Positions 1-64,000 of a stretch of 64,000 bases of DNA are shown here, one piece after another (within the stretch, counting starts at the first letter, position 1; each line of letters begins with the position of its first letter). Location: NCBI RefSeq assembly GCF_002797815.1, contig NZ_PGFJ01000002.1:682001-746000 (forward strand), read 5' to 3'. The notes below the pieces were generated by a model. It was not told the origin of the DNA and did not search any database. It saw nothing but the letters and a program-made list of their open reading frames with translations. Both the position numbers and the translations under genes were made by a program. This DNA comes from Mucilaginibacter auburnensis (GTDB taxonomy: Bacteria > Bacteroidota > Bacteroidia > Sphingobacteriales > Sphingobacteriaceae).

Positions 1-129
1 TATGGTGGCATACAGCGCACCGTCCGGACCCATTATGGGAATGAACATGCCTGTTAAATTGATAACAACCGCAACACCTATTAAAAGGTACAGCCATTGC
101 TTATCAATTATGGGGTTTGCGCGGTTCAT
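1..129 (-). CDS. N-terminus of ArnT/PMT-like (GT39-type) membrane glycosyltransferase, cut by window edge
   Basis: Only the first 43 codons lie in the window; the ATG is at 127-129 and the frame stays open to base 1. The peptide has a short polar head, then one hydrophobic segment at about residues 12-32, followed by PIMGPDGALYATI. A first transmembrane helix followed by an acidic 'DGALYA' motif in the first outer loop is typical of GT-C fold dolichyl-phosphate-sugar transferases (ArnT/PMT, GT39/GT83), where the loop Asp is catalytic. That family would transfer a lipid-linked sugar at the outer face of the inner membrane. The identity is inferred from this fragment alone; another polytopic membrane enzyme is possible. 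Confidence 0.5.
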   Translation of the reverse strand, partial: MNRANPIIDKQWLYLLIGVAVVINLTGMFIPIMGPDGALYATI

Positions 130-156
130 TGTTTAACCAAAGGTAAACAGTTTACG

Positions 157-1452
157 CTACTTTTTGGCAGTGTTGAGCAAACGGTAGCCTACCAGCTCAT
201 CCCAACGGGCACTTGGCGGGCGGTAATACACCAATACCTGGTATTCGTTCTGTGTTTCAAAATGGCTGCCTTCAACGGGTATATCGTCGGCTTTGCCAGC
301 GTTGTCAACCCAGGTATATTCGTAATCGTAAACACCCTGTTTTAACAATAGTTTGATAAAATACCTGTTAACCGCGGCATCAAATTCGAGTTTGCTGCGT
401 TCGTCAATACAGTAATCATTAAATTTCCCAATAATATGCACTGAACCCTGAGAAGGTAAACTCCCTGCAGCTAAATTAAAGTAAACGTACGTATAATCGC
501 CATCACGACGGGCATCGTTACCATCCTGGTTAAGGATGTAAAACCTGCCATCATTATCAAACTGGAACAAGTAGTCAGGGCTGTTTCTAACAGGATCTAT
601 CAGTAAAACTACCGCGTATGAAGTGTCTCTGTAAATGCGACCGATGCGCTCCGAATTAACTTTAAGTGTACGGGTATCAAATCGCCTAAACTCGTTACGC
701 CCGGCAAAGTTATTGAGGTTAATATCATTATAAATCAATTGTCCGTTACGTACATAGGTAGGCGGAATATTGATCTGTACCGTTTCAGGGCGTTCATTTT
801 GCATCACCACCACCCGCATATCTGAGTTGGGATTTTGCACCACCAGGCCACCGTAATTGATCTGCACATTAACTTTTTGTCCGGTTTGCCTTAGCTGGGT
901 TAAGTTAGGCGTAACCACATCGGCACCAACGCCAACCTTACTCCCTAAAATAAAAAAGCGACGGGTAAGTATCATTTTACTTTGATCGCCATCCTCATAA
1001 ACCTTGAGGATGTAATTGCCTGATATTTTAGGCTTAATATTTTCGTTAGGAAATTTCACCTCATAATGCGTGTATTTACGCATGGTATTGGTGGAGTATT
1101 GATAATCAATAATGCGATCATCCTGATAACCCTGCATGTAAAAACCAACAGAAAGATTAGATGAGTTCCATTTATGGTCGCAGTGCTCCAAGGTGTAATA
1201 ATAGTTATGGTAACTACCGCGCAGGTCATCAAAAGCAAGCAATAGCTGCTCTGCAGAATTAAGATCGATTACAGGGAACGCGCCGACCTGTGCAGTATTG
1301 TAAAACTCAACACTTTTTATAGCGGGGTTGAAAACATTGTTGATATAGGGTGTTTGGGCGAACGTATTACCAAACGAGAAAATTGAAATTATGCATCCCG
1401 TGAAACTAATCAGTATATAAAAATACTTATTCTTTAATTTTCCCAAACTCAT
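157..1452 (-). CDS. Type IX secretion system plug protein (DUF5103)
   Basis: About 431 residues with a signal peptide ending near FGNTFAQ, then a mostly beta protein containing PYINNVFNPAIKSVEFYN and the hydrophobic/aromatic pattern of DUF5103. The family is known as the plug that closes the SprA translocon of the type IX secretion system at the periplasmic face of the outer membrane. The frame is open further upstream to 1497, but the ATG at 1452 (MSLGKLKNKYF) places a normal signal sequence at the N-terminus, so it is preferred. This start overlaps the end of the preceding lipoprotein gene by 26 bases, suggesting cotranscription. Other T9SS parts in the window (PorP/SprF and a T9SS adhesin near 15-19 kb) support the role. 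Confidence 0.8.
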   Translation of the reverse strand: MSLGKLKNKYFYILISFTGCIISIFSFGNTFAQTPYINNVFNPAIKSVEFYNTAQVGAFPVIDLNSAEQLLLAFDDLRGSYHNYYYTLEHCDHKWNSSNLSVGFYMQGYQDDRIIDYQYSTNTMRKYTHYEVKFPNENIKPKISGNYILKVYEDGDQSKMILTRRFFILGSKVGVGADVVTPNLTQLRQTGQKVNVQINYGGLVVQNPNSDMRVVVMQNERPETVQINIPPTYVRNGQLIYNDINLNNFAGRNEFRRFDTRTLKVNSERIGRIYRDTSYAVVLLIDPVRNSPDYLFQFDNDGRFYILNQDGNDARRDGDYTYVYFNLAAGSLPSQGSVHIIGKFNDYCIDERSKLEFDAAVNRYFIKLLLKQGVYDYEYTWVDNAGKADDIPVEGSHFETQNEYQVLVYYRPPSARWDELVGYRLLNTAKK

Positions 1453-2059
1453 AAACGTGATATTTGTCCTTGCCTGAATAGCTGTTGATGACCTCAAATG
1501 TCGCCGGATCTGCGCCTATAAGGATTTTATTTTTATTTATAACCTTCTTCTTTGTTTTACCCCAATCTTCATCAACAGGAATGAATTCTTCAATATCACC
1601 AACATGGATGGTATCATTTCCGTGTATTAAGATTTTACCTGATTTAGACCAAGGATACTTCAACAATGTAATTTTATTAGGTGACACTCCTTTGATAGCA
1701 CATTCGTTTAAATCATTGTAAAAGCCAAAAAAGTAAACCGAATCTTTGTCCGCAAATGTGTAATTACCTATAAACTTAAACGAATTGGGGTCAATGTTCT
1801 CTATTTGCTTTCCATCTATGTATACTGACTTTTTATCCTTACCAAAGGTAAAACTACAGCCGCAATCAAAGTCAATCTTTTGAAATGTTCCTGCATCAGC
1901 TTTCTCTAAAAGTTTCTTGTTTTGCCCCGATACTTCGTTCCAATACTCATAAAATACATGACCGTTTTCAACAACATACCCCTGCCTACAACCAATCAAG
2001 AGGGATGTCAATAACAATCCGAAAAATATCGTATAGTTTTTCAAATATTGTAATAACAA
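1427..2059 (-). CDS. DKNYY-family lipoprotein
   Basis: Up to 210 residues. A hydrophobic signal with lipobox LLIGC makes this a probable lipoprotein. The body has repeated units in which a Lys/Asp-rich turn precedes an aromatic pair (GKDKKSVYIDGKQIE, FADKDSVYFFG, GKDKYHVYEFG), the signature of the DKNYY domain, a family of unknown function. No ATG exists in frame upstream of the lipobox: the frame opens with TTG at 2059, and a second TTG at 2044 (giving MKNYTIFFGLL) would also make a good signal peptide. The function is unknown. The 3' end overlaps the T9SS plug gene by 26 bases. Confidence 0.7.
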   Translation of the reverse strand: MLLQYLKNYTIFFGLLLTSLLIGCRQGYVVENGHVFYEYWNEVSGQNKKLLEKADAGTFQKIDFDCGCSFTFGKDKKSVYIDGKQIENIDPNSFKFIGNYTFADKDSVYFFGFYNDLNECAIKGVSPNKITLLKYPWSKSGKILIHGNDTIHVGDIEEFIPVDEDWGKTKKKVINKNKILIGADPATFEVINSYSGKDKYHVYEFGKIKE

Positions 2060-2119
2060 TAATGTCTAAATAATTTACTACCTAATATATAAATTTGGCT
2101 TCCAAATCCGGCATGACGC

Positions 2120-2659
2120 TTAGCTTACTTTTAATAGGCTCATCACCCGCTCAATCCTTTCTTCCACAGTCGTATCACCCTCAATCTTTAAAACAGGGCA
2201 TGTTACTTTGCTTAACCAATCTAAATGTACACCAAGGTTACGTCCATTGGTTGTGTTATCATCATAACCTTTAGCCCAGGCTGTAAATTGCTGGTATTGC
2301 ATTGCGCGATATGGATCGTTAAATATTTTGTCGCCGTAGCGCTCAACCTCGCGGGCATGAAGGCGGGCCATTCGGATATCATGAGGTAGGTAAAGAAACA
2401 CCACGAGGTCAAATTTGCTAAACCAATCATCGCCCCAGCTTACCAATGAGCCGCCAACTATAACATTCTCATTCCCTTCAAAATCGGTCTTCATCATGGC
2501 AATGCGTTCGGTTGGTTCACGCTTTACGGAGAAAGGTATTTCCGAGGGCACAAAGTAATAAGCGTCAGTATCCAGGTAAGTATATCCCAACCTCTTAGCC
2601 AGCGTATTACCTAAAGTTGTTGAACCGGCGCATGATGCACCCATGATGTGAATTTTCAT
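2120..2659 (-). CDS. P-loop nucleotide kinase-like ATPase (AAA/shikimate kinase-like)
   Basis: A 179-residue cytosolic protein starting with a P-loop at residues 7-15 (GASCAGSTT), then a DTDAYYF segment that resembles the substrate-binding DxD region of small-molecule kinases, and a lid-like region rich in Arg (MARLHAREVERYGDK). This layout matches adenylate kinase/shikimate kinase-like ATPases commonly annotated as 'AAA family ATPase'. The substrate cannot be told from sequence. Its start lies next to a 95-base hairpin repeat that separates it from the ABC-F gene upstream in the transcription direction. Confidence 0.7.
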   Translation of the reverse strand: MKIHIMGASCAGSTTLGNTLAKRLGYTYLDTDAYYFVPSEIPFSVKREPTERIAMMKTDFEGNENVIVGGSLVSWGDDWFSKFDLVVFLYLPHDIRMARLHAREVERYGDKIFNDPYRAMQYQQFTAWAKGYDDNTTNGRNLGVHLDWLSKVTCPVLKIEGDTTVEERIERVMSLLKVS

Positions 2660-2678
2660 AATGGTAAGTTTAAAAAAA

Positions 2679-2773
2679 TGTCATCCTGAACGCAGTGAAG
2701 GATCTTATAAAAGCGACTAACACAGCGTTTAGTTGCAATACTTATAAGATCCTTCACTGCGTTCAGGATGACA
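2679..2773. repeat. Perfect 32-bp inverted repeat, REP-like intergenic hairpin
   Basis: Bases 2679-2710 are the exact reverse complement of 2742-2773 (32 of 32). The arm begins tgtcatcctgaacgcagtga. The 31-base centre contains a second imperfect pair (gcgactaa / ttagttgc). The element sits between the ABC-F stop and the start of the P-loop kinase gene, both on the minus strand, so it would form a very stable hairpin in a read-through mRNA. Closely similar 'gtcatcctgaacgcagtgaaggatct' elements are dispersed in many Bacteroidota genomes. Confidence 0.85.
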
Positions 2774-2795
2774 AAAAAAATCAGAAGTAAAACTA

Positions 2796-4712
2796 CTACC
2801 CTTCCAGTTCCATTATCTGTTCTGCCAATGTTTCCCAGGCCTGCTGTTGTTGTTTCAGTTCGGCTTGTTTCTGGCTGTAGGCAGCATTAGTTTCTTTCAG
2901 TTTGGCGCTGTCATTGTATATTTTATCGTCGGCCAGCTTGGCTTCAAAGTCTTTTACCACCTTTTCAAGCTCAGCAATCTGCTGTTCCATTTTACCAAGA
3001 TCCTGGTTCAGTTTTTTCAACTGCTGGTGCTTATTTTCAGTTGGCACCTGTTTAACAGGCTCCGGTTTTTTCTCTTCCTTTTTTTGTTGAGGTATTGCAG
3101 CTTTAGGCTCTAACTTACGTTTTGATGCCCATTCATCATACTCCTGATAAGTCCCCGGATATTGTTTTATTTTCTGATTTTCAATAAACCAGATCTTGTT
3201 AGCCACATTGTCAAGGAAATACCTGTCGTGCGAAACAACAATCACCGTACCTTCATACTGTTGCAAGGCTTGTATCAAAATGTTCACCGAAGCCATATCC
3301 AGGTGGTTGGTTGGCTCATCCAGTACTAAAAAGTTAGCATCGGCAGTTAAGGCCTTAGCTAAAGCCACACGCGATTTTTCACCACCCGATAATACTTTGA
3401 TCTTTTTAAATACATCATCACCTGTAAAGAGGAACGATCCTAAAATAGAGCGAAGCTCCGTATCGGTATGTTTAGGCGCAAAGGCTTGCAGTTCTTGTAA
3501 TATCTGGTTTTCCAGGTGCAATGATTCCAACTGGTGCTGCGCAAAGAAGGTTTGGGTTACGTTATGCCCGGTTATGGCGTTACCTGCAAAATCTTTATCG
3601 GCACCTGCAACAATACGTAATAATGTTGATTTACCTTTACCGTTGGCACCTATCAGCGCAATTTTGTCGCCTTTTTCAATAACCGCTTCGGCATCATCTA
3701 AAATGTCAATAGCAGGATATTTTTTGGTGATATGCTCTAATGTAACAACATGCCGGCCCGATTGCTTGCTGAATCTGAAGCTGAAGTTAACCTCGGGATT
3801 ATCATCATCCACATCTTCCACACGCTCCATTTTGTCAAGCATTTTAATACGCGACTGCGCCATTTTTGCTTTGGAGGCCTTAGCGCGGAAACGCTCAATC
3901 AAGCGTTCTTCCTGCTTAATTTTTGATTGCTGGTTTTTAAATTCGCCACGTTGTATCTCTGCGCGCAGGGCTTTCTCTTCCAAATAAAAAGTATAGTTAC
4001 CCGCGTAAACGGTTAACTTACCTTTGCGCGACTCCACCGTGCGGTTAATTACTTTATCCAGGAACCACCTATCGTGCGAAACAATAATAATGGCGCCCTG
4101 AAAAGCTTTCAAATAATCTTCCAGCCATTGAATAGATGGTAAGTCGAGGTGGTTGGTAGGCTCATCCAGCAATAAAATATCCGGTGCCTGTAAAAGTATC
4201 TTGGCCAACATTACCCGCATACGCCAACCACCCGAAAAGGTGCTTAGCTTGCGTTGGCAATCTTCATCGCTAAAGCCCAAACCTGCTAAGATCTCGCGGG
4301 CTTTGTACTCTATGTTATAGCCATCAAGCGCTTCAAACTCGCTTTGCTTGTCGCTTAGCTTATGTAAAATATCTTCGCTGTAATCTGTTTCCAGCTTTTT
4401 TAGCAAAGTTTCTATCTCATCATGCAACTGGTTCTGGCGCTCAAAAGCTTCCATGGCCACATGCACAATAGTTTTATCAGACGAGTACGATAACAGATCC
4501 TGGTTAAGGTAGCCCATGGTAAGGTCCTTAGCCATTGATACCGTGCCCGATGTTGGCTTATACTCGCCGGTAATTATTCTTAAAAGTGTGGTTTTTCCGG
4601 TTCCGTTAGCGCCGATCAATCCAATTTTCTCTCCGGGTTTGATGTGCCAGTTAGCCTCATCATACAACGCCCGCGCACCAATCTCGAACGTTAAATTATT
4701 TATAGCAATCAT
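2796..4712 (-). CDS. ABC-F family ATPase (ribosome-associated)
   Basis: A 638-residue soluble protein with two ABC cassettes and no membrane segments. The first Walker A is GANGTGKT at residues 34-41 with signature FSGGW; the second is GANGKGKS with signature LSGGEKSR. Both Walker B motifs read LLLDEPTNHLD or LVLDEPTNHLD, the form typical of ABC-F proteins. A charged linker joins the cassettes (about 240-320) and a C-terminal coiled coil follows (about 560-638, many Lys, Glu and Gln), as in the Uup/YheS branch. These proteins act on the ribosome as translation factors and some give antibiotic resistance; the substrate is not predictable here. The start is preceded by a TACCTTTG box and a 14-bp hairpin. 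Confidence 0.85.
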   Translation of the reverse strand: MIAINNLTFEIGARALYDEANWHIKPGEKIGLIGANGTGKTTLLRIITGEYKPTSGTVSMAKDLTMGYLNQDLLSYSSDKTIVHVAMEAFERQNQLHDEIETLLKKLETDYSEDILHKLSDKQSEFEALDGYNIEYKAREILAGLGFSDEDCQRKLSTFSGGWRMRVMLAKILLQAPDILLLDEPTNHLDLPSIQWLEDYLKAFQGAIIIVSHDRWFLDKVINRTVESRKGKLTVYAGNYTFYLEEKALRAEIQRGEFKNQQSKIKQEERLIERFRAKASKAKMAQSRIKMLDKMERVEDVDDDNPEVNFSFRFSKQSGRHVVTLEHITKKYPAIDILDDAEAVIEKGDKIALIGANGKGKSTLLRIVAGADKDFAGNAITGHNVTQTFFAQHQLESLHLENQILQELQAFAPKHTDTELRSILGSFLFTGDDVFKKIKVLSGGEKSRVALAKALTADANFLVLDEPTNHLDMASVNILIQALQQYEGTVIVVSHDRYFLDNVANKIWFIENQKIKQYPGTYQEYDEWASKRKLEPKAAIPQQKKEEKKPEPVKQVPTENKHQQLKKLNQDLGKMEQQIAELEKVVKDFEAKLADDKIYNDSAKLKETNAAYSQKQAELKQQQQAWETLAEQIMELEG

Positions 4713-4719
4713 TTGGGCG

Positions 4720-4727
4720 CAAAGGTA
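4720..4727 (-). promoter_or_regulatory. Bacteroidota -7 box (TACCTTTG) for the ABC-F gene
   Basis: The minus strand reads TACCTTTG, an exact match to the Bacteroidota consensus TAnnTTTG, ending only 7 bases before the ATG at 4712. Transcription would begin very near the start codon, giving an almost leaderless mRNA. The -33 element is weak (a T-run about 20 bases upstream, inside the hairpin at 4726-4756). Confidence 0.5.
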
Positions 4728-4756
4728 CTGTTTTTAAGCTTCGCTTAAAAACAGTA
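4726..4756 (-). terminator. 14-bp perfect hairpin between the lipocalin-like gene and the ABC-F gene
   Basis: Bases 4726-4739 (tactgtttttaagc) are the exact reverse complement of 4743-4756, with a 3-base loop. It lies downstream of the gene ending at 4768 and immediately upstream of the ABC-F start, sharing two bases with the TACCTTTG box. It could terminate the upstream gene, or act as an operator for the ABC-F promoter; there is no T-run after the stem on the minus strand. Confidence 0.5.
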
Positions 4757-4767
4757 AGATTATATCT

Positions 4768-5181
4768 TTAATTGCTTAACCTACGCATTTTCATTACTAA
4801 AGGAGCATCAGACATAGCAAAAAAAACATCGCCATTTTTTTCTATGATCTCGAATGCCATTATTAAAGAATCATCATTTTTTGCTGTTTTTAACTCTACC
4901 TGGTTCTTCGTAGCGTTATACTTCCAGTAAGTAATCAGCGGCATTTCAGGCATTTTTACTGATGTAAAGCAATGGTAATCGGCCTTAAACTCAAAAGTTG
5001 CATTTGAGAAATATTTAACAAATTGATTATAAATTATTGCTTTTTCTTTTTGATTGGTTTTGGAGGCACCTTGGGCCATATTTAATGATTCGACCTTCCA
5101 TTTACCAACCAAATCAGGTAAAGCCTGCTTTTCCTGTGGAAAAGAAATGATCATTAACAATAATATGATAACTCTATACAT
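4768..5181 (-). CDS. Small secreted lipocalin-like hypothetical protein
   Basis: 137 residues with a short hydrophobic N-terminus (MYRVIILLLMIISF) that is probably a signal peptide. The mature part begins LPDLVGKWKVESLNM; a 'GKWKV' motif at the start of the domain is typical of small lipocalin-like beta barrels of Bacteroidota. The remaining strands (ATFEFKADYHCF, LITYWKYN, VELKT) fit a beta-barrel. No ligand can be named. It follows the SGNH hydrolase gene by 6 bases in the same direction, so the two are probably one transcript. Confidence 0.5.
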   Translation of the reverse strand: MYRVIILLLMIISFPQEKQALPDLVGKWKVESLNMAQGASKTNQKEKAIIYNQFVKYFSNATFEFKADYHCFTSVKMPEMPLITYWKYNATKNQVELKTAKNDDSLIMAFEIIEKNGDVFFAMSDAPLVMKMRRLSN

Positions 5182-5187
5182 ATTAAT

Positions 5188-5949
5188 CTACTTAACAGCT
5201 TCCAGCCAGGTTTGTGCCATTAGGGCTGCACCGGCTACTGATGGATGTACGCCGTCGCCGGTCCAGTAAGCGGCAGGAGCCTGCTTAAGCGCAGCATCAA
5301 AGGCCGCCTGATAGGGTACAAACGGAGCATCGTACTCCACGGCAATATCGCGAGCCGCCTTACGGAAAAGATCAAAAGTTGGGTACCAGTTTTGCTCAAC
5401 AAACCTTACGCCCAACACACCAAAAGGCTCACAGATAATGAACTTAACATTAGGTAAAGCAGCTTTTGTACGGTCGAGTAATTTTTTATAATCGGCTATA
5501 TAAGTATCAATGGTTCCTTTATAACCGTTGGTAATGGTATGCCAGTAATCGTTTACCCCTATGTGGATGCTCAGGATGTTAGGTTTAAGGCTTAGCGCGT
5601 CGGCATCCCAGCGCTCGGCCAGTTGATACACTTTGTTACCGCTTATACCTTTGTTATATATCTTAAGGTCCTTTTCTGGATGTTTAAGCAACAGTTCGCC
5701 AGCTGCCATCAGAGCATAGCCATTGCCTAACGCTGATGCAGTGTTTGCGGTCATGGTAGTTTTATTACGACCCGAGTCGGTAATAGAATCGCCCTGGAAT
5801 AGTATAACATCACCTTTTTGGATAGTTACTTTCTTGCCCTTTGGCGCTGTTGCCATAGCTGCTGATACAATTTGCGGGATGCTGATAGCACCAATGGCAC
5901 CCACTGACGCTGTTTTTAAAAAGTTACGACGGCTACTGTTTTGGTTCAT
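5188..5949 (-). CDS. SGNH/GDSL hydrolase with Tat-type signal
   Basis: 253 residues. The N-terminus NSSRRNFLKTASVG is a twin-arginine signal, so the protein is probably exported folded. Block I is FQGDSITDSGR with nucleophile Ser55; an HIGVNDYW segment supplies the block III Asn; block V GDGVHPS supplies Asp232 and His235. These are the catalytic elements of SGNH hydrolases (carbohydrate esterases, lipases, acyl hydrolases). The substrate is unknown; exported family members in Bacteroidota often remove acetyl or acyl groups from polysaccharides. It lies just upstream of the lipocalin-like gene in the same direction. Confidence 0.8.
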   Translation of the reverse strand: MNQNSSRRNFLKTASVGAIGAISIPQIVSAAMATAPKGKKVTIQKGDVILFQGDSITDSGRNKTTMTANTASALGNGYALMAAGELLLKHPEKDLKIYNKGISGNKVYQLAERWDADALSLKPNILSIHIGVNDYWHTITNGYKGTIDTYIADYKKLLDRTKAALPNVKFIICEPFGVLGVRFVEQNWYPTFDLFRKAARDIAVEYDAPFVPYQAAFDAALKQAPAAYWTGDGVHPSVAGAALMAQTWLEAVK

Positions 5950-6063
5950 AATTTTTGGTTAATAGTAATTGGTTGTCTAATATAATGATTTGCCACTTTG
6001 CAAAAAACAAAATAACAAAGCGCCATGAACTACCAACCATGAACTATGAACCAGCAAAACTGC

Positions 6064-6071
6064 TAACTTTG
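6064..6071 (+). promoter_or_regulatory. Bacteroidota -7 box (TAACTTTG) for pyrD
   Basis: TAACTTTG matches TAnnTTTG exactly and ends 5 bases before the pyrD ATG at 6077, implying a near-leaderless transcript. No clear TTTG is seen at the -33 distance; the upstream bases are reiterated 'accatgaactatgaacc' words. Confidence 0.5.
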
Positions 6072-6076
6072 CGGCC

Positions 6077-7120
6077 ATGTACCAACTCATTAAACCCATC
6101 CTTTTTCAGTTTGACCCCGAGAATGTTCACTATTTTGTAACGCGCAACCTAAAACGCTTTAACCGCTTTCCCGGTGGCAGCAAGTTGAGTCGTGCATTGT
6201 GGGACCTGCGGGATGACCAATTAAAAAGAGAGGTTTTTGGCCTTACGTTTAACAACCCTGTAGGATTGGCGGCCGGATTTGATAAAAATGGCGAGGTGAT
6301 CAGCGAAATGGCTAACCTTGGCTTCGGCTTTGTTGAGCTGGGTACAGTTACCCCGTTACCGCAACCGGGCAACCCTAAGCCGAGAATGTTTCGTAGTCCG
6401 AACGATAAGGCTATTATTAACCGAATGGGTTTCAACAACTTGGGGGTTGATGTGTTGGCCTCTCGCATTGCTACCTACCGTAAAAATCAACCTGAAGCAC
6501 AAAAAGGTTTAATCATTGGTGGAAACATTGGTAAAAATAAAGACACCCCGAATGAAGAAGCTGTAAGCGATTACATAAAATGCTTTGACCGCTTGTTTGA
6601 TGTGGTTGATTACTTTGTGGTGAATGTAAGCTCTCCTAATACCCCCGGTTTACGTGCCTTGCAGGAAAAAGAGCCGCTAATGAACATATTGAATACCCTT
6701 CAACAACGCAACAATAAAAACGGCATTAGCAGACCAATACTACTCAAAATTGCCCCTGACCTAACCAACGAACAACTGGACGATATTGTAGAAATTGTAC
6801 AGGAAACTAAAATCGCCGGTATAATTGCCACCAATACTACTATTGATAAATCGGGCTTAACAAATGAAGATTTAAAAACCGAAGCCGGTGGTTTAAGTGG
6901 TGCTTTGTTAAACAGCCGCTCAACTGAAGTTATCCGCTACCTTGCTGATAAGTCTAACCGCTCCTTCCCTATCATTGGTGTAGGTGGTATACACTCAGGT
7001 GATGATGCTTTGGAGAAAATAAAAGCCGGTGCGTCATTGGTACAGTTATATACCGGTTTTATTTATGAAGGGCCAGGGTTGATCAAAGAGATCAATAAAA
7101 AAATACTGTCTGAACTATGA
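6077..7120 (+). CDS. pyrD: Dihydroorotate dehydrogenase (quinone), class 2
   Basis: 347 residues. The enzyme oxidises dihydroorotate to orotate in pyrimidine synthesis and passes electrons to the quinone pool at the inner membrane. The N-terminal helix region ([20 protein letters not shown]) is the membrane-binding extension of class 2 enzymes. FMN- and substrate-binding motifs are present: [20 protein letters not shown], and [11 protein letters not shown] at about 183-193 with the class 2 catalytic Ser. The C-terminal phosphate-binding motif [15 protein letters not shown] is also present. Length is normal for class 2. The last codons and stop (ctgtctgaactatga) resemble the start of the adjacent intergenic repeat at 7121. 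It is a lone gene between minus-strand neighbours. Confidence 0.95.
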
Positions 7121-7197
7121 TTGTCTGAACTAAGATTTATAAGATTATTATAATTTTAGGATTATTCCTTAAATCTTACACTCCTAGTTCACACAAT
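7121..7197. repeat. Intergenic inverted-repeat element ('tgtctgaactaagatt' family)
   Basis: The element begins attgtctgaactaagattt and ends ctagttcacacaat, imperfectly complementary ends enclosing aggattatt-type words. Relatives occur at 25344-25390, 25712-25780 and 25865-25965. It starts on the last base of the pyrD stop codon. Confidence 0.6.
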
Positions 7198-7206
7198 GCC
7201 AACAAA

Positions 7207-7237
7207 AAAAGCCTCACCGTTTTCCGGTAAGGCTTTT
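7207..7237. terminator. Bidirectional terminator between pyrD and the 57-residue protein gene
   Basis: Stem aaaagcct/aggctttt (7207-7214 with 7230-7237) continues as accg/cggt after one mismatch. A-runs and T-runs flank both sides, so it can stop pyrD on the plus strand and the minus-strand gene ending at 7258. Confidence 0.75.
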
Positions 7238-7257
7238 AATCACAATCTTTTTAACAA

Positions 7258-7431
7258 TTATTTACCTGCTGCAATAGCTAAGGCTTCATTGTTTTTTGCT
7301 ATCTGGCTCTTTTTTGGCTCGAATGAACGGCTACCAAACTCCAGGTTAGTTGCATTTTTTAAGAATTGAACTTCCAGTCTTGAGAAAGTTTTATTTCTTC
7401 TGTCTTTTCTTTTTAAACGAGTTACGCCCAT
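7258..7431 (-). CDS. 57-residue basic protein of unknown function
   Basis: A short ORF from ATG at 7431 to TAA at 7258. It begins MGVTRLKRKDRRNKTFSRL and ends NNEALAIAAGK. It is very basic at the N-terminus, has no membrane segment and no Cys. The gene has its own downstream terminator (7207-7237) and lies just after tRNA-Cys on the same strand, which supports it being real. The size and N-terminal Arg/Lys cluster are reminiscent of small ribosome- or RNA-associated proteins, but no family is recognised, so the function is left open. Confidence 0.65.
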   Translation of the reverse strand: MGVTRLKRKDRRNKTFSRLEVQFLKNATNLEFGSRSFEPKKSQIAKNNEALAIAAGK

Positions 7432-7467
7432 GACGATTCTTTAATTTATTGAATATTTTTAACCTTG

Positions 7468-7538
7468 AGGTCGGAAGCGGATTCGAACCGCTGTAGGAGG
7501 TTTTGCAGACCTCTGCCTAGCCACTCGGCCATCCGACC
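7468..7538 (-). tRNA. tRNA-Cys (GCA)
   Basis: The minus strand folds as a cloverleaf. Acceptor GGTCGGA (5' end at 7538) pairs with TCCGACC; the T arm contains GGTTCGAATCC; the anticodon stem GAGGT/ACCTC encloses a loop with GCA (complement at 7504-7506). The discriminator is T, the identity base of Cys tRNAs. CCA is not fully encoded (TCA follows). Length is 71 bases. Confidence 0.93.
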
Positions 7539-7552
7539 CTTTTAAAGGAGTG

Positions 7553-7582
7553 CAAAAATAGCAATTATTTATTGCCTGCCAA
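7553..7582 (-). promoter_or_regulatory. Probable promoter of tRNA-Cys
   Basis: The minus strand has TATTTTTG (7553-7560, exact TAnnTTTG) preceded at a 19-base spacing by ATTG (near 7580-7583). The -7 box ends 14 bases before the tRNA, and the -33 element lies inside the 3' end of the RNA methyltransferase gene. Confidence 0.5.
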
Positions 7583-8323
7583 TTTATTTCTGCTTATTTC
7601 TGAACAAAAAATTGCAGTAGCTATGGCTACATTCAATGATTCGGCCTCACCAACGCGTGGTATGGTAATAGCCTCGGTTACTAAACGCGTAATTTCAGGC
7701 CGTAAGCCATTACCTTCGTTACCCATAACAACCAGTCCTTCAGATGCAAAGGTGGTTGAGTATATATTTTCTCCATTAAGCAAAGCACCGTAAACCGGCA
7801 TTTGGGCATCGGTTAAAACAGAGGCTAAATCAGTGTACCTTAAATTTATTCTCGAAAGCGAACCCATGGTAGCTTGCACCACTTTAGGGTTATAAACGTC
7901 AACAGTATCTTCTGAGCAAATAATATCCTGTATTCCATACCAATCTGCCGTGCGGATAATGGTACCCATGTTGCCCGGGTCCTGCACTCCATCCAATGCC
8001 AATGAAAATTTATTTTTTAGCGAAACCGGCTTTAAATTGTCCCAATCGGGTATTTTAACTACTGCCACAACATCTGGTGCTGTTTTTAAAGAACTTATTT
8101 TCTCCAGAATGGTTAATGATACTTCGGCGGTGTTTTTATTGTGCAATAATTTGCTCAATTTTGAGCCGCTTGCAGGTGAGTAGTAAATTGCCTCAATTTG
8201 ATAGGCTGAATTAACAAATTCAATAACAGATTTATAGCCCTCAACCAAAAACACGCCATGCTGTTTGCGGAATTTTTTTTGTTGTAATGATTGTAATAAA
8301 CTGATCCGGGACTTTGAAAGCAT
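7565..8323 (-). CDS. SpoU/TrmH-family RNA 2'-O-methyltransferase
   Basis: 252 residues. The N-terminal 100 residues form the L30-like substrate-binding domain of TrmH/RlmB enzymes (KKFRKQHGVFLVEGYKSV). The C-terminal SPOUT knot carries the three family motifs: DPGNMGTIIRTADWYGI, VVMGNEGNGLRPEI and ESLNVAIATAI. It would transfer a methyl group from S-adenosylmethionine to a ribose 2'-OH in rRNA or tRNA; the target nucleotide is not predictable. The start codon region is shared head-to-head with the Omp85 lipoprotein gene on the other strand. Confidence 0.88.
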   Translation of the reverse strand: MLSKSRISLLQSLQQKKFRKQHGVFLVEGYKSVIEFVNSAYQIEAIYYSPASGSKLSKLLHNKNTAEVSLTILEKISSLKTAPDVVAVVKIPDWDNLKPVSLKNKFSLALDGVQDPGNMGTIIRTADWYGIQDIICSEDTVDVYNPKVVQATMGSLSRINLRYTDLASVLTDAQMPVYGALLNGENIYSTTFASEGLVVMGNEGNGLRPEITRLVTEAITIPRVGEAESLNVAIATAIFCSEISRNKLAGNK

Positions 8324-10677
8324 ATATTATAAAAACAAACCTTTGTCGCTTTACAATATTAAGTATTCTTCTGCTCTTTATTGTTACCGGATGTAGTTTA
8401 ACCCGAAAGCTTGGCCCTAACCAGTCCCTCGTACGTAAAATCACCATCAAGGGAATGGACAAGGAATTTAGCGAGGCTGCGGCTAATTACGTTGATAAAC
8501 AGCAACAACCCAACAGCGTTGTAAACCTGCAGTTCTACTACTGGTTCAGTAAAAACGGAAAAAGAAAAATTGGCGAACCGCCGTCTATTTTAGACAGTAA
8601 CCTGGTTGAATTTTCGCGCATGCAGATAGAAAAATTCATCCAAACCAAGGGTTATTTAAAAGCACAGGTAACAGACAGCATCGTTATAAAAAAGAAAAAA
8701 GCAGAACTGGTTTTTATCACCAACCAGGGACCGCTATTCAGAATACGCAAATTAAGCGACAGCATACCTGACGGAAAAGTCCGTTCTTTATTTCGCTCAT
8801 CCTCACCCGAATTTTCCCACCTGCGCCCCGGCGGACGTTTTGATCTTGATAGTGTAGCCTATAACCGCGATGCTTTTTACCAGGTAATGAAGCGTAACGG
8901 GTATTATGACTTTTATCGCCAGTACATCAACTTTACTTATGACTCTACCTTTAACAACAGCGTAGTTGACTTAAAAATGATCATTGATAATCCGGCTGAT
9001 AAAAACGAACATCCGGTTTATACCATCAATAATACCCTGATAACCATTCTTAACAGCAACCGCCAGCCCAGCGAAAACACAGACACCATACAGGTTGATT
9101 CACAATTCAGGTTTGTTGATCATTCGCGTAAGTTTAAGCCGCATACCGTTACCGACTATATTTTTCAGAAAAAGGGCGAGACCTACAACGTTGATATGCA
9201 GACCATCACAACATCCCGGTTATCAGAATTAAACGTTTTCCGTAACGTGCCCAACCCTACTTATACAAAAACCGCCGACAGCACTAACCGGCTGAATAGC
9301 CGCATAGACATTGTTCCGCTAAAAAAGATGTCAGACCGGGTTGAAGGCGAGTTTTTATTTGCCGGCGGCCGCTATGGGTACAACATAGGGAATACATTTA
9401 CCGACCGGAACATATTTAAACAGGCTGCGATACTTCAGATTAAATTTAACTACAGTATTTTATATGCAACCGGCAATGATTTGGTAGGTTCCAGCGGCGT
9501 CACCAACCAGGATTTTAAGGTAGGGGTAAGTTTAAGCTACCCGCGTATTATATCGCCGTTTAATTTTGCCAAGCCTGGGAAATATGGGGTCCCCCATACC
9601 ACGTTTGCCAGTAACTACTCGCTTTTCTTTCAGCGCGACCTTGTTACCCGTACAAGTTTTGTTAACTCCATCACTTATGATTTTGCAGAAACAGCTAATA
9701 AAGTACACAGTATAACAGCCGGCAACATAGAGTTTTCAAAGGGCTCAATTGATCCAACTGCGCGCCAGCAATTACTTGATCAAAACAGGTACTCATATGT
9801 GTATCTGATCGGGCGTACTGTATTTACAACCGGTAGTCAGTATACTTACCAGGTTAACGGCAACCAGTTAAACAGTTTAAAAAACTTCACCTATTTCCGC
9901 GGTTTGCTTGATGTTGGCGGCAATATGCTGTCATTGGTGAGCAACGTTTTTAACACGCCAAAGGATGCACAAGGCCAGCGCACCCTTTTTGGTTATACCT
10001 TTGCACAATATGCAAAAACGGAGATAGACTTTAGGGTTTACAAAGCTTTAGGTGGTAACAGACAGTTTATTTTGCGTTTGAACCCAGGGATTGGCGTTCC
10101 TTACGGAAACAGCACACAGTTAATTTTCGAGAAGAATTTTTATACCGGAGGGGCTAATGATATTCGCGCATGGCTGCCACGTACACTTGGCCCCGGCCAG
10201 TTTAACCGTGGCACAGCTTATGGGAGCGACAACGTTACACGAGCCCGTTTAAAATATATTGACCAGTTTGGCGAGGTAAAGCTGGTAATGAATGCCGAAT
10301 ACCGTTATAAATTGGCAAACAACTTTTTCGGAACGGTTTTAAAAGGTGCAGTATTTGTTGATGCCGGTAACATATGGCGCTTACGCCCCGAGGTGGAGAA
10401 TCCGGGTGGTGAGTTTAAATTTAGCAACATTTTAGGATCATCAGCCATTGGCGTTGGTACCGGTTTGCGCTTTGATCTAAATTTCTTTGTGTTCCGCCTT
10501 GATGCCGCGTTTAAAGTAAAAGATCCTCAATTTAACGGATCAGACCAATGGGTGCTATTTAAACATACCAACGAGTTGTTCAAAAGCGGTGCATTCAAGG
10601 ATAGCTATAGCAAAGCAAACGGCGGTGAAAGCTACAATTTTATGCAGCTGAACTTTGGTATTGGAATGCCGTTTTGA
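8314..10677 (+). CDS. tamL: TamL-like BamA/TamA (Omp85) outer-membrane lipoprotein
   Basis: 787 residues. The signal ends in a lipobox (LLFIVTGCSL), so the mature protein is acylated. Periplasmic POTRA-like repeats occupy about 35-330, for example a segment with FIQTKGYLKAQVTDS. The C-terminal half is a 16-strand-type Omp85 barrel ending NFMQLNFGIGMPF with a terminal Phe. Bacteroidota have a lipidated TamA called TamL, which works with TamB in envelope assembly; this fits length and lipobox. No tamB follows in the window. The start is TTG at 8314, with no ATG before the signal peptide, and it overlaps the divergent methyltransferase start by 10 bases. Confidence 0.8.
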   Translation: MKAYIIKTNLCRFTILSILLLFIVTGCSLTRKLGPNQSLVRKITIKGMDKEFSEAAANYVDKQQQPNSVVNLQFYYWFSKNGKRKIGEPPSILDSNLVEFSRMQIEKFIQTKGYLKAQVTDSIVIKKKKAELVFITNQGPLFRIRKLSDSIPDGKVRSLFRSSSPEFSHLRPGGRFDLDSVAYNRDAFYQVMKRNGYYDFYRQYINFTYDSTFNNSVVDLKMIIDNPADKNEHPVYTINNTLITILNSNRQPSENTDTIQVDSQFRFVDHSRKFKPHTVTDYIFQKKGETYNVDMQTITTSRLSELNVFRNVPNPTYTKTADSTNRLNSRIDIVPLKKMSDRVEGEFLFAGGRYGYNIGNTFTDRNIFKQAAILQIKFNYSILYATGNDLVGSSGVTNQDFKVGVSLSYPRIISPFNFAKPGKYGVPHTTFASNYSLFFQRDLVTRTSFVNSITYDFAETANKVHSITAGNIEFSKGSIDPTARQQLLDQNRYSYVYLIGRTVFTTGSQYTYQVNGNQLNSLKNFTYFRGLLDVGGNMLSLVSNVFNTPKDAQGQRTLFGYTFAQYAKTEIDFRVYKALGGNRQFILRLNPGIGVPYGNSTQLIFEKNFYTGGANDIRAWLPRTLGPGQFNRGTAYGSDNVTRARLKYIDQFGEVKLVMNAEYRYKLANNFFGTVLKGAVFVDAGNIWRLRPEVENPGGEFKFSNILGSSAIGVGTGLRFDLNFFVFRLDAAFKVKDPQFNGSDQWVLFKHTNELFKSGAFKDSYSKANGGESYNFMQLNFGIGMPF

Positions 10678-10680
10678 TTT

Positions 10681-10766
10681 GAAGATTGGTTAGTAAAGAT
10701 AAAGACTGGTGGAATCCGCTTACTATCACAACACACTAATCTTCAATCTTTAATTACTAATCTTTA
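10681..10766. repeat. Word-repeat inverted spacer (aagattggttagtaaagat / actaatctttaattactaat)
   Basis: The spacer is made of reiterated 'agattggttagta' words on the left and their approximate complements 'actaatcttcaatcttt' on the right, so the transcript can fold back on itself. It separates convergent genes and may serve as a weak terminator. Confidence 0.5.
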
Positions 10767-11303
10767 CCCACCAAACACCCCCTTCAATCCATTCACAATA
10801 CTTTCCAAAAATGTAGAAATGCTTAAACCATTCTGATAGTTAAAAAACAAAAATATACAGAACACAATGAGTATAATGGCTATAAAGCGCTTAAACAAAT
10901 AGCCCAATAACACCAATCCAAGCGGTATACCCAACAGCAGCGCCCAGCTTACTTTTATAGGTTTTAAGCCGCCGTCTTGTTTATATATATAATACAGCAT
11001 AGCGTGGGTGCCGTTATCATTGATGTGCTTTACGTAGAAAAAACTGCTTTTATCTAACTTACGGTGGTAAAAGGCAGTACCTTTTTCAAAGCGCATTTGT
11101 TCTTCAAAGCCGTTTATGGTAAAACTGAATAAACCATCTACATCTTCGCGGATGTTCTCCAACGAGTCAACCGCTACTATGGCTACTTCCCTTTCGGCAA
11201 ACGGATTCTCTTTAACAATAAAATGATCTATGTTGATAACATCGGCAAACAGCTTTGCATTTGCACTCAGAATTAACAAAAGAACAAAAAATATCTTTTT
11301 CAT
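10764..11303 (-). CDS. Membrane-anchored hypothetical protein with signal peptide
   Basis: 179 residues. It has an N-terminal signal (MKKIFFVLLLILSANAKLFA), then an exported beta-rich domain of about 90 residues (FTINGFEEQMRF, GTAFYHRKLDKSSFFYVKH). Two close hydrophobic segments follow (about 119-135 and 139-156: WALLLGIPLGLVLLGYLF, FIAIILIVFCIFLFF), with an amphipathic Gly-rich tail. The topology suggests an inner-membrane protein with a periplasmic N-domain. No family is recognised. The gene converges on the Omp85 lipoprotein gene across a repeat spacer. Confidence 0.6.
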   Translation of the reverse strand: MKKIFFVLLLILSANAKLFADVINIDHFIVKENPFAEREVAIVAVDSLENIREDVDGLFSFTINGFEEQMRFEKGTAFYHRKLDKSSFFYVKHINDNGTHAMLYYIYKQDGGLKPIKVSWALLLGIPLGLVLLGYLFKRFIAIILIVFCIFLFFNYQNGLSISTFLESIVNGLKGVFGG

Positions 11304-11430
11304 AAGTTTTGCTTAGGTATGGGTATTGTTGGCAATAAAAATAGCTATTATTCCTTTAGTTTGATATGATACTTAACAGTGCCGCGCTATTATTGTGCGG
11401 CAACAGCGTATATTTACAAAAACACCGCTT

Positions 11431-11949
11431 ATGATTGCAAAAAAGCCCCAGGACTCTCTAACTATTATGAATGAATTGGTATTACCCAATGATACCAATA
11501 TGCTGCACAATTTGATGGGTGGCAGGTTACTGCATTGGATGGATATTGCAGCGGCCATATCTGCGCAAAAGCATTGCAACAGTTTGGCGGTAACAGTGTC
11601 GGTTGATAGTGTATCATTTAAACATTCAATTAAACTGGGTGATGTTGTAACCATTGAAGCACGGGTATCCCGGGCGTTTACCACTTCTGTTGAGGTGAGG
11701 ATGGATGTGTGGGCAGAGAATGTGCCGTCAGGCACGCGTGTAAAGAGTAACGAAGCTTATTATACATTTGTAGCCTTAGATGCCGCCGGAAACAAGCTAC
11801 CTGTACCTGAACTGGTACCTGGCACACCTGCGGAACAAGTGCTTTATGATGGCGCACTTCGCCGCCGCCAGTTGCGACTCATCTTAGATGGCAAGTTAAA
11901 ACCAAATGATGCTACAGAATTAAAGGCGCTTTTTGTGGAGAAGGAATAA
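11431..11949 (+). CDS. Acyl-CoA thioesterase, hotdog (ACOT) family
   Basis: About 172 residues from the ATG at 11431; a GTG at 11395 would add 12 residues, but ATG is preferred. A single ACOT-type hotdog domain is visible, with NLMGGRLLHWMDIAAAISA (the GG..hWMD helix with the catalytic Asp region), VSVDSVSFKHSIKLGDVV and SNEAYYTFVALD. The enzyme hydrolyses acyl-CoA to free acid and CoA in the cytosol; chain-length preference is not visible. It is similar to YciA and BFIT thioesterases. A TATATTTA sequence just upstream is one base off the Bacteroidota -7 consensus. Confidence 0.85.
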   Translation: MIAKKPQDSLTIMNELVLPNDTNMLHNLMGGRLLHWMDIAAAISAQKHCNSLAVTVSVDSVSFKHSIKLGDVVTIEARVSRAFTTSVEVRMDVWAENVPSGTRVKSNEAYYTFVALDAAGNKLPVPELVPGTPAEQVLYDGALRRRQLRLILDGKLKPNDATELKALFVEKE

Positions 11950-11994
11950 AACTTTTCATAGCCTTTACAGCTTATTACATAAACTGCAAAAGCT

Positions 11995-12369
11995 ATGAAA
12001 ACTAAATTTTTTGCCTTGATCGTAGTCGCGTCACTATTAGCCGCTTGTTCAAGCAACCGCAACACTATACCGGAAAGTAGTACTGATACCACTACCAGCG
12101 CGCCGTTGCCCAAAACAACTACAGCCTTTGATGCGCAGCGCGACGGAAGTTCATTTGAACGAGCTATAGTTATCAACGAAAAAAATGAAACCAATGGCGT
12201 ACAGGCTGAAAACCTGCAACTATCAACGCTATATCCTGGCTACAAACGCCTTTCACAACGTTATGAAGATTACAAAGGCAAGCAGCATGAAGTTGTGAGT
12301 ATTACTGCGCAAGACGGGCGTGAAATAGCTGTTTACTTTGACGTATCCAACTATTTTGGCAAACAGTAG
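11995..12369 (+). CDS. Small lipoprotein of unknown function
   Basis: 124 residues. The signal ends with lipobox SLLAACSS, giving a lipidated N-terminal Cys. A low-complexity Ser/Thr linker (about 20-45) is followed by a compact domain with SFERAIVINEKNE and YPGYKRLSQRYEDYKGKQ, ending with a strand-rich VVSITAQDGREIAVYFDV. This resembles small conserved Sphingobacteriaceae lipoproteins, but no named family is recognised. It follows the thioesterase gene by 45 bases in the same direction and may be cotranscribed. Confidence 0.65.
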   Translation: MKTKFFALIVVASLLAACSSNRNTIPESSTDTTTSAPLPKTTTAFDAQRDGSSFERAIVINEKNETNGVQAENLQLSTLYPGYKRLSQRYEDYKGKQHEVVSITAQDGREIAVYFDVSNYFGKQ

Positions 12370-12387
12370 CTAAATATAACTATTGCT

Positions 12388-13191
12388 TTATTTAGTAAAC
12401 ACATATTCGCCTGAAAAATCAGTCGGGACGCTTATCCCCTCACTCAAACCAGGCCGAAAATCTGATTTTCTCACATCAATGGCCGTTATAGTGCCGTTGT
12501 CGCTACGCGTAACAGTTACGCCGGGCATGTCATCTAATTTTATCCCGTTAACAATTACCGTATAAAAAATACCATTGTTAGCATTAACGAAAGGACTTAT
12601 AAGTTTTCGGGATATCGCAAGTTCATAGTTGTAGTTCCCATCCTTATCAAAAGCTGAAGCTATAGTGATGCCGGCGGTATTATACACTGACAACAAAGTA
12701 TCTACATTAGTAAACCCTCGGGTTCTTAAAAACTTTCCGTTTGCAGTAAGCTGTTTATTATTTGCTGCTATAAAGTAATCAATACTATCAACTGGTTTAG
12801 ATTTTATGGTAAACGTAATAGCAGGTTTATTTTTATAATTAAATAAAGGAAAGGTGATAGTTGCAGCTGTGGTATCGTTCTTTTTTGCGCTGCTGCTCAC
12901 TTTAAAGGTTATACCATTACTGATAATTTTGCGCATTGAACTTTCATCAGCGGCTTTTATAACGAGGTAGATATTTTCGGCATCATGCGCAATGGTATAA
13001 AAAACATCTGTAGCAATATTGTAAGCTTTAAAGTTCCATTCGCTGGTTTTACCATCAATTTTAACGCTTGCAGGTGCCCGCAAACTTCCCTCCTGTTTAA
13101 CAGGCAATTTTTGAGCGTAGCCGTTAAATGAAGTAATTATTAAAACAAGAGCAAATAACAGCTTATATGCTTTAATCTCGGGAAGGCTCAT
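12388..13191 (-). CDS. Exported CBM9/DOMON-like beta-sandwich protein
   Basis: About 267 residues from ATG at 13191, which puts a signal peptide (KLLFALVLIITSFNGYAQ) at the N-terminus; the frame is open to 13248 but that extension runs through a hairpin. The first domain reads APASVKIDGKTSEWNFKAYN and ENIYLVIKAAD. 'IDG...EW' followed by 'YLVIKA.D' is the pattern of carbohydrate-binding module 9-like sandwiches. The C-terminus is another beta-rich segment with no catalytic motif. It may bind a sugar or surface ligand. It lies downstream of an aldo/keto reductase gene, separated by an 18-bp hairpin. Confidence 0.55.
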   Translation of the reverse strand: MSLPEIKAYKLLFALVLIITSFNGYAQKLPVKQEGSLRAPASVKIDGKTSEWNFKAYNIATDVFYTIAHDAENIYLVIKAADESSMRKIISNGITFKVSSSAKKNDTTAATITFPLFNYKNKPAITFTIKSKPVDSIDYFIAANNKQLTANGKFLRTRGFTNVDTLLSVYNTAGITIASAFDKDGNYNYELAISRKLISPFVNANNGIFYTVIVNGIKLDDMPGVTVTRSDNGTITAIDVRKSDFRPGLSEGISVPTDFSGEYVFTK

Positions 13192-13199
13192 ATTTAAAA

Positions 13200-13247
13200 T
13201 GGTTTGGTCGGTTAAAACTAAGAATTTAATTTTAACCGACCAAACCA
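13200..13247 (-). terminator. 18-bp perfect hairpin after the aldo/keto reductase gene
   Basis: Bases 13200-13217 (tggtttggtcggttaaaa) are the exact reverse complement of 13230-13247, with a 12-base loop. It begins at the base next to the TAG stop of the upstream gene (13248-13250) and ends 8 bases before the next ATG. On the minus strand the stem is followed by attttaaat, so an intrinsic terminator or an attenuator is likely. Confidence 0.6.
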
Positions 13248-14231
13248 CTAATACACGCCTCTTATCTTGTTGTAAATTTCGGCATCGTACAACTTGCGCA
13301 GATCGCTAAAAGTTTGTGCCGATAAAGGCGGCAATGTAGATGCTTCAATATTGCTTTCAACCTGAGAAACTTTAGAAGCTCCGGGTATAACCGTAGTTAC
13401 CTGCGGGTGGTCTAATATCCACCTGATAGACCATTGTGCCATCCGTTCGTCAGGCAGCATAGCGCCTATTTGTTGAGAGAACTTAACCCCTTCGTTAAAC
13501 TCAACACCAGAGAAAGTTTCGCCAACATTGAACTTCTCGCCATTGGCGTTATAGTTACGGTGATCATTCTCTGCAAAACGGGTTTGTTGATTAAAACGGC
13601 CGGTTAATAAACCGCTGGCCAAAGGCACGCGTGCAATAATAGCTACGCCCTTCTCGGCTGCTTTGGCAAATACCTGGTCAGCGACATGCTGACGGAACAG
13701 GTTAAAAATGATCTGTAATGAAGCCAGTCCCTCCTGCTCCAAACATATCAAAGCTTCTTCGGATGTTTCAACGCTGGCACCAAAGTTAGCTATCAATCCC
13801 TCCTCCTTAAACTTGCGTAAATAGTCAAACACCTTGCCCAAGCGCATTTCTTCCGTAGGTATGCAATGCAACTGCTCTAAAAACAATTGCGGCACATCCA
13901 GGTGGCGTAATGAATCTTCCACTTGACGGCGCATGGCATCGTAAGTAAAGTTTTGCGGCCAGCCATTAGGCTCGTCGCCTCTACGGCCCAATTTAGTAGC
14001 TACATAAATTGGCTCATCAACAGTTTTTAAAAAACGGCCTATCACCTGCTCGCTCACGCCCATGCCGTATACATCAGCTGTATCAATAAAATTGCCGCCG
14101 CCGTCAACGTAGGCATTTAAAATAGCAAACGCGTCATCATCGCTAACATTCCCCCAGTCGGCGCTACCTAACTGCCAGGTGCCTAAGCCTACTTCAGCAA
14201 CAGCTACATCTTTAAATTTTCTGTAATTCAT
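13248..14231 (-). CDS. Aldo/keto reductase
   Basis: 327 residues, a TIM-barrel NADPH-dependent oxidoreductase. The catalytic tetrad can be placed: Asp and Tyr in FIDTADVYGMG, Lys in YVATKLGRRG, and His in LEQLHCIP. The C-terminal cofactor-binding motif is present as VTTVIPGASKVSQVESNI. It resembles the YajO/'general stress' AKR branch; the physiological carbonyl substrate is unknown. It stands alone, 40 bases downstream of the EVE-domain gene in the same direction. Confidence 0.88.
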   Translation of the reverse strand: MNYRKFKDVAVAEVGLGTWQLGSADWGNVSDDDAFAILNAYVDGGGNFIDTADVYGMGVSEQVIGRFLKTVDEPIYVATKLGRRGDEPNGWPQNFTYDAMRRQVEDSLRHLDVPQLFLEQLHCIPTEEMRLGKVFDYLRKFKEEGLIANFGASVETSEEALICLEQEGLASLQIIFNLFRQHVADQVFAKAAEKGVAIIARVPLASGLLTGRFNQQTRFAENDHRNYNANGEKFNVGETFSGVEFNEGVKFSQQIGAMLPDERMAQWSIRWILDHPQVTTVIPGASKVSQVESNIEASTLPPLSAQTFSDLRKLYDAEIYNKIRGVY

Positions 14232-14271
14232 ATCTTTTAAATAACCCTGTAAGTACAGCGGTGTTTTTATA

Positions 14272-14679
14272 TTATTCGTTTCCTAATTGCAGTATGTGAT
14301 CAAACTCTTCCGGCTTAATGCTCGCAACCGATAGGCGACTTAATTTAATAAGTTGAATATCCTTAAGCATCGGGTCGGCTTTTATCTGGGCCAAAGTAAC
14401 CGGCTTTTTCAGCGCTTCAACGGGTTCCAGTTCAACCACTACCCAGTTAGTATCTTCGGTAGTTGGATCCTGATATGCTTCTTTAACTATTTTGGCAATG
14501 CCTACCACTTCTTTACCCTCGTTACTGTGGTAAAACAAGGCCAGGTCGCCCTCTTTCATTTCGCGCAGATTGTTGCGAGCCTGGTAATTTCGTACACCAT
14601 CCCAAAAGGTGCGGCCATCCTCATTAAATTTTTCCCAACTGTATTTATGCGGTTCTGACTTAACTAACCAATATTTCAT
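14272..14679 (-). CDS. EVE domain protein (PUA-like, modified-base reader type)
   Basis: 135 residues forming one EVE domain: MKYWLVKSEPHKYSWEKF, then FWDGVRNYQARNNLREM, GDLALFYHSNE and GIAKIVKEAYQDP. The aromatic cage residues of the family (Trp in the first strand, Trp in 'FWDGVRN') are present. EVE proteins bind modified bases in DNA or RNA, as YTH proteins do; bacterial members occur with restriction systems but also as lone genes, as here. The function in this cell is inferred only from the fold. Confidence 0.88.
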   Translation of the reverse strand: MKYWLVKSEPHKYSWEKFNEDGRTFWDGVRNYQARNNLREMKEGDLALFYHSNEGKEVVGIAKIVKEAYQDPTTEDTNWVVVELEPVEALKKPVTLAQIKADPMLKDIQLIKLSRLSVASIKPEEFDHILQLGNE

Positions 14680-14827
14680 ATTTATTGATGATTTGCGGTA
14701 AAGCTATTTAAAAAGCAGGCGCGGTCAAACACCAATAAAAAAATTAGTAGATAAACCGAAATCTATGTGGCAACGCCAGGCAATTTTGGGGAAGATTATA
14801 CGCTTGCTAAATAACTCAACAGCACTT

Positions 14828-15844
14828 TTAAAAACCGTGCTGAGGCGAAGTAACTTTGTAACGATTATTGAGCATCAATCCCAAGAATATCTCGTGGGTG
14901 CCACGGCTAACTGTATTTAGGGCTGATGTGGTGATATCATAACTATATCCCACGTTGATAAGGGAGCTCAGGTTAAAGCCGGCTAACAGCGCTGCGGCAT
15001 CATTATGACGGTAGGAACCACCTATCCAAAATTTGTCCTGAAAGTTAAATTTACCGTTTATGTCAAATGTAAGTGGTACCGGATCTGTTCTTTTTACCAT
15101 TACAGATGGCATAAAGGTGATTTCATCCGTCATGAACAATTTAGCGCCAGCAGTAAAATAAAAATGCGGAACGGTTTGGCTACCGGTTTTAGGGGCCTTT
15201 GTATTATTAAAATAATAGGTTTGAGGTAATATCTGCTTAGCAGATAAGCCAACAAAGTAATTAGACGAATATAACCATACACCCACACCTACGTCCGGTT
15301 TCCATTGGCTGTTATTGAAGCCGTTGGTAATAGCCGGATCATTTTGGTCGGTAAGGGTAAGCCCTTGGGTATTTAGGTTTAGTCGATTGAACCCTGCCAT
15401 TACACCAACAGAAAGGTTCATCCGCGCAGTTAAGCCCAAGTGGTAAGCATAAGTTGCGGCTACGTTAGTTTGAGTAAAAGGCCCCGCCTTGTCAGTCATC
15501 ACAATCGCACCAATACCGTGGTGCGGTTCTGCTGCCTGGTAGTTTTGCGTAAATAATCTGCTTGACGGATTGATTCCACCTTCAGCTAAAAAGCTGGTGG
15601 CATCTCCTTCAATAAAATTACGACCTATTGGCGCATTGATAGAAAGATAACTTGTTACGGGCGCTCCTTCTAAACCAACCCACTGGTTACGGTGCCCAAC
15701 CTTTACATCGGTATAATTTTCAATACCGGTTACTGCAGGATTGAGTAAGTAGCTGTTAAAAATGTATTGTGTAAACTGTGGGAGTTGCTGTGCCATACCG
15801 GCACGCGCGCTTAGGATGAAAACAAAGAGTAAAATTTTTTTCAT
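14828..15844 (-). CDS. PorP/SprF family type IX secretion membrane protein
   Basis: 338 residues with a signal peptide (MKKILLFVFILSARAGMAQ), then the family hallmark QLPQFTQYIFNSYLLNPAVTG at the mature N-terminus and a beta-barrel with alternating aromatic strands, including NVGYSYDITTSAL and EIFLGLML near the end. PorP/SprF proteins sit in the outer membrane and are needed for secretion or attachment of T9SS cargo with type B sorting domains. The gene directly upstream in the same direction (15995-19600) encodes exactly such a cargo, the usual pairing. Confidence 0.9.
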   Translation of the reverse strand: MKKILLFVFILSARAGMAQQLPQFTQYIFNSYLLNPAVTGIENYTDVKVGHRNQWVGLEGAPVTSYLSINAPIGRNFIEGDATSFLAEGGINPSSRLFTQNYQAAEPHHGIGAIVMTDKAGPFTQTNVAATYAYHLGLTARMNLSVGVMAGFNRLNLNTQGLTLTDQNDPAITNGFNNSQWKPDVGVGVWLYSSNYFVGLSAKQILPQTYYFNNTKAPKTGSQTVPHFYFTAGAKLFMTDEITFMPSVMVKRTDPVPLTFDINGKFNFQDKFWIGGSYRHNDAAALLAGFNLSSLINVGYSYDITTSALNTVSRGTHEIFLGLMLNNRYKVTSPQHGF

Positions 15845-15994
15845 TTAGGAATAACTCCGCACTTATAAAGCAATTTTTTGGCTATGGCGATTTAATTACT
15901 GTAACTTTTACTTATTACTTTAAATACACCGAAACAATTATCGACGAATATAGCTTTTCTGACTTAATCATACTATAACCAACATAACTTTTTA

Positions 15995-18900
15995 TCATTT
16001 AATAATACTTACATATCCTGATGTGGTTTTGCGTCCGCTACCGGGATCAATAATATAATAGTAGGTTCCCATTGGCAAATTTCCGCCGCCGCGGGTACCA
16101 TCCCACGGTATGCCGTACCCTCTTGAGGAGAAAACCTTTTCCCCGCTGCGACTAAATATATCCACCTTTACATTCGGATACATATCTAAATATTTGATCT
16201 CCCACCTGTCGTTTATCCCATCATTGTTAGGCGTAAATGCATTAGGGATAAGCGGCGTTTTTAAAACTTTTACAAAAAAAGATTTCACGGCTGTACATCC
16301 TTTATCGGATGTTACTGTCAACGTGTAGGTTATGTCTTCTTTAGGACTGGCATATGGTTTGGCAATAGTAGCATCGCTCAGCGTTGCATCCGGCGACCAG
16401 CTATATTTCAAGGTACCAGAACTTATACTCACATTTGGCTTTAATAACAATGTTTGCCCTTCCAACATGCCGTATTGCTCGTCATCCTGAATTACCGGTA
16501 TTGGATTAACCACAATGTTAAAATTAGTTGTGTAAGTGCATGCGGTACCGTCAGCAGTGAAAACATACTTGATATTAAACGTACCGGTGCCAGATAACGA
16601 CGGATCAAACTTGCCGGCAGATGTTATTCCGGTGCCGGTAAACGTACCCGAGCCCTGGTATATACCCTTATCCTCATGTATCGTAATATCTCCATTGTCG
16701 CTACAAAGTACAATATCGCTTGTTATAGGGGCGTTATTATAAACCAACGTTATCGTGGGGTTTGCATTGATGACAATGTTATCATCAAAAACATTTGTAC
16801 ATGATTGGCTATCGCCCGAGTAAGCAATCAATTTAACATGGAAGGTTTTACTGGCCGGCGTATTGAATAAGCCATAACTATGGTTATACAAACCATCGGC
16901 ATGCATTGCACTTGAATTGAAGGTTTCAGATATCTCCGGATGGTTATCGTAATCAAAATACCAGGTAAGTTTAGTAATGTTTCCAAAACTCGGGGCAGAA
17001 AGATCTTTAAAAACAATATCACTTCCACTACAATTATTCAACACCTCAAATTTAGCTTTTGGTGTAGCGCCATTTACAGTAAACTGTTTCTGTATAACGG
17101 TTTTACAATTGTATTTTGATGTAACAGTCAGGGTCACTGTATAAATTCCGGACGCGCTGTATTTGTGCTGGGCATTTTTCAAATTAGAAGTATTATTTGC
17201 CGCAGATGAATTACTATCACCAAAATTCCACGCATAAGTAAACTCGGCCTCTGTGTGGTCGGCAATAGTACTCAGGTCATTAAACTTAGCCACATCATCA
17301 AGGCAGGCATCGGGCAGGGTAAAATCAACAACCGGCAACGGATGTATAGTGATGAGTTTTTGATAAGTGGCGGTGCATCCTTTATCAGTGGTAATTAAAA
17401 GCTTTACATTATAATCTTTAGCAATGGTAAAAGTATGCCCGAATGTTGCTGCAGTTGCATACTCTTCAACGGGCGTACCATCGTTAAAATCCCACTTCCA
17501 GCTAACAATGTTGCCATCAGCAGATACTGATGTACTGGTAAATGAAACACTATTACCAACACAATCAAACCCCGTAGCATTAAATGAAGCCACCGGAAGT
17601 TTACTGATGTGCACAGTGCGTGTTGAAGTAACAGAACTGCAGCCATTGTTATCAACTACTATCAATGTAATCGTGTAATCGCCCGGAGCGGTATAGGTGT
17701 GCTTGGGGTTTTGTTCTGTTGATGTGGTGTTGTCTCCAAAATTCCACAACCATGATTTAGCATACGAGCCATCCGCTAATACCGACGCGTCTTTAAACTG
17801 CACAATATCGCCCAAACAATTATTTACCGGAGCGTCAATGGCGCTAACAGGCTTAGCTGTACTTTCAAAAAAGAATTGTACTTCCTGGTCAGATCCGCAA
17901 TCGTCTGCTACCGGGTTAAATACTGTTGCCGTAGCTACATAATTGCCTTGGGGGTAAATAACGCTGCCCGGGTACTCGTAATTATAAAGGGTTTTACCGG
18001 CTACCGTTGAAGTTGATTTAGCTATGGGGTTAGTTTGTAACATGGCCGGGCTGCCATTGTCCAGGTCCCAGCTTATGCGTGTAGTTTGATAGGGCAACGT
18101 TAACTGCAACTTATAAGCCGAACCGCTGCATGCCGCGGTTAATGTTTTAGTATCATTAGCTACATCTGTAAAAACAAGATGCGTGTTCAGGTCAACCTGA
18201 TTGGTTCCTGCCGCGTAACCGTATGACTCGGTACTGCCAAAACCATAAGCTATTGCATTAAATGGCTTATCTGCTTTTAGTGTGTGTGTGCCCGAGGTAA
18301 CAGAACCACCTCTGTTTGCCGACGGGCCCGATGATACTGAAATTTGTGCATAAGAATATTCGGGGCGGCCGGGAACAGTAATGAATGACGTATAAGGCGC
18401 GCCATCCAACGTAAACGAGTTTACGGCGCTGGTGGGTATAACTACGTTGATATAGCTGGATATGATATTGTAATACCCGGTTGAGTAAAGTGTAACCTTG
18501 TCCAGGCCTTGCTCAATGGGACTGAGGTAGATCATCTCTGGGTCTCCAACATCTCCCTGAACCCTGGTGCAATTAGGGCCCTGTCCCTGTGTAACTGCAT
18601 ATTGAACTACCTGTACAGGTTTATCTGCCGATACAAAATTTGTAGTGGTGGATGAAAACTCGTAATATAAGTTATTAGTAAATTGGTTTGCCGGTATCAC
18701 TGCGCCGTTAAGCGTTACCTGCGTTGCAGGATCGCTTAGTATTATACGGTAAACATCATATGGGCGCGACTTTAAAGGTGCAGTGACATAATTTTTCCCC
18801 CAGGTAGTTGTAGCGTAAACCTGTTGAAATAAATTATCAGACGTAAGCTGTGCAGGCGCAGAACAGCCGATGCCTATTTTACTGCTGCCCGAAAATACAG

Positions 18901-19600
18901 CTATACGTTTACAACTTCCGGCAGCACTACTTACAGACTTTATACGGGTGCCGGTAAGATCAGTATTTGATAGTGCCTGATATACTTCCCCCTTTTTCAG
19001 ATTAACGGTAAAGGTTACTCCTTTTGGCTCGCCGTTCAAAAGTTGCTCTGACGGGGTTATTTCAACGGAAGTGTTATCTTCTGTGGCTATTATAGCCATT
19101 GTGGAGTAAGCGGCCCCCTCTTGTACTTCGGCATTTGATAACTGCTTGTAATTAATAGACATGTAGTCTTTGCCTAACGCACTCACCGGTAAAAGCAACG
19201 TTGCGCCTGATACTGACGAAGCGTAAATGTGCCCATATACAGCAATTGGCTTTAATGATTTGATATGAATACCTTTTAAAAACTGACCCTGGCTACCCAC
19301 AAACGCACCCGCCGGAATATTAACCATTGTTACAGCGTTGGCGGTTACAGAGAAATTTTCGGTGAATGACCCGTCTGCAACATCAACCGTTCCGGTAGTT
19401 GATAAGTCTGACGTTATGTACAGTATCATACTACTTGGACCCATATTGCCTCCGCCACCTGATGGCGGACGGATATGATCCATATACAGTGTCCAAAACT
19501 CTGTTCCTTTATTGCTTGTGCCCTGCGCAAGCCCATCTCCCCAACAAAACAGCAACAACGCTACGATGCAGGTACAATATACCGTCCTGAAGTTTATCAA
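15995..19600 (-). CDS. Giant T9SS type B adhesin: IgGFc-binding-like N-domain, PKD repeats, gliding-type C-terminus
   Basis: 1201 residues. A signal peptide (ending CWGDGLAQ) is followed by GTEFWTLYMDHIRPP and a region to about 470 that resembles the IgGFc-binding protein N-terminal domain. Then come several PKD domains, recognisable by WLWNFGDNTTSTEQNPKHTY, WKWDFNDGTP and YAWNFGDSNSS. The C-terminus has PNAFTPNNDGINDRWEIKYL and ends TSGYVSIIK, the CHU_C/gliding-motility sorting domain recognised by the type IX system. It is probably a surface-exposed adhesin. The start is TTG at 19600: no ATG lies between the upstream in-frame stop and the signal peptide. A PorP/SprF gene follows. Confidence 0.88.
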   Translation of the reverse strand: MINFRTVYCTCIVALLLFCWGDGLAQGTSNKGTEFWTLYMDHIRPPSGGGGNMGPSSMILYITSDLSTTGTVDVADGSFTENFSVTANAVTMVNIPAGAFVGSQGQFLKGIHIKSLKPIAVYGHIYASSVSGATLLLPVSALGKDYMSINYKQLSNAEVQEGAAYSTMAIIATEDNTSVEITPSEQLLNGEPKGVTFTVNLKKGEVYQALSNTDLTGTRIKSVSSAAGSCKRIAVFSGSSKIGIGCSAPAQLTSDNLFQQVYATTTWGKNYVTAPLKSRPYDVYRIILSDPATQVTLNGAVIPANQFTNNLYYEFSSTTTNFVSADKPVQVVQYAVTQGQGPNCTRVQGDVGDPEMIYLSPIEQGLDKVTLYSTGYYNIISSYINVVIPTSAVNSFTLDGAPYTSFITVPGRPEYSYAQISVSSGPSANRGGSVTSGTHTLKADKPFNAIAYGFGSTESYGYAAGTNQVDLNTHLVFTDVANDTKTLTAACSGSAYKLQLTLPYQTTRISWDLDNGSPAMLQTNPIAKSTSTVAGKTLYNYEYPGSVIYPQGNYVATATVFNPVADDCGSDQEVQFFFESTAKPVSAIDAPVNNCLGDIVQFKDASVLADGSYAKSWLWNFGDNTTSTEQNPKHTYTAPGDYTITLIVVDNNGCSSVTSTRTVHISKLPVASFNATGFDCVGNSVSFTSTSVSADGNIVSWKWDFNDGTPVEEYATAATFGHTFTIAKDYNVKLLITTDKGCTATYQKLITIHPLPVVDFTLPDACLDDVAKFNDLSTIADHTEAEFTYAWNFGDSNSSAANNTSNLKNAQHKYSASGIYTVTLTVTSKYNCKTVIQKQFTVNGATPKAKFEVLNNCSGSDIVFKDLSAPSFGNITKLTWYFDYDNHPEISETFNSSAMHADGLYNHSYGLFNTPASKTFHVKLIAYSGDSQSCTNVFDDNIVINANPTITLVYNNAPITSDIVLCSDNGDITIHEDKGIYQGSGTFTGTGITSAGKFDPSLSGTGTFNIKYVFTADGTACTYTTNFNIVVNPIPVIQDDEQYGMLEGQTLLLKPNVSISSGTLKYSWSPDATLSDATIAKPYASPKEDITYTLTVTSDKGCTAVKSFFVKVLKTPLIPNAFTPNNDGINDRWEIKYLDMYPNVKVDIFSRSGEKVFSSRGYGIPWDGTRGGGNLPMGTYYYIIDPGSGRKTTSGYVSIIK

Positions 19601-19675
19601 GTACTTAAAATAATTTAGGGGACTTGTAAAAAGTCAGCTAAATATACATACTTAAAAAACACAATAACAATACTG

Positions 19676-20122
19676 TTACAATAACTTTTTTAGAGATTCA
19701 ATTTCGGCAAGGGCTAACTTGAGTTTTGCGGTAAGGTCTTTATTTTCGCGGCGCAGCCTGTATATCTCCATGGCGTTACTGATGTACATTTTCAGCTCAT
19801 CATTTTGCCATGGCTTAACTATATATTTATAAACCTGCCCACGATTAATGGCATCCATTACAGCATTAATATCTGCAAAGCCGGTCAGTAATATCCTGAT
19901 GGTATCAGGATAAACGTTAAGTATTGATTCCAGGAATTCAATACCTGTCATAACCGGCATCCGGTGGTCAGTTATTATAACACCAATTTCATTTGCGTCT
20001 AATATCTTTCTTCCCTCTTTTGCTGATATTGCTGTAAAAACTTCAAAATCGCGTCTGAAAGATGCTTTAAAACTATTTAAGTTATTAATCTCGTCGTCAA
20101 TATATAAAACTCCAACTGCCAT
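19676..20122 (-). CDS. Single-domain response regulator with C-terminal coiled coil
   Basis: 148 residues. The receiver domain has all key residues: acidic pair Asp9/Asp10 (VLYIDDE), phosphoacceptor Asp52 (IITDHRMP), Thr80 (LLTGFAD) and Lys103 (YIVKPW). The DHRMP...LTGFAD...KPW form is the one usually fused to HD-GYP or other outputs. Here the output is missing, and a Leu-rich coiled coil (about 118-148, REN KDLTAKLKLALAEI) ends the protein. It probably acts by protein contact. The gene is 75 bases upstream of the T9SS adhesin in the same direction; no cognate kinase is adjacent. Confidence 0.88.
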   Translation of the reverse strand: MAVGVLYIDDEINNLNSFKASFRRDFEVFTAISAKEGRKILDANEIGVIITDHRMPVMTGIEFLESILNVYPDTIRILLTGFADINAVMDAINRGQVYKYIVKPWQNDELKMYISNAMEIYRLRRENKDLTAKLKLALAEIESLKKLL

Positions 20123-20269
20123 AATTATTTACCAAGCACGGGTAATTATACATCATTAAAATTAATAGAAAGCACGACTAAGCGTTTTTTGTACACATTC
20201 TGCACCAAAAGTCAGTATTTAAGATTATTTATGCTAAATGCTGCAAATCAGCACTAACTAATTAATGAG

Positions 20270-22051
20270 TTAACTAACGCGTTTGTTATTTAGCAACAAT
20301 CCCATTGCATCATCAAACGAGCCTGCCCGCACAACCTCTCCTCCGTTCACAAAAAATATCTCGTCGGCATTTTCTATGGTATTTAAACGGTGCGCTATAA
20401 TAACCCGTGTGGTATGTTGCGGAAGGTTATTTAATATTTCGCTTAGCAGTTTTTCGGTGATAGTATCAATATTGGCAGTCGCCTCGTCCAGGATCAACAG
20501 ATCGGGATTGCGTAAAACCGCCCGCATAAAAGCTATCAATTGCTTTTGCCCCAGACTAATGCTATTGCCGGCAGATAATACCTGGGTTTCTAAACCTGCA
20601 TCAAACATTGCTAACAGTTTGCCTAATCCTGCATTCTTAATGGCTTCCTCTAATTGCACATCTGTGTATCCGGCATACGCTTCATTTCCGTATAGAATAT
20701 TCTCGCGCACAGTTCCGGTGAACAGAAAAGGCTCCTGCAAAATAAACCCTATTTTTTTTGAGCGATCGGTAGGTTGGTAACTGCGTATATCTTTACCATT
20801 TAACAAAACATTACCGCTTGTTGGGTCATATAACCGGGCTATTAACGATGCTGTTGTTGTTTTGCCGCCGCCGGTAGGTCCAACCAAAGCGTAAGTTTTG
20901 CCGCGCTCCATTTTAAAATTGATGTTGTGCAGTATTTCGTTATCGCCATAGGCAAAATGCACATTTTTAAAATCAAGTAACGCAGTTGAATTATTCACGC
21001 TGTTATCAGTTACCGTAGCGAGGTCTGTTTCCATATCTAATATTTGCGATATTCGGTCCCACCCTGCCATAGCTACCTGGAAATTGGCCCATAGCGTAGC
21101 CAGCTGACGCAACGGATTATAAAAGTTGGTGGTGTACGAAAAATAACTTATCAGCAAGCCAACCGTGAACTCGCCCTCGCTTATCAGGTAAATACCATAG
21201 GTTAACACCGCAAGCTGCGCGAAACTGGCAAACAGCGTATAAACCGGCATAAATATATTATTGGCTAAGCCAGCACCAATAGCCGTTTTATAATTCTGCT
21301 GATTGGCAACATCAAATCGCTTTCTAAAGTAGTCGCGACGGTTAAACGCGATGATGACTTTAAAATTGTTCAGGCTTTCCTGTATTTCGGCACTCATGCC
21401 CCCCACACTTTTCAGGTTGCGGGCATTGGTACGCTTTACCCATGGCGACACAACAGTGGTGAACAGCAATATCAATAACCCCGGAGCCAGTGCAGCAGCG
21501 CCTAATTTTAAATTAATAGCCAACAAAAATATGCCCGCACCCACCATGGTGGCAATGCTACCAATAAACTGCATTAACGACTGCGAAAAGAACTGATTGA
21601 TCTTATCGGTATCATTGTTTACACGTGAGATCAGATCGCCGGCTTTGTTTTGGTTGAAGAAAGCCACCGGCAACTGCTGTAACTTATTAAAGATGGCGTT
21701 TCGCAATGTAAACAACATGCGCTGCCCTACCCCGCCCATTAAACGTGTTTGCAAATAGCTGCTCACCAACGTAATCAGGTAAATGCCTAATAGCATGGCG
21801 CAGTTCATTAATACACCATGATACCGTTCTGCGGAGCTTATGTGTTCGTCAGCCTTAACCACATAGTTATCTAATGTATGGCCAATAATGTAAGGACCTA
21901 ACAGGTTCAGCCCGGAGTTGACCAGAATAGCGCAAAGCGCGAACAAAAGATTTTTCCTCTCGTGTGCTATCAATTGCAGCAGCTTTTTTAAGCCGCTGTA
22001 TATAGATGTTTTTTGCTGAGCGCCGGCAAGTTGATTAAGATCGTAGTTCAT
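20270..22051 (-). CDS. ABC exporter half-transporter with intact Walker B (partner A)
   Basis: 593 residues: six-helix exporter membrane domain (about 30-320) fused to one ATPase domain (about 355-590). Walker A is GPTGGGKTT and Walker B is LLILDEATANID with the catalytic Glu; the switch His is present in VIIAHRLNTI. The signature is ISLGQKQ rather than LSGGQ. The partner gene has the complementary defects, so the two likely form a heterodimer with one working ATP site, like BmrC/BmrD or TM287/TM288. The first codons overlap the partner's end by 17 bases, indicating translational coupling. The substrate (drug or lipid) is not predictable. Confidence 0.88.
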   Translation of the reverse strand: MNYDLNQLAGAQQKTSIYSGLKKLLQLIAHERKNLLFALCAILVNSGLNLLGPYIIGHTLDNYVVKADEHISSAERYHGVLMNCAMLLGIYLITLVSSYLQTRLMGGVGQRMLFTLRNAIFNKLQQLPVAFFNQNKAGDLISRVNNDTDKINQFFSQSLMQFIGSIATMVGAGIFLLAINLKLGAAALAPGLLILLFTTVVSPWVKRTNARNLKSVGGMSAEIQESLNNFKVIIAFNRRDYFRKRFDVANQQNYKTAIGAGLANNIFMPVYTLFASFAQLAVLTYGIYLISEGEFTVGLLISYFSYTTNFYNPLRQLATLWANFQVAMAGWDRISQILDMETDLATVTDNSVNNSTALLDFKNVHFAYGDNEILHNINFKMERGKTYALVGPTGGGKTTTASLIARLYDPTSGNVLLNGKDIRSYQPTDRSKKIGFILQEPFLFTGTVRENILYGNEAYAGYTDVQLEEAIKNAGLGKLLAMFDAGLETQVLSAGNSISLGQKQLIAFMRAVLRNPDLLILDEATANIDTITEKLLSEILNNLPQHTTRVIIAHRLNTIENADEIFFVNGGEVVRAGSFDDAMGLLLNNKRVS

Positions 22052-23780
22052 AGTTGCTGGTGCTTTGTTGTGAATTAAATATCTGTACGTACTCAGGGCT
22101 GCTGCTCATCAACTCAGCGTGTGTACCCTCTGCTACCATCTCGCCATCCATCAATACGATGATCTTATCATAATGCTCAATGGCCGCTATTTTTTGGGTA
22201 ACTGATATAAGCGTAGTGCCCGGATAATTGAGCTGTACATTAGCCAGTATTTTCTGCTCGGTAGCGGTATCAACACGCGCTGTAAAATCATCCAGCAATA
22301 AAACCTTTGGATTAACAGCCAGTGCCCTTGCCAACATTATACGCTGCTTTTGTCCGCCAGACAGGCTCGAGCCACGCTCGGAAACAACAGTATTTAACTT
22401 ATCAGGCAGGGTGTTTATAAAGTCGGCCAGTTCTGCGGTCTCAATAGCTTTTTGCAGCGATTCATCAGTAACCGTATCGCTAAAAGCGATATTCTCGCGC
22501 ACGCTCATATTGAATATAATGCTATCCTGAAATACAAATCCAACCTGACGGTGGAAGGACTTGCTATTGTAAGTTTCGATGCTTTTCATATCAAATTCAA
22601 CGGTACCTTCGGTAGCCGGTATTAGTCCGGTAAGCAGGTAAAGCAATTGCGTTTTGCCCGCTGCTGTAGGGCCAATAATGGCTATTTTGGCACCGGCCTT
22701 AATATCAAGAGATATATTTTTCAATGCTGGTTTCTCCCCGTAGATCACGCTTACATTATTTAGTGCAACGTTGCCTTGCAACTGTGCGGTATCCACTCCT
22801 TTCTCTTCGGTATCAGGCGCGTTTAACACAGCGCTAAGCCTTTGGAAAGATTCTGTTGCCTGGGCAATGATATTGCTCATAAAACCTATCACCAAAATGG
22901 GGAAAATGAGCATAATAAGGTAGCTGTTAAAGGCTGAGAAATCGCCCAGCGTCATGGTGCCGTTGATAACATAATGCCCTCCCAAGGCCAATATAATCAA
23001 CATACTCATGTTGGCGGTGAACGTAATTACAGGCACCAGCCCTGCAAAAAGTTTAAGGATGCTCAGACCAAAATCGCGCGCCTTGCTGTTGGCTTCCAGA
23101 AACTTCATCGTCTCGAGGTTTTGCGAATTAATCACCCTGATGAGTGCTGCGCCCAGGATACTTTCGTTAATGATCTTATTCAGCCAGTCAATCACCTCGC
23201 GGCTTTGTTTGAACAGTACCTTTACCTTTTTCAGCACATAAAAAAAGGTGCCGCCAATGATTGGGATAATGGCTATTACGGTGAGCCCCAGTTGCCAGTT
23301 AATACTTAACAGCAATGCACTCGCACCGAAAATGATCACCAACGACGATACAATTGATACAATAGCCTGCGATACAAACAGCTTGATAGAATCTGCATCA
23401 GCAGTGAGGTTGGTAAGCAGCTTTGACGGGTTGGCCTGCTCAATAAAGGCGTGGCTCTGGCGGGAGATCTTATCGGCCAGGCGTGTGCGCAAATCGCGGG
23501 CTACACGTTCTGAGGCGTATGTTTGTATCACACTTTGCAGGTATCCGAATATAAACACCAGCACAACTGCTATGCTGAACTCGGTAAGCACCGAATTTAA
23601 ATCAAATGTTTTATGGGTGTAGGCATCTATGCCATTGGCAATTATGCGGGGCAGCAGCAGGTTAATGCCGTTGCTGAGCAACCCCAGTACAATAAGCAAT
23701 ATTACCAAACCGCGATACGGTTTAAGCAAACTACCAATACCTGGTGGCTTGGGCGCGTTAGATGGGGGTATGTTAGGCAT
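22035..23780 (-). CDS. ABC exporter half-transporter with degenerate ATP site (partner B)
   Basis: 581 residues: membrane domain (about 20-315) plus ATPase domain. Walker A is GPTAAGKTQ, and the signature is canonical (SLSGGQKQR). Walker B reads LLLDDFTARVD, with Asp where the catalytic Glu should be, and the switch His is replaced by Gln (SVTQKIA). These losses are typical of the degenerate-site subunit of heterodimeric type IV exporters. It is the first gene of the pair; a TATTTTTG box lies 20 bases upstream of its ATG. Confidence 0.88.
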   Translation of the reverse strand: MPNIPPSNAPKPPGIGSLLKPYRGLVILLIVLGLLSNGINLLLPRIIANGIDAYTHKTFDLNSVLTEFSIAVVLVFIFGYLQSVIQTYASERVARDLRTRLADKISRQSHAFIEQANPSKLLTNLTADADSIKLFVSQAIVSIVSSLVIIFGASALLLSINWQLGLTVIAIIPIIGGTFFYVLKKVKVLFKQSREVIDWLNKIINESILGAALIRVINSQNLETMKFLEANSKARDFGLSILKLFAGLVPVITFTANMSMLIILALGGHYVINGTMTLGDFSAFNSYLIMLIFPILVIGFMSNIIAQATESFQRLSAVLNAPDTEEKGVDTAQLQGNVALNNVSVIYGEKPALKNISLDIKAGAKIAIIGPTAAGKTQLLYLLTGLIPATEGTVEFDMKSIETYNSKSFHRQVGFVFQDSIIFNMSVRENIAFSDTVTDESLQKAIETAELADFINTLPDKLNTVVSERGSSLSGGQKQRIMLARALAVNPKVLLLDDFTARVDTATEQKILANVQLNYPGTTLISVTQKIAAIEHYDKIIVLMDGEMVAEGTHAELMSSSPEYVQIFNSQQSTSNYELRS

Positions 23781-23800
23781 GGTGGTTTTTAATGAGCGGT

Positions 23801-23808
23801 CAAAAATA
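23801..23808 (-). promoter_or_regulatory. -7 box (TATTTTTG) for the ABC exporter pair
   Basis: The minus strand reads TATTTTTG, an exact TAnnTTTG match, ending 20 bases upstream of the ATG at 23780. No clear -33 TTTG is seen at the usual spacing. Confidence 0.4.
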
Positions 23809-23912
23809 CTAAAGCTTACTCTTACAGACGACTATCCTGCCAAAACATTTTAAATAGCCTTTAGATACATTCTGAATTACACAAAACACCAATAACCATA
23901 AGGGCCGCACGC

Positions 23913-23920
23913 TATCTTTG
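23913..23920 (+). promoter_or_regulatory. -7 box (TATCTTTG) for the CDGSH protein
   Basis: TATCTTTG matches TAnnTTTG exactly and ends 22 bases before the ATG at 23943. The -33 element is not clear. Confidence 0.45.
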
Positions 23921-23942
23921 GCGCTCATATTAAAACTAAAAC

Positions 23943-24164
23943 ATGGCAACTAAACTAACCATTAACAATAACGGATCAGTAAAAATTGACGGCGATTTTG
24001 AAATTGTAGACATGCAGGGCAATGCATACGGTTTGCAGGGCCGTACGGTGGTATCTATCTGCCGTTGTGGCCTTTCAGCCAACAAACCATTTTGCGATGG
24101 CTCACACAAAGGGCACTTTGAGCATAACGCTGTAGCTTTTGATCTGCCACCGCGTAAGGTATAA
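23943..24164 (+). CDS. CDGSH iron-sulfur domain protein
   Basis: 73 residues. The [2Fe-2S] cluster motif is complete: CRCGLSANKPFCDGSHKGHF, with three Cys and one His ligand in the order C-x-C-x8-C-x3-H. The N-terminal half is beta-rich (NNNGSVKIDGDFEIVD), as in single-domain bacterial CDGSH proteins related to mitoNEET. Such proteins carry a labile, redox-active cluster and are linked to redox sensing or cluster transfer. It is monocistronic, with a TATCTTTG box upstream and a strong terminator after it. Confidence 0.93.
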   Translation: MATKLTINNNGSVKIDGDFEIVDMQGNAYGLQGRTVVSICRCGLSANKPFCDGSHKGHFEHNAVAFDLPPRKV

Positions 24165-24178
24165 TTCCATCTCACAAC

Positions 24179-24217
24179 AAATAGCCCCGCATCGTACTTA
24201 CGACTGCGGGGCTATTT
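24179..24217. terminator. Bidirectional terminator between the CDGSH gene and an aldo/keto reductase
   Basis: Bases 24179-24191 (aaatagccccgca) are the exact reverse complement of 24205-24217: a 13-bp GC-rich stem with a 13-base loop and A/T-rich flanks. It serves the plus-strand CDGSH gene and the convergent minus-strand gene ending at 24235. Confidence 0.85.
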
Positions 24218-24234
24218 CAATTTTAATTGATCTG

Positions 24235-25269
24235 TTATTTGTACAAGTTAGGTATTGGGTTAAGTTTGGTGTTTTGACGCTGATGCCAGTACGGATAAAC
24301 AGGGTCTCTGTTACTTGCGGCATCCAATTTTTTAAGCTGGTCAACTGTCAGGTTCCATCCTACCGCCCCTAAGTTTTGTTTTAACTGCTCCTCGTTACGG
24401 GCTCCTATTATCAGGTTTACTACGGTTGGCCTTTGCAGCAGCCAGTTCAAGGCTACTTGCGAAATACTTTTACCTGTTTCCTCTGCCACTTCATCCAGTG
24501 CATCAACAATAGTATACAAATGCTCAAAATCAGTAGCCGGGCCGTGACCGCCACCCTGTGTGATACGATTATCGGCAGGCAATTCTACACCGCGGCGATA
24601 TTTGCCGGTTAACCTGCCTGATGATAACGGGCTCCAAACAATAGTGCTTACCTTTTGGTCAACGCCCAGCGGCATCAGTTCCCATTCAAACTCACGGTCA
24701 AGCAGCGAATAATAAGCCTGATGCGCCACATAACGCGCCCAGCCATAACGCTCAGAAACCGACAGCGATTTCATTAAATGCCAGCCCGAAAAGTTAGAGC
24801 AGGCAATGTAACGTATTTTACCAGCCGTGATGAGGTCTTGCAGGGCGTGTAGGGTTTCTTCAACCGGCGTATTACCGTCAAAGCCGTGCATATGGTAAAC
24901 ATCAATATGATCAACCCCCAGGCGTTTTAAACTGGCTTCGCACTCTCTAATTAGGTTATAGCGCGATGAACCTACATCATTTGGATTGTCGCTCATGGGG
25001 AAGGTAGCTTTGGTTGATATCAACACCTTATCATGCAGCCCTTTAATGGCCTGTCCCAGTATTTCTTCGGATAATCCCCGAGAGTAAACATTGGCTGTAT
25101 CAAACAGGGTTACCCCGGCATCCAGGCACAGGTTAACCATTCGCGTCGCCTCGGTAACATCCGTACTGCCCCAGGCTTTAAAAAATTCATTACCGCCGCC
25201 AAAGGTTGCTGTGCCAAAGCTCAGCACCGGCACAAAAAACCCTGATGCACCTAATTGTCTGTATTCCAT
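24235..25269 (-). CDS. Aldo/keto reductase (YhdN/L-glyceraldehyde reductase-like)
   Basis: 344 residues. The tetrad is visible in LFDTANVYSRG (Asp, Tyr), ISTKATF (Lys) and DVYHMHGFD (His). The cofactor end motif is VNLIIGARNEEQLKQNL. It differs clearly from the reductase at 13248-14231 (longer, with the WSPLSSGRLTGKYRRG loop), so the two are not a recent duplication. It is probably an NADPH-dependent reductase of aldehydes or sugars. It is a single gene. Confidence 0.88.
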   Translation of the reverse strand: MEYRQLGASGFFVPVLSFGTATFGGGNEFFKAWGSTDVTEATRMVNLCLDAGVTLFDTANVYSRGLSEEILGQAIKGLHDKVLISTKATFPMSDNPNDVGSSRYNLIRECEASLKRLGVDHIDVYHMHGFDGNTPVEETLHALQDLITAGKIRYIACSNFSGWHLMKSLSVSERYGWARYVAHQAYYSLLDREFEWELMPLGVDQKVSTIVWSPLSSGRLTGKYRRGVELPADNRITQGGGHGPATDFEHLYTIVDALDEVAEETGKSISQVALNWLLQRPTVVNLIIGARNEEQLKQNLGAVGWNLTVDQLKKLDAASNRDPVYPYWHQRQNTKLNPIPNLYK

Positions 25270-25343
25270 AGTATGTTGTTGTTAATGTTGTAACGTAAAG
25301 TTAGCAGCCTTAGGCATCGAGTGGTTTCATGGATTTGTAAATT

Positions 25344-25390
25344 TGTTGTATTGTGTGAACTAAGATTAGCAGGACTTTTACGATGGTAGG
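25344..25390. repeat. Partial 'tgtgtgaactaagatt' repeat
   Basis: The segment ttgtgtgaactaagattagc followed by aggacttttacgatggtaggatt resembles the left half of the elements at 7121-7197 and 25865-25965. The complementary right half is not evident. Confidence 0.4.
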
Positions 25391-25445
25391 ATTATACACA
25401 CGACTCCCTCCCACAAACGGTAGATGTTGCAAGCTCGCATTATAA

Positions 25446-25470
25446 AAAAAGGCCGGTTTTCCGGCCTTTT
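25446..25470. terminator. Terminator after the Lys-rich small protein
   Basis: Stem aaaggccgg/ccggccttt with a TTTT loop, flanked by A-run and T-run, 10 bases downstream of the stop of the gene at 25481-25594. Confidence 0.75.
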
Positions 25471-25480
25471 ACATTTGATT

Positions 25481-25594
25481 TTAGTCTTTCTTAGAAGCTT
25501 TAACACAATTGGGAACTGTTTTCCCGTTCTTTTTCTTGGTACCTTCTTTTTTGTAGCCGGACCAACATGGGTCTTTTTTCTGTTTAGTTGCCAT
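25481..25594 (-). CDS. 37-residue Lys-rich small protein
   Basis: A short ORF from ATG at 25594 to TAA at 25481, beginning MATKQKKDPCWSGYKKEG and ending PNCVKASKKD. Eleven of 37 residues are Lys; two Cys flank a 'W.GYKKEGTKKKNGKTVPN' core. The 'PCW.GY...G.KKK.GK.VPNC' pattern recalls short domains in some phage and small bacterial proteins, but the role is unknown. A dedicated terminator directly downstream supports it being expressed. The flanks are repeat-rich spacer. Confidence 0.6.
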   Translation of the reverse strand: MATKQKKDPCWSGYKKEGTKKKNGKTVPNCVKASKKD

Positions 25595-26016
25595 AGGTAG
25601 TATGTTTTTATGTGAGTAAAACAATTGCTGTACCATACAACCTGTGGTGATAGATTTAGTAGTTTGAACTTACTATCTGGACCATGATTTATTGGATTGA
25701 AAGGGTTTCAGGATTGTCCGAACTAAGATTGAAGGGATTTTTAGGATGATAGGATTATATATAAAAATCCCAGCTCAACTGGTCCAAGTTTTTTAACTTC
25801 GACCCAAAATGCAGCAAGCATTCTGCTTGCATTAAGTTTCGAGCTTAAAATATTACAGGATTACTGTCCGAACAATGATTGCTGGATTATAGGATTGAAT
25901 AATTTTTAAAAAGTACTAGTCAATCCCATCATCTTAAAAATCTTCTAATCTTAGTTCAGACAATTTGTTGCACTAACCATGCAAACACCTATATTGCCTT
26001 ACCAAATTTACCTGTT
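25595..26016. other. 422-base spacer filled with degenerate repeats, no gene seen
   Basis: The spacer contains two relatives of the 'gtctgaactaagatt' element: a half-copy at about 25712-25780 and a fuller copy at about 25865-25965. The full copy opens with ctgtccgaacaatgattgc and closes with ctaatcttagttcagacaat. Between them lies tccaagttttttaacttcga. No ORF with coding character was found. The right copy ends about 50 bases before the ATG at 26017. Confidence 0.5.
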
Positions 26017-26874
26017 ATGAGTAACCGTTTTAAAGCAGCTTTTTGTGGCCTGCTGATGTTTTGTTGTTTAGGCGTTTATGCGCAAAGCGCTAAACTTTTC
26101 CCCGAGGCGCCTGGCCTTGTATCGTACACCTTCCGCAAGGAGTTTCAGAAAGATATGCCTGGCACATTGGATATGGTGAAAAAGAACGGCATTACAGATA
26201 TGGAATTTTCTAACTTGTTTGGCCAAAAAGCGGAGTACATAAGGCAACTGTTAGATGAACGGGGTATAAAGTGCTCATCGTTTGGCGTGAGTTATGAAGA
26301 TGCTGTTGGTAAACTGGATACAGTTGCGGTTAACGCAAAAAAGCTGGGTGCTAAATATGTACGCGTAGCCAGCATACCTCACAAAGGCACTTTTACTTTA
26401 GATGATGCTAAGAACGCTGTAACAACATTTAACGCCATTGGAAAGACGCTTAAAGAAAAATACGGCCTTACTTTTATTTACCACAACCACGGCTTTGAAT
26501 TTGAACCTTATGAGGAAGGTACGCTGTATGACTACATTGTCAAAAACACCAACCCGCAATATGTAAGCTTTGAATTGGACATACTTTGGGCATTCTTCCC
26601 CGGCCATGATCCTGCCGAACTGCTGAAACGTTACCCTAAACGGTATAAAGCCATGCACTTAAAAGACCTAAACAAAGGCGTTAAAGGCGATATGACCGGC
26701 TGGACATCGCAGGAGAATGATGTGGTATTGGGTACAGGGCAGATCAACATTCCGGCAATTATTAAAGCTGCAAAAAAGGCTGGCATTGAGCATTATTATA
26801 TTGAAGACGAAAGCAGCGCGTCGGTTACGCAAGTGCCGCAAAGCATCGCCTACCTGAACAGTTTGCCCAAATAG
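26017..26874 (+). CDS. Exported sugar phosphate isomerase/epimerase-like TIM barrel
   Basis: 285 residues. The N-terminal signal (FKAAFCGLLMFCCLGVYAQ) indicates export. The body is an AP endonuclease 2/xylose isomerase-like barrel: LVSYTFRKEF, TDMEFSNLFG, FIYHNHGFEF (metal-binding His), SFELDILWAF (metal-binding Glu/Asp) and AMHLKDLNKG. The C-terminal EDESS supplies another acidic ligand. Family members isomerise or epimerise sugars; exported versions in Bacteroidota accompany carbohydrate use, but no sugar genes are adjacent. Its stop codon directly abuts the stop codon of ilvA on the other strand. Confidence 0.82.
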   Translation: MSNRFKAAFCGLLMFCCLGVYAQSAKLFPEAPGLVSYTFRKEFQKDMPGTLDMVKKNGITDMEFSNLFGQKAEYIRQLLDERGIKCSSFGVSYEDAVGKLDTVAVNAKKLGAKYVRVASIPHKGTFTLDDAKNAVTTFNAIGKTLKEKYGLTFIYHNHGFEFEPYEEGTLYDYIVKNTNPQYVSFELDILWAFFPGHDPAELLKRYPKRYKAMHLKDLNKGVKGDMTGWTSQENDVVLGTGQINIPAIIKAAKKAGIEHYYIEDESSASVTQVPQSIAYLNSLPK

Positions 26875-28113
26875 TTATACCAGGTATTCAAACAGCGTTT
26901 GCTCTTTGTTAAGCTCAATTATATCAAAGCGGTAATCTTTCATGCGTTGCAGTAGTCCGTTGTAGTCGACGCGGTTAGATAGCTCTATGCCTACCAGTGC
27001 CGGTCCCTGCTCCTTCTCAGTTTTCTTGATGAACTCAAAACGGGTAATATCATCCTGCGGACCAAGCACCTCGTTAACAAACAACTTCAAAGCACCGGGC
27101 CGCTGCGGAAAACGGACAATAAAGTAATGTTTCAACCCCTCGTATAATAACGACTTCTCCTTGATCTCGGCCATGCGGTCTATGTCATTATTACCTCCGC
27201 TGATTACACACACTACCTTTTTACCGATTATTTTATCACGGCACTCATCCAATACCGCAACAGATAATGCTCCGGCAGGTTCTACCACAATGGCATCTTC
27301 GTTATACAGGGTAAGTATGGTTGTACAGGCTTTACCTTCAGCAACGGTAAGCATATCGTCTAAAACGTTTTTGCAGATGTTGTAGGTAGCATCGCCTACG
27401 CGTTTAACGGCGGCGCCATCGACAAAACGGTTAATGATACCAAGGGTAACAGGTCCGCCGTTTTCCAGGGCTTCCAACATAGATGCTGCACCCTGCGGCT
27501 CCACGCCTATTATGCGGATGTTGGGATTTTGGCTTTTTAAATAAGTACCCACACCGGCAGAAAGTCCGCCGCCGCCAACGGGCATCACTACTACTTCAAC
27601 ACTCGGCAGATCTTCCAATATCTCCACGCCTACAGTGCCTTGTCCTTCAATAACGCTCAGGTTGTCAAAGGGCGGCACAAAGGTCATGTTGTTTTCGGCA
27701 GTATACTTTAGCGCTTCAGCAAGGCAATCATCAAAAGTATCTCCTACTAAAACTATTTGTACGTTACCATCGCCAAACATTTCGGTTTGTTTTACTTTTT
27801 GGCGAGGCGTGATCTCGGGCATAAATATTACACCCTTTATATTTAACTTTTTGCAGGAAAACGCCACGCCCTGCGCATGGTTGCCCGCGCTGGCACATAC
27901 CACGCCACGGCTTAACTCATCAGCAGTTAGCTGACTGATCATGTTATAAGCGCCACGCAGTTTGTACGACCGCACCACCTGCATATCTTCGCGCTTTAAA
28001 TAAACTTCGGCGTTGTATTTAGCAGATAGCTTTGGATGATAGATCAATGGTGTGTGCTTGGCTACACCTTTTAGCCGTTGTGCTGCTGCCTTTGAGTTTA
28101 ATTGATCATCCAT
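26875..28113 (-). CDS. ilvA: Threonine ammonia-lyase (biosynthetic)
   Basis: About 412 residues from ATG at 28113; the longer frame to 28143 adds residues from the neighbouring repeat. It is a PLP enzyme that turns threonine into 2-oxobutyrate and ammonia, the first step of isoleucine synthesis. The PLP Lys lies in RSYKLRGAYNM; the glycine-rich phosphate loop is PVGGGGLSAGVG; the SAGNHAQGVA motif is also present. One ACT-like regulatory domain follows (RFPQRPGALKLFV), as in the short IlvA form, so isoleucine feedback is plausible. It is the last gene of the ilv/leu cluster. Confidence 0.93.
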   Translation of the reverse strand: MDDQLNSKAAAQRLKGVAKHTPLIYHPKLSAKYNAEVYLKREDMQVVRSYKLRGAYNMISQLTADELSRGVVCASAGNHAQGVAFSCKKLNIKGVIFMPEITPRQKVKQTEMFGDGNVQIVLVGDTFDDCLAEALKYTAENNMTFVPPFDNLSVIEGQGTVGVEILEDLPSVEVVVMPVGGGGLSAGVGTYLKSQNPNIRIIGVEPQGAASMLEALENGGPVTLGIINRFVDGAAVKRVGDATYNICKNVLDDMLTVAEGKACTTILTLYNEDAIVVEPAGALSVAVLDECRDKIIGKKVVCVISGGNNDIDRMAEIKEKSLLYEGLKHYFIVRFPQRPGALKLFVNEVLGPQDDITRFEFIKKTEKEQGPALVGIELSNRVDYNGLLQRMKDYRFDIIELNKEQTLFEYLV

Positions 28114-28138
28114 GGTGGTAAATATAGAAAAAATGAAA

Positions 28139-28221
28139 GTCATGCTGAACTTGTTTCAGCATCCCACATACTTAACAGGCCTTCACCTGTCAATGGGATG
28201 CCGAAATGAATTCGGCATGAC
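28139..28221. repeat. REP-like hairpin, copy 1 (ilvA-leuB gap)
   Basis: The element begins gtcatgctgaacttgtttca and ends gaattcggcatgac. The outer arms are complementary, and each half forms its own small hairpin (ctgaacttgtttcag; ccgaaatgaattcgg). It is related to copies at 29360-29440 and 31030-31109. Confidence 0.8.
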
Positions 28222-28269
28222 TCACAACAATATTGGTAACTAATCTCTAATCACCAATTAACTAATCAA

Positions 28270-29328
28270 CTATACATTAGCCGCCAGCCAATCACCAACT
28301 TCGCTGGTTTTGTAGGCTTTGTTTTTTCCGGCTAAGTCTTCGGTAACCACACCTTCAGCTAATGACTTGTTAACCACATCACGGATAGCAGCTGCTTCTG
28401 CAGTTAATCCAAATGCATCTTCAAACATCATAGCTGCTGAAAGCACAGTTGCCAGCGGGTTAGCAATATCCTTACCTGCTGCTTGCGGATACGAACCGTG
28501 TATTGGCTCATATAATGACGTGTGGATACCTTTTGATGCTGATGGCATTAAACCCATTGAACCTGAAATTACAGACGCCTCATCGGTTAAAATATCGCCA
28601 AACAGGTTTTCGGTGATCAATACGTCGTAGCTGTTAGGCCATTGTACCAAACGCATAGCAACCGCATCAACAAACTCGTAGCTTACGGTAACTTCCGGAT
28701 AGTCTTTCTCCATAGCCTGTACCGTTTGTCTCCAAAGGCGTGATGTTTCCAACACGTTGGCTTTGTCAACGCAGCACAGTTTTTTACCACGGGTCATGGC
28801 CAGTTCAAAGCCTAATTTAGCTAAGCGGGTTACTTCTTCTTTGGTATAAGTACAAGTATCGTAAGCGGTATCGCCATCATCTCTGCGGCCACGCTCACCA
28901 AAATAAATACCACCTGTCAATTCGCGTAGAATGATCAAATCGGTACCTTCAATACGCTCGCGTTTAAGCGGAGAGTTATCGATCAATGATGGAAAAGTAA
29001 AAGTTGGACGCACGTTAGCGTACAGGCCCAACGCTTTACGCATTTTCAATAAACCTTGCTCAGGGCGCACTTTAGCGGTTGGATCGTTATCAAAACGTGG
29101 GTGACCAATAGCGCCGAACAATACAGCGTCAGCAGCCATACAAATTTCATGGGTTGCATCTGGGTAAGGCTCACCTACCGCGTCAATAGCGGCAGCGCCG
29201 GTTAAACCTGATGTCCATGCTATTTCGTGACCGAATTTTGCGGCCACAGCGTTTGATACTTTTACTGCCTGATCTATAACCTCAGGACCAATTCCGTCTC
29301 CTGCTAAAAGGGCGATGTTTAATTTCAT
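28270..29328 (-). CDS. leuB: 3-isopropylmalate dehydrogenase
   Basis: About 352 residues from ATG at 29328 (MKLNIALLAGDGIGPE); the longer frame to 29388 reads through a REP-like repeat and is rejected. It is a cytosolic NAD-dependent enzyme of leucine synthesis that oxidatively decarboxylates 3-isopropylmalate; the same enzyme class handles 3-methylmalate in the citramalate route. Visible motifs are GAIGHPRFD, LRELTGGIYFG, CCVDKANVLE and the NAD/metal site ENLFGDILTDEASVI with SASKG and EPIHGS. It lies between cimA and ilvA. Confidence 0.95.
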   Translation of the reverse strand: MKLNIALLAGDGIGPEVIDQAVKVSNAVAAKFGHEIAWTSGLTGAAAIDAVGEPYPDATHEICMAADAVLFGAIGHPRFDNDPTAKVRPEQGLLKMRKALGLYANVRPTFTFPSLIDNSPLKRERIEGTDLIILRELTGGIYFGERGRRDDGDTAYDTCTYTKEEVTRLAKLGFELAMTRGKKLCCVDKANVLETSRLWRQTVQAMEKDYPEVTVSYEFVDAVAMRLVQWPNSYDVLITENLFGDILTDEASVISGSMGLMPSASKGIHTSLYEPIHGSYPQAAGKDIANPLATVLSAAMMFEDAFGLTAEAAAIRDVVNKSLAEGVVTEDLAGKNKAYKTSEVGDWLAANV

Positions 29329-29359
29329 TGTATGTTTTAGTGTAATGTTTATTTTAACT

Positions 29360-29440
29360 GTCATGCCGAACTTGTTTCGGCACCTCATCAGAAAAGTCCG
29401 CGACCTGTCTTATGGGATGCTGAAACAAGTTCAGCATGAC
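29360..29440. repeat. REP-like hairpin, copy 2 (leuB-cimA gap)
   Basis: 81 bases, beginning gtcatgccgaacttgtttcg and ending aacaagttcagcatgac, with a central agaaaagtccgcgacctg shared with copy 3. The outer arms are complementary, with inner hairpins. Confidence 0.85.
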
Positions 29441-29456
29441 GTGAACTATTTCTACT

Positions 29457-30974
29457 TCAAATTATATTCAGCATCTTTTCCGTAGCCTTAATAGCACATA
29501 CTGTTTGATCTGAATCCAAACCGCGGGTTATAAATTTCCGTTGGTCTATCTCCCAGGTGATGATGGTCTCGCACAACGCATCGGTAGCACTACCGGGGGC
29601 AATGCGCACCACATAATCTATCAGTGTAGGGAGTCGCTTTTTCTTTTTGTTGTAAGCCTTGGTCAAAGCATTCATAAATGCGTCAAACTGGCCATCGCCC
29701 TGCGCATTCTCTTCAAACTTATCACCCTCAATATTCACCATAATTGTAGCTGATGGCCTTAAGCCTAAAGAGTGCATCAACACGTACGATTCGATTACAA
29801 CCTTATTCTCATATAGACTGCTATCCAATACGTCGGATATAATATAAGGCAGATCCTCTTTGGTAACCGTCTCTTTTCTGTCGCCCAGCTCAATAACGCG
29901 TTGGGTTACTTTTTTCAGGTCGGCATCATTCAGTTTAAGGCCTAATTCCTGTAAGTTCTTTTCAATATTGGCTTTGCCTGATGTTTTGCCTAAAGCGTAC
30001 TCTCGTTTACGACCGAAGCGCTCCGGAAGTAAGTCGTTAAAATAAAGGTTGTTCTTGTTGTCGCCATCGGCATGTATACCAGCAGTTTGGGTAAACACAT
30101 TCTCGCCTACAATAGGTTTGTTAGCCGGGATACGTACCCCTGAGAATGTTTCCACCAGTTTACTTACCTGGTAAATAGAGGATTCTGCAATTTGTACCTC
30201 TACATCAGGCACAAAATCATGTAATACAGCAATAGCACTGGCTAATGGTGCGTTGCCCGCACGCTCACCCATACCGTTAACGGTTAGGTGCAAACCGTTA
30301 ATACCTGCTTTTACCGCCTCTAAAACGTTGGCAGTACCCAGGTCATAATCATTATGTGCATGAAAATCAAAATGAAGCTTTGGATAGGTCTCTCTTATCT
30401 TGCTGATGAACAAAAAGGTTTCCAGCGGAGTAAGCACCCCCAAAGTATCAGGCAGCATAATACGTTTTACAGGCTGCGTGGCTAAAAAATCCAGATATTG
30501 GAACACATACTCCTGAGAATTACGCATGCCATTGCTCCAGTCTTCCAGGTAAACGTTGGTAGCTATGCCTTTAGCTGCGGCCTGCTCAATAACATTCTGT
30601 ATATCGGCAAAGTGCTGCTCGGGTTTTTTTTTGAGCTGGTGCGTTAAATGGTTAAGCGAGCCCTTGGTTAACAGGTTTTGTACCTTAACACCGGCCTCCT
30701 GCATCCACCCAATTGAAACGCCATTGTCAACAAACGACAGTACTTCAATATTGCTTAAATAACCATGTTCGGCAGCCCAGTTGGTAATGGCTTTTACCGC
30801 CTGCAGTTCCCCGTCAGAAACACGGGCCGAGGCAACCTCCACGCGGTCAACCTTCAACTCTTCTAACAGCAGTTGTGCTATGGTTAATTTTTCTGATACT
30901 GAAAACGACACGCCCGAGGTTTGCTCACCATCGCGCAGTGTGGTATCCATTATCTCTATTTTTCTTCTTTCCAT
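29457..30974 (-). CDS. cimA: (R)-citramalate synthase, LiCMS type
   Basis: 505 residues: TIM-barrel acyltransferase domain (about 1-280), linker, and C-terminal LeuA-type allosteric domain (about 375-505). It condenses pyruvate with acetyl-CoA to citramalate, which leads to 2-oxobutyrate and isoleucine without threonine. From memory of the Leptospira interrogans enzyme, the N-terminal half is strikingly similar (TLRDGEQ...GVSFS, VDRVE.ASARVS.GEL, NVYLEDWSNG). The residues recalled as pyruvate-selective (Leu81, Leu104, Tyr144 there) correspond to Leu79, Leu102 and Tyr142 here. A true 2-isopropylmalate synthase (33286-34452) is also present, so this paralogue has a separate role. Homocitrate or isopropylmalate synthesis is less likely. 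Confidence 0.85.
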   Translation of the reverse strand: MERRKIEIMDTTLRDGEQTSGVSFSVSEKLTIAQLLLEELKVDRVEVASARVSDGELQAVKAITNWAAEHGYLSNIEVLSFVDNGVSIGWMQEAGVKVQNLLTKGSLNHLTHQLKKKPEQHFADIQNVIEQAAAKGIATNVYLEDWSNGMRNSQEYVFQYLDFLATQPVKRIMLPDTLGVLTPLETFLFISKIRETYPKLHFDFHAHNDYDLGTANVLEAVKAGINGLHLTVNGMGERAGNAPLASAIAVLHDFVPDVEVQIAESSIYQVSKLVETFSGVRIPANKPIVGENVFTQTAGIHADGDNKNNLYFNDLLPERFGRKREYALGKTSGKANIEKNLQELGLKLNDADLKKVTQRVIELGDRKETVTKEDLPYIISDVLDSSLYENKVVIESYVLMHSLGLRPSATIMVNIEGDKFEENAQGDGQFDAFMNALTKAYNKKKKRLPTLIDYVVRIAPGSATDALCETIITWEIDQRKFITRGLDSDQTVCAIKATEKMLNII

Positions 30975-31029
30975 TGCTGGATATATATATAACGTAAAAG
31001 CGTTCCGTCAGGAAACGCTGTACATAACA

Positions 31030-31109
31030 GTCATGCCGAACCTGTTTCGGCACCTCACCCGAAAAGTCCGCGACCTGCCTGTGAGGTACTGAAACAAGTT
31101 CAGCATGAC
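31030..31109. repeat. REP-like hairpin, copy 3 (cimA-leuD gap)
   Basis: 80 bases with the same outer arms as copy 2 (gtcatgccgaac / gttcagcatgac) and the same core gaaaagtccgcgacctg. The inner arms cacctca and tgaggta are complementary. Confidence 0.85.
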
Positions 31110-31121
31110 ATGCATTTTTTC

Positions 31122-31718
31122 TTAAAACTCTTTCGCTTCGGCGAAAGCTTCAATATCAGGCTTAAGGCTTAACAGATAATCAATATCGTCAAAGCCGTTC
31201 AGCATGTTGTTCTTTTTGTATGAATTGATATCAAATGATTCTTTCTCGCCGGTAGGCACCAAAGTAATGGTTTGCTCCTGCAGGTTAACCTCTAATTCAG
31301 TTCTCGGATCTGAGTGGATAGCGGTAAATATCTTCTCCAAAAACTCCGGACTAACCTGTACGGGTAACACACCAATATTTAAGCTGTTTCCTTTAAAAAT
31401 ATCAGCGAAAAAACTGGATACTACGCAACGGAAGCCGTAATCATAAATTGCCCAGGCAGCATGCTCACGCGATGAACCTGAACCAAAGTTTTTACCGCCA
31501 ACCAAAATTTTGCCGCTGTAAGTTGGGTTGTTCAGCACAAAATCCTGTTTAGGTGTATTGTCGCTGTTGTAACGCCAGTCGCGGAAAAGGTTGTCACCAA
31601 AACCAACACGCTCAGTAGCTTTCAAAAAGCGAGCAGGAATGATTTGGTCGGTATCTATATTTTCTATCGGAAGCGGCACTGCAGTGCTTCTCAATACTGT
31701 AAATTTATCGTATGCCAT
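31122..31718 (-). CDS. leuD: 3-isopropylmalate dehydratase small subunit
   Basis: 198 residues. It is the swivel-domain subunit that, with LeuC, isomerises 2-isopropylmalate to 3-isopropylmalate, and acts on citramalate in the other branch. Motifs: [46 protein letters not shown] with the substrate-binding loop. Length is typical. It lies directly downstream of leuC in the operon direction. Confidence 0.96.
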
Positions 31719-31728
31719 GTTTTTGTTA

Positions 31729-31806
31729 GATCATGGTTCATGGTTCATAGATCATGGTGTATGTAGCAAAAGAGCTATGAACCATGAACTACTAACTATG
31801 AACTAC
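31729..31806. repeat. Word-repeat inverted spacer ('tcatggttcatgg' / 'ccatgaactatgaa')
   Basis: The leuC-leuD gap consists of agatcatggttcatggttca on the left and ctatgaaccatgaactacta on the right, largely complementary. The same words occur upstream of pyrD (6022-6056). Confidence 0.6.
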
Positions 31807-33215
31807 TATGCGTATTCCTCTGTTAATAATGTTCTTGGGTCGGTTACTACACCTGTTACGGCTGCTGCCGCTGCTACCAGCGGGCTGGCCAGCATGGTGC
31901 GCGCACCCGGACCCTGACGGCCTTCAAAGTTTCTGTTGGATGTACTTACCGCGTATTTACCTGCAGGAACCTTATCATCATTCATAGCCAAACAAGCTGA
32001 ACAGCCTGGCTGACGCAGTGTAAAACCTGCTTCGGTTAAAATATCCAGTATACCTTCTTCTTTGATCTGGCTCTCTACAATGTGTGAACCGGGAACCAAC
32101 CAAGCAGTAACATTATCCGCTTTATGGCGACCTTTTACCAAAGATGCGAATGCACGGAAATCTTCTATACGGCCATTGGTGCAGCTGCCTACAAATACGT
32201 AGTCAACCGGTTTACCAATCATATGGTCACCTTCATGGAAACCCATGTAATCTAATGATTTCTCATATGTAGCAACACCACCTTCTACCTGCTCAGCATC
32301 AGGGATATCGTTTGAGATACCGATACCCATACCAGGATTAGTACCGTAGGTGATCATTGGCTCAATTGCTGAACCATCAAAAGTATACTCTTTATCGAAT
32401 ACAGCGCCTTCGTCTGTTTTTAAAGTACGGTAGTATGCTTCTGCTTTTTCCCAAGCCTCGCCTTTAGGGCTAAACTCACGGCCTCTAACATAATTGATGG
32501 TAGTTTCATCAGGAGCAATCATGCCACCGCGTGCACCCATTTCAATGCTCAGGTTACAAACGGTCATACGGCCTTCCATTGTCATGTTCTCAAAAACTTC
32601 ACCTGCGTACTCAACAAAGTAACCTGTTGCGCCTGATGTGGTTAACTGAGATATAATGAATAAGGCGACATCCTTAGGCGTAACGCCTTTACCTAATTTA
32701 CCGGTAACGTTAATGCGCATTTTTTTAGGCTTAGGCTGCATAATACATTGCGAAGCCAAAACCATTTCAACTTCTGATGTACCAATACCGAAAGCAATGG
32801 CACCAAAAGCACCGTGCGTTGATGTATGCGAGTCGCCGCAAACAATGGTTGCGCCGGGCTGGGTAATACCATACTCAGGACCAACTACGTGAACAATACC
32901 ATTTTTTTGATGACCTAAACCCCAGTGGCTAATACCATACTCGGCAGTGTTTGACTCAAGGGCTTTTAGCTGGTTAGCTGATAGCGGATCCTGAACCGGT
33001 AAGTGCTGGTTAATAGTTGGCGTGTTATGATCTGCTGTAGCGAACGTGCGCTCAGGATATAAAACTTTAACACCACGGCTTTTTAAACCTAAAAAGGCAA
33101 CCGGACTGGTAACCTCATGAATAAGATGACGGTCGATGAAAACCACGTCAGGACCGCCTTCTATCTTGCGGATCACGTGGCTGTCCCACACCTTGTCAAA
33201 TAATGTACTGCTCAT
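31806..33215 (-). CDS. leuC: 3-isopropylmalate dehydratase large subunit
   Basis: 469 residues, the aconitase-type catalytic subunit with a [4Fe-4S] cluster. Cluster Cys residues lie in [11 protein letters not shown] and [10 protein letters not shown]; the domain also has [15 protein letters not shown] and the C-terminal [16 protein letters not shown]. With LeuD it carries out the isomerisation step shared by leucine synthesis and the citramalate pathway. It lies between leuA and leuD. Confidence 0.96.
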
Positions 33216-33285
33216 TTTATGTTAGTTAATTTGTGATTGGTGATTAGTTTTGCTTTTTCACCTATCGCTTGTGTTTTTATTCAAA

Positions 33286-34452
33286 TTAATTGCTCACTTT
33301 TTCACCAGTCATCAAGCCTACCAGATCATCATCGTTAATGTCCAGTTTGCTATCTGCCAGAACAAGGAAACGCTGATAAGCGTCGGCTAATTCTTCTTTG
33401 CTTAAGCTATAACCTAAACGCTCTAAGTGATATTTCAGCGCGTGGCGACCGCTGCGGGCGGTCAACACGATTGTCGCGCTTGGGAAACCAACATCTTCCG
33501 GACGGATGATCTCGTAATTTTCCCTGTTTTTCAAGAAACCGTCCTGATGTATACCAGAGCTATGCGCAAATGCATTGGCGCCTACTATAGCTTTATTAGG
33601 CTGCACAGGCATACGCATTTGCGTACTAACCATACGGCTTATTTCGTAAAAATTTTTGCTGTTGATATTGGTATGCAAACCTAATGACTGGTGCGTTTTC
33701 AGGATCATTACCACTTCTTCAATAGAAGTGTTACCGGCGCGTTCGCCAATACCATTAATGGTACCTTCAATTTGACGGGCACCATTCTGCAAACCCGCTA
33801 CCGAGTTGGCAGTAGCCAAACCAAGGTCATTATGACAATGTACCGAGATGATGGCTTTATCAATATTTTTAACGTTCTCTTTCAGGAACTTTATTTTTTG
33901 GCCGTATTGATCGGGCAGGCAATAGCCATTCGTATCCGGAATGTTAACTACTGTAGCTCCTGCTGCAATAACAGCTTCAACCATTTGCGCCAGGAAGTAA
34001 ATATCGGCTCGGCCGGCATCTTCGGCGTAAAATTCAATGTCTTCTACAGATTTTTTGGCGTATTTAACAGCTTCAACGGCACGCTCCAAAATCTCCTCGC
34101 GGGTACTGTTAAATTTATGCTTGATGTGCATGTCTGATGAGCCTATGCCGGTGTGTATGCGGGGATGTTTAGCATACTGCAAGGCTGCAACGGCGGCGTC
34201 AATGTCGCCTTTATTAGCGCGGGTAAGTGCGCATACGGTTGGGTGAGTTACAGCTTTTGATATTTCTACCACGCTCTGAAAATCGCCCGGGCTTGATATA
34301 GGGAAGCCTGCTTCTATAATGTCCACGCCCAGCGCCTCCAGTTCTCGGGCAATTTCAATCTTTTCGGGGGTTGTTAACTGGCAACCCGGTACCTGTTCGC
34401 CATCACGTAGCGTGGTATCAAAAACGTAGACTCGGTTGGGATCGTGCAACAT
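33286..34452 (-). CDS. leuA: 2-isopropylmalate synthase, short form without regulatory domain
   Basis: 388 residues. It condenses 2-ketoisovalerate with acetyl-CoA, the committed step of leucine synthesis. Motifs: [45 protein letters not shown] (metal-binding His) and [11 protein letters not shown]. The usual C-terminal allosteric domain (about 130 residues) is absent; the protein ends after the linker subdomain, so leucine feedback through LeuA may be missing here. By contrast, the paralogue cimA in the same cluster keeps a regulatory domain. Confidence 0.93.
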
Positions 34453-34460
34453 GCTTTGTT

Positions 34461-34583
34461 AGATTTGAGATTTGAGACATGAGATTTGAGACTCAAGTCG
34501 CCATCGATTATTTTCTTCTTTGCTAAATACTGAAATGTAGATATGAGATGGTCTCACATCTCATATCTCACATCTCATATCTG
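34461..34583. repeat. Word-repeat inverted spacer ('gagatttgagac' / 'tctcatatctcaca')
   Basis: The leuA-ilvC gap is made of agatttgagatttgagacat words on the left and their near complements (catctcatatctcacatctc) on the right, able to fold into one long imperfect hairpin. Confidence 0.65.
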
Positions 34584-34586
34584 AAA

Positions 34587-35645
34587 CTACGCTTCTACAG
34601 CTTGGTTTTCAGGACGTAAGCTACGTACTGTTTTACCTGCCTGCCATAATTCGCTATCGCGTAGTTCTGCTAATTCAGCATCCAGTTTCTCGCGGTAATC
34701 AGGCTTGCTGTTTGAGTCGATTGAACGTTGAGACTCTTTACCGGTAGCAACGCTGTTATACAACTCTTCAAATACAGGTTTAGTAGCGTCACGGAAAGGT
34801 TTCCACCAATCTAAAGCGCCACGTTGTGCAGTAGTTGAGCAATTAGCATACATCCAGTCCATACCATTTTCTGCAACTAATGGCATTAATGATTGAGTAA
34901 GCTCTTCAACAGTTTCGTTGAATGACTCAGATGGAGAGTGACCGTTGCTGCGTAATACTTCATATTGAGCAGCGAAGATACCCTGGATACAACCCATTAA
35001 AGTACCACGCTCGCCGGTTAAGTCGCTGAATACTTCTTTACGGAAGTCGGTTTCAAATAAGTAACCGCTACCTACAGCAATACCTAAAGCGATAACGCGA
35101 TCAAATGCTTTACCTGTAGCATCCTGGAAGATAGCGTAGCTTGAGTTCAAACCACGGCCTTGCAGGAACATACGACGCAATGAAGTGCCTGAACCTTTTG
35201 GAGCTACCAGGAACACGTCAACATCAGCAGGAGGAATGATACCGGTTTGCTCGTTGAAAGTAATACCGAAACCATGAGAGAAATATAATGCTTTACCAGG
35301 AGTTAAGTGTTTCTTAACAGTTGGCCATAAAGCAATCTGAGCAGCGTCGCTCAATAAGTAGCAAATAATAGTTCCTCTTTCTAAAGCTTCTTCAATTTCA
35401 AAAAGGGTTTCTCCCGGAACAAAACCGTCAGCTACGGCTTTATCCCATGTTTTTGAATTTTTACGCTGACCAACAATTACGTTGATACCGTTGTCTTTTT
35501 GGTTAAGCGCCTGACCAGGACCTTGAACACCGTAACCTATTACCGCTACAGTTTCGTTTTTTAGGATGTCCTGAGCTTTCGCTAAAGGGAACTCCTCGCG
35601 GGTTACTACGTTTTCTTCAACTCCGCCGAAATTTAATTTTGCCAT
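34587..35645 (-). CDS. ilvC: Ketol-acid reductoisomerase
   Basis: 352 residues. It converts acetolactate or acetohydroxybutyrate to the dihydroxy acids using NADPH and Mg. The Rossmann motif is VIGYGVQGPGQALNQ; the cofactor loop has QRKNSK; metal ligands lie in the KARI C-terminal domain (LTGERGTLMGCIQG, ETVEELTQSLMPL). The C-terminal tail (PDYREKLDAELAELRD... TVRSLRPENQ) is, from memory, closer to fungal mitochondrial Ilv5 than to standard bacterial class I enzymes. It follows the DinB-like gene. Confidence 0.95.
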   Translation of the reverse strand: MAKLNFGGVEENVVTREEFPLAKAQDILKNETVAVIGYGVQGPGQALNQKDNGINVIVGQRKNSKTWDKAVADGFVPGETLFEIEEALERGTIICYLLSDAAQIALWPTVKKHLTPGKALYFSHGFGITFNEQTGIIPPADVDVFLVAPKGSGTSLRRMFLQGRGLNSSYAIFQDATGKAFDRVIALGIAVGSGYLFETDFRKEVFSDLTGERGTLMGCIQGIFAAQYEVLRSNGHSPSESFNETVEELTQSLMPLVAENGMDWMYANCSTTAQRGALDWWKPFRDATKPVFEELYNSVATGKESQRSIDSNSKPDYREKLDAELAELRDSELWQAGKTVRSLRPENQAVEA

Positions 35646-35702
35646 TGTTTTGTTTTGTTTATTGTGATTTCACTGATTAGCAATGATTTCACCGATTTTG
35701 GT

Positions 35703-36206
35703 TTAATTATTATTAATTGTGTTTTGTGATTCTAATTGTTCAGCTTCAGCTAAAACAGCTCTGCGTAATGATAGCGCATATCCAAAATGCAAATTATCGT
35801 GCGTTACAAAGTAGGCTATAGCATCGTTAACGTTGTTTAATGTTACGCCAAACATGGTAGTTACGGCTTCATAATTATTGAATATACCTGCATCAACATC
35901 CGCCTTTAGTGTTTCCAGTAAAGTAAAAGCCTGCTCCTTGTAATACGCCAACTCCTCTTCGCTAATAAACTCATCCGGGCTTGTGCCTCGTTGATACTTG
36001 GTAATCTTATCTAAAGGAATGCGCGTATCAACATGGCCGCGTACATAACAAAGTATTTGTTGTGCCGCTACAATGTGGTTAAAGTTCCATGCAATGTTAT
36101 TGTTAAATCCCTGCGGAATAACATTCAACTGCTCAATGGTTAAACCGTCCATCAGGTTGATAAAGTTCAACCGGGTATGTTTTGCTATGTCAAGTAAAAA
36201 CTCCAT
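35703..36206 (-). CDS. DinB-like four-helix protein inside the ilv operon
   Basis: 167 residues, all helical. It has WNFNHIVAAQQ in the second helix and YFVTHDNLHFGYAL in the last, giving the three His residues spaced as in the metal-binding triad of the DinB/YfiT superfamily. Family members bind divalent metal and include thiol-transferases and proteins of unknown function. The gene sits between ilvN (9 bases) and ilvC (57 bases) on the same strand, so it is probably cotranscribed with the BCAA genes. No role in that pathway is established. Confidence 0.75.
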   Translation of the reverse strand: MEFLLDIAKHTRLNFINLMDGLTIEQLNVIPQGFNNNIAWNFNHIVAAQQILCYVRGHVDTRIPLDKITKYQRGTSPDEFISEEELAYYKEQAFTLLETLKADVDAGIFNNYEAVTTMFGVTLNNVNDAIAYFVTHDNLHFGYALSLRRAVLAEAEQLESQNTINNN

Positions 36207-36215
36207 CGCTAAAAA

Positions 36216-36818
36216 TTACATGGTAAATACTTTCTGTCCTTTGTTCAGGTATTCGTTTTCCATCACTTCTTCCCCCGGTTGAAGTTGTTCAAACTCGCGC
36301 AGTTTTGTATTAAAGCCTTCGCTGTTTTTAATGATGGCTACACGTGCACTGCGTACAAACTCAATAAGGCCATAAGGCTGTAATATGCTGATGAGATTGT
36401 CTGTCTCTTCGCGATGACCTGTTGTTTCAAACACGGTGTAATCTTTACGGATCACCACCGCGCGGGCTCCATTCTCGCGCAGCAAACGCTCAACACTTAC
36501 CTTCTCAGCAATTACATCTGTTGACACTTTATACAGCGCCAACTCCTGCCAGATGATATCCTCATTGGTATTGTAGTACACTTTTAATACCTCAACCTGT
36601 TTTTCAATCTGGCGGGTAAGCTTGCGTACAACCTCTTCCGATTCGGTTATTACAATATTGAAGCGGTGAATACTGTCAACCTCTGAAGGTGAAGTATTTA
36701 AACTATCAATATTGATCTTACGGCGCGTAAATATTATAGCTATACGGTTTAATAAACCCACCTGATTTTCGGTGTAGATGGTTATGTTAAACTCTTTTTT
36801 TTCTATATCCTGGCTCAT
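36216..36818 (-). CDS. ilvN: Acetolactate synthase small (regulatory) subunit
   Basis: 200 residues. The N-terminal ACT domain (EFNITIYTENQVGLLNRIAI) is followed by the C-terminal ALS_ss domain (about 85-165). It is somewhat longer than E. coli IlvH (about 163). It binds the large subunit and confers valine-type feedback control. It lies 65 bases downstream of ilvB. Confidence 0.93.
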   Translation of the reverse strand: MSQDIEKKEFNITIYTENQVGLLNRIAIIFTRRKINIDSLNTSPSEVDSIHRFNIVITESEEVVRKLTRQIEKQVEVLKVYYNTNEDIIWQELALYKVSTDVIAEKVSVERLLRENGARAVVIRKDYTVFETTGHREETDNLISILQPYGLIEFVRSARVAIIKNSEGFNTKLREFEQLQPGEEVMENEYLNKGQKVFTM

Positions 36819-36883
36819 TGTCTTCTTAATTAATCATTGGTCATCAGTTAAAAACCTTTTACCTTTCGTCTTTAAACTTTTAC

Positions 36884-38620
36884 CTATTTTAATCTGATCT
36901 CTGATACACTGCAACCCTGAGGCACCATCGGGAACACATTGTTCTCTTTAGTAACATTAACCTCTAACAGGAACGAGCCTTCGGTTGATAACATTTCTTT
37001 CAAGGCACCTTGCAGATCTGTACGCTCTGATATGCTTTTACCCGGTATACGGTAAGCAGCAGCCAGGGCCACAAAATCCGGACTTTCAATATCTACAAAC
37101 GAGTAGCGGCGCTGGTTAAACAACTCCTGCCACTGGCGCACCATACCCAAAAAGTGATTATTAAGAATGATGATCTTTACATCAACACCACTTTGCATTA
37201 TAGTACCTAACTCCTGGCAGGTCATCTGGAAACCACCATCGCCAATAATGGCAACAACTGTTCTATCCTGAGCGCCATATTTAGCGCCAATGGCTGCAGG
37301 CAACGCGAAGCCCATGGTACCCAAACCACCGCTGGTAACATTACTGCGAGTTTGGTTGAACCTGGCATAACGGCAGGCCACCATTTGGTGCTGACCAACG
37401 TCTGTTACTATTACGGCATCGCCGTTGGTTAGGGCGTTTAACTCTTTAAGCACCTCACCCATCGTCATTTCATCGGTGGTCGGGTTCAGTTCATTATGAA
37501 TAACTGCTTCAACTTCCTGACGGGTATAGTCGTTAAAACGTGCCAACCATTCGATGTGCTGTTTTTCCTCTACCAAAGCAGTTAACAATGGAAGGGTTTC
37601 TTTACAATCGCCCCATACAGGAACGGTTGATTTTACGTTCTTGTCTATCTCGGCAGGGTCAATATCCAAATGGATAACCTTAGCCTGTTTAGCGTATTTA
37701 TCTAAACGCCCGGTTACACGGTCGTCAAAACGCATACCTATGGCAATTAATACATCGCACTCGTTGGTTAAAACGTTAGGGCCATAGTTACCGTGCATAC
37801 CCAACATACCCACGTTAAGCGGATGCTCGGTTGGAATAGCACCGGCACCTAAAATTGTCCATGCCGACGGGACGCCTGCTTTTTCAACAAAAGCTTTGAA
37901 CTCAGCCTCAGCTTTACCCAAAAGCACCCCCTGACCAAATAATACGAAAGGTTTTTCGGCCTTATTGATCAGATCAGCCGCTTCCTGAATATATTGCGGC
38001 CTAACTATTGGTTTTGGCCTGTAGCTACGTATGTGGTTACAAGGCGTATAACCTTTGTAATCAAACAACTGTATCTGGGCGTTTTTGGTAATGTCTATCA
38101 ATACAGGGCCTGGTCTGCCACTTTTTGCAATGTAAAAAGCTTTGGCCATTACCTCAGGTATCTCGTTAGCATCAGTTACCTGGTAGTTCCATTTGGTTAC
38201 CGGGGTTGTGATGTTGATCACGTCAGTTTCCTGAAAAGCATCAGTACCTAACAGGTGCGCAAACACTTGTCCGGTTACGCAAACTAACGGTGTGCTGTCT
38301 ATCTGGGCATCTGCTAAACCTGTTATAAGGTTGGTAGCACCCGGACCACTGGTAGCGAATACCACACCCACTTTACCTGATGTACGCGCATAACCCTGAC
38401 CGGCATGTATACCGCCCTGCTCATGGCGAACCAGTATGTGATTCAGCCTGTCATTATAATCATACAATGCATCATATATAGGCATAATAGCGCCGCCCGG
38501 ATAGCCAAAAATGGTATCTGTTCCCTCAGCAATTAATGCCTCTAATACCGCCGCCGAACCTGTGATGTTTACAGTTTCCTGAGCGGGTTTTGTTTCGATT
38601 TCTTGTTGTGCAACTTCCAT
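36884..38620 (-). CDS. ilvB: Acetolactate synthase large subunit
   Basis: 578 residues, a ThDP enzyme that condenses two pyruvates, or pyruvate with 2-oxobutyrate. The catalytic Glu lies in LVRHEQGGIHAGQGYAR; the ThDP/Mg motif is GDGGFQMTCQELGTI ending in NN; the FAD-binding middle domain is present (GMRFDDRVTGRLD). Length is normal for the bacterial catalytic subunit. It is the second gene of the cluster, after ilvD. Confidence 0.95.
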   Translation of the reverse strand: MEVAQQEIETKPAQETVNITGSAAVLEALIAEGTDTIFGYPGGAIMPIYDALYDYNDRLNHILVRHEQGGIHAGQGYARTSGKVGVVFATSGPGATNLITGLADAQIDSTPLVCVTGQVFAHLLGTDAFQETDVINITTPVTKWNYQVTDANEIPEVMAKAFYIAKSGRPGPVLIDITKNAQIQLFDYKGYTPCNHIRSYRPKPIVRPQYIQEAADLINKAEKPFVLFGQGVLLGKAEAEFKAFVEKAGVPSAWTILGAGAIPTEHPLNVGMLGMHGNYGPNVLTNECDVLIAIGMRFDDRVTGRLDKYAKQAKVIHLDIDPAEIDKNVKSTVPVWGDCKETLPLLTALVEEKQHIEWLARFNDYTRQEVEAVIHNELNPTTDEMTMGEVLKELNALTNGDAVIVTDVGQHQMVACRYARFNQTRSNVTSGGLGTMGFALPAAIGAKYGAQDRTVVAIIGDGGFQMTCQELGTIMQSGVDVKIIILNNHFLGMVRQWQELFNQRRYSFVDIESPDFVALAAAYRIPGKSISERTDLQGALKEMLSTEGSFLLEVNVTKENNVFPMVPQGCSVSEIRLK

Positions 38621-38623
38621 AAA

Positions 38624-38733
38624 GCCCCCTAACCCCCTAAAGGGGGAATTTTTAAAGGTTTATATTAATATTCTCACTCTCTTTATTCGTTTAACCACCA
38701 TACTCCCCCTTTAGGGGAACGGGGGGCTAAAAC
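38624..38733. repeat. Paired C5/G5 intergenic repeats between ilvD and ilvB
   Basis: Left copy 38624-38647 (gccccctaaccccctaaagg...) and right copy 38703-38731 (ctccccctttaggggaacgg...) are inverted relative to one another, separated by AT-rich sequence. The same element occurs twice near pth/rplY (47791-47815, 47910-47935). Confidence 0.7.
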
Positions 38734-40433
38734 TCATCCGTAACGCAACCTTCTGCTGCTGATTTTACGGTTTTGGCGTATCTGTAAAGTAAGCCCTTGC
38801 TTACTTTTAGCTCCGGTTGCTGCCATGCAGCTTTACGGGCGGCTAATTCTTCCTCAGATAGTATCACATTGATCTTGTTTGTAGTAGCGTCAATAATGAT
38901 CTTGTCTTCGTCTTTAATAAGTCCTATTGCCCCACCGTCATACGCCTCGGGGGTGATGTGGCCTACCACAAACCCGTGTGTTCCGCCACTAAAACGCCCG
39001 TCGGTAATTAATGCTACCGAGCTACCTAAGCCTGCGCCAAAAATGGCTGATGTTGGTTTAAGCATTTCGGGCATTCCCGGTGCGCCTTTAGGGCCTACGT
39101 TGCGGATAACCACCACATCACCGGGTTTGACTCGACCGCTTTGTATACCTGCAATCAGTTCAAACTCGCCATCAAATACGCGGGCAGGGCCTTCAAAATG
39201 AGTTCCTTCTTTGCCGCTTATTTTGGCTACGCTACCACCTTCTGCAATATTTCCGTAGAGTATCTGCAAGTGACCGGTAGCTTTGATCGGGTTTTCTTTA
39301 GGGAAGATGATCTTTTGCTCATCAAAGCTCATTTCAGGAACTTCCGCAAGGTTCTCAGCAATGGTTTTACCGGTTACGGTCATACAATCGCCGTTTAACC
39401 AGCCTTGAGCAAGGCAGTATTTCATTACCGCCGGCACACCTCCTACATCGTGTAGGTCCTCCATCATATATTTACCGCTTGGCTTCATATCTGCCAATAC
39501 AGGTATGCGGTTACTTACCGCCTGGAAATCATCCTGCGTTAATTTTATGCCAATGGCTTTTGCCATGGCTATCATGTGCAGTACCGCGTTCGTACTACCG
39601 CCCAACACCATAATTATTACCATAGCATTCTCAAATGCTTCGCGGGTCATGATGTCGCTTGGTTTAATATCTTTTTCTAAGAGTACTCTTATCGCTTTAC
39701 CCGCTGCAAGGCACTCCTGTTTCTTCTCTTCACTTAAAGCAGGGTTGCTTGATGAGTAAGGCAGGCTCATACCTAAGGCCTCAATAGCAGCAGCCATGGT
39801 ATTAGCGGTGTATACACCACCACAGGCACCGGCACTCGGACAAGCATTTTTAATTACACCCATAAAATCCTCAGGAGTAATTGTACCTGCCAGTTTTTTA
39901 CCTAAAGCCTCAAAAGCCGATACAATGTTCAGGTCCTCACCTTTCCAGTGACCGGGTTTAATGGTACCACCGTAAACCATTATAGATGGGCGGTTTAAAC
40001 GCGCCATAGCCATAATAGAGCCCGGCATATTTTTATCGCAACCAGGCAGGGTAATTAAACCATCATAATACTGCGCGCCGGTAACCGCTTCAATAGAATC
40101 GGCAATAACATCACGACTAACCAATGAGTAGCGCATACCTTCGGTACCGTTGCTCATGCCATCGCTCACGCCAATGGTGTGAAATATCAAGCCTACCAGA
40201 TCCTGATCCCAAATGCCTTGTTTAACCAGTTTGGCCAGATCATTCAAGTGCATATTACAGGTGTTACCGTCATAACCCATACTGGCTACGCCTACCTGTG
40301 CTTTTTGCATATCTTCATCAGTCAAACCAATACCATAAAGCATGGCCTGAGCCGCAGGTTGTGTTGGGTCCTGCGTAAAGGTTTTGCTGTACTTGTTTAA
40401 TTCTACTCCGGTATTGGTGTTAGATGAACTCAT
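38727..40433 (-). CDS. ilvD: Dihydroxy-acid dehydratase
   Basis: 568 residues. It dehydrates the dihydroxy acids to 2-ketoisovalerate and 2-keto-3-methylvalerate using an iron-sulfur cluster. Motifs: [13 protein letters not shown] and [15 protein letters not shown] (cluster Cys residues), and the C-terminal [20 protein letters not shown]. It is the first gene of the branched-chain cluster, so the promoter region for the operon should lie in 40434-40870. Confidence 0.95.
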
Positions 40434-40508
40434 TTTTTATTAAATTTTATTCTCTTTAGGTTTGGGGTTAAATCCCTTAAATTCTATTTCTTTAAGATAG
40501 AGATAGCA

Positions 40509-40544
40509 TTAGGAACGGACAATAGGTAAAAATAAAATTTTCAT
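40509..40544 (-). CDS. Possible 11-residue leader peptide rich in Ile/Leu/Val
   Basis: The ORF reads MKILFLPIVRS then TAA. Five of 11 residues are branched-chain amino acids, and it lies 75 bases upstream of ilvD on the same strand, as expected for a leader peptide in attenuation. However, ORFs of this size arise often by chance in AT-rich DNA, and no convincing terminator/antiterminator pair is seen between it and ilvD; only weak stems (ggg...ccc) occur. Confidence 0.25.
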   Translation of the reverse strand: MKILFLPIVRS

Positions 40545-40750
40545 TTTAAAATATAATTCTGTATATAAACATAATACATATATTTAATATCTATAATATT
40601 TCCAAAATCAGAATTAAAAATTTAACAAACTATACCAAAGTGCAAAACGGTATTCGGTATAAAATTTATGCATGCATAGCAAGTAGTTGAAATTCCGTCA
40701 GAAAATTGGAGATTGCCGGTGAAAGTTGGTAGTTTAATCGCGATAATGAG

Positions 40751-40807
40751 GGGTGGCTCACAGGGGCTCACAGGGGCTCACAGAGGCTCACAGGGCTCTG
40801 AGCCACC
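40751..40807. repeat. 10-bp tandem repeat (caggggctca) closed by a 9-bp inverted pair
   Basis: Four to five consecutive 10-base units: gggtggctca, caggggctca (twice), cagaggctca, cagggctctg. The outer ggtggctca (40752-40760) and tgagccacc (40799-40807) are exact complements. The plus-strand side is followed by a T-rich stretch (ttctttgtttt). Confidence 0.75.
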
Positions 40808-40870
40808 TTCTTTGTTTTAGGATATTCAGATAAGACTTGAAACTCGATCAAACAAAAATAACGCTACTGC

Positions 40871-41153
40871 ATGAAGAAGATATTTCATAGAATAATCATA
40901 ACTCTTTTATTAACTGTTACCATTTTGACTTGTACAAATCCGAATTTGCAGGATTTTACTACATATGAAAAAAAGGTACACGGTTCCAATAAGGCATCTA
41001 ATGAAACTATCAAAAGAGAAAGCTATTTTATCTTCAATACTTACCGGCAATCGGGAGGCGGCGCGATTGATAAAAACATTTCAAGGTTACACCTACAAGT
41101 ATATTGGGCTATTAGGCCATTTTTATAATTACTCGTCTATTATTATAAACTGA
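40871..41153 (+). pseudogene. Small lipoprotein gene, probably frameshifted
   Basis: From ATG at 40871 the frame encodes MKKIFHRIIITLLLTVTIL then a lipobox-like TCTNP and reads to about residue 58 (SYFIFNTY). It then continues with an unlikely tail to a stop at 41128. The +1 frame over 41045-41153 gives the more protein-like ending YKYIGLLGHFYNYSSIIIN. The 'CTNP.LQDF..Y' start followed by a 'YIGLLGHFYN' end suggests one small protein (DUF4359-like, tentative) split by a frameshift. A sequencing error or two unrelated short ORFs remain possible. A terminator follows at 41168-41194. Confidence 0.4.
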
Positions 41154-41167
41154 TTTTGGCTATCACA

Positions 41168-41194
41168 AAAATGCCCGGACCAGCCGGGCATTTT
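41168..41194. terminator. Bidirectional terminator
   Basis: Stem aaaatgcccgg/ccgggcatttt (11 bp, 5-base loop) between the small lipoprotein gene and the convergent SMP-30-like gene ending at 41212. Confidence 0.85.
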
Positions 41195-41211
41195 GTTTAT
41201 AAATAGAAATA

Positions 41212-42036
41212 CTACTGCAACTTATAAGCCGCTATTGAGTTAGCCGAAAAAGTTGGCACATAAATAGTTTTTGTCGCAGGGTCATAACCAATATCAGCAG
41301 TTTTCTCTGTGGCATGTTTATCTAATATCAGCTCTTTTGTTCCTTTGGCTGTGTTTACGTAATACATGTAACCTGCCCATGCGGTTACAATAAAATCGCC
41401 GTTGCCAACAGGTTCAATGCCGTCTCCGCCTTGCTCAAGGGCAACAACGGTAGTTTTGTTTTTAGACGCGTCGGTAACAAACATTTCCTTTCCGCTCAAA
41501 ACATACAATTTATCATCAATGGCTTTGATACCGTTTATACCGCGTATGTTATCCATAAACAGGGTGGCAGTTTTGCCTTCAACTTTATAGATGGCACCTT
41601 TTTGCGAATCGGTTACCCAAACTACCCCTTTTTTATCGGCCGAAACATCGTTAAATCCGCCTGCTTCGTTAACTGTTATTTTATGGTCTATTTTACCCTT
41701 GCTGATGCTGATGGCAACAATATCCTTTATATCGGCCACATAAAGCAGATCGCCTACTATAGCCATTCCTTTAGGCGCGCTTAAGCCGGTTACCCAATCA
41801 GCATTAATAATTTTGCCGTTGGTACCAACTTTGGCTATAGCGCCTTTGCCGTCGGCCTCCCAGGGCTGCCCGTCAATTATTGAAGCGTAAATAAGATCCT
41901 TAGCAAATAAAGCAGACTCAGGCACTTTTAACAGTGGCTCTGTTTCCCATAACTTTTCAACTTTGTGTTGCGCGTTTGCTGCCGCAGCTGCCAGTACTAA
42001 TAATGCCGATGCGCATAGCTTTGATAAGTGTTTCAT
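41212..42036 (-). CDS. Exported SMP-30/NHL-like beta-propeller
   Basis: 274 residues with a signal peptide (LLVLAAAAANAQ). Repeated blades contain 'LYVADIKDIVAI', 'VVWVTDSQKGAIYKV' and 'LYVLSGKEMFVTD', the pattern of SMP-30/gluconolactonase or NHL propellers. Conserved Glu (VPESALF) and Asn/Asp (GGFNDVSAD) positions could bind a metal. The enzyme activity, if any, is not known. It is probably periplasmic and monocistronic, with a terminator directly downstream. Confidence 0.75.
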   Translation of the reverse strand: MKHLSKLCASALLVLAAAAANAQHKVEKLWETEPLLKVPESALFAKDLIYASIIDGQPWEADGKGAIAKVGTNGKIINADWVTGLSAPKGMAIVGDLLYVADIKDIVAISISKGKIDHKITVNEAGGFNDVSADKKGVVWVTDSQKGAIYKVEGKTATLFMDNIRGINGIKAIDDKLYVLSGKEMFVTDASKNKTTVVALEQGGDGIEPVGNGDFIVTAWAGYMYYVNTAKGTKELILDKHATEKTADIGYDPATKTIYVPTFSANSIAAYKLQ

Positions 42037-42184
42037 AATTAGATTGTATTGGTTTAATGGCTGCTAAGGTAGAGCATGGCGGTCAATTACAAAAATTACA
42101 AATGGAGTTGTTACAGGTGAGCAAGGGCTATTAAATAGATTAGCAAACAAACATGCACTAACGTAAAGGTTTATTTTGAAACAA

Positions 42185-42210
42185 AAATGCCCCGCTTCCG
42201 CGAGGCATTT
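42185..42210 (-). terminator. Terminator of the M1 peptidase gene
   Basis: Stem aaatgcc...ggcattt with inner cgc/gcg and a TTCC loop; on the minus strand it ends in TTTTTGTTT. It lies 7 bases beyond the stop at 42217. Confidence 0.8.
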
Positions 42211-42216
42211 GCTTTG

Positions 42217-44223
42217 TTATTTCTTCCAAACATTGTTTGCCGGATTATAATCGGGCAATTGTTTATCAGGGTTATAAGTTACTGATTCGATCTCTTCTGT
42301 TGAAGGATACCTGAACTGCCAGCTGGTGTTACGCTCCCATATCTCTACAGGTAGTTTAACCCTATCGGTTTTACCACTTTTGGTTTTTATATCTATCACC
42401 ACAGGCATTGCCATTTTTTCCAGGTTGTCTATAATGATGATGGCACCTTTAGCAGGGTCGTTATCAATGTATTTCACCTCGCGCACGCCAACATCTAAAC
42501 GCCAGTTATTCATAAACCAGCCTCTCCAGAACCACTGCAGGTTTTCGCCGGCTGCATTTTCTATCGTACGGAAAAAGTCATCAGGAGTTGGATGTTTAAA
42601 TGCCCAACGCTGAATGTAGGTTTTGAAAGCAAAATCAAAACGCTCCGGACCTAAGATCTGCTCACGCAATAAAGTAAGACCTGCACCCGGTTTGCTGTAC
42701 AACAAGGTTCCGGTGTTGGGTTCCTTCAGGTTAGCAGGCTGGCTCATTATAGGCTCCAAACCAACGCGTGTGTAGGTTTGTGCGGTGCGCTCAAAATCAG
42801 GTGCAGCGCCTTTGTACTCGCCGTTGTTAAAATTGGTGGTTGAAAGCGTATTGATAAAGGTATTGAAACCTTCATCCATCCAACCGTACATACGCTCGTT
42901 TGAACCTACTATCATAGGGAACCAGGTGTGACCAAATTCATGATCATGTACGCTCCATAAACTACGACCGGCAGAACGCGCGCTGCAAAATACAATACCC
43001 GGATACTCCATACCGCCTACAATACCTGCAACCGCGGTAGCATTAGGGTAAGGATACTCAAACCATTTTGCTGAGTTGTACTCAACAGATTTTTTTACAT
43101 ACTCGGTTGAGCGGCCCCATGCACCTACGCCATCGCTTTCAACAGGATAAGCAGAGATTGCCATTCCTTTTTTACCGCTTGGCATGTTCATTTTAGCAGC
43201 GTCAATTATAAATGATGCTGATGCGCCCCAGGCCACATCGCGTGCATTGTCAATTTTATATTTCCAGGTAAGGGTTGATTTGCCTGCCGGGCGTGATGAC
43301 GGATCAGTAACCTCAGCAGCCGAACGGATGATAATGGTTTTATCGCTTGTTGATGCCTGCGCCCAGCGTTTTTGCTGTTCTACTGTCCAAACCTCTGTTG
43401 GGTTTTGTAACTGGCCTGAACAAACTACAATTACTTTAGCAGGTGCAGTAATGTTTACGTTGAAGCTACCATACTCCAGGTAAAACTCACCGGGGCCGCT
43501 GTAAGGCAAGGTGTTCCATCCCATTACATCATCAAACACGCACATGCGCGGGTACCATTGCGCTACGTTAAATATTTTACCGTTTTTGGTGTTCATCATA
43601 CCCATACGGTCTGATCCATATTCAGGCGAAATGAACGAGTATTCTATTTTCACTTTCAATTTACCGCCGGCCGGCGCTACCGCTGTTGGCAGGAAAACCT
43701 GCATACGGGTATCATCTATCAGGTATTTGGCATCTACAGCTTTCTCGTCTTTAGCCCCGCTTAATATTTTTACTGATTTGATCTTATAACCTGCATCAAA
43801 AGCCTGGCCCCTACCCCAGTTACGGCTAACCGGTACTCCGTTTTGCAAGGTTACAATAGCAGTACCGCGCGAATCTTGCTTAAACAAGTTCTGGTCTAAC
43901 TGCATCCATATAAAACCCAACTTTTGCTGACTATTATTGGTATAGGTTAATATTTCGCTACCGCTTATTTCGTTTTTTTCTTCATCCAGTTTTACGTCTA
44001 ACTGGTAATCGGCGCGGTTTTGCCAGTATCTGGGTCCCGGTTCGCCGGTAGCAGCACGGTATTCGTTGCCGTTTTTGGTGTAAAAGTTAGGCCCGAAAGT
44101 TTCGTGGTAATCATACTTTGTTGCGGGAGCATTGGGGTCTGTTTGCAGCGTTGGGCGCTGAGCAGTGGCGGTAGTAACGCCAATAATAACCAGGCTTAAC
44201 CCGGTAAACATTTTTAATCTCAT
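42217..44223 (-). CDS. Exported M1 family metallopeptidase
   Basis: 668 residues with a signal peptide ending TTATAQ. The N-terminal beta domain is followed by the gluzincin core: [11 protein letters not shown] (HExxH zinc motif) and the third zinc ligand Glu in WMDEGFNTF, 18-19 residues later as in M1. The canonical GAMEN exopeptidase motif reads GGMEYPG, a variant common in Bacteroidota M1 proteins. The C-terminal part lacks a type IX sorting domain, so it is likely periplasmic. It would trim peptides from the N-terminus. Confidence 0.88.
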
Positions 44224-44290
44224 CAGTTAATGTTTTATTGAAGTTATAAAATTATAAATTATAGCTAAAAATCAGCAGCTATTAAATAAA

Positions 44291-44312
44291 AAAGACACCT
44301 TCCGGTGTCTTT
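44291..44312 (-). terminator. Terminator of the ArsC/Spx-like gene
   Basis: Perfect stem aaagacacc/ggtgtcttt with a TTCC loop, about 20 bases beyond the stop at 44333 and followed on the minus strand by a T-rich stretch. Confidence 0.8.
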
Positions 44313-44332
44313 CATTGCATAATTTTTATTTT

Positions 44333-44677
44333 CTATAAGAAATGTTCCTGATAAACCTTCTCATCAAACCCAAATGTAAGGAAGTCGTCATCCTCAATAA
44401 CCGGGCGTTTTATCATGCTGGTTTTTTCCATTAATAACTGCAATGCCGAAACATTATCAACCACACTGTTTTTGGTAGCATCATCCAATTCGCGCCAGGT
44501 AGCACTTTGCTTGTTCAGAAAACGCTCGTAACCCACTTTAGCATCCCACTCACTTAACTTTTCAGCACTGATGCCCAGTTTTCTTAAGTCATGAAATTCA
44601 TACATCACATTGTTGGCCCTAAACCAGTTAAGCGCTTTTTTTACTGTATCGCAGTTAGGTATTCCGTAAACTTTCAT
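44333..44677 (-). CDS. ArsC/Spx/YffB-family thioredoxin-fold protein
   Basis: 114 residues, all one ArsC-like domain: MKVYGIPNCDTVKKALNWF with a single Cys10 in 'PNCDT', then YEFHDLRKLGI and the KRPVIEDDDFLTFGF motif. The 'IRRPL/KRPVI' segment is typical of YffB and Spx relatives. With one N-terminal Cys it may be a glutathione-dependent reductase rather than a proven arsenate reductase. It is a lone gene with a TAACTTTG box 7 bases from the ATG. Confidence 0.85.
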   Translation of the reverse strand: MKVYGIPNCDTVKKALNWFRANNVMYEFHDLRKLGISAEKLSEWDAKVGYERFLNKQSATWRELDDATKNSVVDNVSALQLLMEKTSMIKRPVIEDDDFLTFGFDEKVYQEHFL

Positions 44678-44684
44678 AGTAAAA

Positions 44685-44692
44685 CAAAGTTA
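44685..44692 (-). promoter_or_regulatory. -7 box (TAACTTTG) for the ArsC/Spx-like gene
   Basis: The minus strand reads TAACTTTG, an exact TAnnTTTG match, 7 bases upstream of the ATG at 44677, again implying a very short leader. The -33 element is weak. Confidence 0.45.
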
Positions 44693-44734
44693 GCAAATAA
44701 TGCGCTTAACTAACATCAATACACGGTAAAAACC

Positions 44735-47119
44735 TTACTGCGCTCTGCTTCCGCTGCTGGTATCGTCATTACTTATACCACGTTGATTTTTCTTGATGGA
44801 TGCGTTCAATCCGCCAAATTTGTAGTTTATACCAAAGTTGAATGAGCGGTAAAAGTTCATGTTGATGTTAGTGGTTTGGAAATCGGGGGTTCTGGTTGCA
44901 AAATCCAATCTGATAAATTTAGAAAAGGGACTGTTCGCCGCAAAAGATACGTTCATCTTTCCTTTGAAAAATTCTTTCTGCGCACTTAATGAATAGCTTA
45001 CCCAATAGTTATCAGTACCTTGCAGCAATACGTAACGACTATCAAATCCTAAGTTGGTACCCAGCCTCAGGCCATTGTCAAACTTATAACTGGTATAAGT
45101 GAAGATATACCCCTGATAACCGCTGTTACTATAAAAATTGCCGTTGTATGTACCTCTTAACCACACTCTGAATATCTGCGCATTAACGTTAATGTTCATT
45201 TTCTTAGTTATGGGATAGTTAAGATCTGCGTTTATACCTAAACGTTTGTTTTGACCAACGTTAGCATAGGTACTTTCAATCCTGTTATTGCCCAACGGTC
45301 TGTTTACATTCTCAATGGTGTTGTTGGCAAAAGTATAGTTAAGCGTAACGTTTAATGATCCTTTACCCGTGTTTGAAAAAGACATTTCAAAGCTGTTATT
45401 TACCGCCGGGCGCAAATTAGGGTTACCCGTAAATACATACTGCTGATTAGAATTATCAACAAACGGATTTAATTGATAAATGCCCGGGCGCTGGATACGT
45501 TGTGTAAACCCAAACGTTAAACTGTTTAAGCTATCCAACGGGCGCTGTACCGAAAAGGTGGGTACTACGTTGTTATAAGCCTGGTCAAGCGTAGTGCCAT
45601 CAGCTTTAACATTGGTACGCTCAAAACGTAAACCACCTTTAAATGTCCATTTTGTTAACTTAAGCAAATACGAATTATACACACCATAAACATCCTGATG
45701 ATAAACAAAATCATTAGCCGCTTGCAGAGGCGTAGCAATTGAGTTACTAAAGCTGTTGCGTAAAATCATTTTACCACCACCCTCAATGGTCAACTTTTTC
45801 ATAGGATGAACATAATCTAACTGGGTAGTATACTCTTTTGTACCATTATCATTAAACTGCCTGTAGTTGGTTGCCGTGCCTTGATTGGTAGTGATAAAAT
45901 TTTCTTGCGTACTTGGTGAGTTACTGAATTTGTACGATAGTGTTAACAACTGCTCTTTATTACGCTTAAAGGTATGCTGATAGTTTATACCCGCATCTAA
46001 ACCCTTCCAGGTACTGTTACCTATGTTGTTGGTAAAAAAGTTACTTTGTGTATTTGTAGCAAAATTATTGATAGCGGTATTTTGAATATTGCTGTTATTG
46101 CCTCCACCACTGTAAAGGTTAAATGTACCGGTAAACAGGTTCAAGGTATCCAGTTCAAAACTTAATTCGTTACCTGTGTAAGTGTTATGATTACTGTTGG
46201 TACGTGTACCTGTTTGACGCTGGATCGAGGTAATGTTCTCCGATCCGGATGGGCTGAAAAAGCTTGTAGCATTTTCGAAATCTGATGTGCGCGGGTCGCG
46301 TTTATTGAAACCAACATAGCCGGTGTACCCAAACTTGCCCTGCTTAACAGTCAAGTTTAAATTAGCACGATAGCCCCAAACCGTATTATAACCGGTGTTT
46401 ACCGAGCCATTATATCCCTGGTCTGCATCTTTCTTGGTTATGATGTTGATGATACCGGCCAAACCTTCTGCATCATACTTAGCGGGCGGCGTAGTGATCA
46501 CCTCAATACGAAGAATGTTACTTGCAGGCATAGCTTTCAAAATATCAGCCGGATTACGGGCCATTAAAGCCGACTCCTTATTGTTGATCAATATTTTATA
46601 GCTGCCGCTTCCGCGTAATTTTATATTATCGTTAGCATCAACCGAAAGCATGGGCACCTTACGCATCATATCCAATGCGGTTATGGCTTTACTCTCAGGG
46701 TCAGACTGTACGTTGTATGAAAGGCGGTCCACCTCGCGCTTTACCAAGGGTTTTAACCCGGTAATTGAAACCTCATTCAATGCATTTACTGTAGCTGCCA
46801 TCAATATTCTACCTAAATCAATAGTGCCGGTAGTTTTGGTTAGTGTGATAGTTTTGGAGGTATATCCCACAAAAGCTAAAGCAACCTGGTAAGTTTTACC
46901 TTCAGGCGCGGTAAGTTCAAAGCTGCCATCCTCGTTGGTAAGCATGCTTTTACCATTTTTTGTTTGCGGGTCAATCAATCCTACAGTAACAAAATCAAGC
47001 GCTTTGTTAGTAGTTGAATCAATGGTTATGCCTTTAACAGTAATTTTATTTGACGCGGTTTGAGCGAATAAAGAAACAGAAAAACCAAGGGCGATAAGGA
47101 TCAGTATAATTTTCTTCAT
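44735..47119 (-). CDS. TonB-receptor-like outer membrane beta-barrel protein (OMP_b-brl_3 type)
   Basis: About 794 residues from ATG at 47119 (MKKIILILIALGFSVSLFAQ). After the signal comes a CarboxypepD_reg-like beta sandwich (about 25-110: GITIDSTTNKALDFVTVGL). Next is a plug domain with LMRKVPMLSVDANDNIKL-type residues and ITTPPAKYDAEGLAGIINII. A barrel of about 550 residues completes the protein. This is the family often called 'outer membrane beta-barrel family protein' rather than a SusC. No SusD or sensor gene is nearby, so the ligand is unknown. Confidence 0.85.
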   Translation of the reverse strand: MKKIILILIALGFSVSLFAQTASNKITVKGITIDSTTNKALDFVTVGLIDPQTKNGKSMLTNEDGSFELTAPEGKTYQVALAFVGYTSKTITLTKTTGTIDLGRILMAATVNALNEVSITGLKPLVKREVDRLSYNVQSDPESKAITALDMMRKVPMLSVDANDNIKLRGSGSYKILINNKESALMARNPADILKAMPASNILRIEVITTPPAKYDAEGLAGIINIITKKDADQGYNGSVNTGYNTVWGYRANLNLTVKQGKFGYTGYVGFNKRDPRTSDFENATSFFSPSGSENITSIQRQTGTRTNSNHNTYTGNELSFELDTLNLFTGTFNLYSGGGNNSNIQNTAINNFATNTQSNFFTNNIGNSTWKGLDAGINYQHTFKRNKEQLLTLSYKFSNSPSTQENFITTNQGTATNYRQFNDNGTKEYTTQLDYVHPMKKLTIEGGGKMILRNSFSNSIATPLQAANDFVYHQDVYGVYNSYLLKLTKWTFKGGLRFERTNVKADGTTLDQAYNNVVPTFSVQRPLDSLNSLTFGFTQRIQRPGIYQLNPFVDNSNQQYVFTGNPNLRPAVNNSFEMSFSNTGKGSLNVTLNYTFANNTIENVNRPLGNNRIESTYANVGQNKRLGINADLNYPITKKMNINVNAQIFRVWLRGTYNGNFYSNSGYQGYIFTYTSYKFDNGLRLGTNLGFDSRYVLLQGTDNYWVSYSLSAQKEFFKGKMNVSFAANSPFSKFIRLDFATRTPDFQTTNINMNFYRSFNFGINYKFGGLNASIKKNQRGISNDDTSSGSRAQ

Positions 47120-47228
47120 ATGTATATGTTCAGACATATAGACGTAAATATGCCTAAACCGTTACAGGAAAAAAGAAATTTAACAGTTATATAATGTTGT
47201 TTAACATCATTTAACTTTTTAAGGGGGG

Positions 47229-47789
47229 CTATTTGTTAAATTTGGTCATGGTAAGCTCCGCGCCTATAGTGCAAAAACTCTTTATCATGTCAATGGAGCG
47301 GTCAATCAAAGCAGGAAGCTCGGGCTGTTCGTCGTCATCAAAGCCACTTAAAACATAATCAACCTGGCGGCCTTTAGGGTAGTTATCGCCAATACCAAAA
47401 CGCAGCCGTGCGTACTTATTGTGCCCCAACACAGCTTCAATGTTTTTCAGTCCGTTATGCCCGGCGGCGCTCCCCTGCGGCTTAAGGCGCAGCGTTCCTA
47501 AGGGTAAAGCCAAGTCATCAACTAATACCAGTACATTTTCTACAGGTATTTTCAGATCCTTCATCCAATGATTGAGGGCCTTACCGCTTAAATTCATGTA
47601 GGTAGTGGGTTTGATCAAACACAGCGTACGGCCCTTGTGCGACACCTCGGTGTAGTAAGCCAGGCGCATGTTGCTGAATTTAGCGCCTTCGCGCTTAACC
47701 AGCTCATCCAATATCATAAAGCCTATGTTATGCCTTGTATCGGCATACTCCGGACCAATGTTTCCTAAACCTACTATCAGATATTTCAT
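47229..47789 (-). CDS. pth: Peptidyl-tRNA hydrolase
   Basis: 186 residues. The N-terminus KYLIVGLGNIGPEYADTRHN carries the Asn10 and the catalytic His20; KPTTYMNLSGKA and VLVDDLALPLG follow, with SAAGHNGLKNI near the middle. The enzyme releases peptides from peptidyl-tRNA dropped by ribosomes. It lies downstream of rplY in the same direction, separated by a terminator and two repeat elements. Confidence 0.96.
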   Translation of the reverse strand: MKYLIVGLGNIGPEYADTRHNIGFMILDELVKREGAKFSNMRLAYYTEVSHKGRTLCLIKPTTYMNLSGKALNHWMKDLKIPVENVLVLVDDLALPLGTLRLKPQGSAAGHNGLKNIEAVLGHNKYARLRFGIGDNYPKGRQVDYVLSGFDDDEQPELPALIDRSIDMIKSFCTIGAELTMTKFNK

Positions 47790-47790
47790 A

Positions 47791-47815
47791 CCCCCTCCGC
47801 CCCCTAAAGGGGGAA
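47791..47815. repeat. C5/G5 intergenic repeat, copy 3
   Basis: ccccctccgccccctaaagg... directly upstream of the pth ATG; same family as at 38624-38733, and inverted relative to the copy at 47910-47935. Confidence 0.7.
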
Positions 47816-47870
47816 CTTTTTTTATTTTCTGCGAAAATAGTAAAAAGCATCAAGTGATACCAGAAAACAA

Positions 47871-47898
47871 AAAAGCGATGGTAAATGCCATCGCTTTT
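47871..47898 (-). terminator. Terminator after rplY
   Basis: Perfect 11-bp stem aaaagcgatgg/ccatcgctttt with a 6-base loop, 40 bases past the rplY stop and followed on the minus strand by T-rich sequence. Confidence 0.8.
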
Positions 47899-47909
47899 AG
47901 TTCCTCTTG

Positions 47910-47935
47910 TTCCCCCTTCAGGGGTTAGGGGGTGG
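47910..47935. repeat. C5/G5 intergenic repeat, copy 4
   Basis: ttcccccttcaggggttagg..., next to the rplY stop at 47938; inverted relative to the copy at 47791-47815, with the rplY terminator between them. Confidence 0.7.
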
Positions 47936-47937
47936 AA

Positions 47938-48516
47938 TTATTTTTTGTTAGCTTCTTGCTCAGCCTGACGTAACGCACGTGAAGTAGTTACAGATACGAT
48001 AGTATCTTCGGCAGCGCTTACAATTTGCAGGTTAGGCAAGTTGATCTCGCGAACACGAACTGATTTACCAACTTCTAAACCTTCAATGCTAACATCTACA
48101 GTATCTACGTGATCTTTTGGTAAACCTTTAACTTTCAGTTTTCTTAATTTCTGTACCAGTTTACCACCCATTTTAACACCTGGAGAAGTACCGGTTAATT
48201 TTACAGGAATGTCGATAGCGATAGGTTTATTTTGATCTAAAGCCAAAAAGTCAACGTGAATAATTTTTTCAGTTAACGGGTGGAACTGAATGTCTTGAAT
48301 AACAGCTTGTGATTTAACACCGGCAATTTCAAGGTCGATGAAATGAACATCCGGTGTATAAACAACGGGTTTCAAATCAGCTGCGGACACTGAAAAGTGG
48401 GTTTGAGTAGCCCCACCATAAAGTACTGCAGGCACTTTGCCGTCATAACGCAGTTCTTTAGCGTCGCGTTTCCCTACGTTCTCTCTTGGAGAACCGCTAA
48501 TAGCAATTGATTTCAT
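47938..48516 (-). CDS. rplY: 50S ribosomal protein L25, long CTC/TL5 form
   Basis: 192 residues. The N-terminal L25 domain (IAISGSPRENVGKRDAKELRY... VPAVLYGG) binds 5S rRNA; the C-terminal beta domain (about 95-185: PIAIDIPVKLTGTSPGVKMGG) is the extra TL5/CTC domain. It is a structural component of the large ribosomal subunit. It follows prs in the same direction, across a word-repeat spacer. Confidence 0.95.
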   Translation of the reverse strand: MKSIAISGSPRENVGKRDAKELRYDGKVPAVLYGGATQTHFSVSAADLKPVVYTPDVHFIDLEIAGVKSQAVIQDIQFHPLTEKIIHVDFLALDQNKPIAIDIPVKLTGTSPGVKMGGKLVQKLRKLKVKGLPKDHVDTVDVSIEGLEVGKSVRVREINLPNLQIVSAAEDTIVSVTTSRALRQAEQEANKK

Positions 48517-48544
48517 TTTTTATTTATTTAATTTATTGTTTGTT

Positions 48545-48634
48545 ATAGACCATAGTCAATAGACCATAGACCATAGTTTTATTTTTCCTGTTTAAACCCA
48601 TCACCATGGACTATCGACCATGGACCATGGACCA
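48545..48634. repeat. Word-repeat inverted spacer ('agaccatag' / 'accatggacc')
   Basis: The left part is built from tagaccatagaccatag words, the right part from ccatggaccatggacc words. Of 25 aligned positions between the reverse complement of the left arm and the right arm, about 18 match. It separates prs and rplY. Confidence 0.6.
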
Positions 48635-48638
48635 AAAC

Positions 48639-49580
48639 CTACACCTTAAACAACTGACTTATTGAGCCATACTCATTAACATTAATAATGGCTTTGGCAA
48701 ATAGGTCGGCTGTTGAAAGCACTCTTATTTTATCGCTCGGGCGTTTTAACGGAATCGTATCTGTTACGATCAATTCTGTTAAAGCCGAGTTCTCTACTGT
48801 TTCGTAAGCATCTCCTGATAAAACAGGGTGCGTACAAACTGCTCTAACGCTGCGTGCACCACGCTCCATAATTAAAGCTGCCGCTTTAGCCAGGGTACGG
48901 GCGGTATCGCAAATATCATCTATCAAAACAATATCCTGATCGGTAACATCACCAATAATGGTCATTGATTCTATCTCGTTAGCTCGTTTACGGCGCTTAT
49001 CGCAAATAACAACTTCGGCGTTAAAAAACTTAGCGAAGCTGCGTGCGCGGTATGAGCCTCCCATATCTGGCGAAGCAATAGTTAAATTACCTAAGCCAAG
49101 GCTTTTTATGTAAGGCACAAATATGATAGAAGCATCAAGGTGATCAACCGGCACATCAAAAAAGCCCTGTATCTGCGCTGCGTGCAGATCCATGGTCATG
49201 ATGCGGTTAATACCCGCTGCTACCAACAAGTTAGCAACCAGTTTGGCCCCTATTGCCACACGTGGCTGATCTTTCCTGTCCTGACGCGCCAACCCAAAAT
49301 ATGGTATAACGGCGTTTACATAATGTGCCGAAGCTCTGCGAGAGGCATCAACCATCATTAGCAACTCCATTAAATTATCTGTAGGCTGATGGGTAGACTG
49401 GATCAGAAAAACATCGCATCCGCGTACCGATTCATTGAAGTGAGGCTGAAACTCGCCATCGCTGAAACGTGAAAGCGAATAATCGCCAAGGTCTTTGCCA
49501 TAGGCATCGGCAATCTTTTCGGCTAAGGCTGTTGATCCTGAACCTGAAAATAATTTAACCGGATTAGACTGTAAAGGCAT
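48639..49580 (-). CDS. prs: Ribose-phosphate pyrophosphokinase
   Basis: 313 residues from ATG at 49580 (MPLQSNPVKLFSGSGS); the longer frame to 49742 crosses a repeat spacer and is rejected. The enzyme makes PRPP from ribose 5-phosphate and ATP for nucleotide, His and Trp synthesis. Motifs: SRFSDGEF, YFGLARQDRKDQPR, DMGGSYRARSFAKF and the PRPP loop VLIDDICDTARTL. It is preceded by tRNA-Gln and followed by rplY and pth. Confidence 0.96.
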   Translation of the reverse strand: MPLQSNPVKLFSGSGSTALAEKIADAYGKDLGDYSLSRFSDGEFQPHFNESVRGCDVFLIQSTHQPTDNLMELLMMVDASRRASAHYVNAVIPYFGLARQDRKDQPRVAIGAKLVANLLVAAGINRIMTMDLHAAQIQGFFDVPVDHLDASIIFVPYIKSLGLGNLTIASPDMGGSYRARSFAKFFNAEVVICDKRRKRANEIESMTIIGDVTDQDIVLIDDICDTARTLAKAAALIMERGARSVRAVCTHPVLSGDAYETVENSALTELIVTDTIPLKRPSDKIRVLSTADLFAKAIINVNEYGSISQLFKV

Positions 49581-49589
49581 TTTCTTTGT

Positions 49590-49710
49590 TTCGGATTTCG
49601 GATGTCCGATTTCGGATTTACTATTTTTTTTCGCTATAAAACACAATTCGGATTTCAAATTTCTATCAGATAAAACATCCGAAATCAAAAATTCGAAATC
49701 CGAAATTGAA
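49590..49710. repeat. Word-repeat inverted spacer ('ttcggatttcggat' / 'atccgaaatc')
   Basis: ttcggatttcggatgtccga on the left and aacatccgaaatc plus ttcgaaatccgaaatt on the right are near complements. The spacer lies between tRNA-Gln and prs. Confidence 0.65.
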
Positions 49711-49712
49711 TT

Positions 49713-49785
49713 GTTGCCCGACCTGGATTCGAACCAAGACAAACGGTACCAAAAACCGTCGTACTACCATTATACTATCAGGCAA
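49713..49785 (-). tRNA. tRNA-Gln (TTG)
   Basis: Minus-strand cloverleaf: acceptor TTGCCTG (5' end 49785) pairs with CGGGCAA with one T-G pair; D-arm TATAATGGTAGTAC; anticodon stem ACGGT/ACCGT encloses TTTTGGT with anticodon TTG; T arm TTGGTTCGAATCCAG. CCA is not encoded. Length is 73 bases including the discriminator. Confidence 0.9.
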
Positions 49786-49820
49786 TCTCCTGCTCGCAAC
49801 TGTCGTTCCGAAAAGGTTTG

Positions 49821-49850
49821 CAAATATAAGACGAAAATTTCCAATTCAAA
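49821..49850 (-). promoter_or_regulatory. Promoter of the tRNA-Gln/prs unit
   Basis: The minus strand has TTTG (49847-49850), an 18-base spacer, then TATATTTG (49821-49828), matching the Bacteroidota TTTG/TAnnTTTG promoter closely. The -7 box ends 36 bases before the tRNA. Confidence 0.65.
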
Positions 49851-50084
49851 ATGAATTTTTATAAAATTTAAACATAATGTTAAGCCATTAACACGTTGGC
49901 CTGCCTAACATTTTATTTACCAACTAAATGCGTAAAAAACACCCGACTTAATTACACTAAAAATTATTGCAGCAAACGCTCATATGCGTTAAATTGTGTT
50001 AAATGATATTGGTTTATTGCGGTTCATGCTAATTGTTTTACTATTTTCGGCTCGTTAAATCGTCATCACTTGTAATTTCCAGTA

Positions 50085-53000
50085 ATGAATTATAATAAAA
50101 TCAACAACATTTTTGGCTGGCTGGCATTTGCTGTGGCTGCTATTACCTACACCTTAACTTTAGAGCCATCAACCAGTTTTTGGGATTGCGGCGAGTTTAT
50201 TGCCTGTATTTACCGTTTGCAGGTGGCCCACCAGCCGGGAGCGCCGCTATTCACCATAATTGGTAAAGTGTTCTCCCTCCTCTCATTGGGCGATAATACC
50301 AAAGTTGCTTACTGGACCAACATGGGTTCGGCACTGGCCAGCGCGGTAACTATATTGTTTTTATTTTGGAGCATAACGGCCCTGGCTAAAAAAATACTGG
50401 TAAAAAAAGGCGAAGAAATGAGCCTTGCCAGCTTGATCAGCATTATAGGTGCAGGCCTGGTAGGTTCATTAGCTTATACTTTTTCTGATACTTTTTGGTT
50501 CTCGGCAGTTGAGTCTGAGGTCTACGCCTTATCATCATTGTGTACAGCAGTTGTATTCTGGGCCATTTTAAAATGGGATGCACATGCTGATGAAGAAGGT
50601 GCCGATAAATGGATAGTATTTATTGCCTATGTAATGGGCCTTTCAATAGGTATACACTTATTAAACTTGCTGGTTATACCTGCCATAGCGTTGGTTATCT
50701 ATTTCCGCCGCTCGCAAAAGGTTACTACAAAAGGTACAATATGGGCATTTTTATTAGGTGTTGTTGTGGTGGGTACCGTATTATGGGGTATTATACAATT
50801 CACTGTAAAAGGCGCTGCTTTTTCAGATCTGTTCTTTGTAAACACGCTTGGAATGGGCTTTGGCAGCGGAGCTGTTGTATTCTTCCTGTTAGTAATAGGC
50901 ACAATTGTAGCCGGCATTTACTATACGGTTAAACCGTCTAAACCCGCAATCATCGCTGCTGCAGTTTGTTTTATACTGGCATTAGCGGTAAGCGCGAGCA
51001 TTATTGGTTTGGTAGTAGGCATAGCCGTTGTAGCCGCCCTTGAGTATGTTATTAAAATACGTGAAAAACGCTTCGCACTGAATACTTTCCTGCTTTGTAC
51101 CGCTTTTATCTTGTTCGGTTACAGTTCGTTTGTAATGATCGTTATCAGAGCTAAAGCCGGCACTAACCTTAACAACAGCGATCCGCAGGATGCTTTCGCG
51201 CTGAACAGCTACCTTAACCGCGATCAATACGGTGATACGCCTTTATTATACGGTCAGTTTTTTGATGCTCAGCCTATTGATCAGCAGGAAGGCGCTACGC
51301 TTTACCGCCGCGGCTTAACCAAATATGAGCCTGCCGGAAAGAAATTAAAAACAGAATACGACCGTAATACCATCTTCCCGCGCATGTTTAGCGATAAAGC
51401 CGGTCACCCGGAGTTTTACCGCAGCTGGTCTGGTCTGGCGCAAGAGGAGCATCCAACCTTTAGCACCAACCTGGGTTTCTTCCTTACGTGGCAGGTAAAC
51501 CAAATGTACACCCGCTACTTTTTGTGGAACTTTGTGGGCCGCACCAACGAAATGGATGGTCAGCAGGGCGGCATTGACGGCGACTGGATAAGCGGATGGA
51601 ACTTTGGTAAGGACCTGCCCTACTCTGTTACCAAAAGTTTATCATACAACCGCCTGTTCTTTTTACCGCTTATTTTAGGCTTGCTGGGCGCTTACTTCCA
51701 CTTTAAGCGTAATCAACGCGATGCCGGTGTTGTAGGTGTGCTGTTCTTCTTTACAGGTTTTGCCATTTTGCTTTACCTTAACCAGGACCCATTGCAGCCA
51801 CGTGAGCGTGATTATGCATACGCAGGTTCGTTTTATGCGTTTGCCATATGGATAGGCCTGGCGGTACCGGCTATTGTTGAACTGGTAAGCCGAAAAGCAG
51901 CTAACAAAAACGCGGCTATTTTGGCCACAACAGTTTGTTTAGCCGTGGGACCTATATTAATGGCAAACCAGGAATGGGATGACCACGACCGTTCAACCAA
52001 GCTTACCCCGCATGACATGGCTTATAACTACCTTAACTCATGCGCGCCAAATGCTATTTTATTTACTTATGGCGATAACGACACTTACCCCCTATGGTAT
52101 ATACAGGAAGTGGAAAATGTGCGTCCGGATGTGCGTATAGTTAACCTGAGCTTATTGGGTACCGACTGGTACATCAGGCAGATGAAGACCAAAATGAATG
52201 AGTCTGCACCACTGCCGATCACCATGAAAGACGATCAGTTTAAAATGGGTGTACGCGATGTATTGTACTACAGCGATCAAAAAATTCAGGGTGCTATTGA
52301 GCTGAAAGAGGTATTTGACTTTATGCTATCAGACAATGAAGCAGCCAAAGTACAATACCAAAGCGGCGAAACAAGCAACTTTTTACCTACTAAAAACTTT
52401 AAGATCACGGTTAATAAAGATGATGTTTTAAAGAATAACGTTGTACCTGCCGACTTGCAGAGCCGCATTACTGATACCGTTAAGTTTACTTATCCGGGTA
52501 ACTATGTAGCTAAAGACAACTTAGCTTTAATGGACATTATTTCGCACAACAACTGGAAAAGGCCAATTTACTTTACAGTTACCGCTCCTGGCAGCGTAAT
52601 GATGGGATTGGATAAATACCTGTATAACGAAGGTTTTGCCATGAGGTTATTACCGCTAACCCCTGATACCGCTGCAAGCGCGCAGAATAATGTAAATCCA
52701 ACTGTGATGTACAATAACGTTACTACTAAGTTTAAGTGGGGTAACTTTAAAACGGCTAAATACCTTGACCACGAATCATTAACCATGTTCTACCCACTTT
52801 TAAGCCGTGTTTACATAGACATGATTGAGGGATTGATGAAAGAAGGCAAAACGGCGGAGGCTAAATTAGCTTTGAACAAATACATGGACGAGCTGCCAAA
52901 CTTTATCCCGGTGCAGGAAGCGGCTATCAGGAAATATTATCTTGCTGAATCTGCCTATGCCTTAGGCGAAAGCGCAATAGGCGATAAGCTGTTGAATTTG

Positions 53001-53213
53001 ATAGATGACTATCTGGTAAACTCGCTTAATTACAACTACACGCTATATAAAAATGGCAAAACAGATCTGGGTAATAACGAAATACAATTAGGCTTATCGT
53101 TAATACGCGGTATGGCCGGCACGGCAAAACAAAGCAATAACAAGGCGCTCTCTGCCAAGTTCAGCGCGCAACTAAAAGATTACGCAGGCAAATTTGGTTT
53201 CCCAACCGAATAA
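50085..53213 (+). CDS. DUF2723 (GT117) large multi-pass membrane glycosyltransferase-like protein
   Basis: 1042 residues. About twelve hydrophobic helices fill residues 10-620, and the first outer loop carries LEPSTSFWDCGEFIACIYR, with Asp34 and Glu37 as the acidic pair of this GT-C-like family. The C-terminal third is soluble and TPR-like (GKTAEAKLALNKYMDELP). The family is widespread in Bacteroidota and related to eukaryotic TMEM260 O-mannosyltransferase, so protein O-glycosylation at the envelope is a reasonable inference. It is monocistronic with a terminator at 53233-53268. Confidence 0.85.
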   Translation: MNYNKINNIFGWLAFAVAAITYTLTLEPSTSFWDCGEFIACIYRLQVAHQPGAPLFTIIGKVFSLLSLGDNTKVAYWTNMGSALASAVTILFLFWSITALAKKILVKKGEEMSLASLISIIGAGLVGSLAYTFSDTFWFSAVESEVYALSSLCTAVVFWAILKWDAHADEEGADKWIVFIAYVMGLSIGIHLLNLLVIPAIALVIYFRRSQKVTTKGTIWAFLLGVVVVGTVLWGIIQFTVKGAAFSDLFFVNTLGMGFGSGAVVFFLLVIGTIVAGIYYTVKPSKPAIIAAAVCFILALAVSASIIGLVVGIAVVAALEYVIKIREKRFALNTFLLCTAFILFGYSSFVMIVIRAKAGTNLNNSDPQDAFALNSYLNRDQYGDTPLLYGQFFDAQPIDQQEGATLYRRGLTKYEPAGKKLKTEYDRNTIFPRMFSDKAGHPEFYRSWSGLAQEEHPTFSTNLGFFLTWQVNQMYTRYFLWNFVGRTNEMDGQQGGIDGDWISGWNFGKDLPYSVTKSLSYNRLFFLPLILGLLGAYFHFKRNQRDAGVVGVLFFFTGFAILLYLNQDPLQPRERDYAYAGSFYAFAIWIGLAVPAIVELVSRKAANKNAAILATTVCLAVGPILMANQEWDDHDRSTKLTPHDMAYNYLNSCAPNAILFTYGDNDTYPLWYIQEVENVRPDVRIVNLSLLGTDWYIRQMKTKMNESAPLPITMKDDQFKMGVRDVLYYSDQKIQGAIELKEVFDFMLSDNEAAKVQYQSGETSNFLPTKNFKITVNKDDVLKNNVVPADLQSRITDTVKFTYPGNYVAKDNLALMDIISHNNWKRPIYFTVTAPGSVMMGLDKYLYNEGFAMRLLPLTPDTAASAQNNVNPTVMYNNVTTKFKWGNFKTAKYLDHESLTMFYPLLSRVYIDMIEGLMKEGKTAEAKLALNKYMDELPNFIPVQEAAIRKYYLAESAYALGESAIGDKLLNLIDDYLVNSLNYNYTLYKNGKTDLGNNEIQLGLSLIRGMAGTAKQSNNKALSAKFSAQLKDYAGKFGFPTE

Positions 53214-53232
53214 ACAAGTAACTTTAAACTAA

Positions 53233-53268
53233 AAAAGCGGCTATCCTTAAACAAGGGTGGCCGCTTTT
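53233..53268 (+). terminator. Terminator of the DUF2723 gene
   Basis: Stem aaaagcggc/gccgctttt extended by tatcct/aagggtg-type pairs, followed by tgtttta. Confidence 0.8.
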
Positions 53269-53269
53269 G

Positions 53270-53530
53270 TTTTATATTAACTTAGTGTATTGAAACCTGT
53301 CCCAAACGGTGGACCAAAATTGGAGTAGCGACAGTCTAATTTCAATCAACTGTAATTTAGATAGTTAACCAATTTTTAAGCGTAATGCTACTGACTTAAA
53401 AGTTATCCCAGAAAACAATCATAAAACATCAAACAGTTGATTAACAAGCGATTAAATCAACTGTCGACACCAAAAAAAAACCTTAGGACGCATATCAACG
53501 TGGTACAACTAAGTGTGTTAAAACATAAAA
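53270..53530. other. AT-rich spacer without a gene
   Basis: About 260 bases with no coding ORF. A 10-bp perfect inverted pair (acagttgatt 53433-53442 / aatcaactgt 53455-53464) is present, and a third copy of the word (caatcaactgt) lies near 53345. The segment acctgtcccaaacggtggac near 53298 resembles the end of an insertion sequence, but no transposase or second end was found. Confidence 0.35.
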
Positions 53531-53555
53531 GGCGACCGGTATAAACCAATCGCCT
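53531..53555 (-). terminator. Terminator of accA
   Basis: Stem ggcga/tcgcc continued by ggt/acc around an ATAA loop, 26 bases past the accA stop; the minus strand continues ttttatgtttt. Confidence 0.7.
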
Positions 53556-53581
53556 CAATTTTTGATCTTCAATCTTCGGGT

Positions 53582-54538
53582 TTATCCGTCAATCACAACA
53601 CCCATTGAGCAGAATTTCTCAATGCGCTCTGCTACCAGTTCGTTTATGTCGCGCTCTTTTAACGTTTTCAGTTCTTTTATCAATTGCTTTTTAACAATGG
53701 CTGCCATAGCCACCGGGTCTTGATGCGCGCCACCCAGCGGTTCTTTGATCACACCGTCGATCAATTTGTTTTTCAGCATCTCGGTTGAGGTAAGCTTCAA
53801 CATTTCTGCAGCCCGTTCCTTATGCTCCCAAGTTTTAAACAAAATGGTTGAGCAGTTCTCGGGCGATATAACTGAATACCAAGAGTTATCCAACATTAAA
53901 ACCCTGTCGCCAACACCAATACCCAAAGCACCACCAGATGCACCTTCACCAATAATAACGCAAATGATAGGTACCTTCAATACAGACATTTCCAAAATGT
54001 TACGGGCAATAGCCTCACCTTGTCCACGCTCTTCCGCTTCCAAACCAGGGTAAGCACCCGGCGTATCAATTAAGGTAACTACCGGCTTATTGAACTTCTC
54101 GGCCAGTTTCATCAACCTTAAAGCCTTGCGGTAACCCTCTGGGTTGGCCATACCGAAATTACGGTACTGGCGCTCTTTGGTGTTACGCCCTTTCTGGTGG
54201 CCAATAAACATTACGGTTTGCCCATTCAAGGTACCAAAGCCGCCAATAATGGCTTTGTCATCACCCACGGTACGGTCGCCGTGCAGTTCAATAAAATCAT
54301 CACACATCAGCTCCAGATACTGCAAGGTATATGGACGCTCAGGGTGACGAGAAATTTGCACTTTTTGCCAGCCGTTAAGGTTGGAGTATATTTGAGTACG
54401 CGCTTCGTCGAGTTTGCCTTGAAGTTCGTTAATAGTGGCAGACATATCCAGCTTATTCTTCTCTTCCATCTGCTTCACTTTTTCAATCTGCTGCTCCAGC
54501 TCGGCTAAAGGCTTTTCGAAATCAAACGATATTTTCAT
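53582..54538 (-). CDS. accA: Acetyl-CoA carboxylase carboxyltransferase subunit alpha
   Basis: 318 residues from ATG at 54538 ([20 protein letters not shown]); the longer frame to 54580 lacks family support. With AccD it transfers the carboxyl group from biotin to acetyl-CoA in fatty acid synthesis. Motifs: [35 protein letters not shown] and [18 protein letters not shown], with [11 protein letters not shown] forming an oxyanion region. Length is normal. Confidence 0.96.
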
Positions 54539-54620
54539 ATATATTAATGAGGCCGCTAAATTAAACAAAACCAATCGCAATTTGCATGTTAATAATCACG
54601 CAATGTTTAAGTAACACTAA

Positions 54621-55115
54621 CTACTTTTTTTGAAGCGCTTCAAATTTAGCGATCTGCTGCTGCGACAGCAATTTCTCGGTAGCCAAACAAGCCTGTAAAA
54701 TGGCGTTTTTCAGTTCGCCCTGGTATAAACCATGCCTGTTTGTATAAAAGATCAGGTTACCGTCGCTCATCTTTCGGGTTCTGAACAGGCTATCCAACAT
54801 TTTCTCATTAGCAATTACCGAACCGCCTATTTGTACGCGGCGGCGCTGCATCTGTGTGTTGATGTCAGTTATCTTTTTTATCTGAACAGGACTCAGGTTT
54901 AGCTGGTTGCTTAGTTTCAACACCTTATCCGGCATGGGGTAATGGTTCATTTCGGCTACCATGGCCATATCTGTTGACGCCTGGCCTTTTAAATAAGCAT
55001 TATATTCCTGGTAAGATAAAGTACGTACCGGAGATTTACCGGTAGTGTCTGTTTGAGCCTGAGCAAACGCACCGCACAAGAGAGCAGAGGAAAAAAGTAA
55101 AGTTTTCAGCATCAT
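54621..55115 (-). CDS. Exported Spy/CpxP-like helical protein
   Basis: About 164 residues from ATG at 55115, with signal peptide MMLKTLLFSSALLCGAFAQAQ. The mature part is helical with LSNQLNLSPVQIKKITDIN, RRRVQIGGSVIANEKMLDSLF and LSQQQIAKFEALQ. Two LTxxQ-like motifs flanking a long antiparallel helix are seen in Spy/CpxP periplasmic chaperones and metal-sensor adaptors. The assignment rests on this pattern only. It is divergent from the AlkD-like gene with a palindrome between them. Confidence 0.55.
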   Translation of the reverse strand: MMLKTLLFSSALLCGAFAQAQTDTTGKSPVRTLSYQEYNAYLKGQASTDMAMVAEMNHYPMPDKVLKLSNQLNLSPVQIKKITDINTQMQRRRVQIGGSVIANEKMLDSLFRTRKMSDGNLIFYTNRHGLYQGELKNAILQACLATEKLLSQQQIAKFEALQKK

Positions 55116-55150
55116 ATAAATGGTTTTTCTAAACTCTTTAACCATTTTAG

Positions 55151-55180
55151 GTATGTAAAGTTCGATTAAATTTTACATAC
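55151..55180. promoter_or_regulatory. Possible operator: 9-bp inverted repeat between divergent genes
   Basis: gtatgtaaa (55151-55159) and tttacatac (55172-55180) are exact complements 12 bases apart, in the 80-base gap between the divergent Spy-like and AlkD-like genes. The symmetry and placement suggest a dimeric regulator site. Confidence 0.4.
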
Positions 55181-55195
55181 TTGTATTCACATACT

Positions 55196-55849
55196 ATGGA
55201 AGCGTCAGATATTATAGAGCTGTTAAAGCAATCATCCTCCCCTGCTTATCGCGAAGGCATGCTTCGCTTTGGCATTGATAACAGCAATGCACTTGGTGTA
55301 CGCATACCCGATCTGCGTAAGCTGGCTAAGGTAATTAAGATTGACCACTCGCTGGCGCAGCAGCTTTGGGATACCAACGTACACGAAGCAAAATTGCTGG
55401 CTACCATGATAGACGACCCTAAGTTGGTAACCGGGCAACAAATAGACGAATGGACACTTAGTTTTGATAGCTGGGATATTTGCGACCAGGCGTGCAGTAA
55501 TTTATTCGCGCGTACCCCCTTTGCCATTGAGAAAGCTATTGAGTACTGCAATCGGGAAGAGGAATTTGTAAAGCGGGCCGGATTTGTAATAATGGCGGCC
55601 TTCTCCGTCCATGATAAAAAGGCCGATGACATGGTGTTTATTAAGTTTATGCCAATAATAGAGCGTGAGGCTAATGACGAGCGTAATTTTGTTAAGAAAG
55701 CAGTTAACTGGGCGCTGCGGCAAATTGGCAAACGCAATGGCGCGCTGAAACAGGTAGCCATAGCCACAGGCGAACGCATTTTGCAACAAAATAATAAAGC
55801 CGCCAAATGGATAGCTAACGATGCTTTGCGCGAATTGCGCAGTAGATGA
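55196..55849 (+). CDS. AlkD-like DNA alkylation repair protein
   Basis: 217 residues from ATG at 55196; a TTG five codons upstream is possible. It is an all-helical HEAT-like repeat protein of the DNA_alkylation (AlkC/AlkD) family: RIPDLRKLAK, SFDSWDICDQACSNLF, EFVKRAGFVIMAA and ERNFVKKAVNWALRQIGKRN. The WD pair in DSWDICDQ matches the active-site region that holds catalytic Trp and Asp in AlkD glycosylases. It would excise alkylated bases such as 3-methyladenine. It lies 79 bases upstream of the heme oxygenase gene in the same direction. Confidence 0.85.
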   Translation: MEASDIIELLKQSSSPAYREGMLRFGIDNSNALGVRIPDLRKLAKVIKIDHSLAQQLWDTNVHEAKLLATMIDDPKLVTGQQIDEWTLSFDSWDICDQACSNLFARTPFAIEKAIEYCNREEEFVKRAGFVIMAAFSVHDKKADDMVFIKFMPIIEREANDERNFVKKAVNWALRQIGKRNGALKQVAIATGERILQQNNKAAKWIANDALRELRSR

Positions 55850-55928
55850 AGAAATATTTATCCGTTCTGCAACGTTAATGCAATAGAAGCTATACATTAG
55901 CCCGTTGATATCCCCTTTGAAAATACCT

Positions 55929-56498
55929 ATGTTAACTGAAAAAATAAAAGCGACGACCTTACAATATCATCAGGAAACGGAAAAGATATTGGTTGGTAAA
56001 ATGAAAAGCATGCGGTCGGTGGCCGATTACGCGCATATACTTGAACTGTTTTATGGTTATTTTGGAGGACTGGAGCTACTAATAGACAAACACATCAATA
56101 CCCAAAACCTGCCTGACTATACTGATCGCCGCAAAACAGCTGCACTGGCAAATGATCTGACTAACCTCAAAGGTAATTTGCCACCAAAGGCAGAAGATAC
56201 TGAATTGCCCCAGATCAACAATTTACTACAGGCGTTTGGTGCCTTATATGTTATTGAGGGGTCAACACTGGGCGGAAAGATCATCAGTAAAATGGTACAG
56301 CAACATTTGGGAATAACAGATGGACAGGGACTATCCTTCTTTAACGGCTACGGTGAAGACACCGGCAACAAGTGGGTTCAATTTCAGCAGAAACTCAATG
56401 CCATAGCTCCCACTGAAGCACAACAAACCGAAGTAATTGCTGCCGCTAATAATACCTTTGAAAAATTCAGGGATTGGATGGTGAAATTTAGTGATTAG
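55929..56498 (+). CDS. bphO: Biliverdin-forming heme oxygenase (BphO type)
   Basis: About 189 residues from ATG at 55929. The helical HO fold has a candidate proximal His14 in TTLQYHQETE and the distal-helix motif YVIEGSTLGGKII, characteristic of bacterial BphO/HemO enzymes. It opens heme to biliverdin, CO and iron. The bacteriophytochrome gene that needs biliverdin as chromophore is convergent and adjacent (56632-58854), the typical pairing, though in most genomes they form one operon. It may be cotranscribed with the AlkD-like gene. Confidence 0.85.
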   Translation: MLTEKIKATTLQYHQETEKILVGKMKSMRSVADYAHILELFYGYFGGLELLIDKHINTQNLPDYTDRRKTAALANDLTNLKGNLPPKAEDTELPQINNLLQAFGALYVIEGSTLGGKIISKMVQQHLGITDGQGLSFFNGYGEDTGNKWVQFQQKLNAIAPTEAQQTEVIAAANNTFEKFRDWMVKFSD

Positions 56499-56633
56499 TT
56501 GACTGGAGATCAGTGATTAGTTAGCTATCGTCTAATCGCCGCTCCGCTAATCTCTAATATCTAAATCAAAGTATGGTTGATTAGTTCGCTTATCTGCCTA
56601 ATCGCTATTCAACCAATCTCTGATCACTAAATC
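56494..56633. repeat. Word-repeat inverted spacer ('gtgattagttgac' / 'aatctctgatcac')
   Basis: The gap between convergent bphO and the phytochrome gene is made of gattag words on the left and ctaatc/aatctctgatcactaaatc words on the right, able to pair. Shorter relatives occur at 28233-28270 and 33231-33250. Confidence 0.55.
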
Positions 56634-58854
56634 ACACCCCTTTCTTAAACGACACAAAAAAAGTTGAGCCTTTACCAAGCTGGCTATCTACCCAAATTTT
56701 GCCGTTGTGCTTTTCAACAATACGTTTTACAATAGCCAAGCCTACCCCGCTGCCTTCTATATGCTGCACGTTATCCATACGTTTAAACAACTCAAATATT
56801 CGCGGTAGCTGTTTTATTTCAATACCTACGCCATTGTCTTTTATGCTGTAAGTAATTTCTAACTCGTCTTCTTTGCCTTCAACATGAATAGTTGGCTGGG
56901 GTTGTTCCATGCTGTATTTTATGGCATTGCTCAATAAGTTGGCAAACACCTGCGACAACATAACCGGATCGCCATACGCCACAGGCGTATTTCCCAGTAC
57001 AACTTTCAAATTATCAGTATTAAAGGCAATTTTGAGATCTTTAATTTGATCTGCAATGATTGTTCCGAGGTCAACCTCAACAGGCTTTATATCCTGCCTG
57101 CCAATGCGTGAATATTCTAACACCTCGTTGATCATGAGGTTCATTTTATCAACTTTATCATTAATGCGCACAAGCGTATCTTTCACCCGTGGTTGCAAAC
57201 TGGCATCGCGGGTTAGCAGTTGGGCATAACCTTTAATAGTTGATAAAGGGTTTTTCAGATCGTGCGATATGGTGAAGCTGAATGTATCCAGCTCTTCATA
57301 AGCTTGCTTTAGTCGCTCATTGAGCATCCTTATAGCGCCTGCTTTTTGATTAATGGCATAGGTAACTTCGGCCTTTAATCGCATAGCCGATTTGATTTCC
57401 TCATCTTGCCATTCCTGCGATTTGCCTGCAACCTGCTGCGACCATGCTTCAAATGATCTGCGTGGCGATAAGATCATGCTACCATCGCTATTTAATTCAA
57501 ATGGTTTATCGGGATTACCTGCCCAGGTAATGGTTTCAATATGCTCCGGCTTAAACCAAATAATATACTCAGCTAATTCGCGCGACAAGGTGATCACCAT
57601 TATTCCGCTGGCAATGTGCTTATATGCTACCGACTCCGAGTAGATTTCGGGCAGTTCATTAGTATAATAAAAAGTTTCGCTTACGTTATTACCAACCCAT
57701 TCAATTAATTGCGCTATCTGCTTATCATCAGGGGTTTTACCCAGCTTGGTGATATTGTTTTCATAAGCCAGTAACGCCCCCGTAGCTTCAACAGCATCCA
57801 AAAGGGTAACATACTGTTCGGTAAGCGCTTCCTCAATACTATTATCTTTTAGCATCAGCTTTGAAAGCGCGTCAACGTTAGCATTTAATTTACTCAGCAA
57901 GTATTTATTAGCCTCATCCTGCCTGAACTCCAGAGCCGATGAAAGTATCTGACCGATGAGTTTTGCAGAATCACGCGCTTTGTAATCAATAAAACGTGGT
58001 GAATAATTATGACACGCGATCAATCCCCAAAGTTCGCCTTTATAAATAAGCGATATACTGAAACTTGAATGCACACCCATATTTTTCAAATACTCAATAT
58101 GCATAGGCGACACCGCACGCAGTTGCGAATTGGTTAGATCCAAAGGCTGTTCTGCAAACTGACGCGTAGATAAAATCTTTGATGGCGTTGTAAAAACGTT
58201 CGCTATTAAACGTGTTAAGTTAAGCTTATAAAGCTCGCGTGCTTGTTTAGGAATATCAGATGCCGGGTAATGTAGTCCCAACCAGCTCTCCAGATTCTCG
58301 TTCTTAGCTTCAGCTACTACCTCACCATGCCCGTCAGATGCAAAGCGATAGACCATCACCCTGTCATAACCAATAACAGTTTTTACCTGATATGTGGTAT
58401 TATTCAACAGGGTGGTAATATCCTTGTCGGCCAGCATTTCAGCTATGGAACGACCGATCATTTTCTGTATATCTGTTTTCAGATCAGACAATACAGGTTC
58501 GAACTCAAGCAAATAAGCAGACCCAGACCGGGAAATGATCAGATTATAGCTTTCACCCTGAATATCGGTATGAAATGGGTTGGTTTGATCGAAGCCGTTT
58601 ATTTTTCCAAATGAAATGAGCTGATTGATAAAATCAGGCGGTTCATTTTGGCCTATAATACTTTCAATATCCCTAATGGATATGCCCAGCAAAACATCCG
58701 GTATGCCTTTTAAAAAAGCATGAACGTTCTCGCTGTGGTAAGTTATGTTTAAATTTTGATCTATTACAATAAGAAACCCATGAGACTGAATTTGACCAGG
58801 TATATGAATTGGTTCTGTATCGCAATTGGTTAGATCAATTGGCGTTTTGTGCAT
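56632..58854 (-). CDS. bphP: Bacteriophytochrome histidine kinase
   Basis: 740 residues in the order PAS-GAF-PHY-HisKA-HATPase. Cys11 in DLTNCDTEPIHIPGQIQ is the biliverdin-linking Cys of bacterial phytochromes; the GAF domain has the HYPASDIPKQARELY motif with the DIP aspartate. The PHY domain occupies about 320-500. The kinase His lies in SFTISHDLKNPLSTIKGY, and the ATPase has N-box NAIKYSM, DNGVGIE and GSGVGLAI. It senses red/far-red light and autophosphorylates; no receiver domain or adjacent regulator is present. It is divergent from the superoxide dismutase gene. Confidence 0.93.
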   Translation of the reverse strand: MHKTPIDLTNCDTEPIHIPGQIQSHGFLIVIDQNLNITYHSENVHAFLKGIPDVLLGISIRDIESIIGQNEPPDFINQLISFGKINGFDQTNPFHTDIQGESYNLIISRSGSAYLLEFEPVLSDLKTDIQKMIGRSIAEMLADKDITTLLNNTTYQVKTVIGYDRVMVYRFASDGHGEVVAEAKNENLESWLGLHYPASDIPKQARELYKLNLTRLIANVFTTPSKILSTRQFAEQPLDLTNSQLRAVSPMHIEYLKNMGVHSSFSISLIYKGELWGLIACHNYSPRFIDYKARDSAKLIGQILSSALEFRQDEANKYLLSKLNANVDALSKLMLKDNSIEEALTEQYVTLLDAVEATGALLAYENNITKLGKTPDDKQIAQLIEWVGNNVSETFYYTNELPEIYSESVAYKHIASGIMVITLSRELAEYIIWFKPEHIETITWAGNPDKPFELNSDGSMILSPRRSFEAWSQQVAGKSQEWQDEEIKSAMRLKAEVTYAINQKAGAIRMLNERLKQAYEELDTFSFTISHDLKNPLSTIKGYAQLLTRDASLQPRVKDTLVRINDKVDKMNLMINEVLEYSRIGRQDIKPVEVDLGTIIADQIKDLKIAFNTDNLKVVLGNTPVAYGDPVMLSQVFANLLSNAIKYSMEQPQPTIHVEGKEDELEITYSIKDNGVGIEIKQLPRIFELFKRMDNVQHIEGSGVGLAIVKRIVEKHNGKIWVDSQLGKGSTFFVSFKKGV

Positions 58855-59032
58855 ATATTATTGTGAGTATCTATCAAATATGGATAATATTTTCTATAAG
58901 TTACAATTTTAAATTAAAATTTAACATACTACTTAAAGCGCTAAGCGTTTACCTAAATATAATTAAAAAAAGCCTCAGTTACTAATGGCAAAAAGTTGAC
59001 ATTTATTTAGAACAATATGCTTGCTTACGCCT

Positions 59033-59040
59033 TATATTTG
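59033..59040 (+). promoter_or_regulatory. -7 box (TATATTTG) for superoxide dismutase
   Basis: TATATTTG is an exact TAnnTTTG match, 31 bases before the ATG at 59072. TTTAG about 22 bases upstream could serve as a weak -33 element. Confidence 0.5.
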
Positions 59041-59071
59041 CTAACAAACATTAAACTTTAAAATTACTTTT

Positions 59072-59683
59072 ATGGCATTTACACTACCGGCGTTATCCTA
59101 CGCAACCGATGCTTTGGAACCGCACATTGATAAGGCAACCATGGAAATTCACCATGGCAAGCACCACCAGGCTTATGTTACTAACTTAAACAAAGCTTTA
59201 GAAGGCAAGCCTGAGGCTGATGCAAACATTGACGATATCATTAAAAACATATCAAAATATCCTGCTGCTGTACGTAACAACGGCGGCGGTCACTATAACC
59301 ACACACTATTCTGGACCTTGCTATCGCCAAACGGTGGCGGCGAGCCAACAGGTGCTTTAGCTGATGCTATTAAAAGCACTTTCGGTTCATTTGCTGAATT
59401 AAAAACCAAAATTTCTGACGCTGGTGCTACCCGTTTCGGTTCAGGATGGGCATGGTTAGTTGTTACTGCTGATAAAAAACTGGCTGTAACCTCAACACCT
59501 AACCAGGATAACCCATTAATGGACGTTGCCGAAGTTAAAGGCACTCCAATTTTAGGTATTGACGTTTGGGAGCATGCTTACTACCTGAAATATCAAAACC
59601 GTCGTCCGGATTATTTAGCTGCCATCTGGAACGTAGTGAACTGGAACCACGTTGCTGAATTATACGCTAAAGCGATAGCTTAA
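59072..59683 (+). CDS. Superoxide dismutase (Fe/Mn family, Mn-like)
   Basis: 203 residues. Metal ligands are visible: His27 in [12 protein letters not shown], His in [13 protein letters not shown], and Asp/His in [11 protein letters not shown]. The GGGHYNH segment is more typical of Mn enzymes than of Fe enzymes, but cambialistic use is possible. It dismutes superoxide in the cytosol (no signal peptide). It is divergent from the bacteriophytochrome gene and has its own terminator. Confidence 0.93.
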
Positions 59684-59720
59684 TTTCGGAAGTTCAGTTT
59701 CGGATTTTTAAGACAATTAG

Positions 59721-59746
59721 AACGGCGGCTTTAGGCCGCCGTTTTT
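59721..59746 (+). terminator. Terminator of superoxide dismutase
   Basis: Stem aacggcggc/gccgccgtt with a 5-base loop followed by TTTT, 37 bases past the stop. Confidence 0.88.
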
Positions 59747-59765
59747 ATTATAACCAACACCATTT

Positions 59766-60761
59766 ATGAAAGCCAACGTATTAGAAGCCCCTGATCAACC
59801 CATTGTTTGGAAAGAGGTTGAAACCCCTATTCCCGGACCGGGCGAAGTTGTAGTTAAAATTAAAGCCGCAGCGCTTAACCGCCGCGATTACTGGATCAGC
59901 ATTGGTAAATATGCCGGTTTAAAATACCCGGCCATTTTGGGTTCAGACGGTGCGGGCATTGTTACCGAGTTTGGCGAAGGGGTTGACCCTAACTGGCTGA
60001 ACAAGGAGGTAGTGATCAACGCTGCCTTTAACTGGGGAGAGAACGATAATGCACAGGGCAAGGATTTCAAAATTTTAGGGTTGCCTGATGACGGCACATT
60101 GGCCGAATATGTCAAGGTGACTGCAGAAAACCTTTTTGACAAACCGGCTTACTTAACCTGGGAGCAGGCGGCGGCATTTCCGTTAGCAGGCGTTACCGCA
60201 TTTAGAGCACTTACTGTTAAGGCTAAAGCTAAAAAAGGCGACACCGTTCTTATATCCGGCGTAGGCAGTGGCACAGGTACGTTCGCTTTGCAATTTGCCT
60301 TAGCTATGGGATGCAGGGTATTTGTAACAAGCGGTTCAGGAGAGAAACTGGATAGCGCCATACAGATGGGCGCATTAGCAGGTGTAAACTACAAGGCGCA
60401 GGATTGGGCCGAAGAATTGCAGCACCTCTCGGGCGGCTTTGATATTATTATTGACAGCGCCCTTGGCGAAGGCTTCGCTAAATTCCCGGACCTGTGTAAA
60501 CCCGGCGGCCGTATTGTGTTTTTTGGTGGTACAGCAGGTGATATTCCGTCAATAAACGGTCGGAAAGTGTTTTGGAAACAGTTGCAATTATTAGGCAGTA
60601 CTATGGGCAACGCTGCCGACTTTAAGGCGATGTTGGAATTTATGCACACACACCAGATTATACCGGTAATTGATGAAGTATACCCAATGAACACCGCCGG
60701 TGATGTGATCAAAAAAATGGGAACGTCTGCGCAATTTGGCAAGCTGGTATTAACTATATAA
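59766..60761 (+). CDS. Zinc-type MDR oxidoreductase, quinone-oxidoreductase-like
   Basis: 331 residues: GroES-like N-domain (GPGEVVVKIKAAALNRRDYW, ILGSDGAGIVTEFG) and Rossmann domain (DTVLISGVGSGTGTFALQFA). Catalytic zinc ligands are mostly missing; the Cys38-type ligand is replaced in 'ALNRRDYW', so it is probably a zinc-free quinone reductase or enoyl reductase using NADPH. The stop is 2 bases from the next ATG, so it forms an operon with the PaaE-like reductase. Confidence 0.85.
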   Translation: MKANVLEAPDQPIVWKEVETPIPGPGEVVVKIKAAALNRRDYWISIGKYAGLKYPAILGSDGAGIVTEFGEGVDPNWLNKEVVINAAFNWGENDNAQGKDFKILGLPDDGTLAEYVKVTAENLFDKPAYLTWEQAAAFPLAGVTAFRALTVKAKAKKGDTVLISGVGSGTGTFALQFALAMGCRVFVTSGSGEKLDSAIQMGALAGVNYKAQDWAEELQHLSGGFDIIIDSALGEGFAKFPDLCKPGGRIVFFGGTAGDIPSINGRKVFWKQLQLLGSTMGNAADFKAMLEFMHTHQIIPVIDEVYPMNTAGDVIKKMGTSAQFGKLVLTI

Positions 60762-60763
60762 TT

Positions 60764-61774
60764 ATGCTGCAACTGCGTGTTGAAGATATTAGGCAAGAAA
60801 CTGCTGACACAGCTACATTTTTATTAGCCGAGGCAAACGGTGCAAAAGTTCCTTATGCTGCCGGGCAGTTTATCACACTTGTTTTAAATCATCACGGTAA
60901 TGAGATACGTCGTTCCTACTCGTTAAGTTCGTCGCCGGATGAAGCTCTGCTTGCCATTACAGTAAAACGTGTAAGCAATGGCGAGATATCCCGCTTTATG
61001 TTGTCCAAGGTTAAAAAAGGCGACCTGATCAACGCCGTATCTCCCGCGGGTAAATTCACTTTAAGCAAAACAACAGGTATAAAAAACATAATGTATTTAG
61101 CAGCCGGGAGCGGTATTGTACCCGTATTCTCGCATATAAAATACCTGTTAGCAAGGCCTGAGGATATCAACATTGTTTTGTTCTACAGCAACAACAAAGC
61201 TGATGATATACTTTTTAATGAAGCGTTATCAAAATTACAAACCCATAATACGCGGCGTTTCACCATAGTAAGTTTATTGAGCAGCGAGGGTAAACGCCTC
61301 AGTAACGATTATCTGGAACAATTACTGCATCAGCACTTAGGAAATAACTTTACAAACACCCTTTTTTACATCTGCGGCCCCTTTGCCTATATGCGTATGA
61401 TCAGGCTGACGCTGCTTTTTATGGGCGTTGAGCAGGAAAATATACGCAAGGAAAACTTTGTTATAGAAACAGTACCCGTAGCAGAAAGCACAGCTGTTTA
61501 TCCGCCGCAAAATATAAAACTTCAAATAAATAACGAGGTTTACAGCATTGCCGTAGGCGAAAACCAATCTATACTGCAAGCGGCATTGCAAAATAATATT
61601 GCCTTGCCCTACAGCTGCCGCGGAGGCATGTGTTCTACATGCATTGCCAAATGCGTGTCAGGGAAAGTTGAAATGTCTGTAAATGATGTATTGATGGAAG
61701 CAGATCTTGCTGAAGGATGGGTACTAACCTGTACCGGCCATCCGGTAACAGATAATGTTATACTGCAGCTATGA
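60764..61774 (+). CDS. PaaE-like FAD/NAD(P)H-[2Fe-2S] reductase
   Basis: 336 residues: FAD domain with RRSYSLSSSPDEA, NAD(P) domain with AAGSGIVPVFSHIK and ICGPFAYMRM, and a C-terminal plant-type ferredoxin domain with CRGGMCSTCIAKC and a fourth Cys in LTCTGHP. This order matches the PaaE/Hmp-type reductases that feed electrons to oxygenases. No oxygenase gene is nearby, so its partner is unknown. Its end overlaps the convergent kinase gene by 17 bases. Confidence 0.88.
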   Translation: MLQLRVEDIRQETADTATFLLAEANGAKVPYAAGQFITLVLNHHGNEIRRSYSLSSSPDEALLAITVKRVSNGEISRFMLSKVKKGDLINAVSPAGKFTLSKTTGIKNIMYLAAGSGIVPVFSHIKYLLARPEDINIVLFYSNNKADDILFNEALSKLQTHNTRRFTIVSLLSSEGKRLSNDYLEQLLHQHLGNNFTNTLFYICGPFAYMRMIRLTLLFMGVEQENIRKENFVIETVPVAESTAVYPPQNIKLQINNEVYSIAVGENQSILQAALQNNIALPYSCRGGMCSTCIAKCVSGKVEMSVNDVLMEADLAEGWVLTCTGHPVTDNVILQL

Positions 61775-62975
61775 AAGCATCTGCTTGTTCTGCAACAGGT
61801 AATGTAAAGCAGAAAACGGAACCTATTCCCTCATTGCTGTTAACAGTTATTGAGCCTTTATGATCAGCAATAATTTTTGAGGCAATGTATAAACCCATGC
61901 CTAAGCCATTATACTTCTTCAACACCTGTTCGCTTCTATAAAATTTCTTGAATACCTGGTGAAGTGTTTCATCAGACATGCCTATCCCTTCGTCTTCAAC
62001 AGTTACAGATACTACCCCGTTTTTAACTTTTGTTCTGATGGTAATTGAGCTGCCCGATTTGGAGTATTTGGCAGCATTACCAACGATATTATTAACCACC
62101 TGTTCAATCCGTAAACGATCCAGCATAACGGTTGCATCGTTACCTAATTGAAGCGATACATTATTATTCGGAATGATCATACTCACCAGATCAACAGCGT
62201 TGGTTAAAAAGGTATTGATAGAGACATGTTCCATCTGGTAATCCGCAGTGCCGGCATCAATCTTTGTAATATCCAACAATTGCTGTATCAAAGAGTTAAG
62301 CTTAGCAGATTGTGTTTCAATTTTCTTTAAATAGAGTTGCAGTTGCGCGTTGTTTCCGCCTTCGGTCTTAATAGCCAATTGGGCAAAAGACCGTAAAATA
62401 GTTAACGGAGTTTTTAACTCATGACTGGCAACTGATAGAAATTCATCTTTTTGCTCATTTAAATAATTAGCGGCCAGCAAAGCGCTCTCCCGTTCTTCAT
62501 TTAACTTAAATAACTCATAATTGCGCTGCTTAACTTCTTCGTAAGCACTGACGGGTTCGGCTACCTCAAAATGCAGCTTTACGGCAGATATTTTAGCCCG
62601 GTCAACTTTTGCCGAGCGCGGTACCGGCATTTTCAACATTACGGTAACCCAGTCATTAGCCACAGAAACTTCTAAGGCGGGAACCAGGCGGCGGGCGTAG
62701 TCTAAACCATCGTTAACTTTGCCAAAATTATCGTCTTTCCTGAAAGTTATGCGTGCTGATAATGAATAACGTTCGCCTTCAGTTAATACCCCAATGCTTA
62801 GTTGCCCATCAAAGGTTTTGTCTATTACTTCCCTGCATACTTCTGATACGGCTGTAGCGAAGGCAGTTTGAGTAGAAATGGTTAGTCCCAGCATTTCGGC
62901 GGTCCTGATTGACTTTTTATAAGCCAATATAAGGTCCATTTCATTTTCAAGTGATATTGATACAATTGCCGTCAT
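61758..62975 (-). CDS. Histidine kinase with degenerate RsbT-like N-domain
   Basis: 405 residues. Residues 1-135 resemble an RsbT/anti-sigma GHKL domain (TAFATAVSEVCREVI, YARRLVPALEVSV), but the ATP-binding N-box and G1 box are lost. A coiled coil (about 145-185) leads to a kinase core: phospho-His in LSVASHELKTPLTILRS, N-box NNIVGNAAKYS, DEGIGMS and GLGMGLYIASKI. No membrane segment or receiver domain is present, so it is a cytosolic kinase. It follows the phosphatase gene by 6 bases. The degenerate domain may sense a stressosome partner. Confidence 0.82.
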   Translation of the reverse strand: MTAIVSISLENEMDLILAYKKSIRTAEMLGLTISTQTAFATAVSEVCREVIDKTFDGQLSIGVLTEGERYSLSARITFRKDDNFGKVNDGLDYARRLVPALEVSVANDWVTVMLKMPVPRSAKVDRAKISAVKLHFEVAEPVSAYEEVKQRNYELFKLNEERESALLAANYLNEQKDEFLSVASHELKTPLTILRSFAQLAIKTEGGNNAQLQLYLKKIETQSAKLNSLIQQLLDITKIDAGTADYQMEHVSINTFLTNAVDLVSMIIPNNNVSLQLGNDATVMLDRLRIEQVVNNIVGNAAKYSKSGSSITIRTKVKNGVVSVTVEDEGIGMSDETLHQVFKKFYRSEQVLKKYNGLGMGLYIASKIIADHKGSITVNSNEGIGSVFCFTLPVAEQADAFIAAV

Positions 62976-62981
62976 GCTCTA

Positions 62982-63998
62982 TTACTTAACCCTTGCTATA
63001 ATAACCGACATATCATCTGTTTGCCGGGAAAAATCTTTATAAATAGCCGCAGCGAGAATGGTGTTATCGCAACGGTTAATACCTGCGTGTTTAATGGTTT
63101 CCCACCTGCTTTTAATACCATCAGAACATAAAACCAACTGCTGATAGTCTGCAAAATGCATTAAATGGTCATTCATAGTGGTTGGAATGTTATGACCAAT
63201 TATTCCGTTATACGCCAATAAAGTTTTATTGTTTACCCCTCCCGATAAACGGGAAGAAATATTACCAACACCTGCTATTCTAACAGCTTTAGCATTCATA
63301 TCAAAAATAGCTACCGTACCCACTATGCCACGTGTTTTCCTGATATCCCGATGAATGTATCTGATAATATCTGCAGGAGAATTATACGGGCATGATTTAA
63401 ACGACTTAACCGCTTCGTTCACAGCCAAATTAGCTTCCGGACCATGACCCAAACCATCGGCAACCAGTAATTTGATCATGCCATCTGTAGCCTTTACATA
63501 ATGTCCGTCTCCACTTGTGGTCTCTCCAGGTTTTTTTATAACGATAGGCCTTATCTGCACATATGTTTTCAACCTGCTTTTTGAAGGCTGTTTTGTTTTA
63601 TAAATACGACTTAATACGATGGTTCCCCAGCCTTTAAGTGAGTAAATGTCAAACTCGTCTGAAAAACGCTTAATGCTACCCAAACCATGGCCCATTGAAT
63701 TAGCGGTAGAGTAACCGTCTACCAGCGCTTTCTGTAATTCGGCTATTCCGGGACCGTTATCAATGCTTATCAGTTCAATGTACTCCTCACCCGGCTTATC
63801 AAAGTAGGCTACCAACAACTCTCCACCCATAGCATACTTGTGGAGGTTAGAGGTCATTTCGGCTACAATAATATCAAGTTCATTTAGCTTTTTATCCGCA
63901 ATTCCTGCCTGTACTGCAATAGCATGTATTTCCTTTTTCAGGATGGCATAGTAACTCCTGTCGGAAGCATTAAAGCTGGTATGTGTAGCGTCAACCAT
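62982..63998 (-). CDS. RsbT-like kinase domain fused to SpoIIE/RsbX-type phosphatase
   Basis: 338 residues. The N-domain is an intact RsbT-type GHKL kinase: ELDIIVAEMTSNLHKYA (N-box), IDNGPGI, and GHGLGSIKRFSDEFDIYS. The C-domain is a PP2C/SpoIIE-like phosphatase: LLVADGLGHGPEANLAV, VGTVAIFDM, LVLCSDGIKS and DDMSVIIAR, the core acidic residues of the metal site. RsbT phosphorylates stressosome scaffolds and RsbX removes the phosphate; here both are on one chain. The ATG at 63998 is used; sequence further upstream cannot be seen, so a longer start is possible. Confidence 0.82.
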   Translation of the reverse strand: MVDATHTSFNASDRSYYAILKKEIHAIAVQAGIADKKLNELDIIVAEMTSNLHKYAMGGELLVAYFDKPGEEYIELISIDNGPGIAELQKALVDGYSTANSMGHGLGSIKRFSDEFDIYSLKGWGTIVLSRIYKTKQPSKSRLKTYVQIRPIVIKKPGETTSGDGHYVKATDGMIKLLVADGLGHGPEANLAVNEAVKSFKSCPYNSPADIIRYIHRDIRKTRGIVGTVAIFDMNAKAVRIAGVGNISSRLSGGVNNKTLLAYNGIIGHNIPTTMNDHLMHFADYQQLVLCSDGIKSRWETIKHAGINRCDNTILAAAIYKDFSRQTDDMSVIIARVK

Positions 63999-64000
63999 TG

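Follow-up and report, generated by a model that had tools for sequence, protein, structure and literature searches.

A putative stressosome operon of Mucilaginibacter auburnensis with RsbT folds in its switch kinase, phosphatase and histidine kinase

Three proteins encoded by the operon described here carry an RsbT fold, namely a free RsbT, a feedback phosphatase and an output histidine kinase. Its five genes follow the order rsbR-rsbS-rsbT-[RsbT domain+phosphatase]-[RsbT-like domain+histidine kinase], or R-S-T-T'X-T''HK in short form, and the last two lie in the window, the 64,000-nucleotide stretch that was analysed. By sequence comparison, the N-terminal domain of the histidine kinase (N-domain) is a pseudo-RsbT, an RsbT homologue without ATP boxes; it is probably a docking tag, whose partner would be the STAS core or RsbT. 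That RsbT, phosphatase and histidine kinase of this stressosome operon all dock on the STAS core through their RsbT folds, and that the histidine kinase is switched, is a proposal to which we give an even chance.

The operon and its conservation

Both open reading frames lie where a preliminary description of this DNA had placed them, at 61758-62975 (minus strand, 405 aa) and 62982-63998 (minus strand, 338 aa), 6 bases apart. The STAS genes that it predicted beyond position 64000 are present in the next DNA as rsbS and rsbR, together with an RsbT gene. Coordinates beyond the window are extrapolated as the position in locus L009 plus 54000.

61758..62975, minus strand: histidine kinase, 405 aa, with pseudo-RsbT N-domain, long helix, HisKA and HATPase_c
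62625..62975, minus strand: residues 1-117, predicted pseudo-RsbT domain of GHKL fold that lacks the G1 box and most of the ATP lid
62367..62546, minus strand: continuous helix predicted by the structure model, residues 144-203, from the N-domain through H185
62250..62453, minus strand: residues 175-242, HisKA (dimerisation and phosphoacceptor) domain with H185 invariant (30/30)
61791..62120, minus strand: HATPase_c catalytic domain, residues 286-395; N300, D328, G330, G332, G357, G359 and G361 invariant (30/30)
62982..63998, minus strand: RsbT-RsbX fusion, intact GHKL plus SpoIIE/PP2C phosphatase, 338 aa (open reading frame list, Pfam)
63594..63998, minus strand: GHKL part of the fusion, in which Glu and Asn of the N-box and the glycines of DxGxG and GxG are conserved (30/30)
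62988..63485, minus strand: SpoIIE/PP2C domain of the fusion; D164, D181, D293, D328 and D329 invariant (30/30)
63991-64407 extrapolated (L009:9991-10407), minus strand: rsbT, encoding an intact, unfused switch kinase of 138 aa; the window holds its 3' end (63991..64000)
64385-64792 extrapolated (L009:10385-10792), upstream of rsbT: rsbS, STAS, 135 aa
64801-65673 extrapolated (L009:10801-11673), upstream of rsbS: rsbR, RsbRD_N plus STAS, 290 aa

An adjacent RsbR (STAS at the C-terminal end), RsbS (STAS) and RsbT (GHKL), the arrangement of a stressosome, were found in 30/30 loci of the same family, all of which keep the gene order on a single strand. The rsbT and fusion genes overlap by 8 nt, and by exactly this length in each of the 30 loci. 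RsbS S57 and RsbR T176, S179 and S213, predicted phospho-acceptor positions that we equate with the B. subtilis phosphorylation sites, are likewise conserved throughout (30/30). The ATP-binding boxes of the free RsbT are intact in all 29 unbroken rows and in 83/83 of a wider alignment; L054, where T is broken, was left out of the T alignment, and L054 and L089 are, by length and place, the same contig. Among the best 80 of 204 relatives, a sample that overlaps the 30 family loci, the operon is unbroken in 75 of the 80 named loci, the exceptions being L089, with T split over two frames, L155, with R and the histidine kinase each split likewise, L115 and L128, at contig ends, and L150, where the histidine kinase stands alone, with no stressosome module within 5.9 kb upstream. 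A sample of 395 genomes of the phylum holds eight with the N-domain, and T and T'X are present in all eight. Distance-matrix correlations carry little information here, since the parts of one operon all co-vary.

Pfam places HATPase_c_2 and SpoIIE, both past the cut-off, on 62982-63998, in agreement with the initial reading of an RsbT-like GHKL kinase and an RsbX/SpoIIE phosphatase on one chain, and the metal-binding aspartates of PP2C together with the PDB relatives 3zt9 and RsbX (3w40) identify the phosphatase as RsbX-type. The fusion is thus real; however, the further idea that kinase and phosphatase are fused rather than separate stands only in part, because a free intact RsbT is encoded beside the fusion, which therefore does not replace the separate kinase. 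For the same reason, the fused domains count as RsbT copies two and three. Such fusions, as predicted from sequence records, are not rare: 107 plasmid records match T'X, 100 of them with at least 80% query coverage, and the phosphatase is fused to an RsbT domain in 10/10 plasmid loci examined, which were hand-picked (nine via a TX search, L233 via a histidine kinase search), with some genes assigned by HMM.

The N-terminal domain of the histidine kinase

The product of 61758-62975 is a HisKA histidine kinase (Pfam HisKA and HATPase_c), with the phosphoacceptor His and the N and D/G boxes in 30/30 loci. Pfam gives no match in residues 1-150; the window's N-domain alone matches 0 families, and among 50 members just three match HATPase_c_2 (best E 0.0005). 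Searched against PDB sequences, the N-domain profile retrieved no GHKL protein, and the single sequence none except histidine kinases with E about 1; a plasmid search gave no match. The predicted fold, however, is common to the switch kinases RsbW, SpoIIAB and UsfX (pLDDT 92.7 and Z up to 14.1), and all 19 Foldseek matches at E<=0.001 come from PDB entries of UsfX, SpoIIAB or RsbW complexes. This fold match and the profile scores given below exclude an N-domain unrelated to GHKL ATPases. In the model of the whole kinase, the helix region has pLDDT block means of about 68-86, with a pTM of 0.48.

The N-domain differs from these switch kinases in its fusion to a histidine kinase and in its boxes, as the preliminary description had proposed: all 87 distinct sequences have lost the G1 box and most of the ATP lid, each has a gap in the column of RsbT G86, and the span T81-T104 is reduced to 9-11 residues vs 24. 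With the N-box Asn in only 6/87, the N-domain lacks the serine kinase boxes of RsbT (Asn, DxGxG, ATP lid). Equivalents of RsbT D18, R52 and L114 are nevertheless retained in 87 of the 87, and that of the N-box Glu, to which RsbW Glu49 presumably corresponds, in 86. The term relic, also used at the outset, fits the lost boxes but not a conservation slightly above that of the kinase core (mean pairwise identity over 75 loci, 0.519 vs 0.498), nor the intact relatives on histidine kinases elsewhere; a docking surface, as then suggested for the dead domain, is a plausible role. Conservation is highest in alpha1, alpha2 and alpha3 (entropy 0.9-1.1, against 1.8-2.9 in the strands), and in RsbW helices alpha1-alpha3 bind the STAS protein RsbV, Glu49 contacting the target serine (available part of PMC7340262). 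However, the conservation of the helices may be structural, as a similar though flatter pattern occurs in RsbT and T'X.

Profile scores and a tree appear to tie the N-domain to RsbT domains that are intact and fused to histidine kinases. The N-domain profile reaches 109 with eight RsbT domains on histidine kinases, of which seven are intact and one is degenerate, compared with 60 for free RsbT and 9.7-15 for five controls. A copy of the kinase's own catalytic domain is excluded by a score of 12, the level of unrelated controls, and a copy of the phosphatase GHKL domain by one of 28. In the 395 genomes, 11 of 12 further matches of the N-domain HMM are RsbT domains. The tree, which includes the seven intact fusions and omits the T'X domains, separates all 22 kinase-fused domains from all 28 free RsbTs by a branch (93/86; 94% of the bootstrap trees) that falls below the tool's star. 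The HATPase_c_2 score of L149 was set aside, as N-domain and catalytic domain both contribute to it. In an earlier tree, the histidine kinase domains formed a single clade (100/100), whose branch of 2.03 was too long for it to be placed, and the only intact fusion included, G333 (a locus with no RsbS ORF resolved), grouped with free RsbTs (95/80). A single origin of the fusion is thus not firmly supported.

Operons of this kind encode histidine kinases with an intact N-terminal RsbT domain in Deinococcus, Sphingomonas, Paraburkholderia, Phaeobacter and a single distant genome from the same phylum. Of the ten plasmid loci, six have such a kinase (L224, L225, L226, L229, L232 and L233; in L229, R was not found and the histidine kinase is split across two annotated genes). 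As these kinases keep their ATP boxes, docking alone may not have been the original role. In the other plasmid loci, the fused domain is degenerate (L230), the histidine kinase is without it (L227, L228) or the histidine kinase was not found (L231). The domain looks degenerate in Caballeronia, apparently separately, by an alignment reading of one locus. In loci of Xanthomonas and Variovorax, the histidine kinase that comes after R-S-T-T'X has no RsbT domain, so the tag would be dispensable in some lineages.

Output side and proposed mechanism

RsbU_N (PF08673) has 0 matches at E<=0.001 in the window's genome (99.96% complete), the B. subtilis control being positive, and hence a SigB-type output, in which an RsbU_N phosphatase is the target of RsbT, was not found there. 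The likely output is the histidine kinase rather than a sigma-B cascade, as first proposed. Elsewhere in the phylum, RsbU_N stands on the histidine kinase in 6/6 other RsbT loci scanned (of seven, G184/L216 being left out); R, S and X were recognised in L210, L211, L212 and L215, and only T in L213 and L214. No receiver gene adjoins the histidine kinase in the window's genome, and one lies -25 to +25 nt from the histidine kinase stop in 11 of the best 80 of 204 loci (L111 included). The nearest receiver homologue in the window's own genome, C1:150716 (53%, the next 40%), makes a weak partner by homology, because its family is widespread (35/61 family genomes) and present in genomes without an N-domain match (G014, G036, G051 and G002).

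The mechanism that we favour builds on observations (the order of the genes, the homology of the domains, the missing G1 box and lid, conservation, and intact relatives elsewhere); the docking partner, the direction of the switch and the identity of the response regulator are parts that we infer. RsbR and RsbS would build the STAS core, to which RsbT, the phosphatase and the histidine kinase would dock via their RsbT folds. Upon stress, RsbT would phosphorylate serines and threonines of the STAS domains, and the RsbT-type domains would be released or exchanged. A change at the pseudo-RsbT domain could then run through helix 144-203 to H185 and alter phosphate flow to the response regulator, and the fused phosphatase, brought by its own RsbT domain, would reset the core. 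In the window's lineage, the RsbT domain of the histidine kinase would have lost ATP binding and serve for docking only. The broader possibility, held more tentatively and somewhat short of an even chance, is a widespread class of stressosomes in which the RsbT fold is the common docking tag of switch kinase, feedback phosphatase and output histidine kinase, and in which a single phosphorylation of the STAS core would expel or let in the three at the same time; the tag of the histidine kinase would have turned pseudokinase, perhaps twice (in the window's class and in Caballeronia).

It is also conceivable, if rather unlikely, that the pseudo-RsbT is a receptor for free RsbT (or T'X) released from the core, and that an RsbW-like pairing switches the histidine kinase, much as between RsbT and RsbU. 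RsbW dimerises via beta1 and alpha1 (PMC7340262, as partly available), and alpha1 of the N-domain is highly conserved; however, beta1, which makes up half of this interface, shows little conservation (entropy 1.8), and alpha2 and alpha3, the STAS contacts in RsbW, are conserved instead. Activation of an effector by RsbT through a helical linker is known logic (accessible text of PMC12143880), and since RsbU_N, the known RsbT receptor, sits on other histidine kinases (the six phylum loci), the pseudo-RsbT may substitute for it, although a receptor alone leaves the RsbT domain of the phosphatase unexplained. The kept RsbT fold of the histidine kinase would in turn go unexplained if RsbT phosphorylated that kinase and the N-domain were merely a substrate or dimerisation platform, a very improbable scheme even with the boxes of RsbT intact in the 29 unbroken rows; Heinz et al. 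2022 suggest such phosphorylation where the output protein has no RsbU_N (available part of PMC9237108). Finally, the loss of the ATP boxes, the histidine kinases without the domain at the same place and the lone kinase of L150 would suit a decaying leftover of an RsbT-histidine kinase fusion that aids dimerisation only, on a kinase independent of the stressosome. This is quite improbable in view of a conservation equal to that of the kinase core, invariant positions across 87 sequences, the tight linkage to R-S-T-T'X and the presence of T and T'X in every N-domain genome of the phylum sample (8/8).

Comparison with known stressosome modules

Stressosome modules followed by histidine kinases are already known. 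RsbRST(X) modules with two-component or GGDEF outputs were reportedly noted by Pane-Farre et al. 2005. The B. subtilis RsbRST-RsbU-RsbVW-SigB system shares the R, S, T and X components; the present operon, in contrast, ends in a histidine kinase, in a genome where no RsbU_N was found. Stressosomes that feed two-component systems have been described (Heinz et al. 2022, PMC9237108, in the part available), and in modules of the Vibrio vulnificus type R-S-T-X likewise stands directly before a signalling protein, for example a sensor kinase, with no SigB cascade. As far as that part of PMC9237108 extends, however, the modules have a single-domain RsbX and an output with RsbU_N or no known docking domain, whereas here phosphatase and histidine kinase both carry an RsbT fold. 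RsbU_N histidine kinases (Heinz et al. 2022; PMC12143880; the six loci above) similarly bear a stressosome partner domain at the N-terminus, but RsbU_N is a four-helix RsbT-binding domain (PMC12143880, available text) and the window's domain is itself an RsbT homologue. A literature search found no paper on RsbT-domain histidine kinases, key papers being beyond its reach.

Heinz et al. 2022 found no RsbU_N for most downstream proteins examined, and RsbT-D1 binding in Vibrio could not be demonstrated (both from the accessible part of PMC9237108). If true, the common-tag reading would answer how stressosomes without RsbU-type targets relay their signal. The RsbT-type domain that the output kinase carries, which several groups have in intact form and which persists as a pseudokinase in the lineage of the window, opens the question of how the signal leaves such stressosomes to a specific binding test, and Deinococcus radiodurans R1 is a laboratory organism that has the intact version. 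The D. radiodurans MP1 operon DR_RS15570-15595 has the same R-S-T-T'X-T''HK order plus a further histidine kinase; unlike the window's, its histidine kinase has an intact RsbT domain, and a REC domain after the kinase. DR_RS15590 is probably DR_B0028, judging from gene order and receiver domains. DR_B0028 and DR_B0029 are both listed as receiver proteins (PMC8363230, available part), and the DR_B0028/B0029 kinases are "thought to be co-regulated with" an anti-sigma-factor regulation operon (PMC6501615, available part, citing Makarova 2001).

A five-gene stressosome-type operon

Reading of the window for open frames showed that the phosphatase fusion and the histidine kinase named in the preliminary description are both real, and the STAS and RsbT genes that it had guessed to lie upstream are present in the DNA past base 64000 (locus L009), where they were identified as rsbR, rsbS and rsbT. 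In order of transcription the operon reads as follows.

rsbR, first, minus strand: RsbRD_N and STAS domains, 290 aa
rsbS, second, minus strand: STAS domain, 135 aa
rsbT, third, minus strand: GHKL domain, 138 aa
62982-63998, fourth, minus strand: GHKL and SpoIIE fusion, 338 aa
61758-62975, fifth, minus strand: histidine kinase (HK), 405 aa

A free, intact RsbT is encoded besides the RsbT domain carried by the phosphatase. A search with the N-terminal domain of the HK (N-domain) placed it in 28 of 151 same-family genomes, at 30 loci including the window's own, and in all 30 of these family loci the five genes lie on one strand in identical order, with an rsbT/fusion-gene overlap of exactly 8 nt and a fusion-to-HK gap of -10 to +9 nt. 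Among the best 80 of 204 relatives from a scan of named genomes, all labeled as Bacteroidota (e.g., Mucilaginibacter, Pedobacter, Chitinophaga, Flavobacterium, and Larkinella), the unit is unbroken in 75, the other five comprising two broken frames, two contig-end cuts and one HK alone. At one locus (recorded as L054 and L089) the rsbT frame is broken and the other four genes are intact, which may be real loss or assembly error. At the HK-alone locus (L150:5953-7638) a receiver gene adjoins the kinase, and the four upstream genes were not found in the preceding 5.9 kb. Two genomes carry two operon copies each (L054 and L077 in G012; L072 and L078 in G031). HKs longer than 500 aa account for 9 of 87 distinct sequences, and a PAS domain lies between N-domain and HisKA in all six of these scanned.

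Fold, losses and retained features of the kinase N-domain

An AlphaFold2 model of the N-domain, built from 50 sequences, was confident (pLDDT 92.7, pTM 0.88), and all 19 PDB matches to it with E<=0.001 came from switch-kinase entries (UsfX, SpoIIAB, and RsbW). VIA-align gave Z 14.1 for RsbW (109 residues, 2.0 A), 11.1 for SiaB, 9.8 for Leptospira LvrC and 8.3 for the histidine kinase DesK, which ranked first among the rows so named. In profile-profile comparisons, the E-values of which are single-comparison values, N-domain residues 1-122 scored highest with eight RsbT domains fused to HKs (109; seven intact, and a degenerate one from Caballeronia), followed by free RsbT (60) and the GHKL domain of the fusion (28). 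The catalytic domain of the same kinase, the phosphatase, DHp, RsbS and RsbR gave 9.7-15, with a probability of at most 0.3%. Over 395 genomes of the phylum, the N-domain HMM matched at full length in 8, and 12 weaker matches comprised 10 free RsbT proteins, one RsbT domain on an HK and one without assignment.

In an alignment of the 87 distinct N-domains and 83 RsbTs, every one of the 87 has a gap opposite RsbT Gly86, 9-11 residues stand where RsbT has the 24 of positions 81-104 (G1 box and lid), and the N-box Asn is retained in only 6, which makes conventional ATP binding by the domain improbable. Equivalents of RsbT Asp18, Arg52 and Leu114 persist in all 87, the N-box Glu in 86 and Gly61 in 82. 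Given this retention, and a mean pairwise identity across 75 loci of 0.519 (kinase core, 0.498; RsbT, 0.761), the N-domain seems to be under selection.

Working parts and a proposed signal route

The HK is complete, with H185, N300, D328 and its G-boxes in 30 of 30 family loci. The boxes of RsbT are intact in 29 of 29 and those of the fusion GHKL domain in 30 of 30, the phosphatase keeps its metal ligands, and the STAS serines and threonines, presumably equivalent to the B. subtilis sites, are invariant in the alignment. A helix predicted with moderate confidence at residues 144-203 spans from the N-domain to beyond H185. The window's genome encodes one RsbRD_N protein, and a search of it for RsbU_N, the known RsbT-receptor domain, found no match; RsbT would thus be without its classical target, and the HK with its RsbT-type domain would be the natural output.

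We favor a route in which the pseudo-RsbT domain of the HK would dock on the STAS core. The main rival is that it pairs with the free RsbT that the operon also encodes. Conservation of the N-domain is concentrated in helices alpha1, alpha2 and alpha3, and in the RsbV-RsbW crystal structure the STAS protein is bound by helices alpha1-alpha3, while beta1 and alpha1 form the RsbW dimer (PMC7340262). By analogy this lends mild support to STAS docking. The conservation could also be structural, given that a comparable though flatter pattern is seen in RsbT and the fusion domain. In 11 of the 80 named loci the HK stop has a lone receiver gene within 25 nt, and receivers of this family are not confined to the stressosome module. 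In the window, the HK gene has as its neighbor a convergent gene, ferredoxin-reductase-like as labeled from its sequence (60764-61774, plus strand), and the 3' ends of the two overlap by 17 nt. Some 3 kb from the operon, a heme oxygenase gene (55905-56498, plus strand) lies beside a bacteriophytochrome HK (56632-58854, minus strand; PAS_2-GAF-PHY-HisKA-HATPase_c), likely a chromophore-maker/photoreceptor pair.

Distribution and origin of RsbT-kinase fusions

A plasmid search with the fusion protein returned 107 records, 100 of them with a query coverage of 80% or more; 3 of the 25 matches listed were named 'ATP-binding SpoIIE family protein phosphatase', and the fused frame was present in 10 of 10 plasmid loci read. 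Loci in which the gene after the fusion encodes an HK with an intact N-terminal RsbT domain come from Paraburkholderia (2), Deinococcus (2, one of them D. radiodurans MP1), Sphingomonas and Phaeobacter, and a Caballeronia HK carries a degenerate version; no RsbT domain was found on the HKs of the Xanthomonas and Variovorax plasmid loci, and no HK at the Streptomyces locus. A distant phylum member (G333, locus L209) has rsbR, rsbT, the fusion gene, a REC-REC-HK and, next, an HK whose RsbT domain is intact (HATPase_c_2 E 1.2e-13); the ORFs after it resemble, in translation, receivers and a hybrid kinase. The surroundings of this intact RsbT-HK (L209:6687-13319) thus hold the REC-REC-HK and ORFs that seem to encode REC, REC-REC and large hybrid-kinase proteins, possibly a complete phosphorelay attached to a stressosome.

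The window's N-domain and the RsbT-HK fusions match over 158 columns, the linker included. In a tree, a branch (93/86, 94% of bootstrap trees) that the tool did not star separates all 22 domains fused to HKs (14 pseudo, 7 intact, and Caballeronia) from 28 free RsbTs; a previous tree, in which G333 was the sole intact fusion, grouped it with the free RsbTs (95/80). One ancestral RsbT-HK fusion, the RsbT domain of which degenerated in the window's class, would be the simplest reading, supported by these sequence comparisons if not firmly.

At other RsbT loci of the phylum the HK instead bears RsbU_N and PAS domains (6 of 6 scanned), and a LuxR-type response regulator comes next in the one such locus whose neighbor was scanned. 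Stressosome modules with two-component outputs, some bearing RsbU_N as docking domain, are already described in two papers (PMC9237108; PMC12143880). A third, citing Makarova 2001, reports that DR_B0028, a kinase of D. radiodurans, is increased following exposure to vacuum and has a link to an anti-sigma operon (PMC6501615). A full-text literature search covering few subscription papers did not find one on RsbT-domain HKs; within that scope, we regard the RsbT-domain HK as a variant for which we found no description, and do not claim the operon itself as a first description. RsbT-like matches also occur inside open frames of 310-311 aa (G196:C10:9331-9624; G372:C46:9661-9945), perhaps fusions of another kind. 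On a Paraburkholderia plasmid, a catalase HPII gene (katE, L224:6747-8870) is convergent with the stressosome operon, possibly a hint of a stress regulon.
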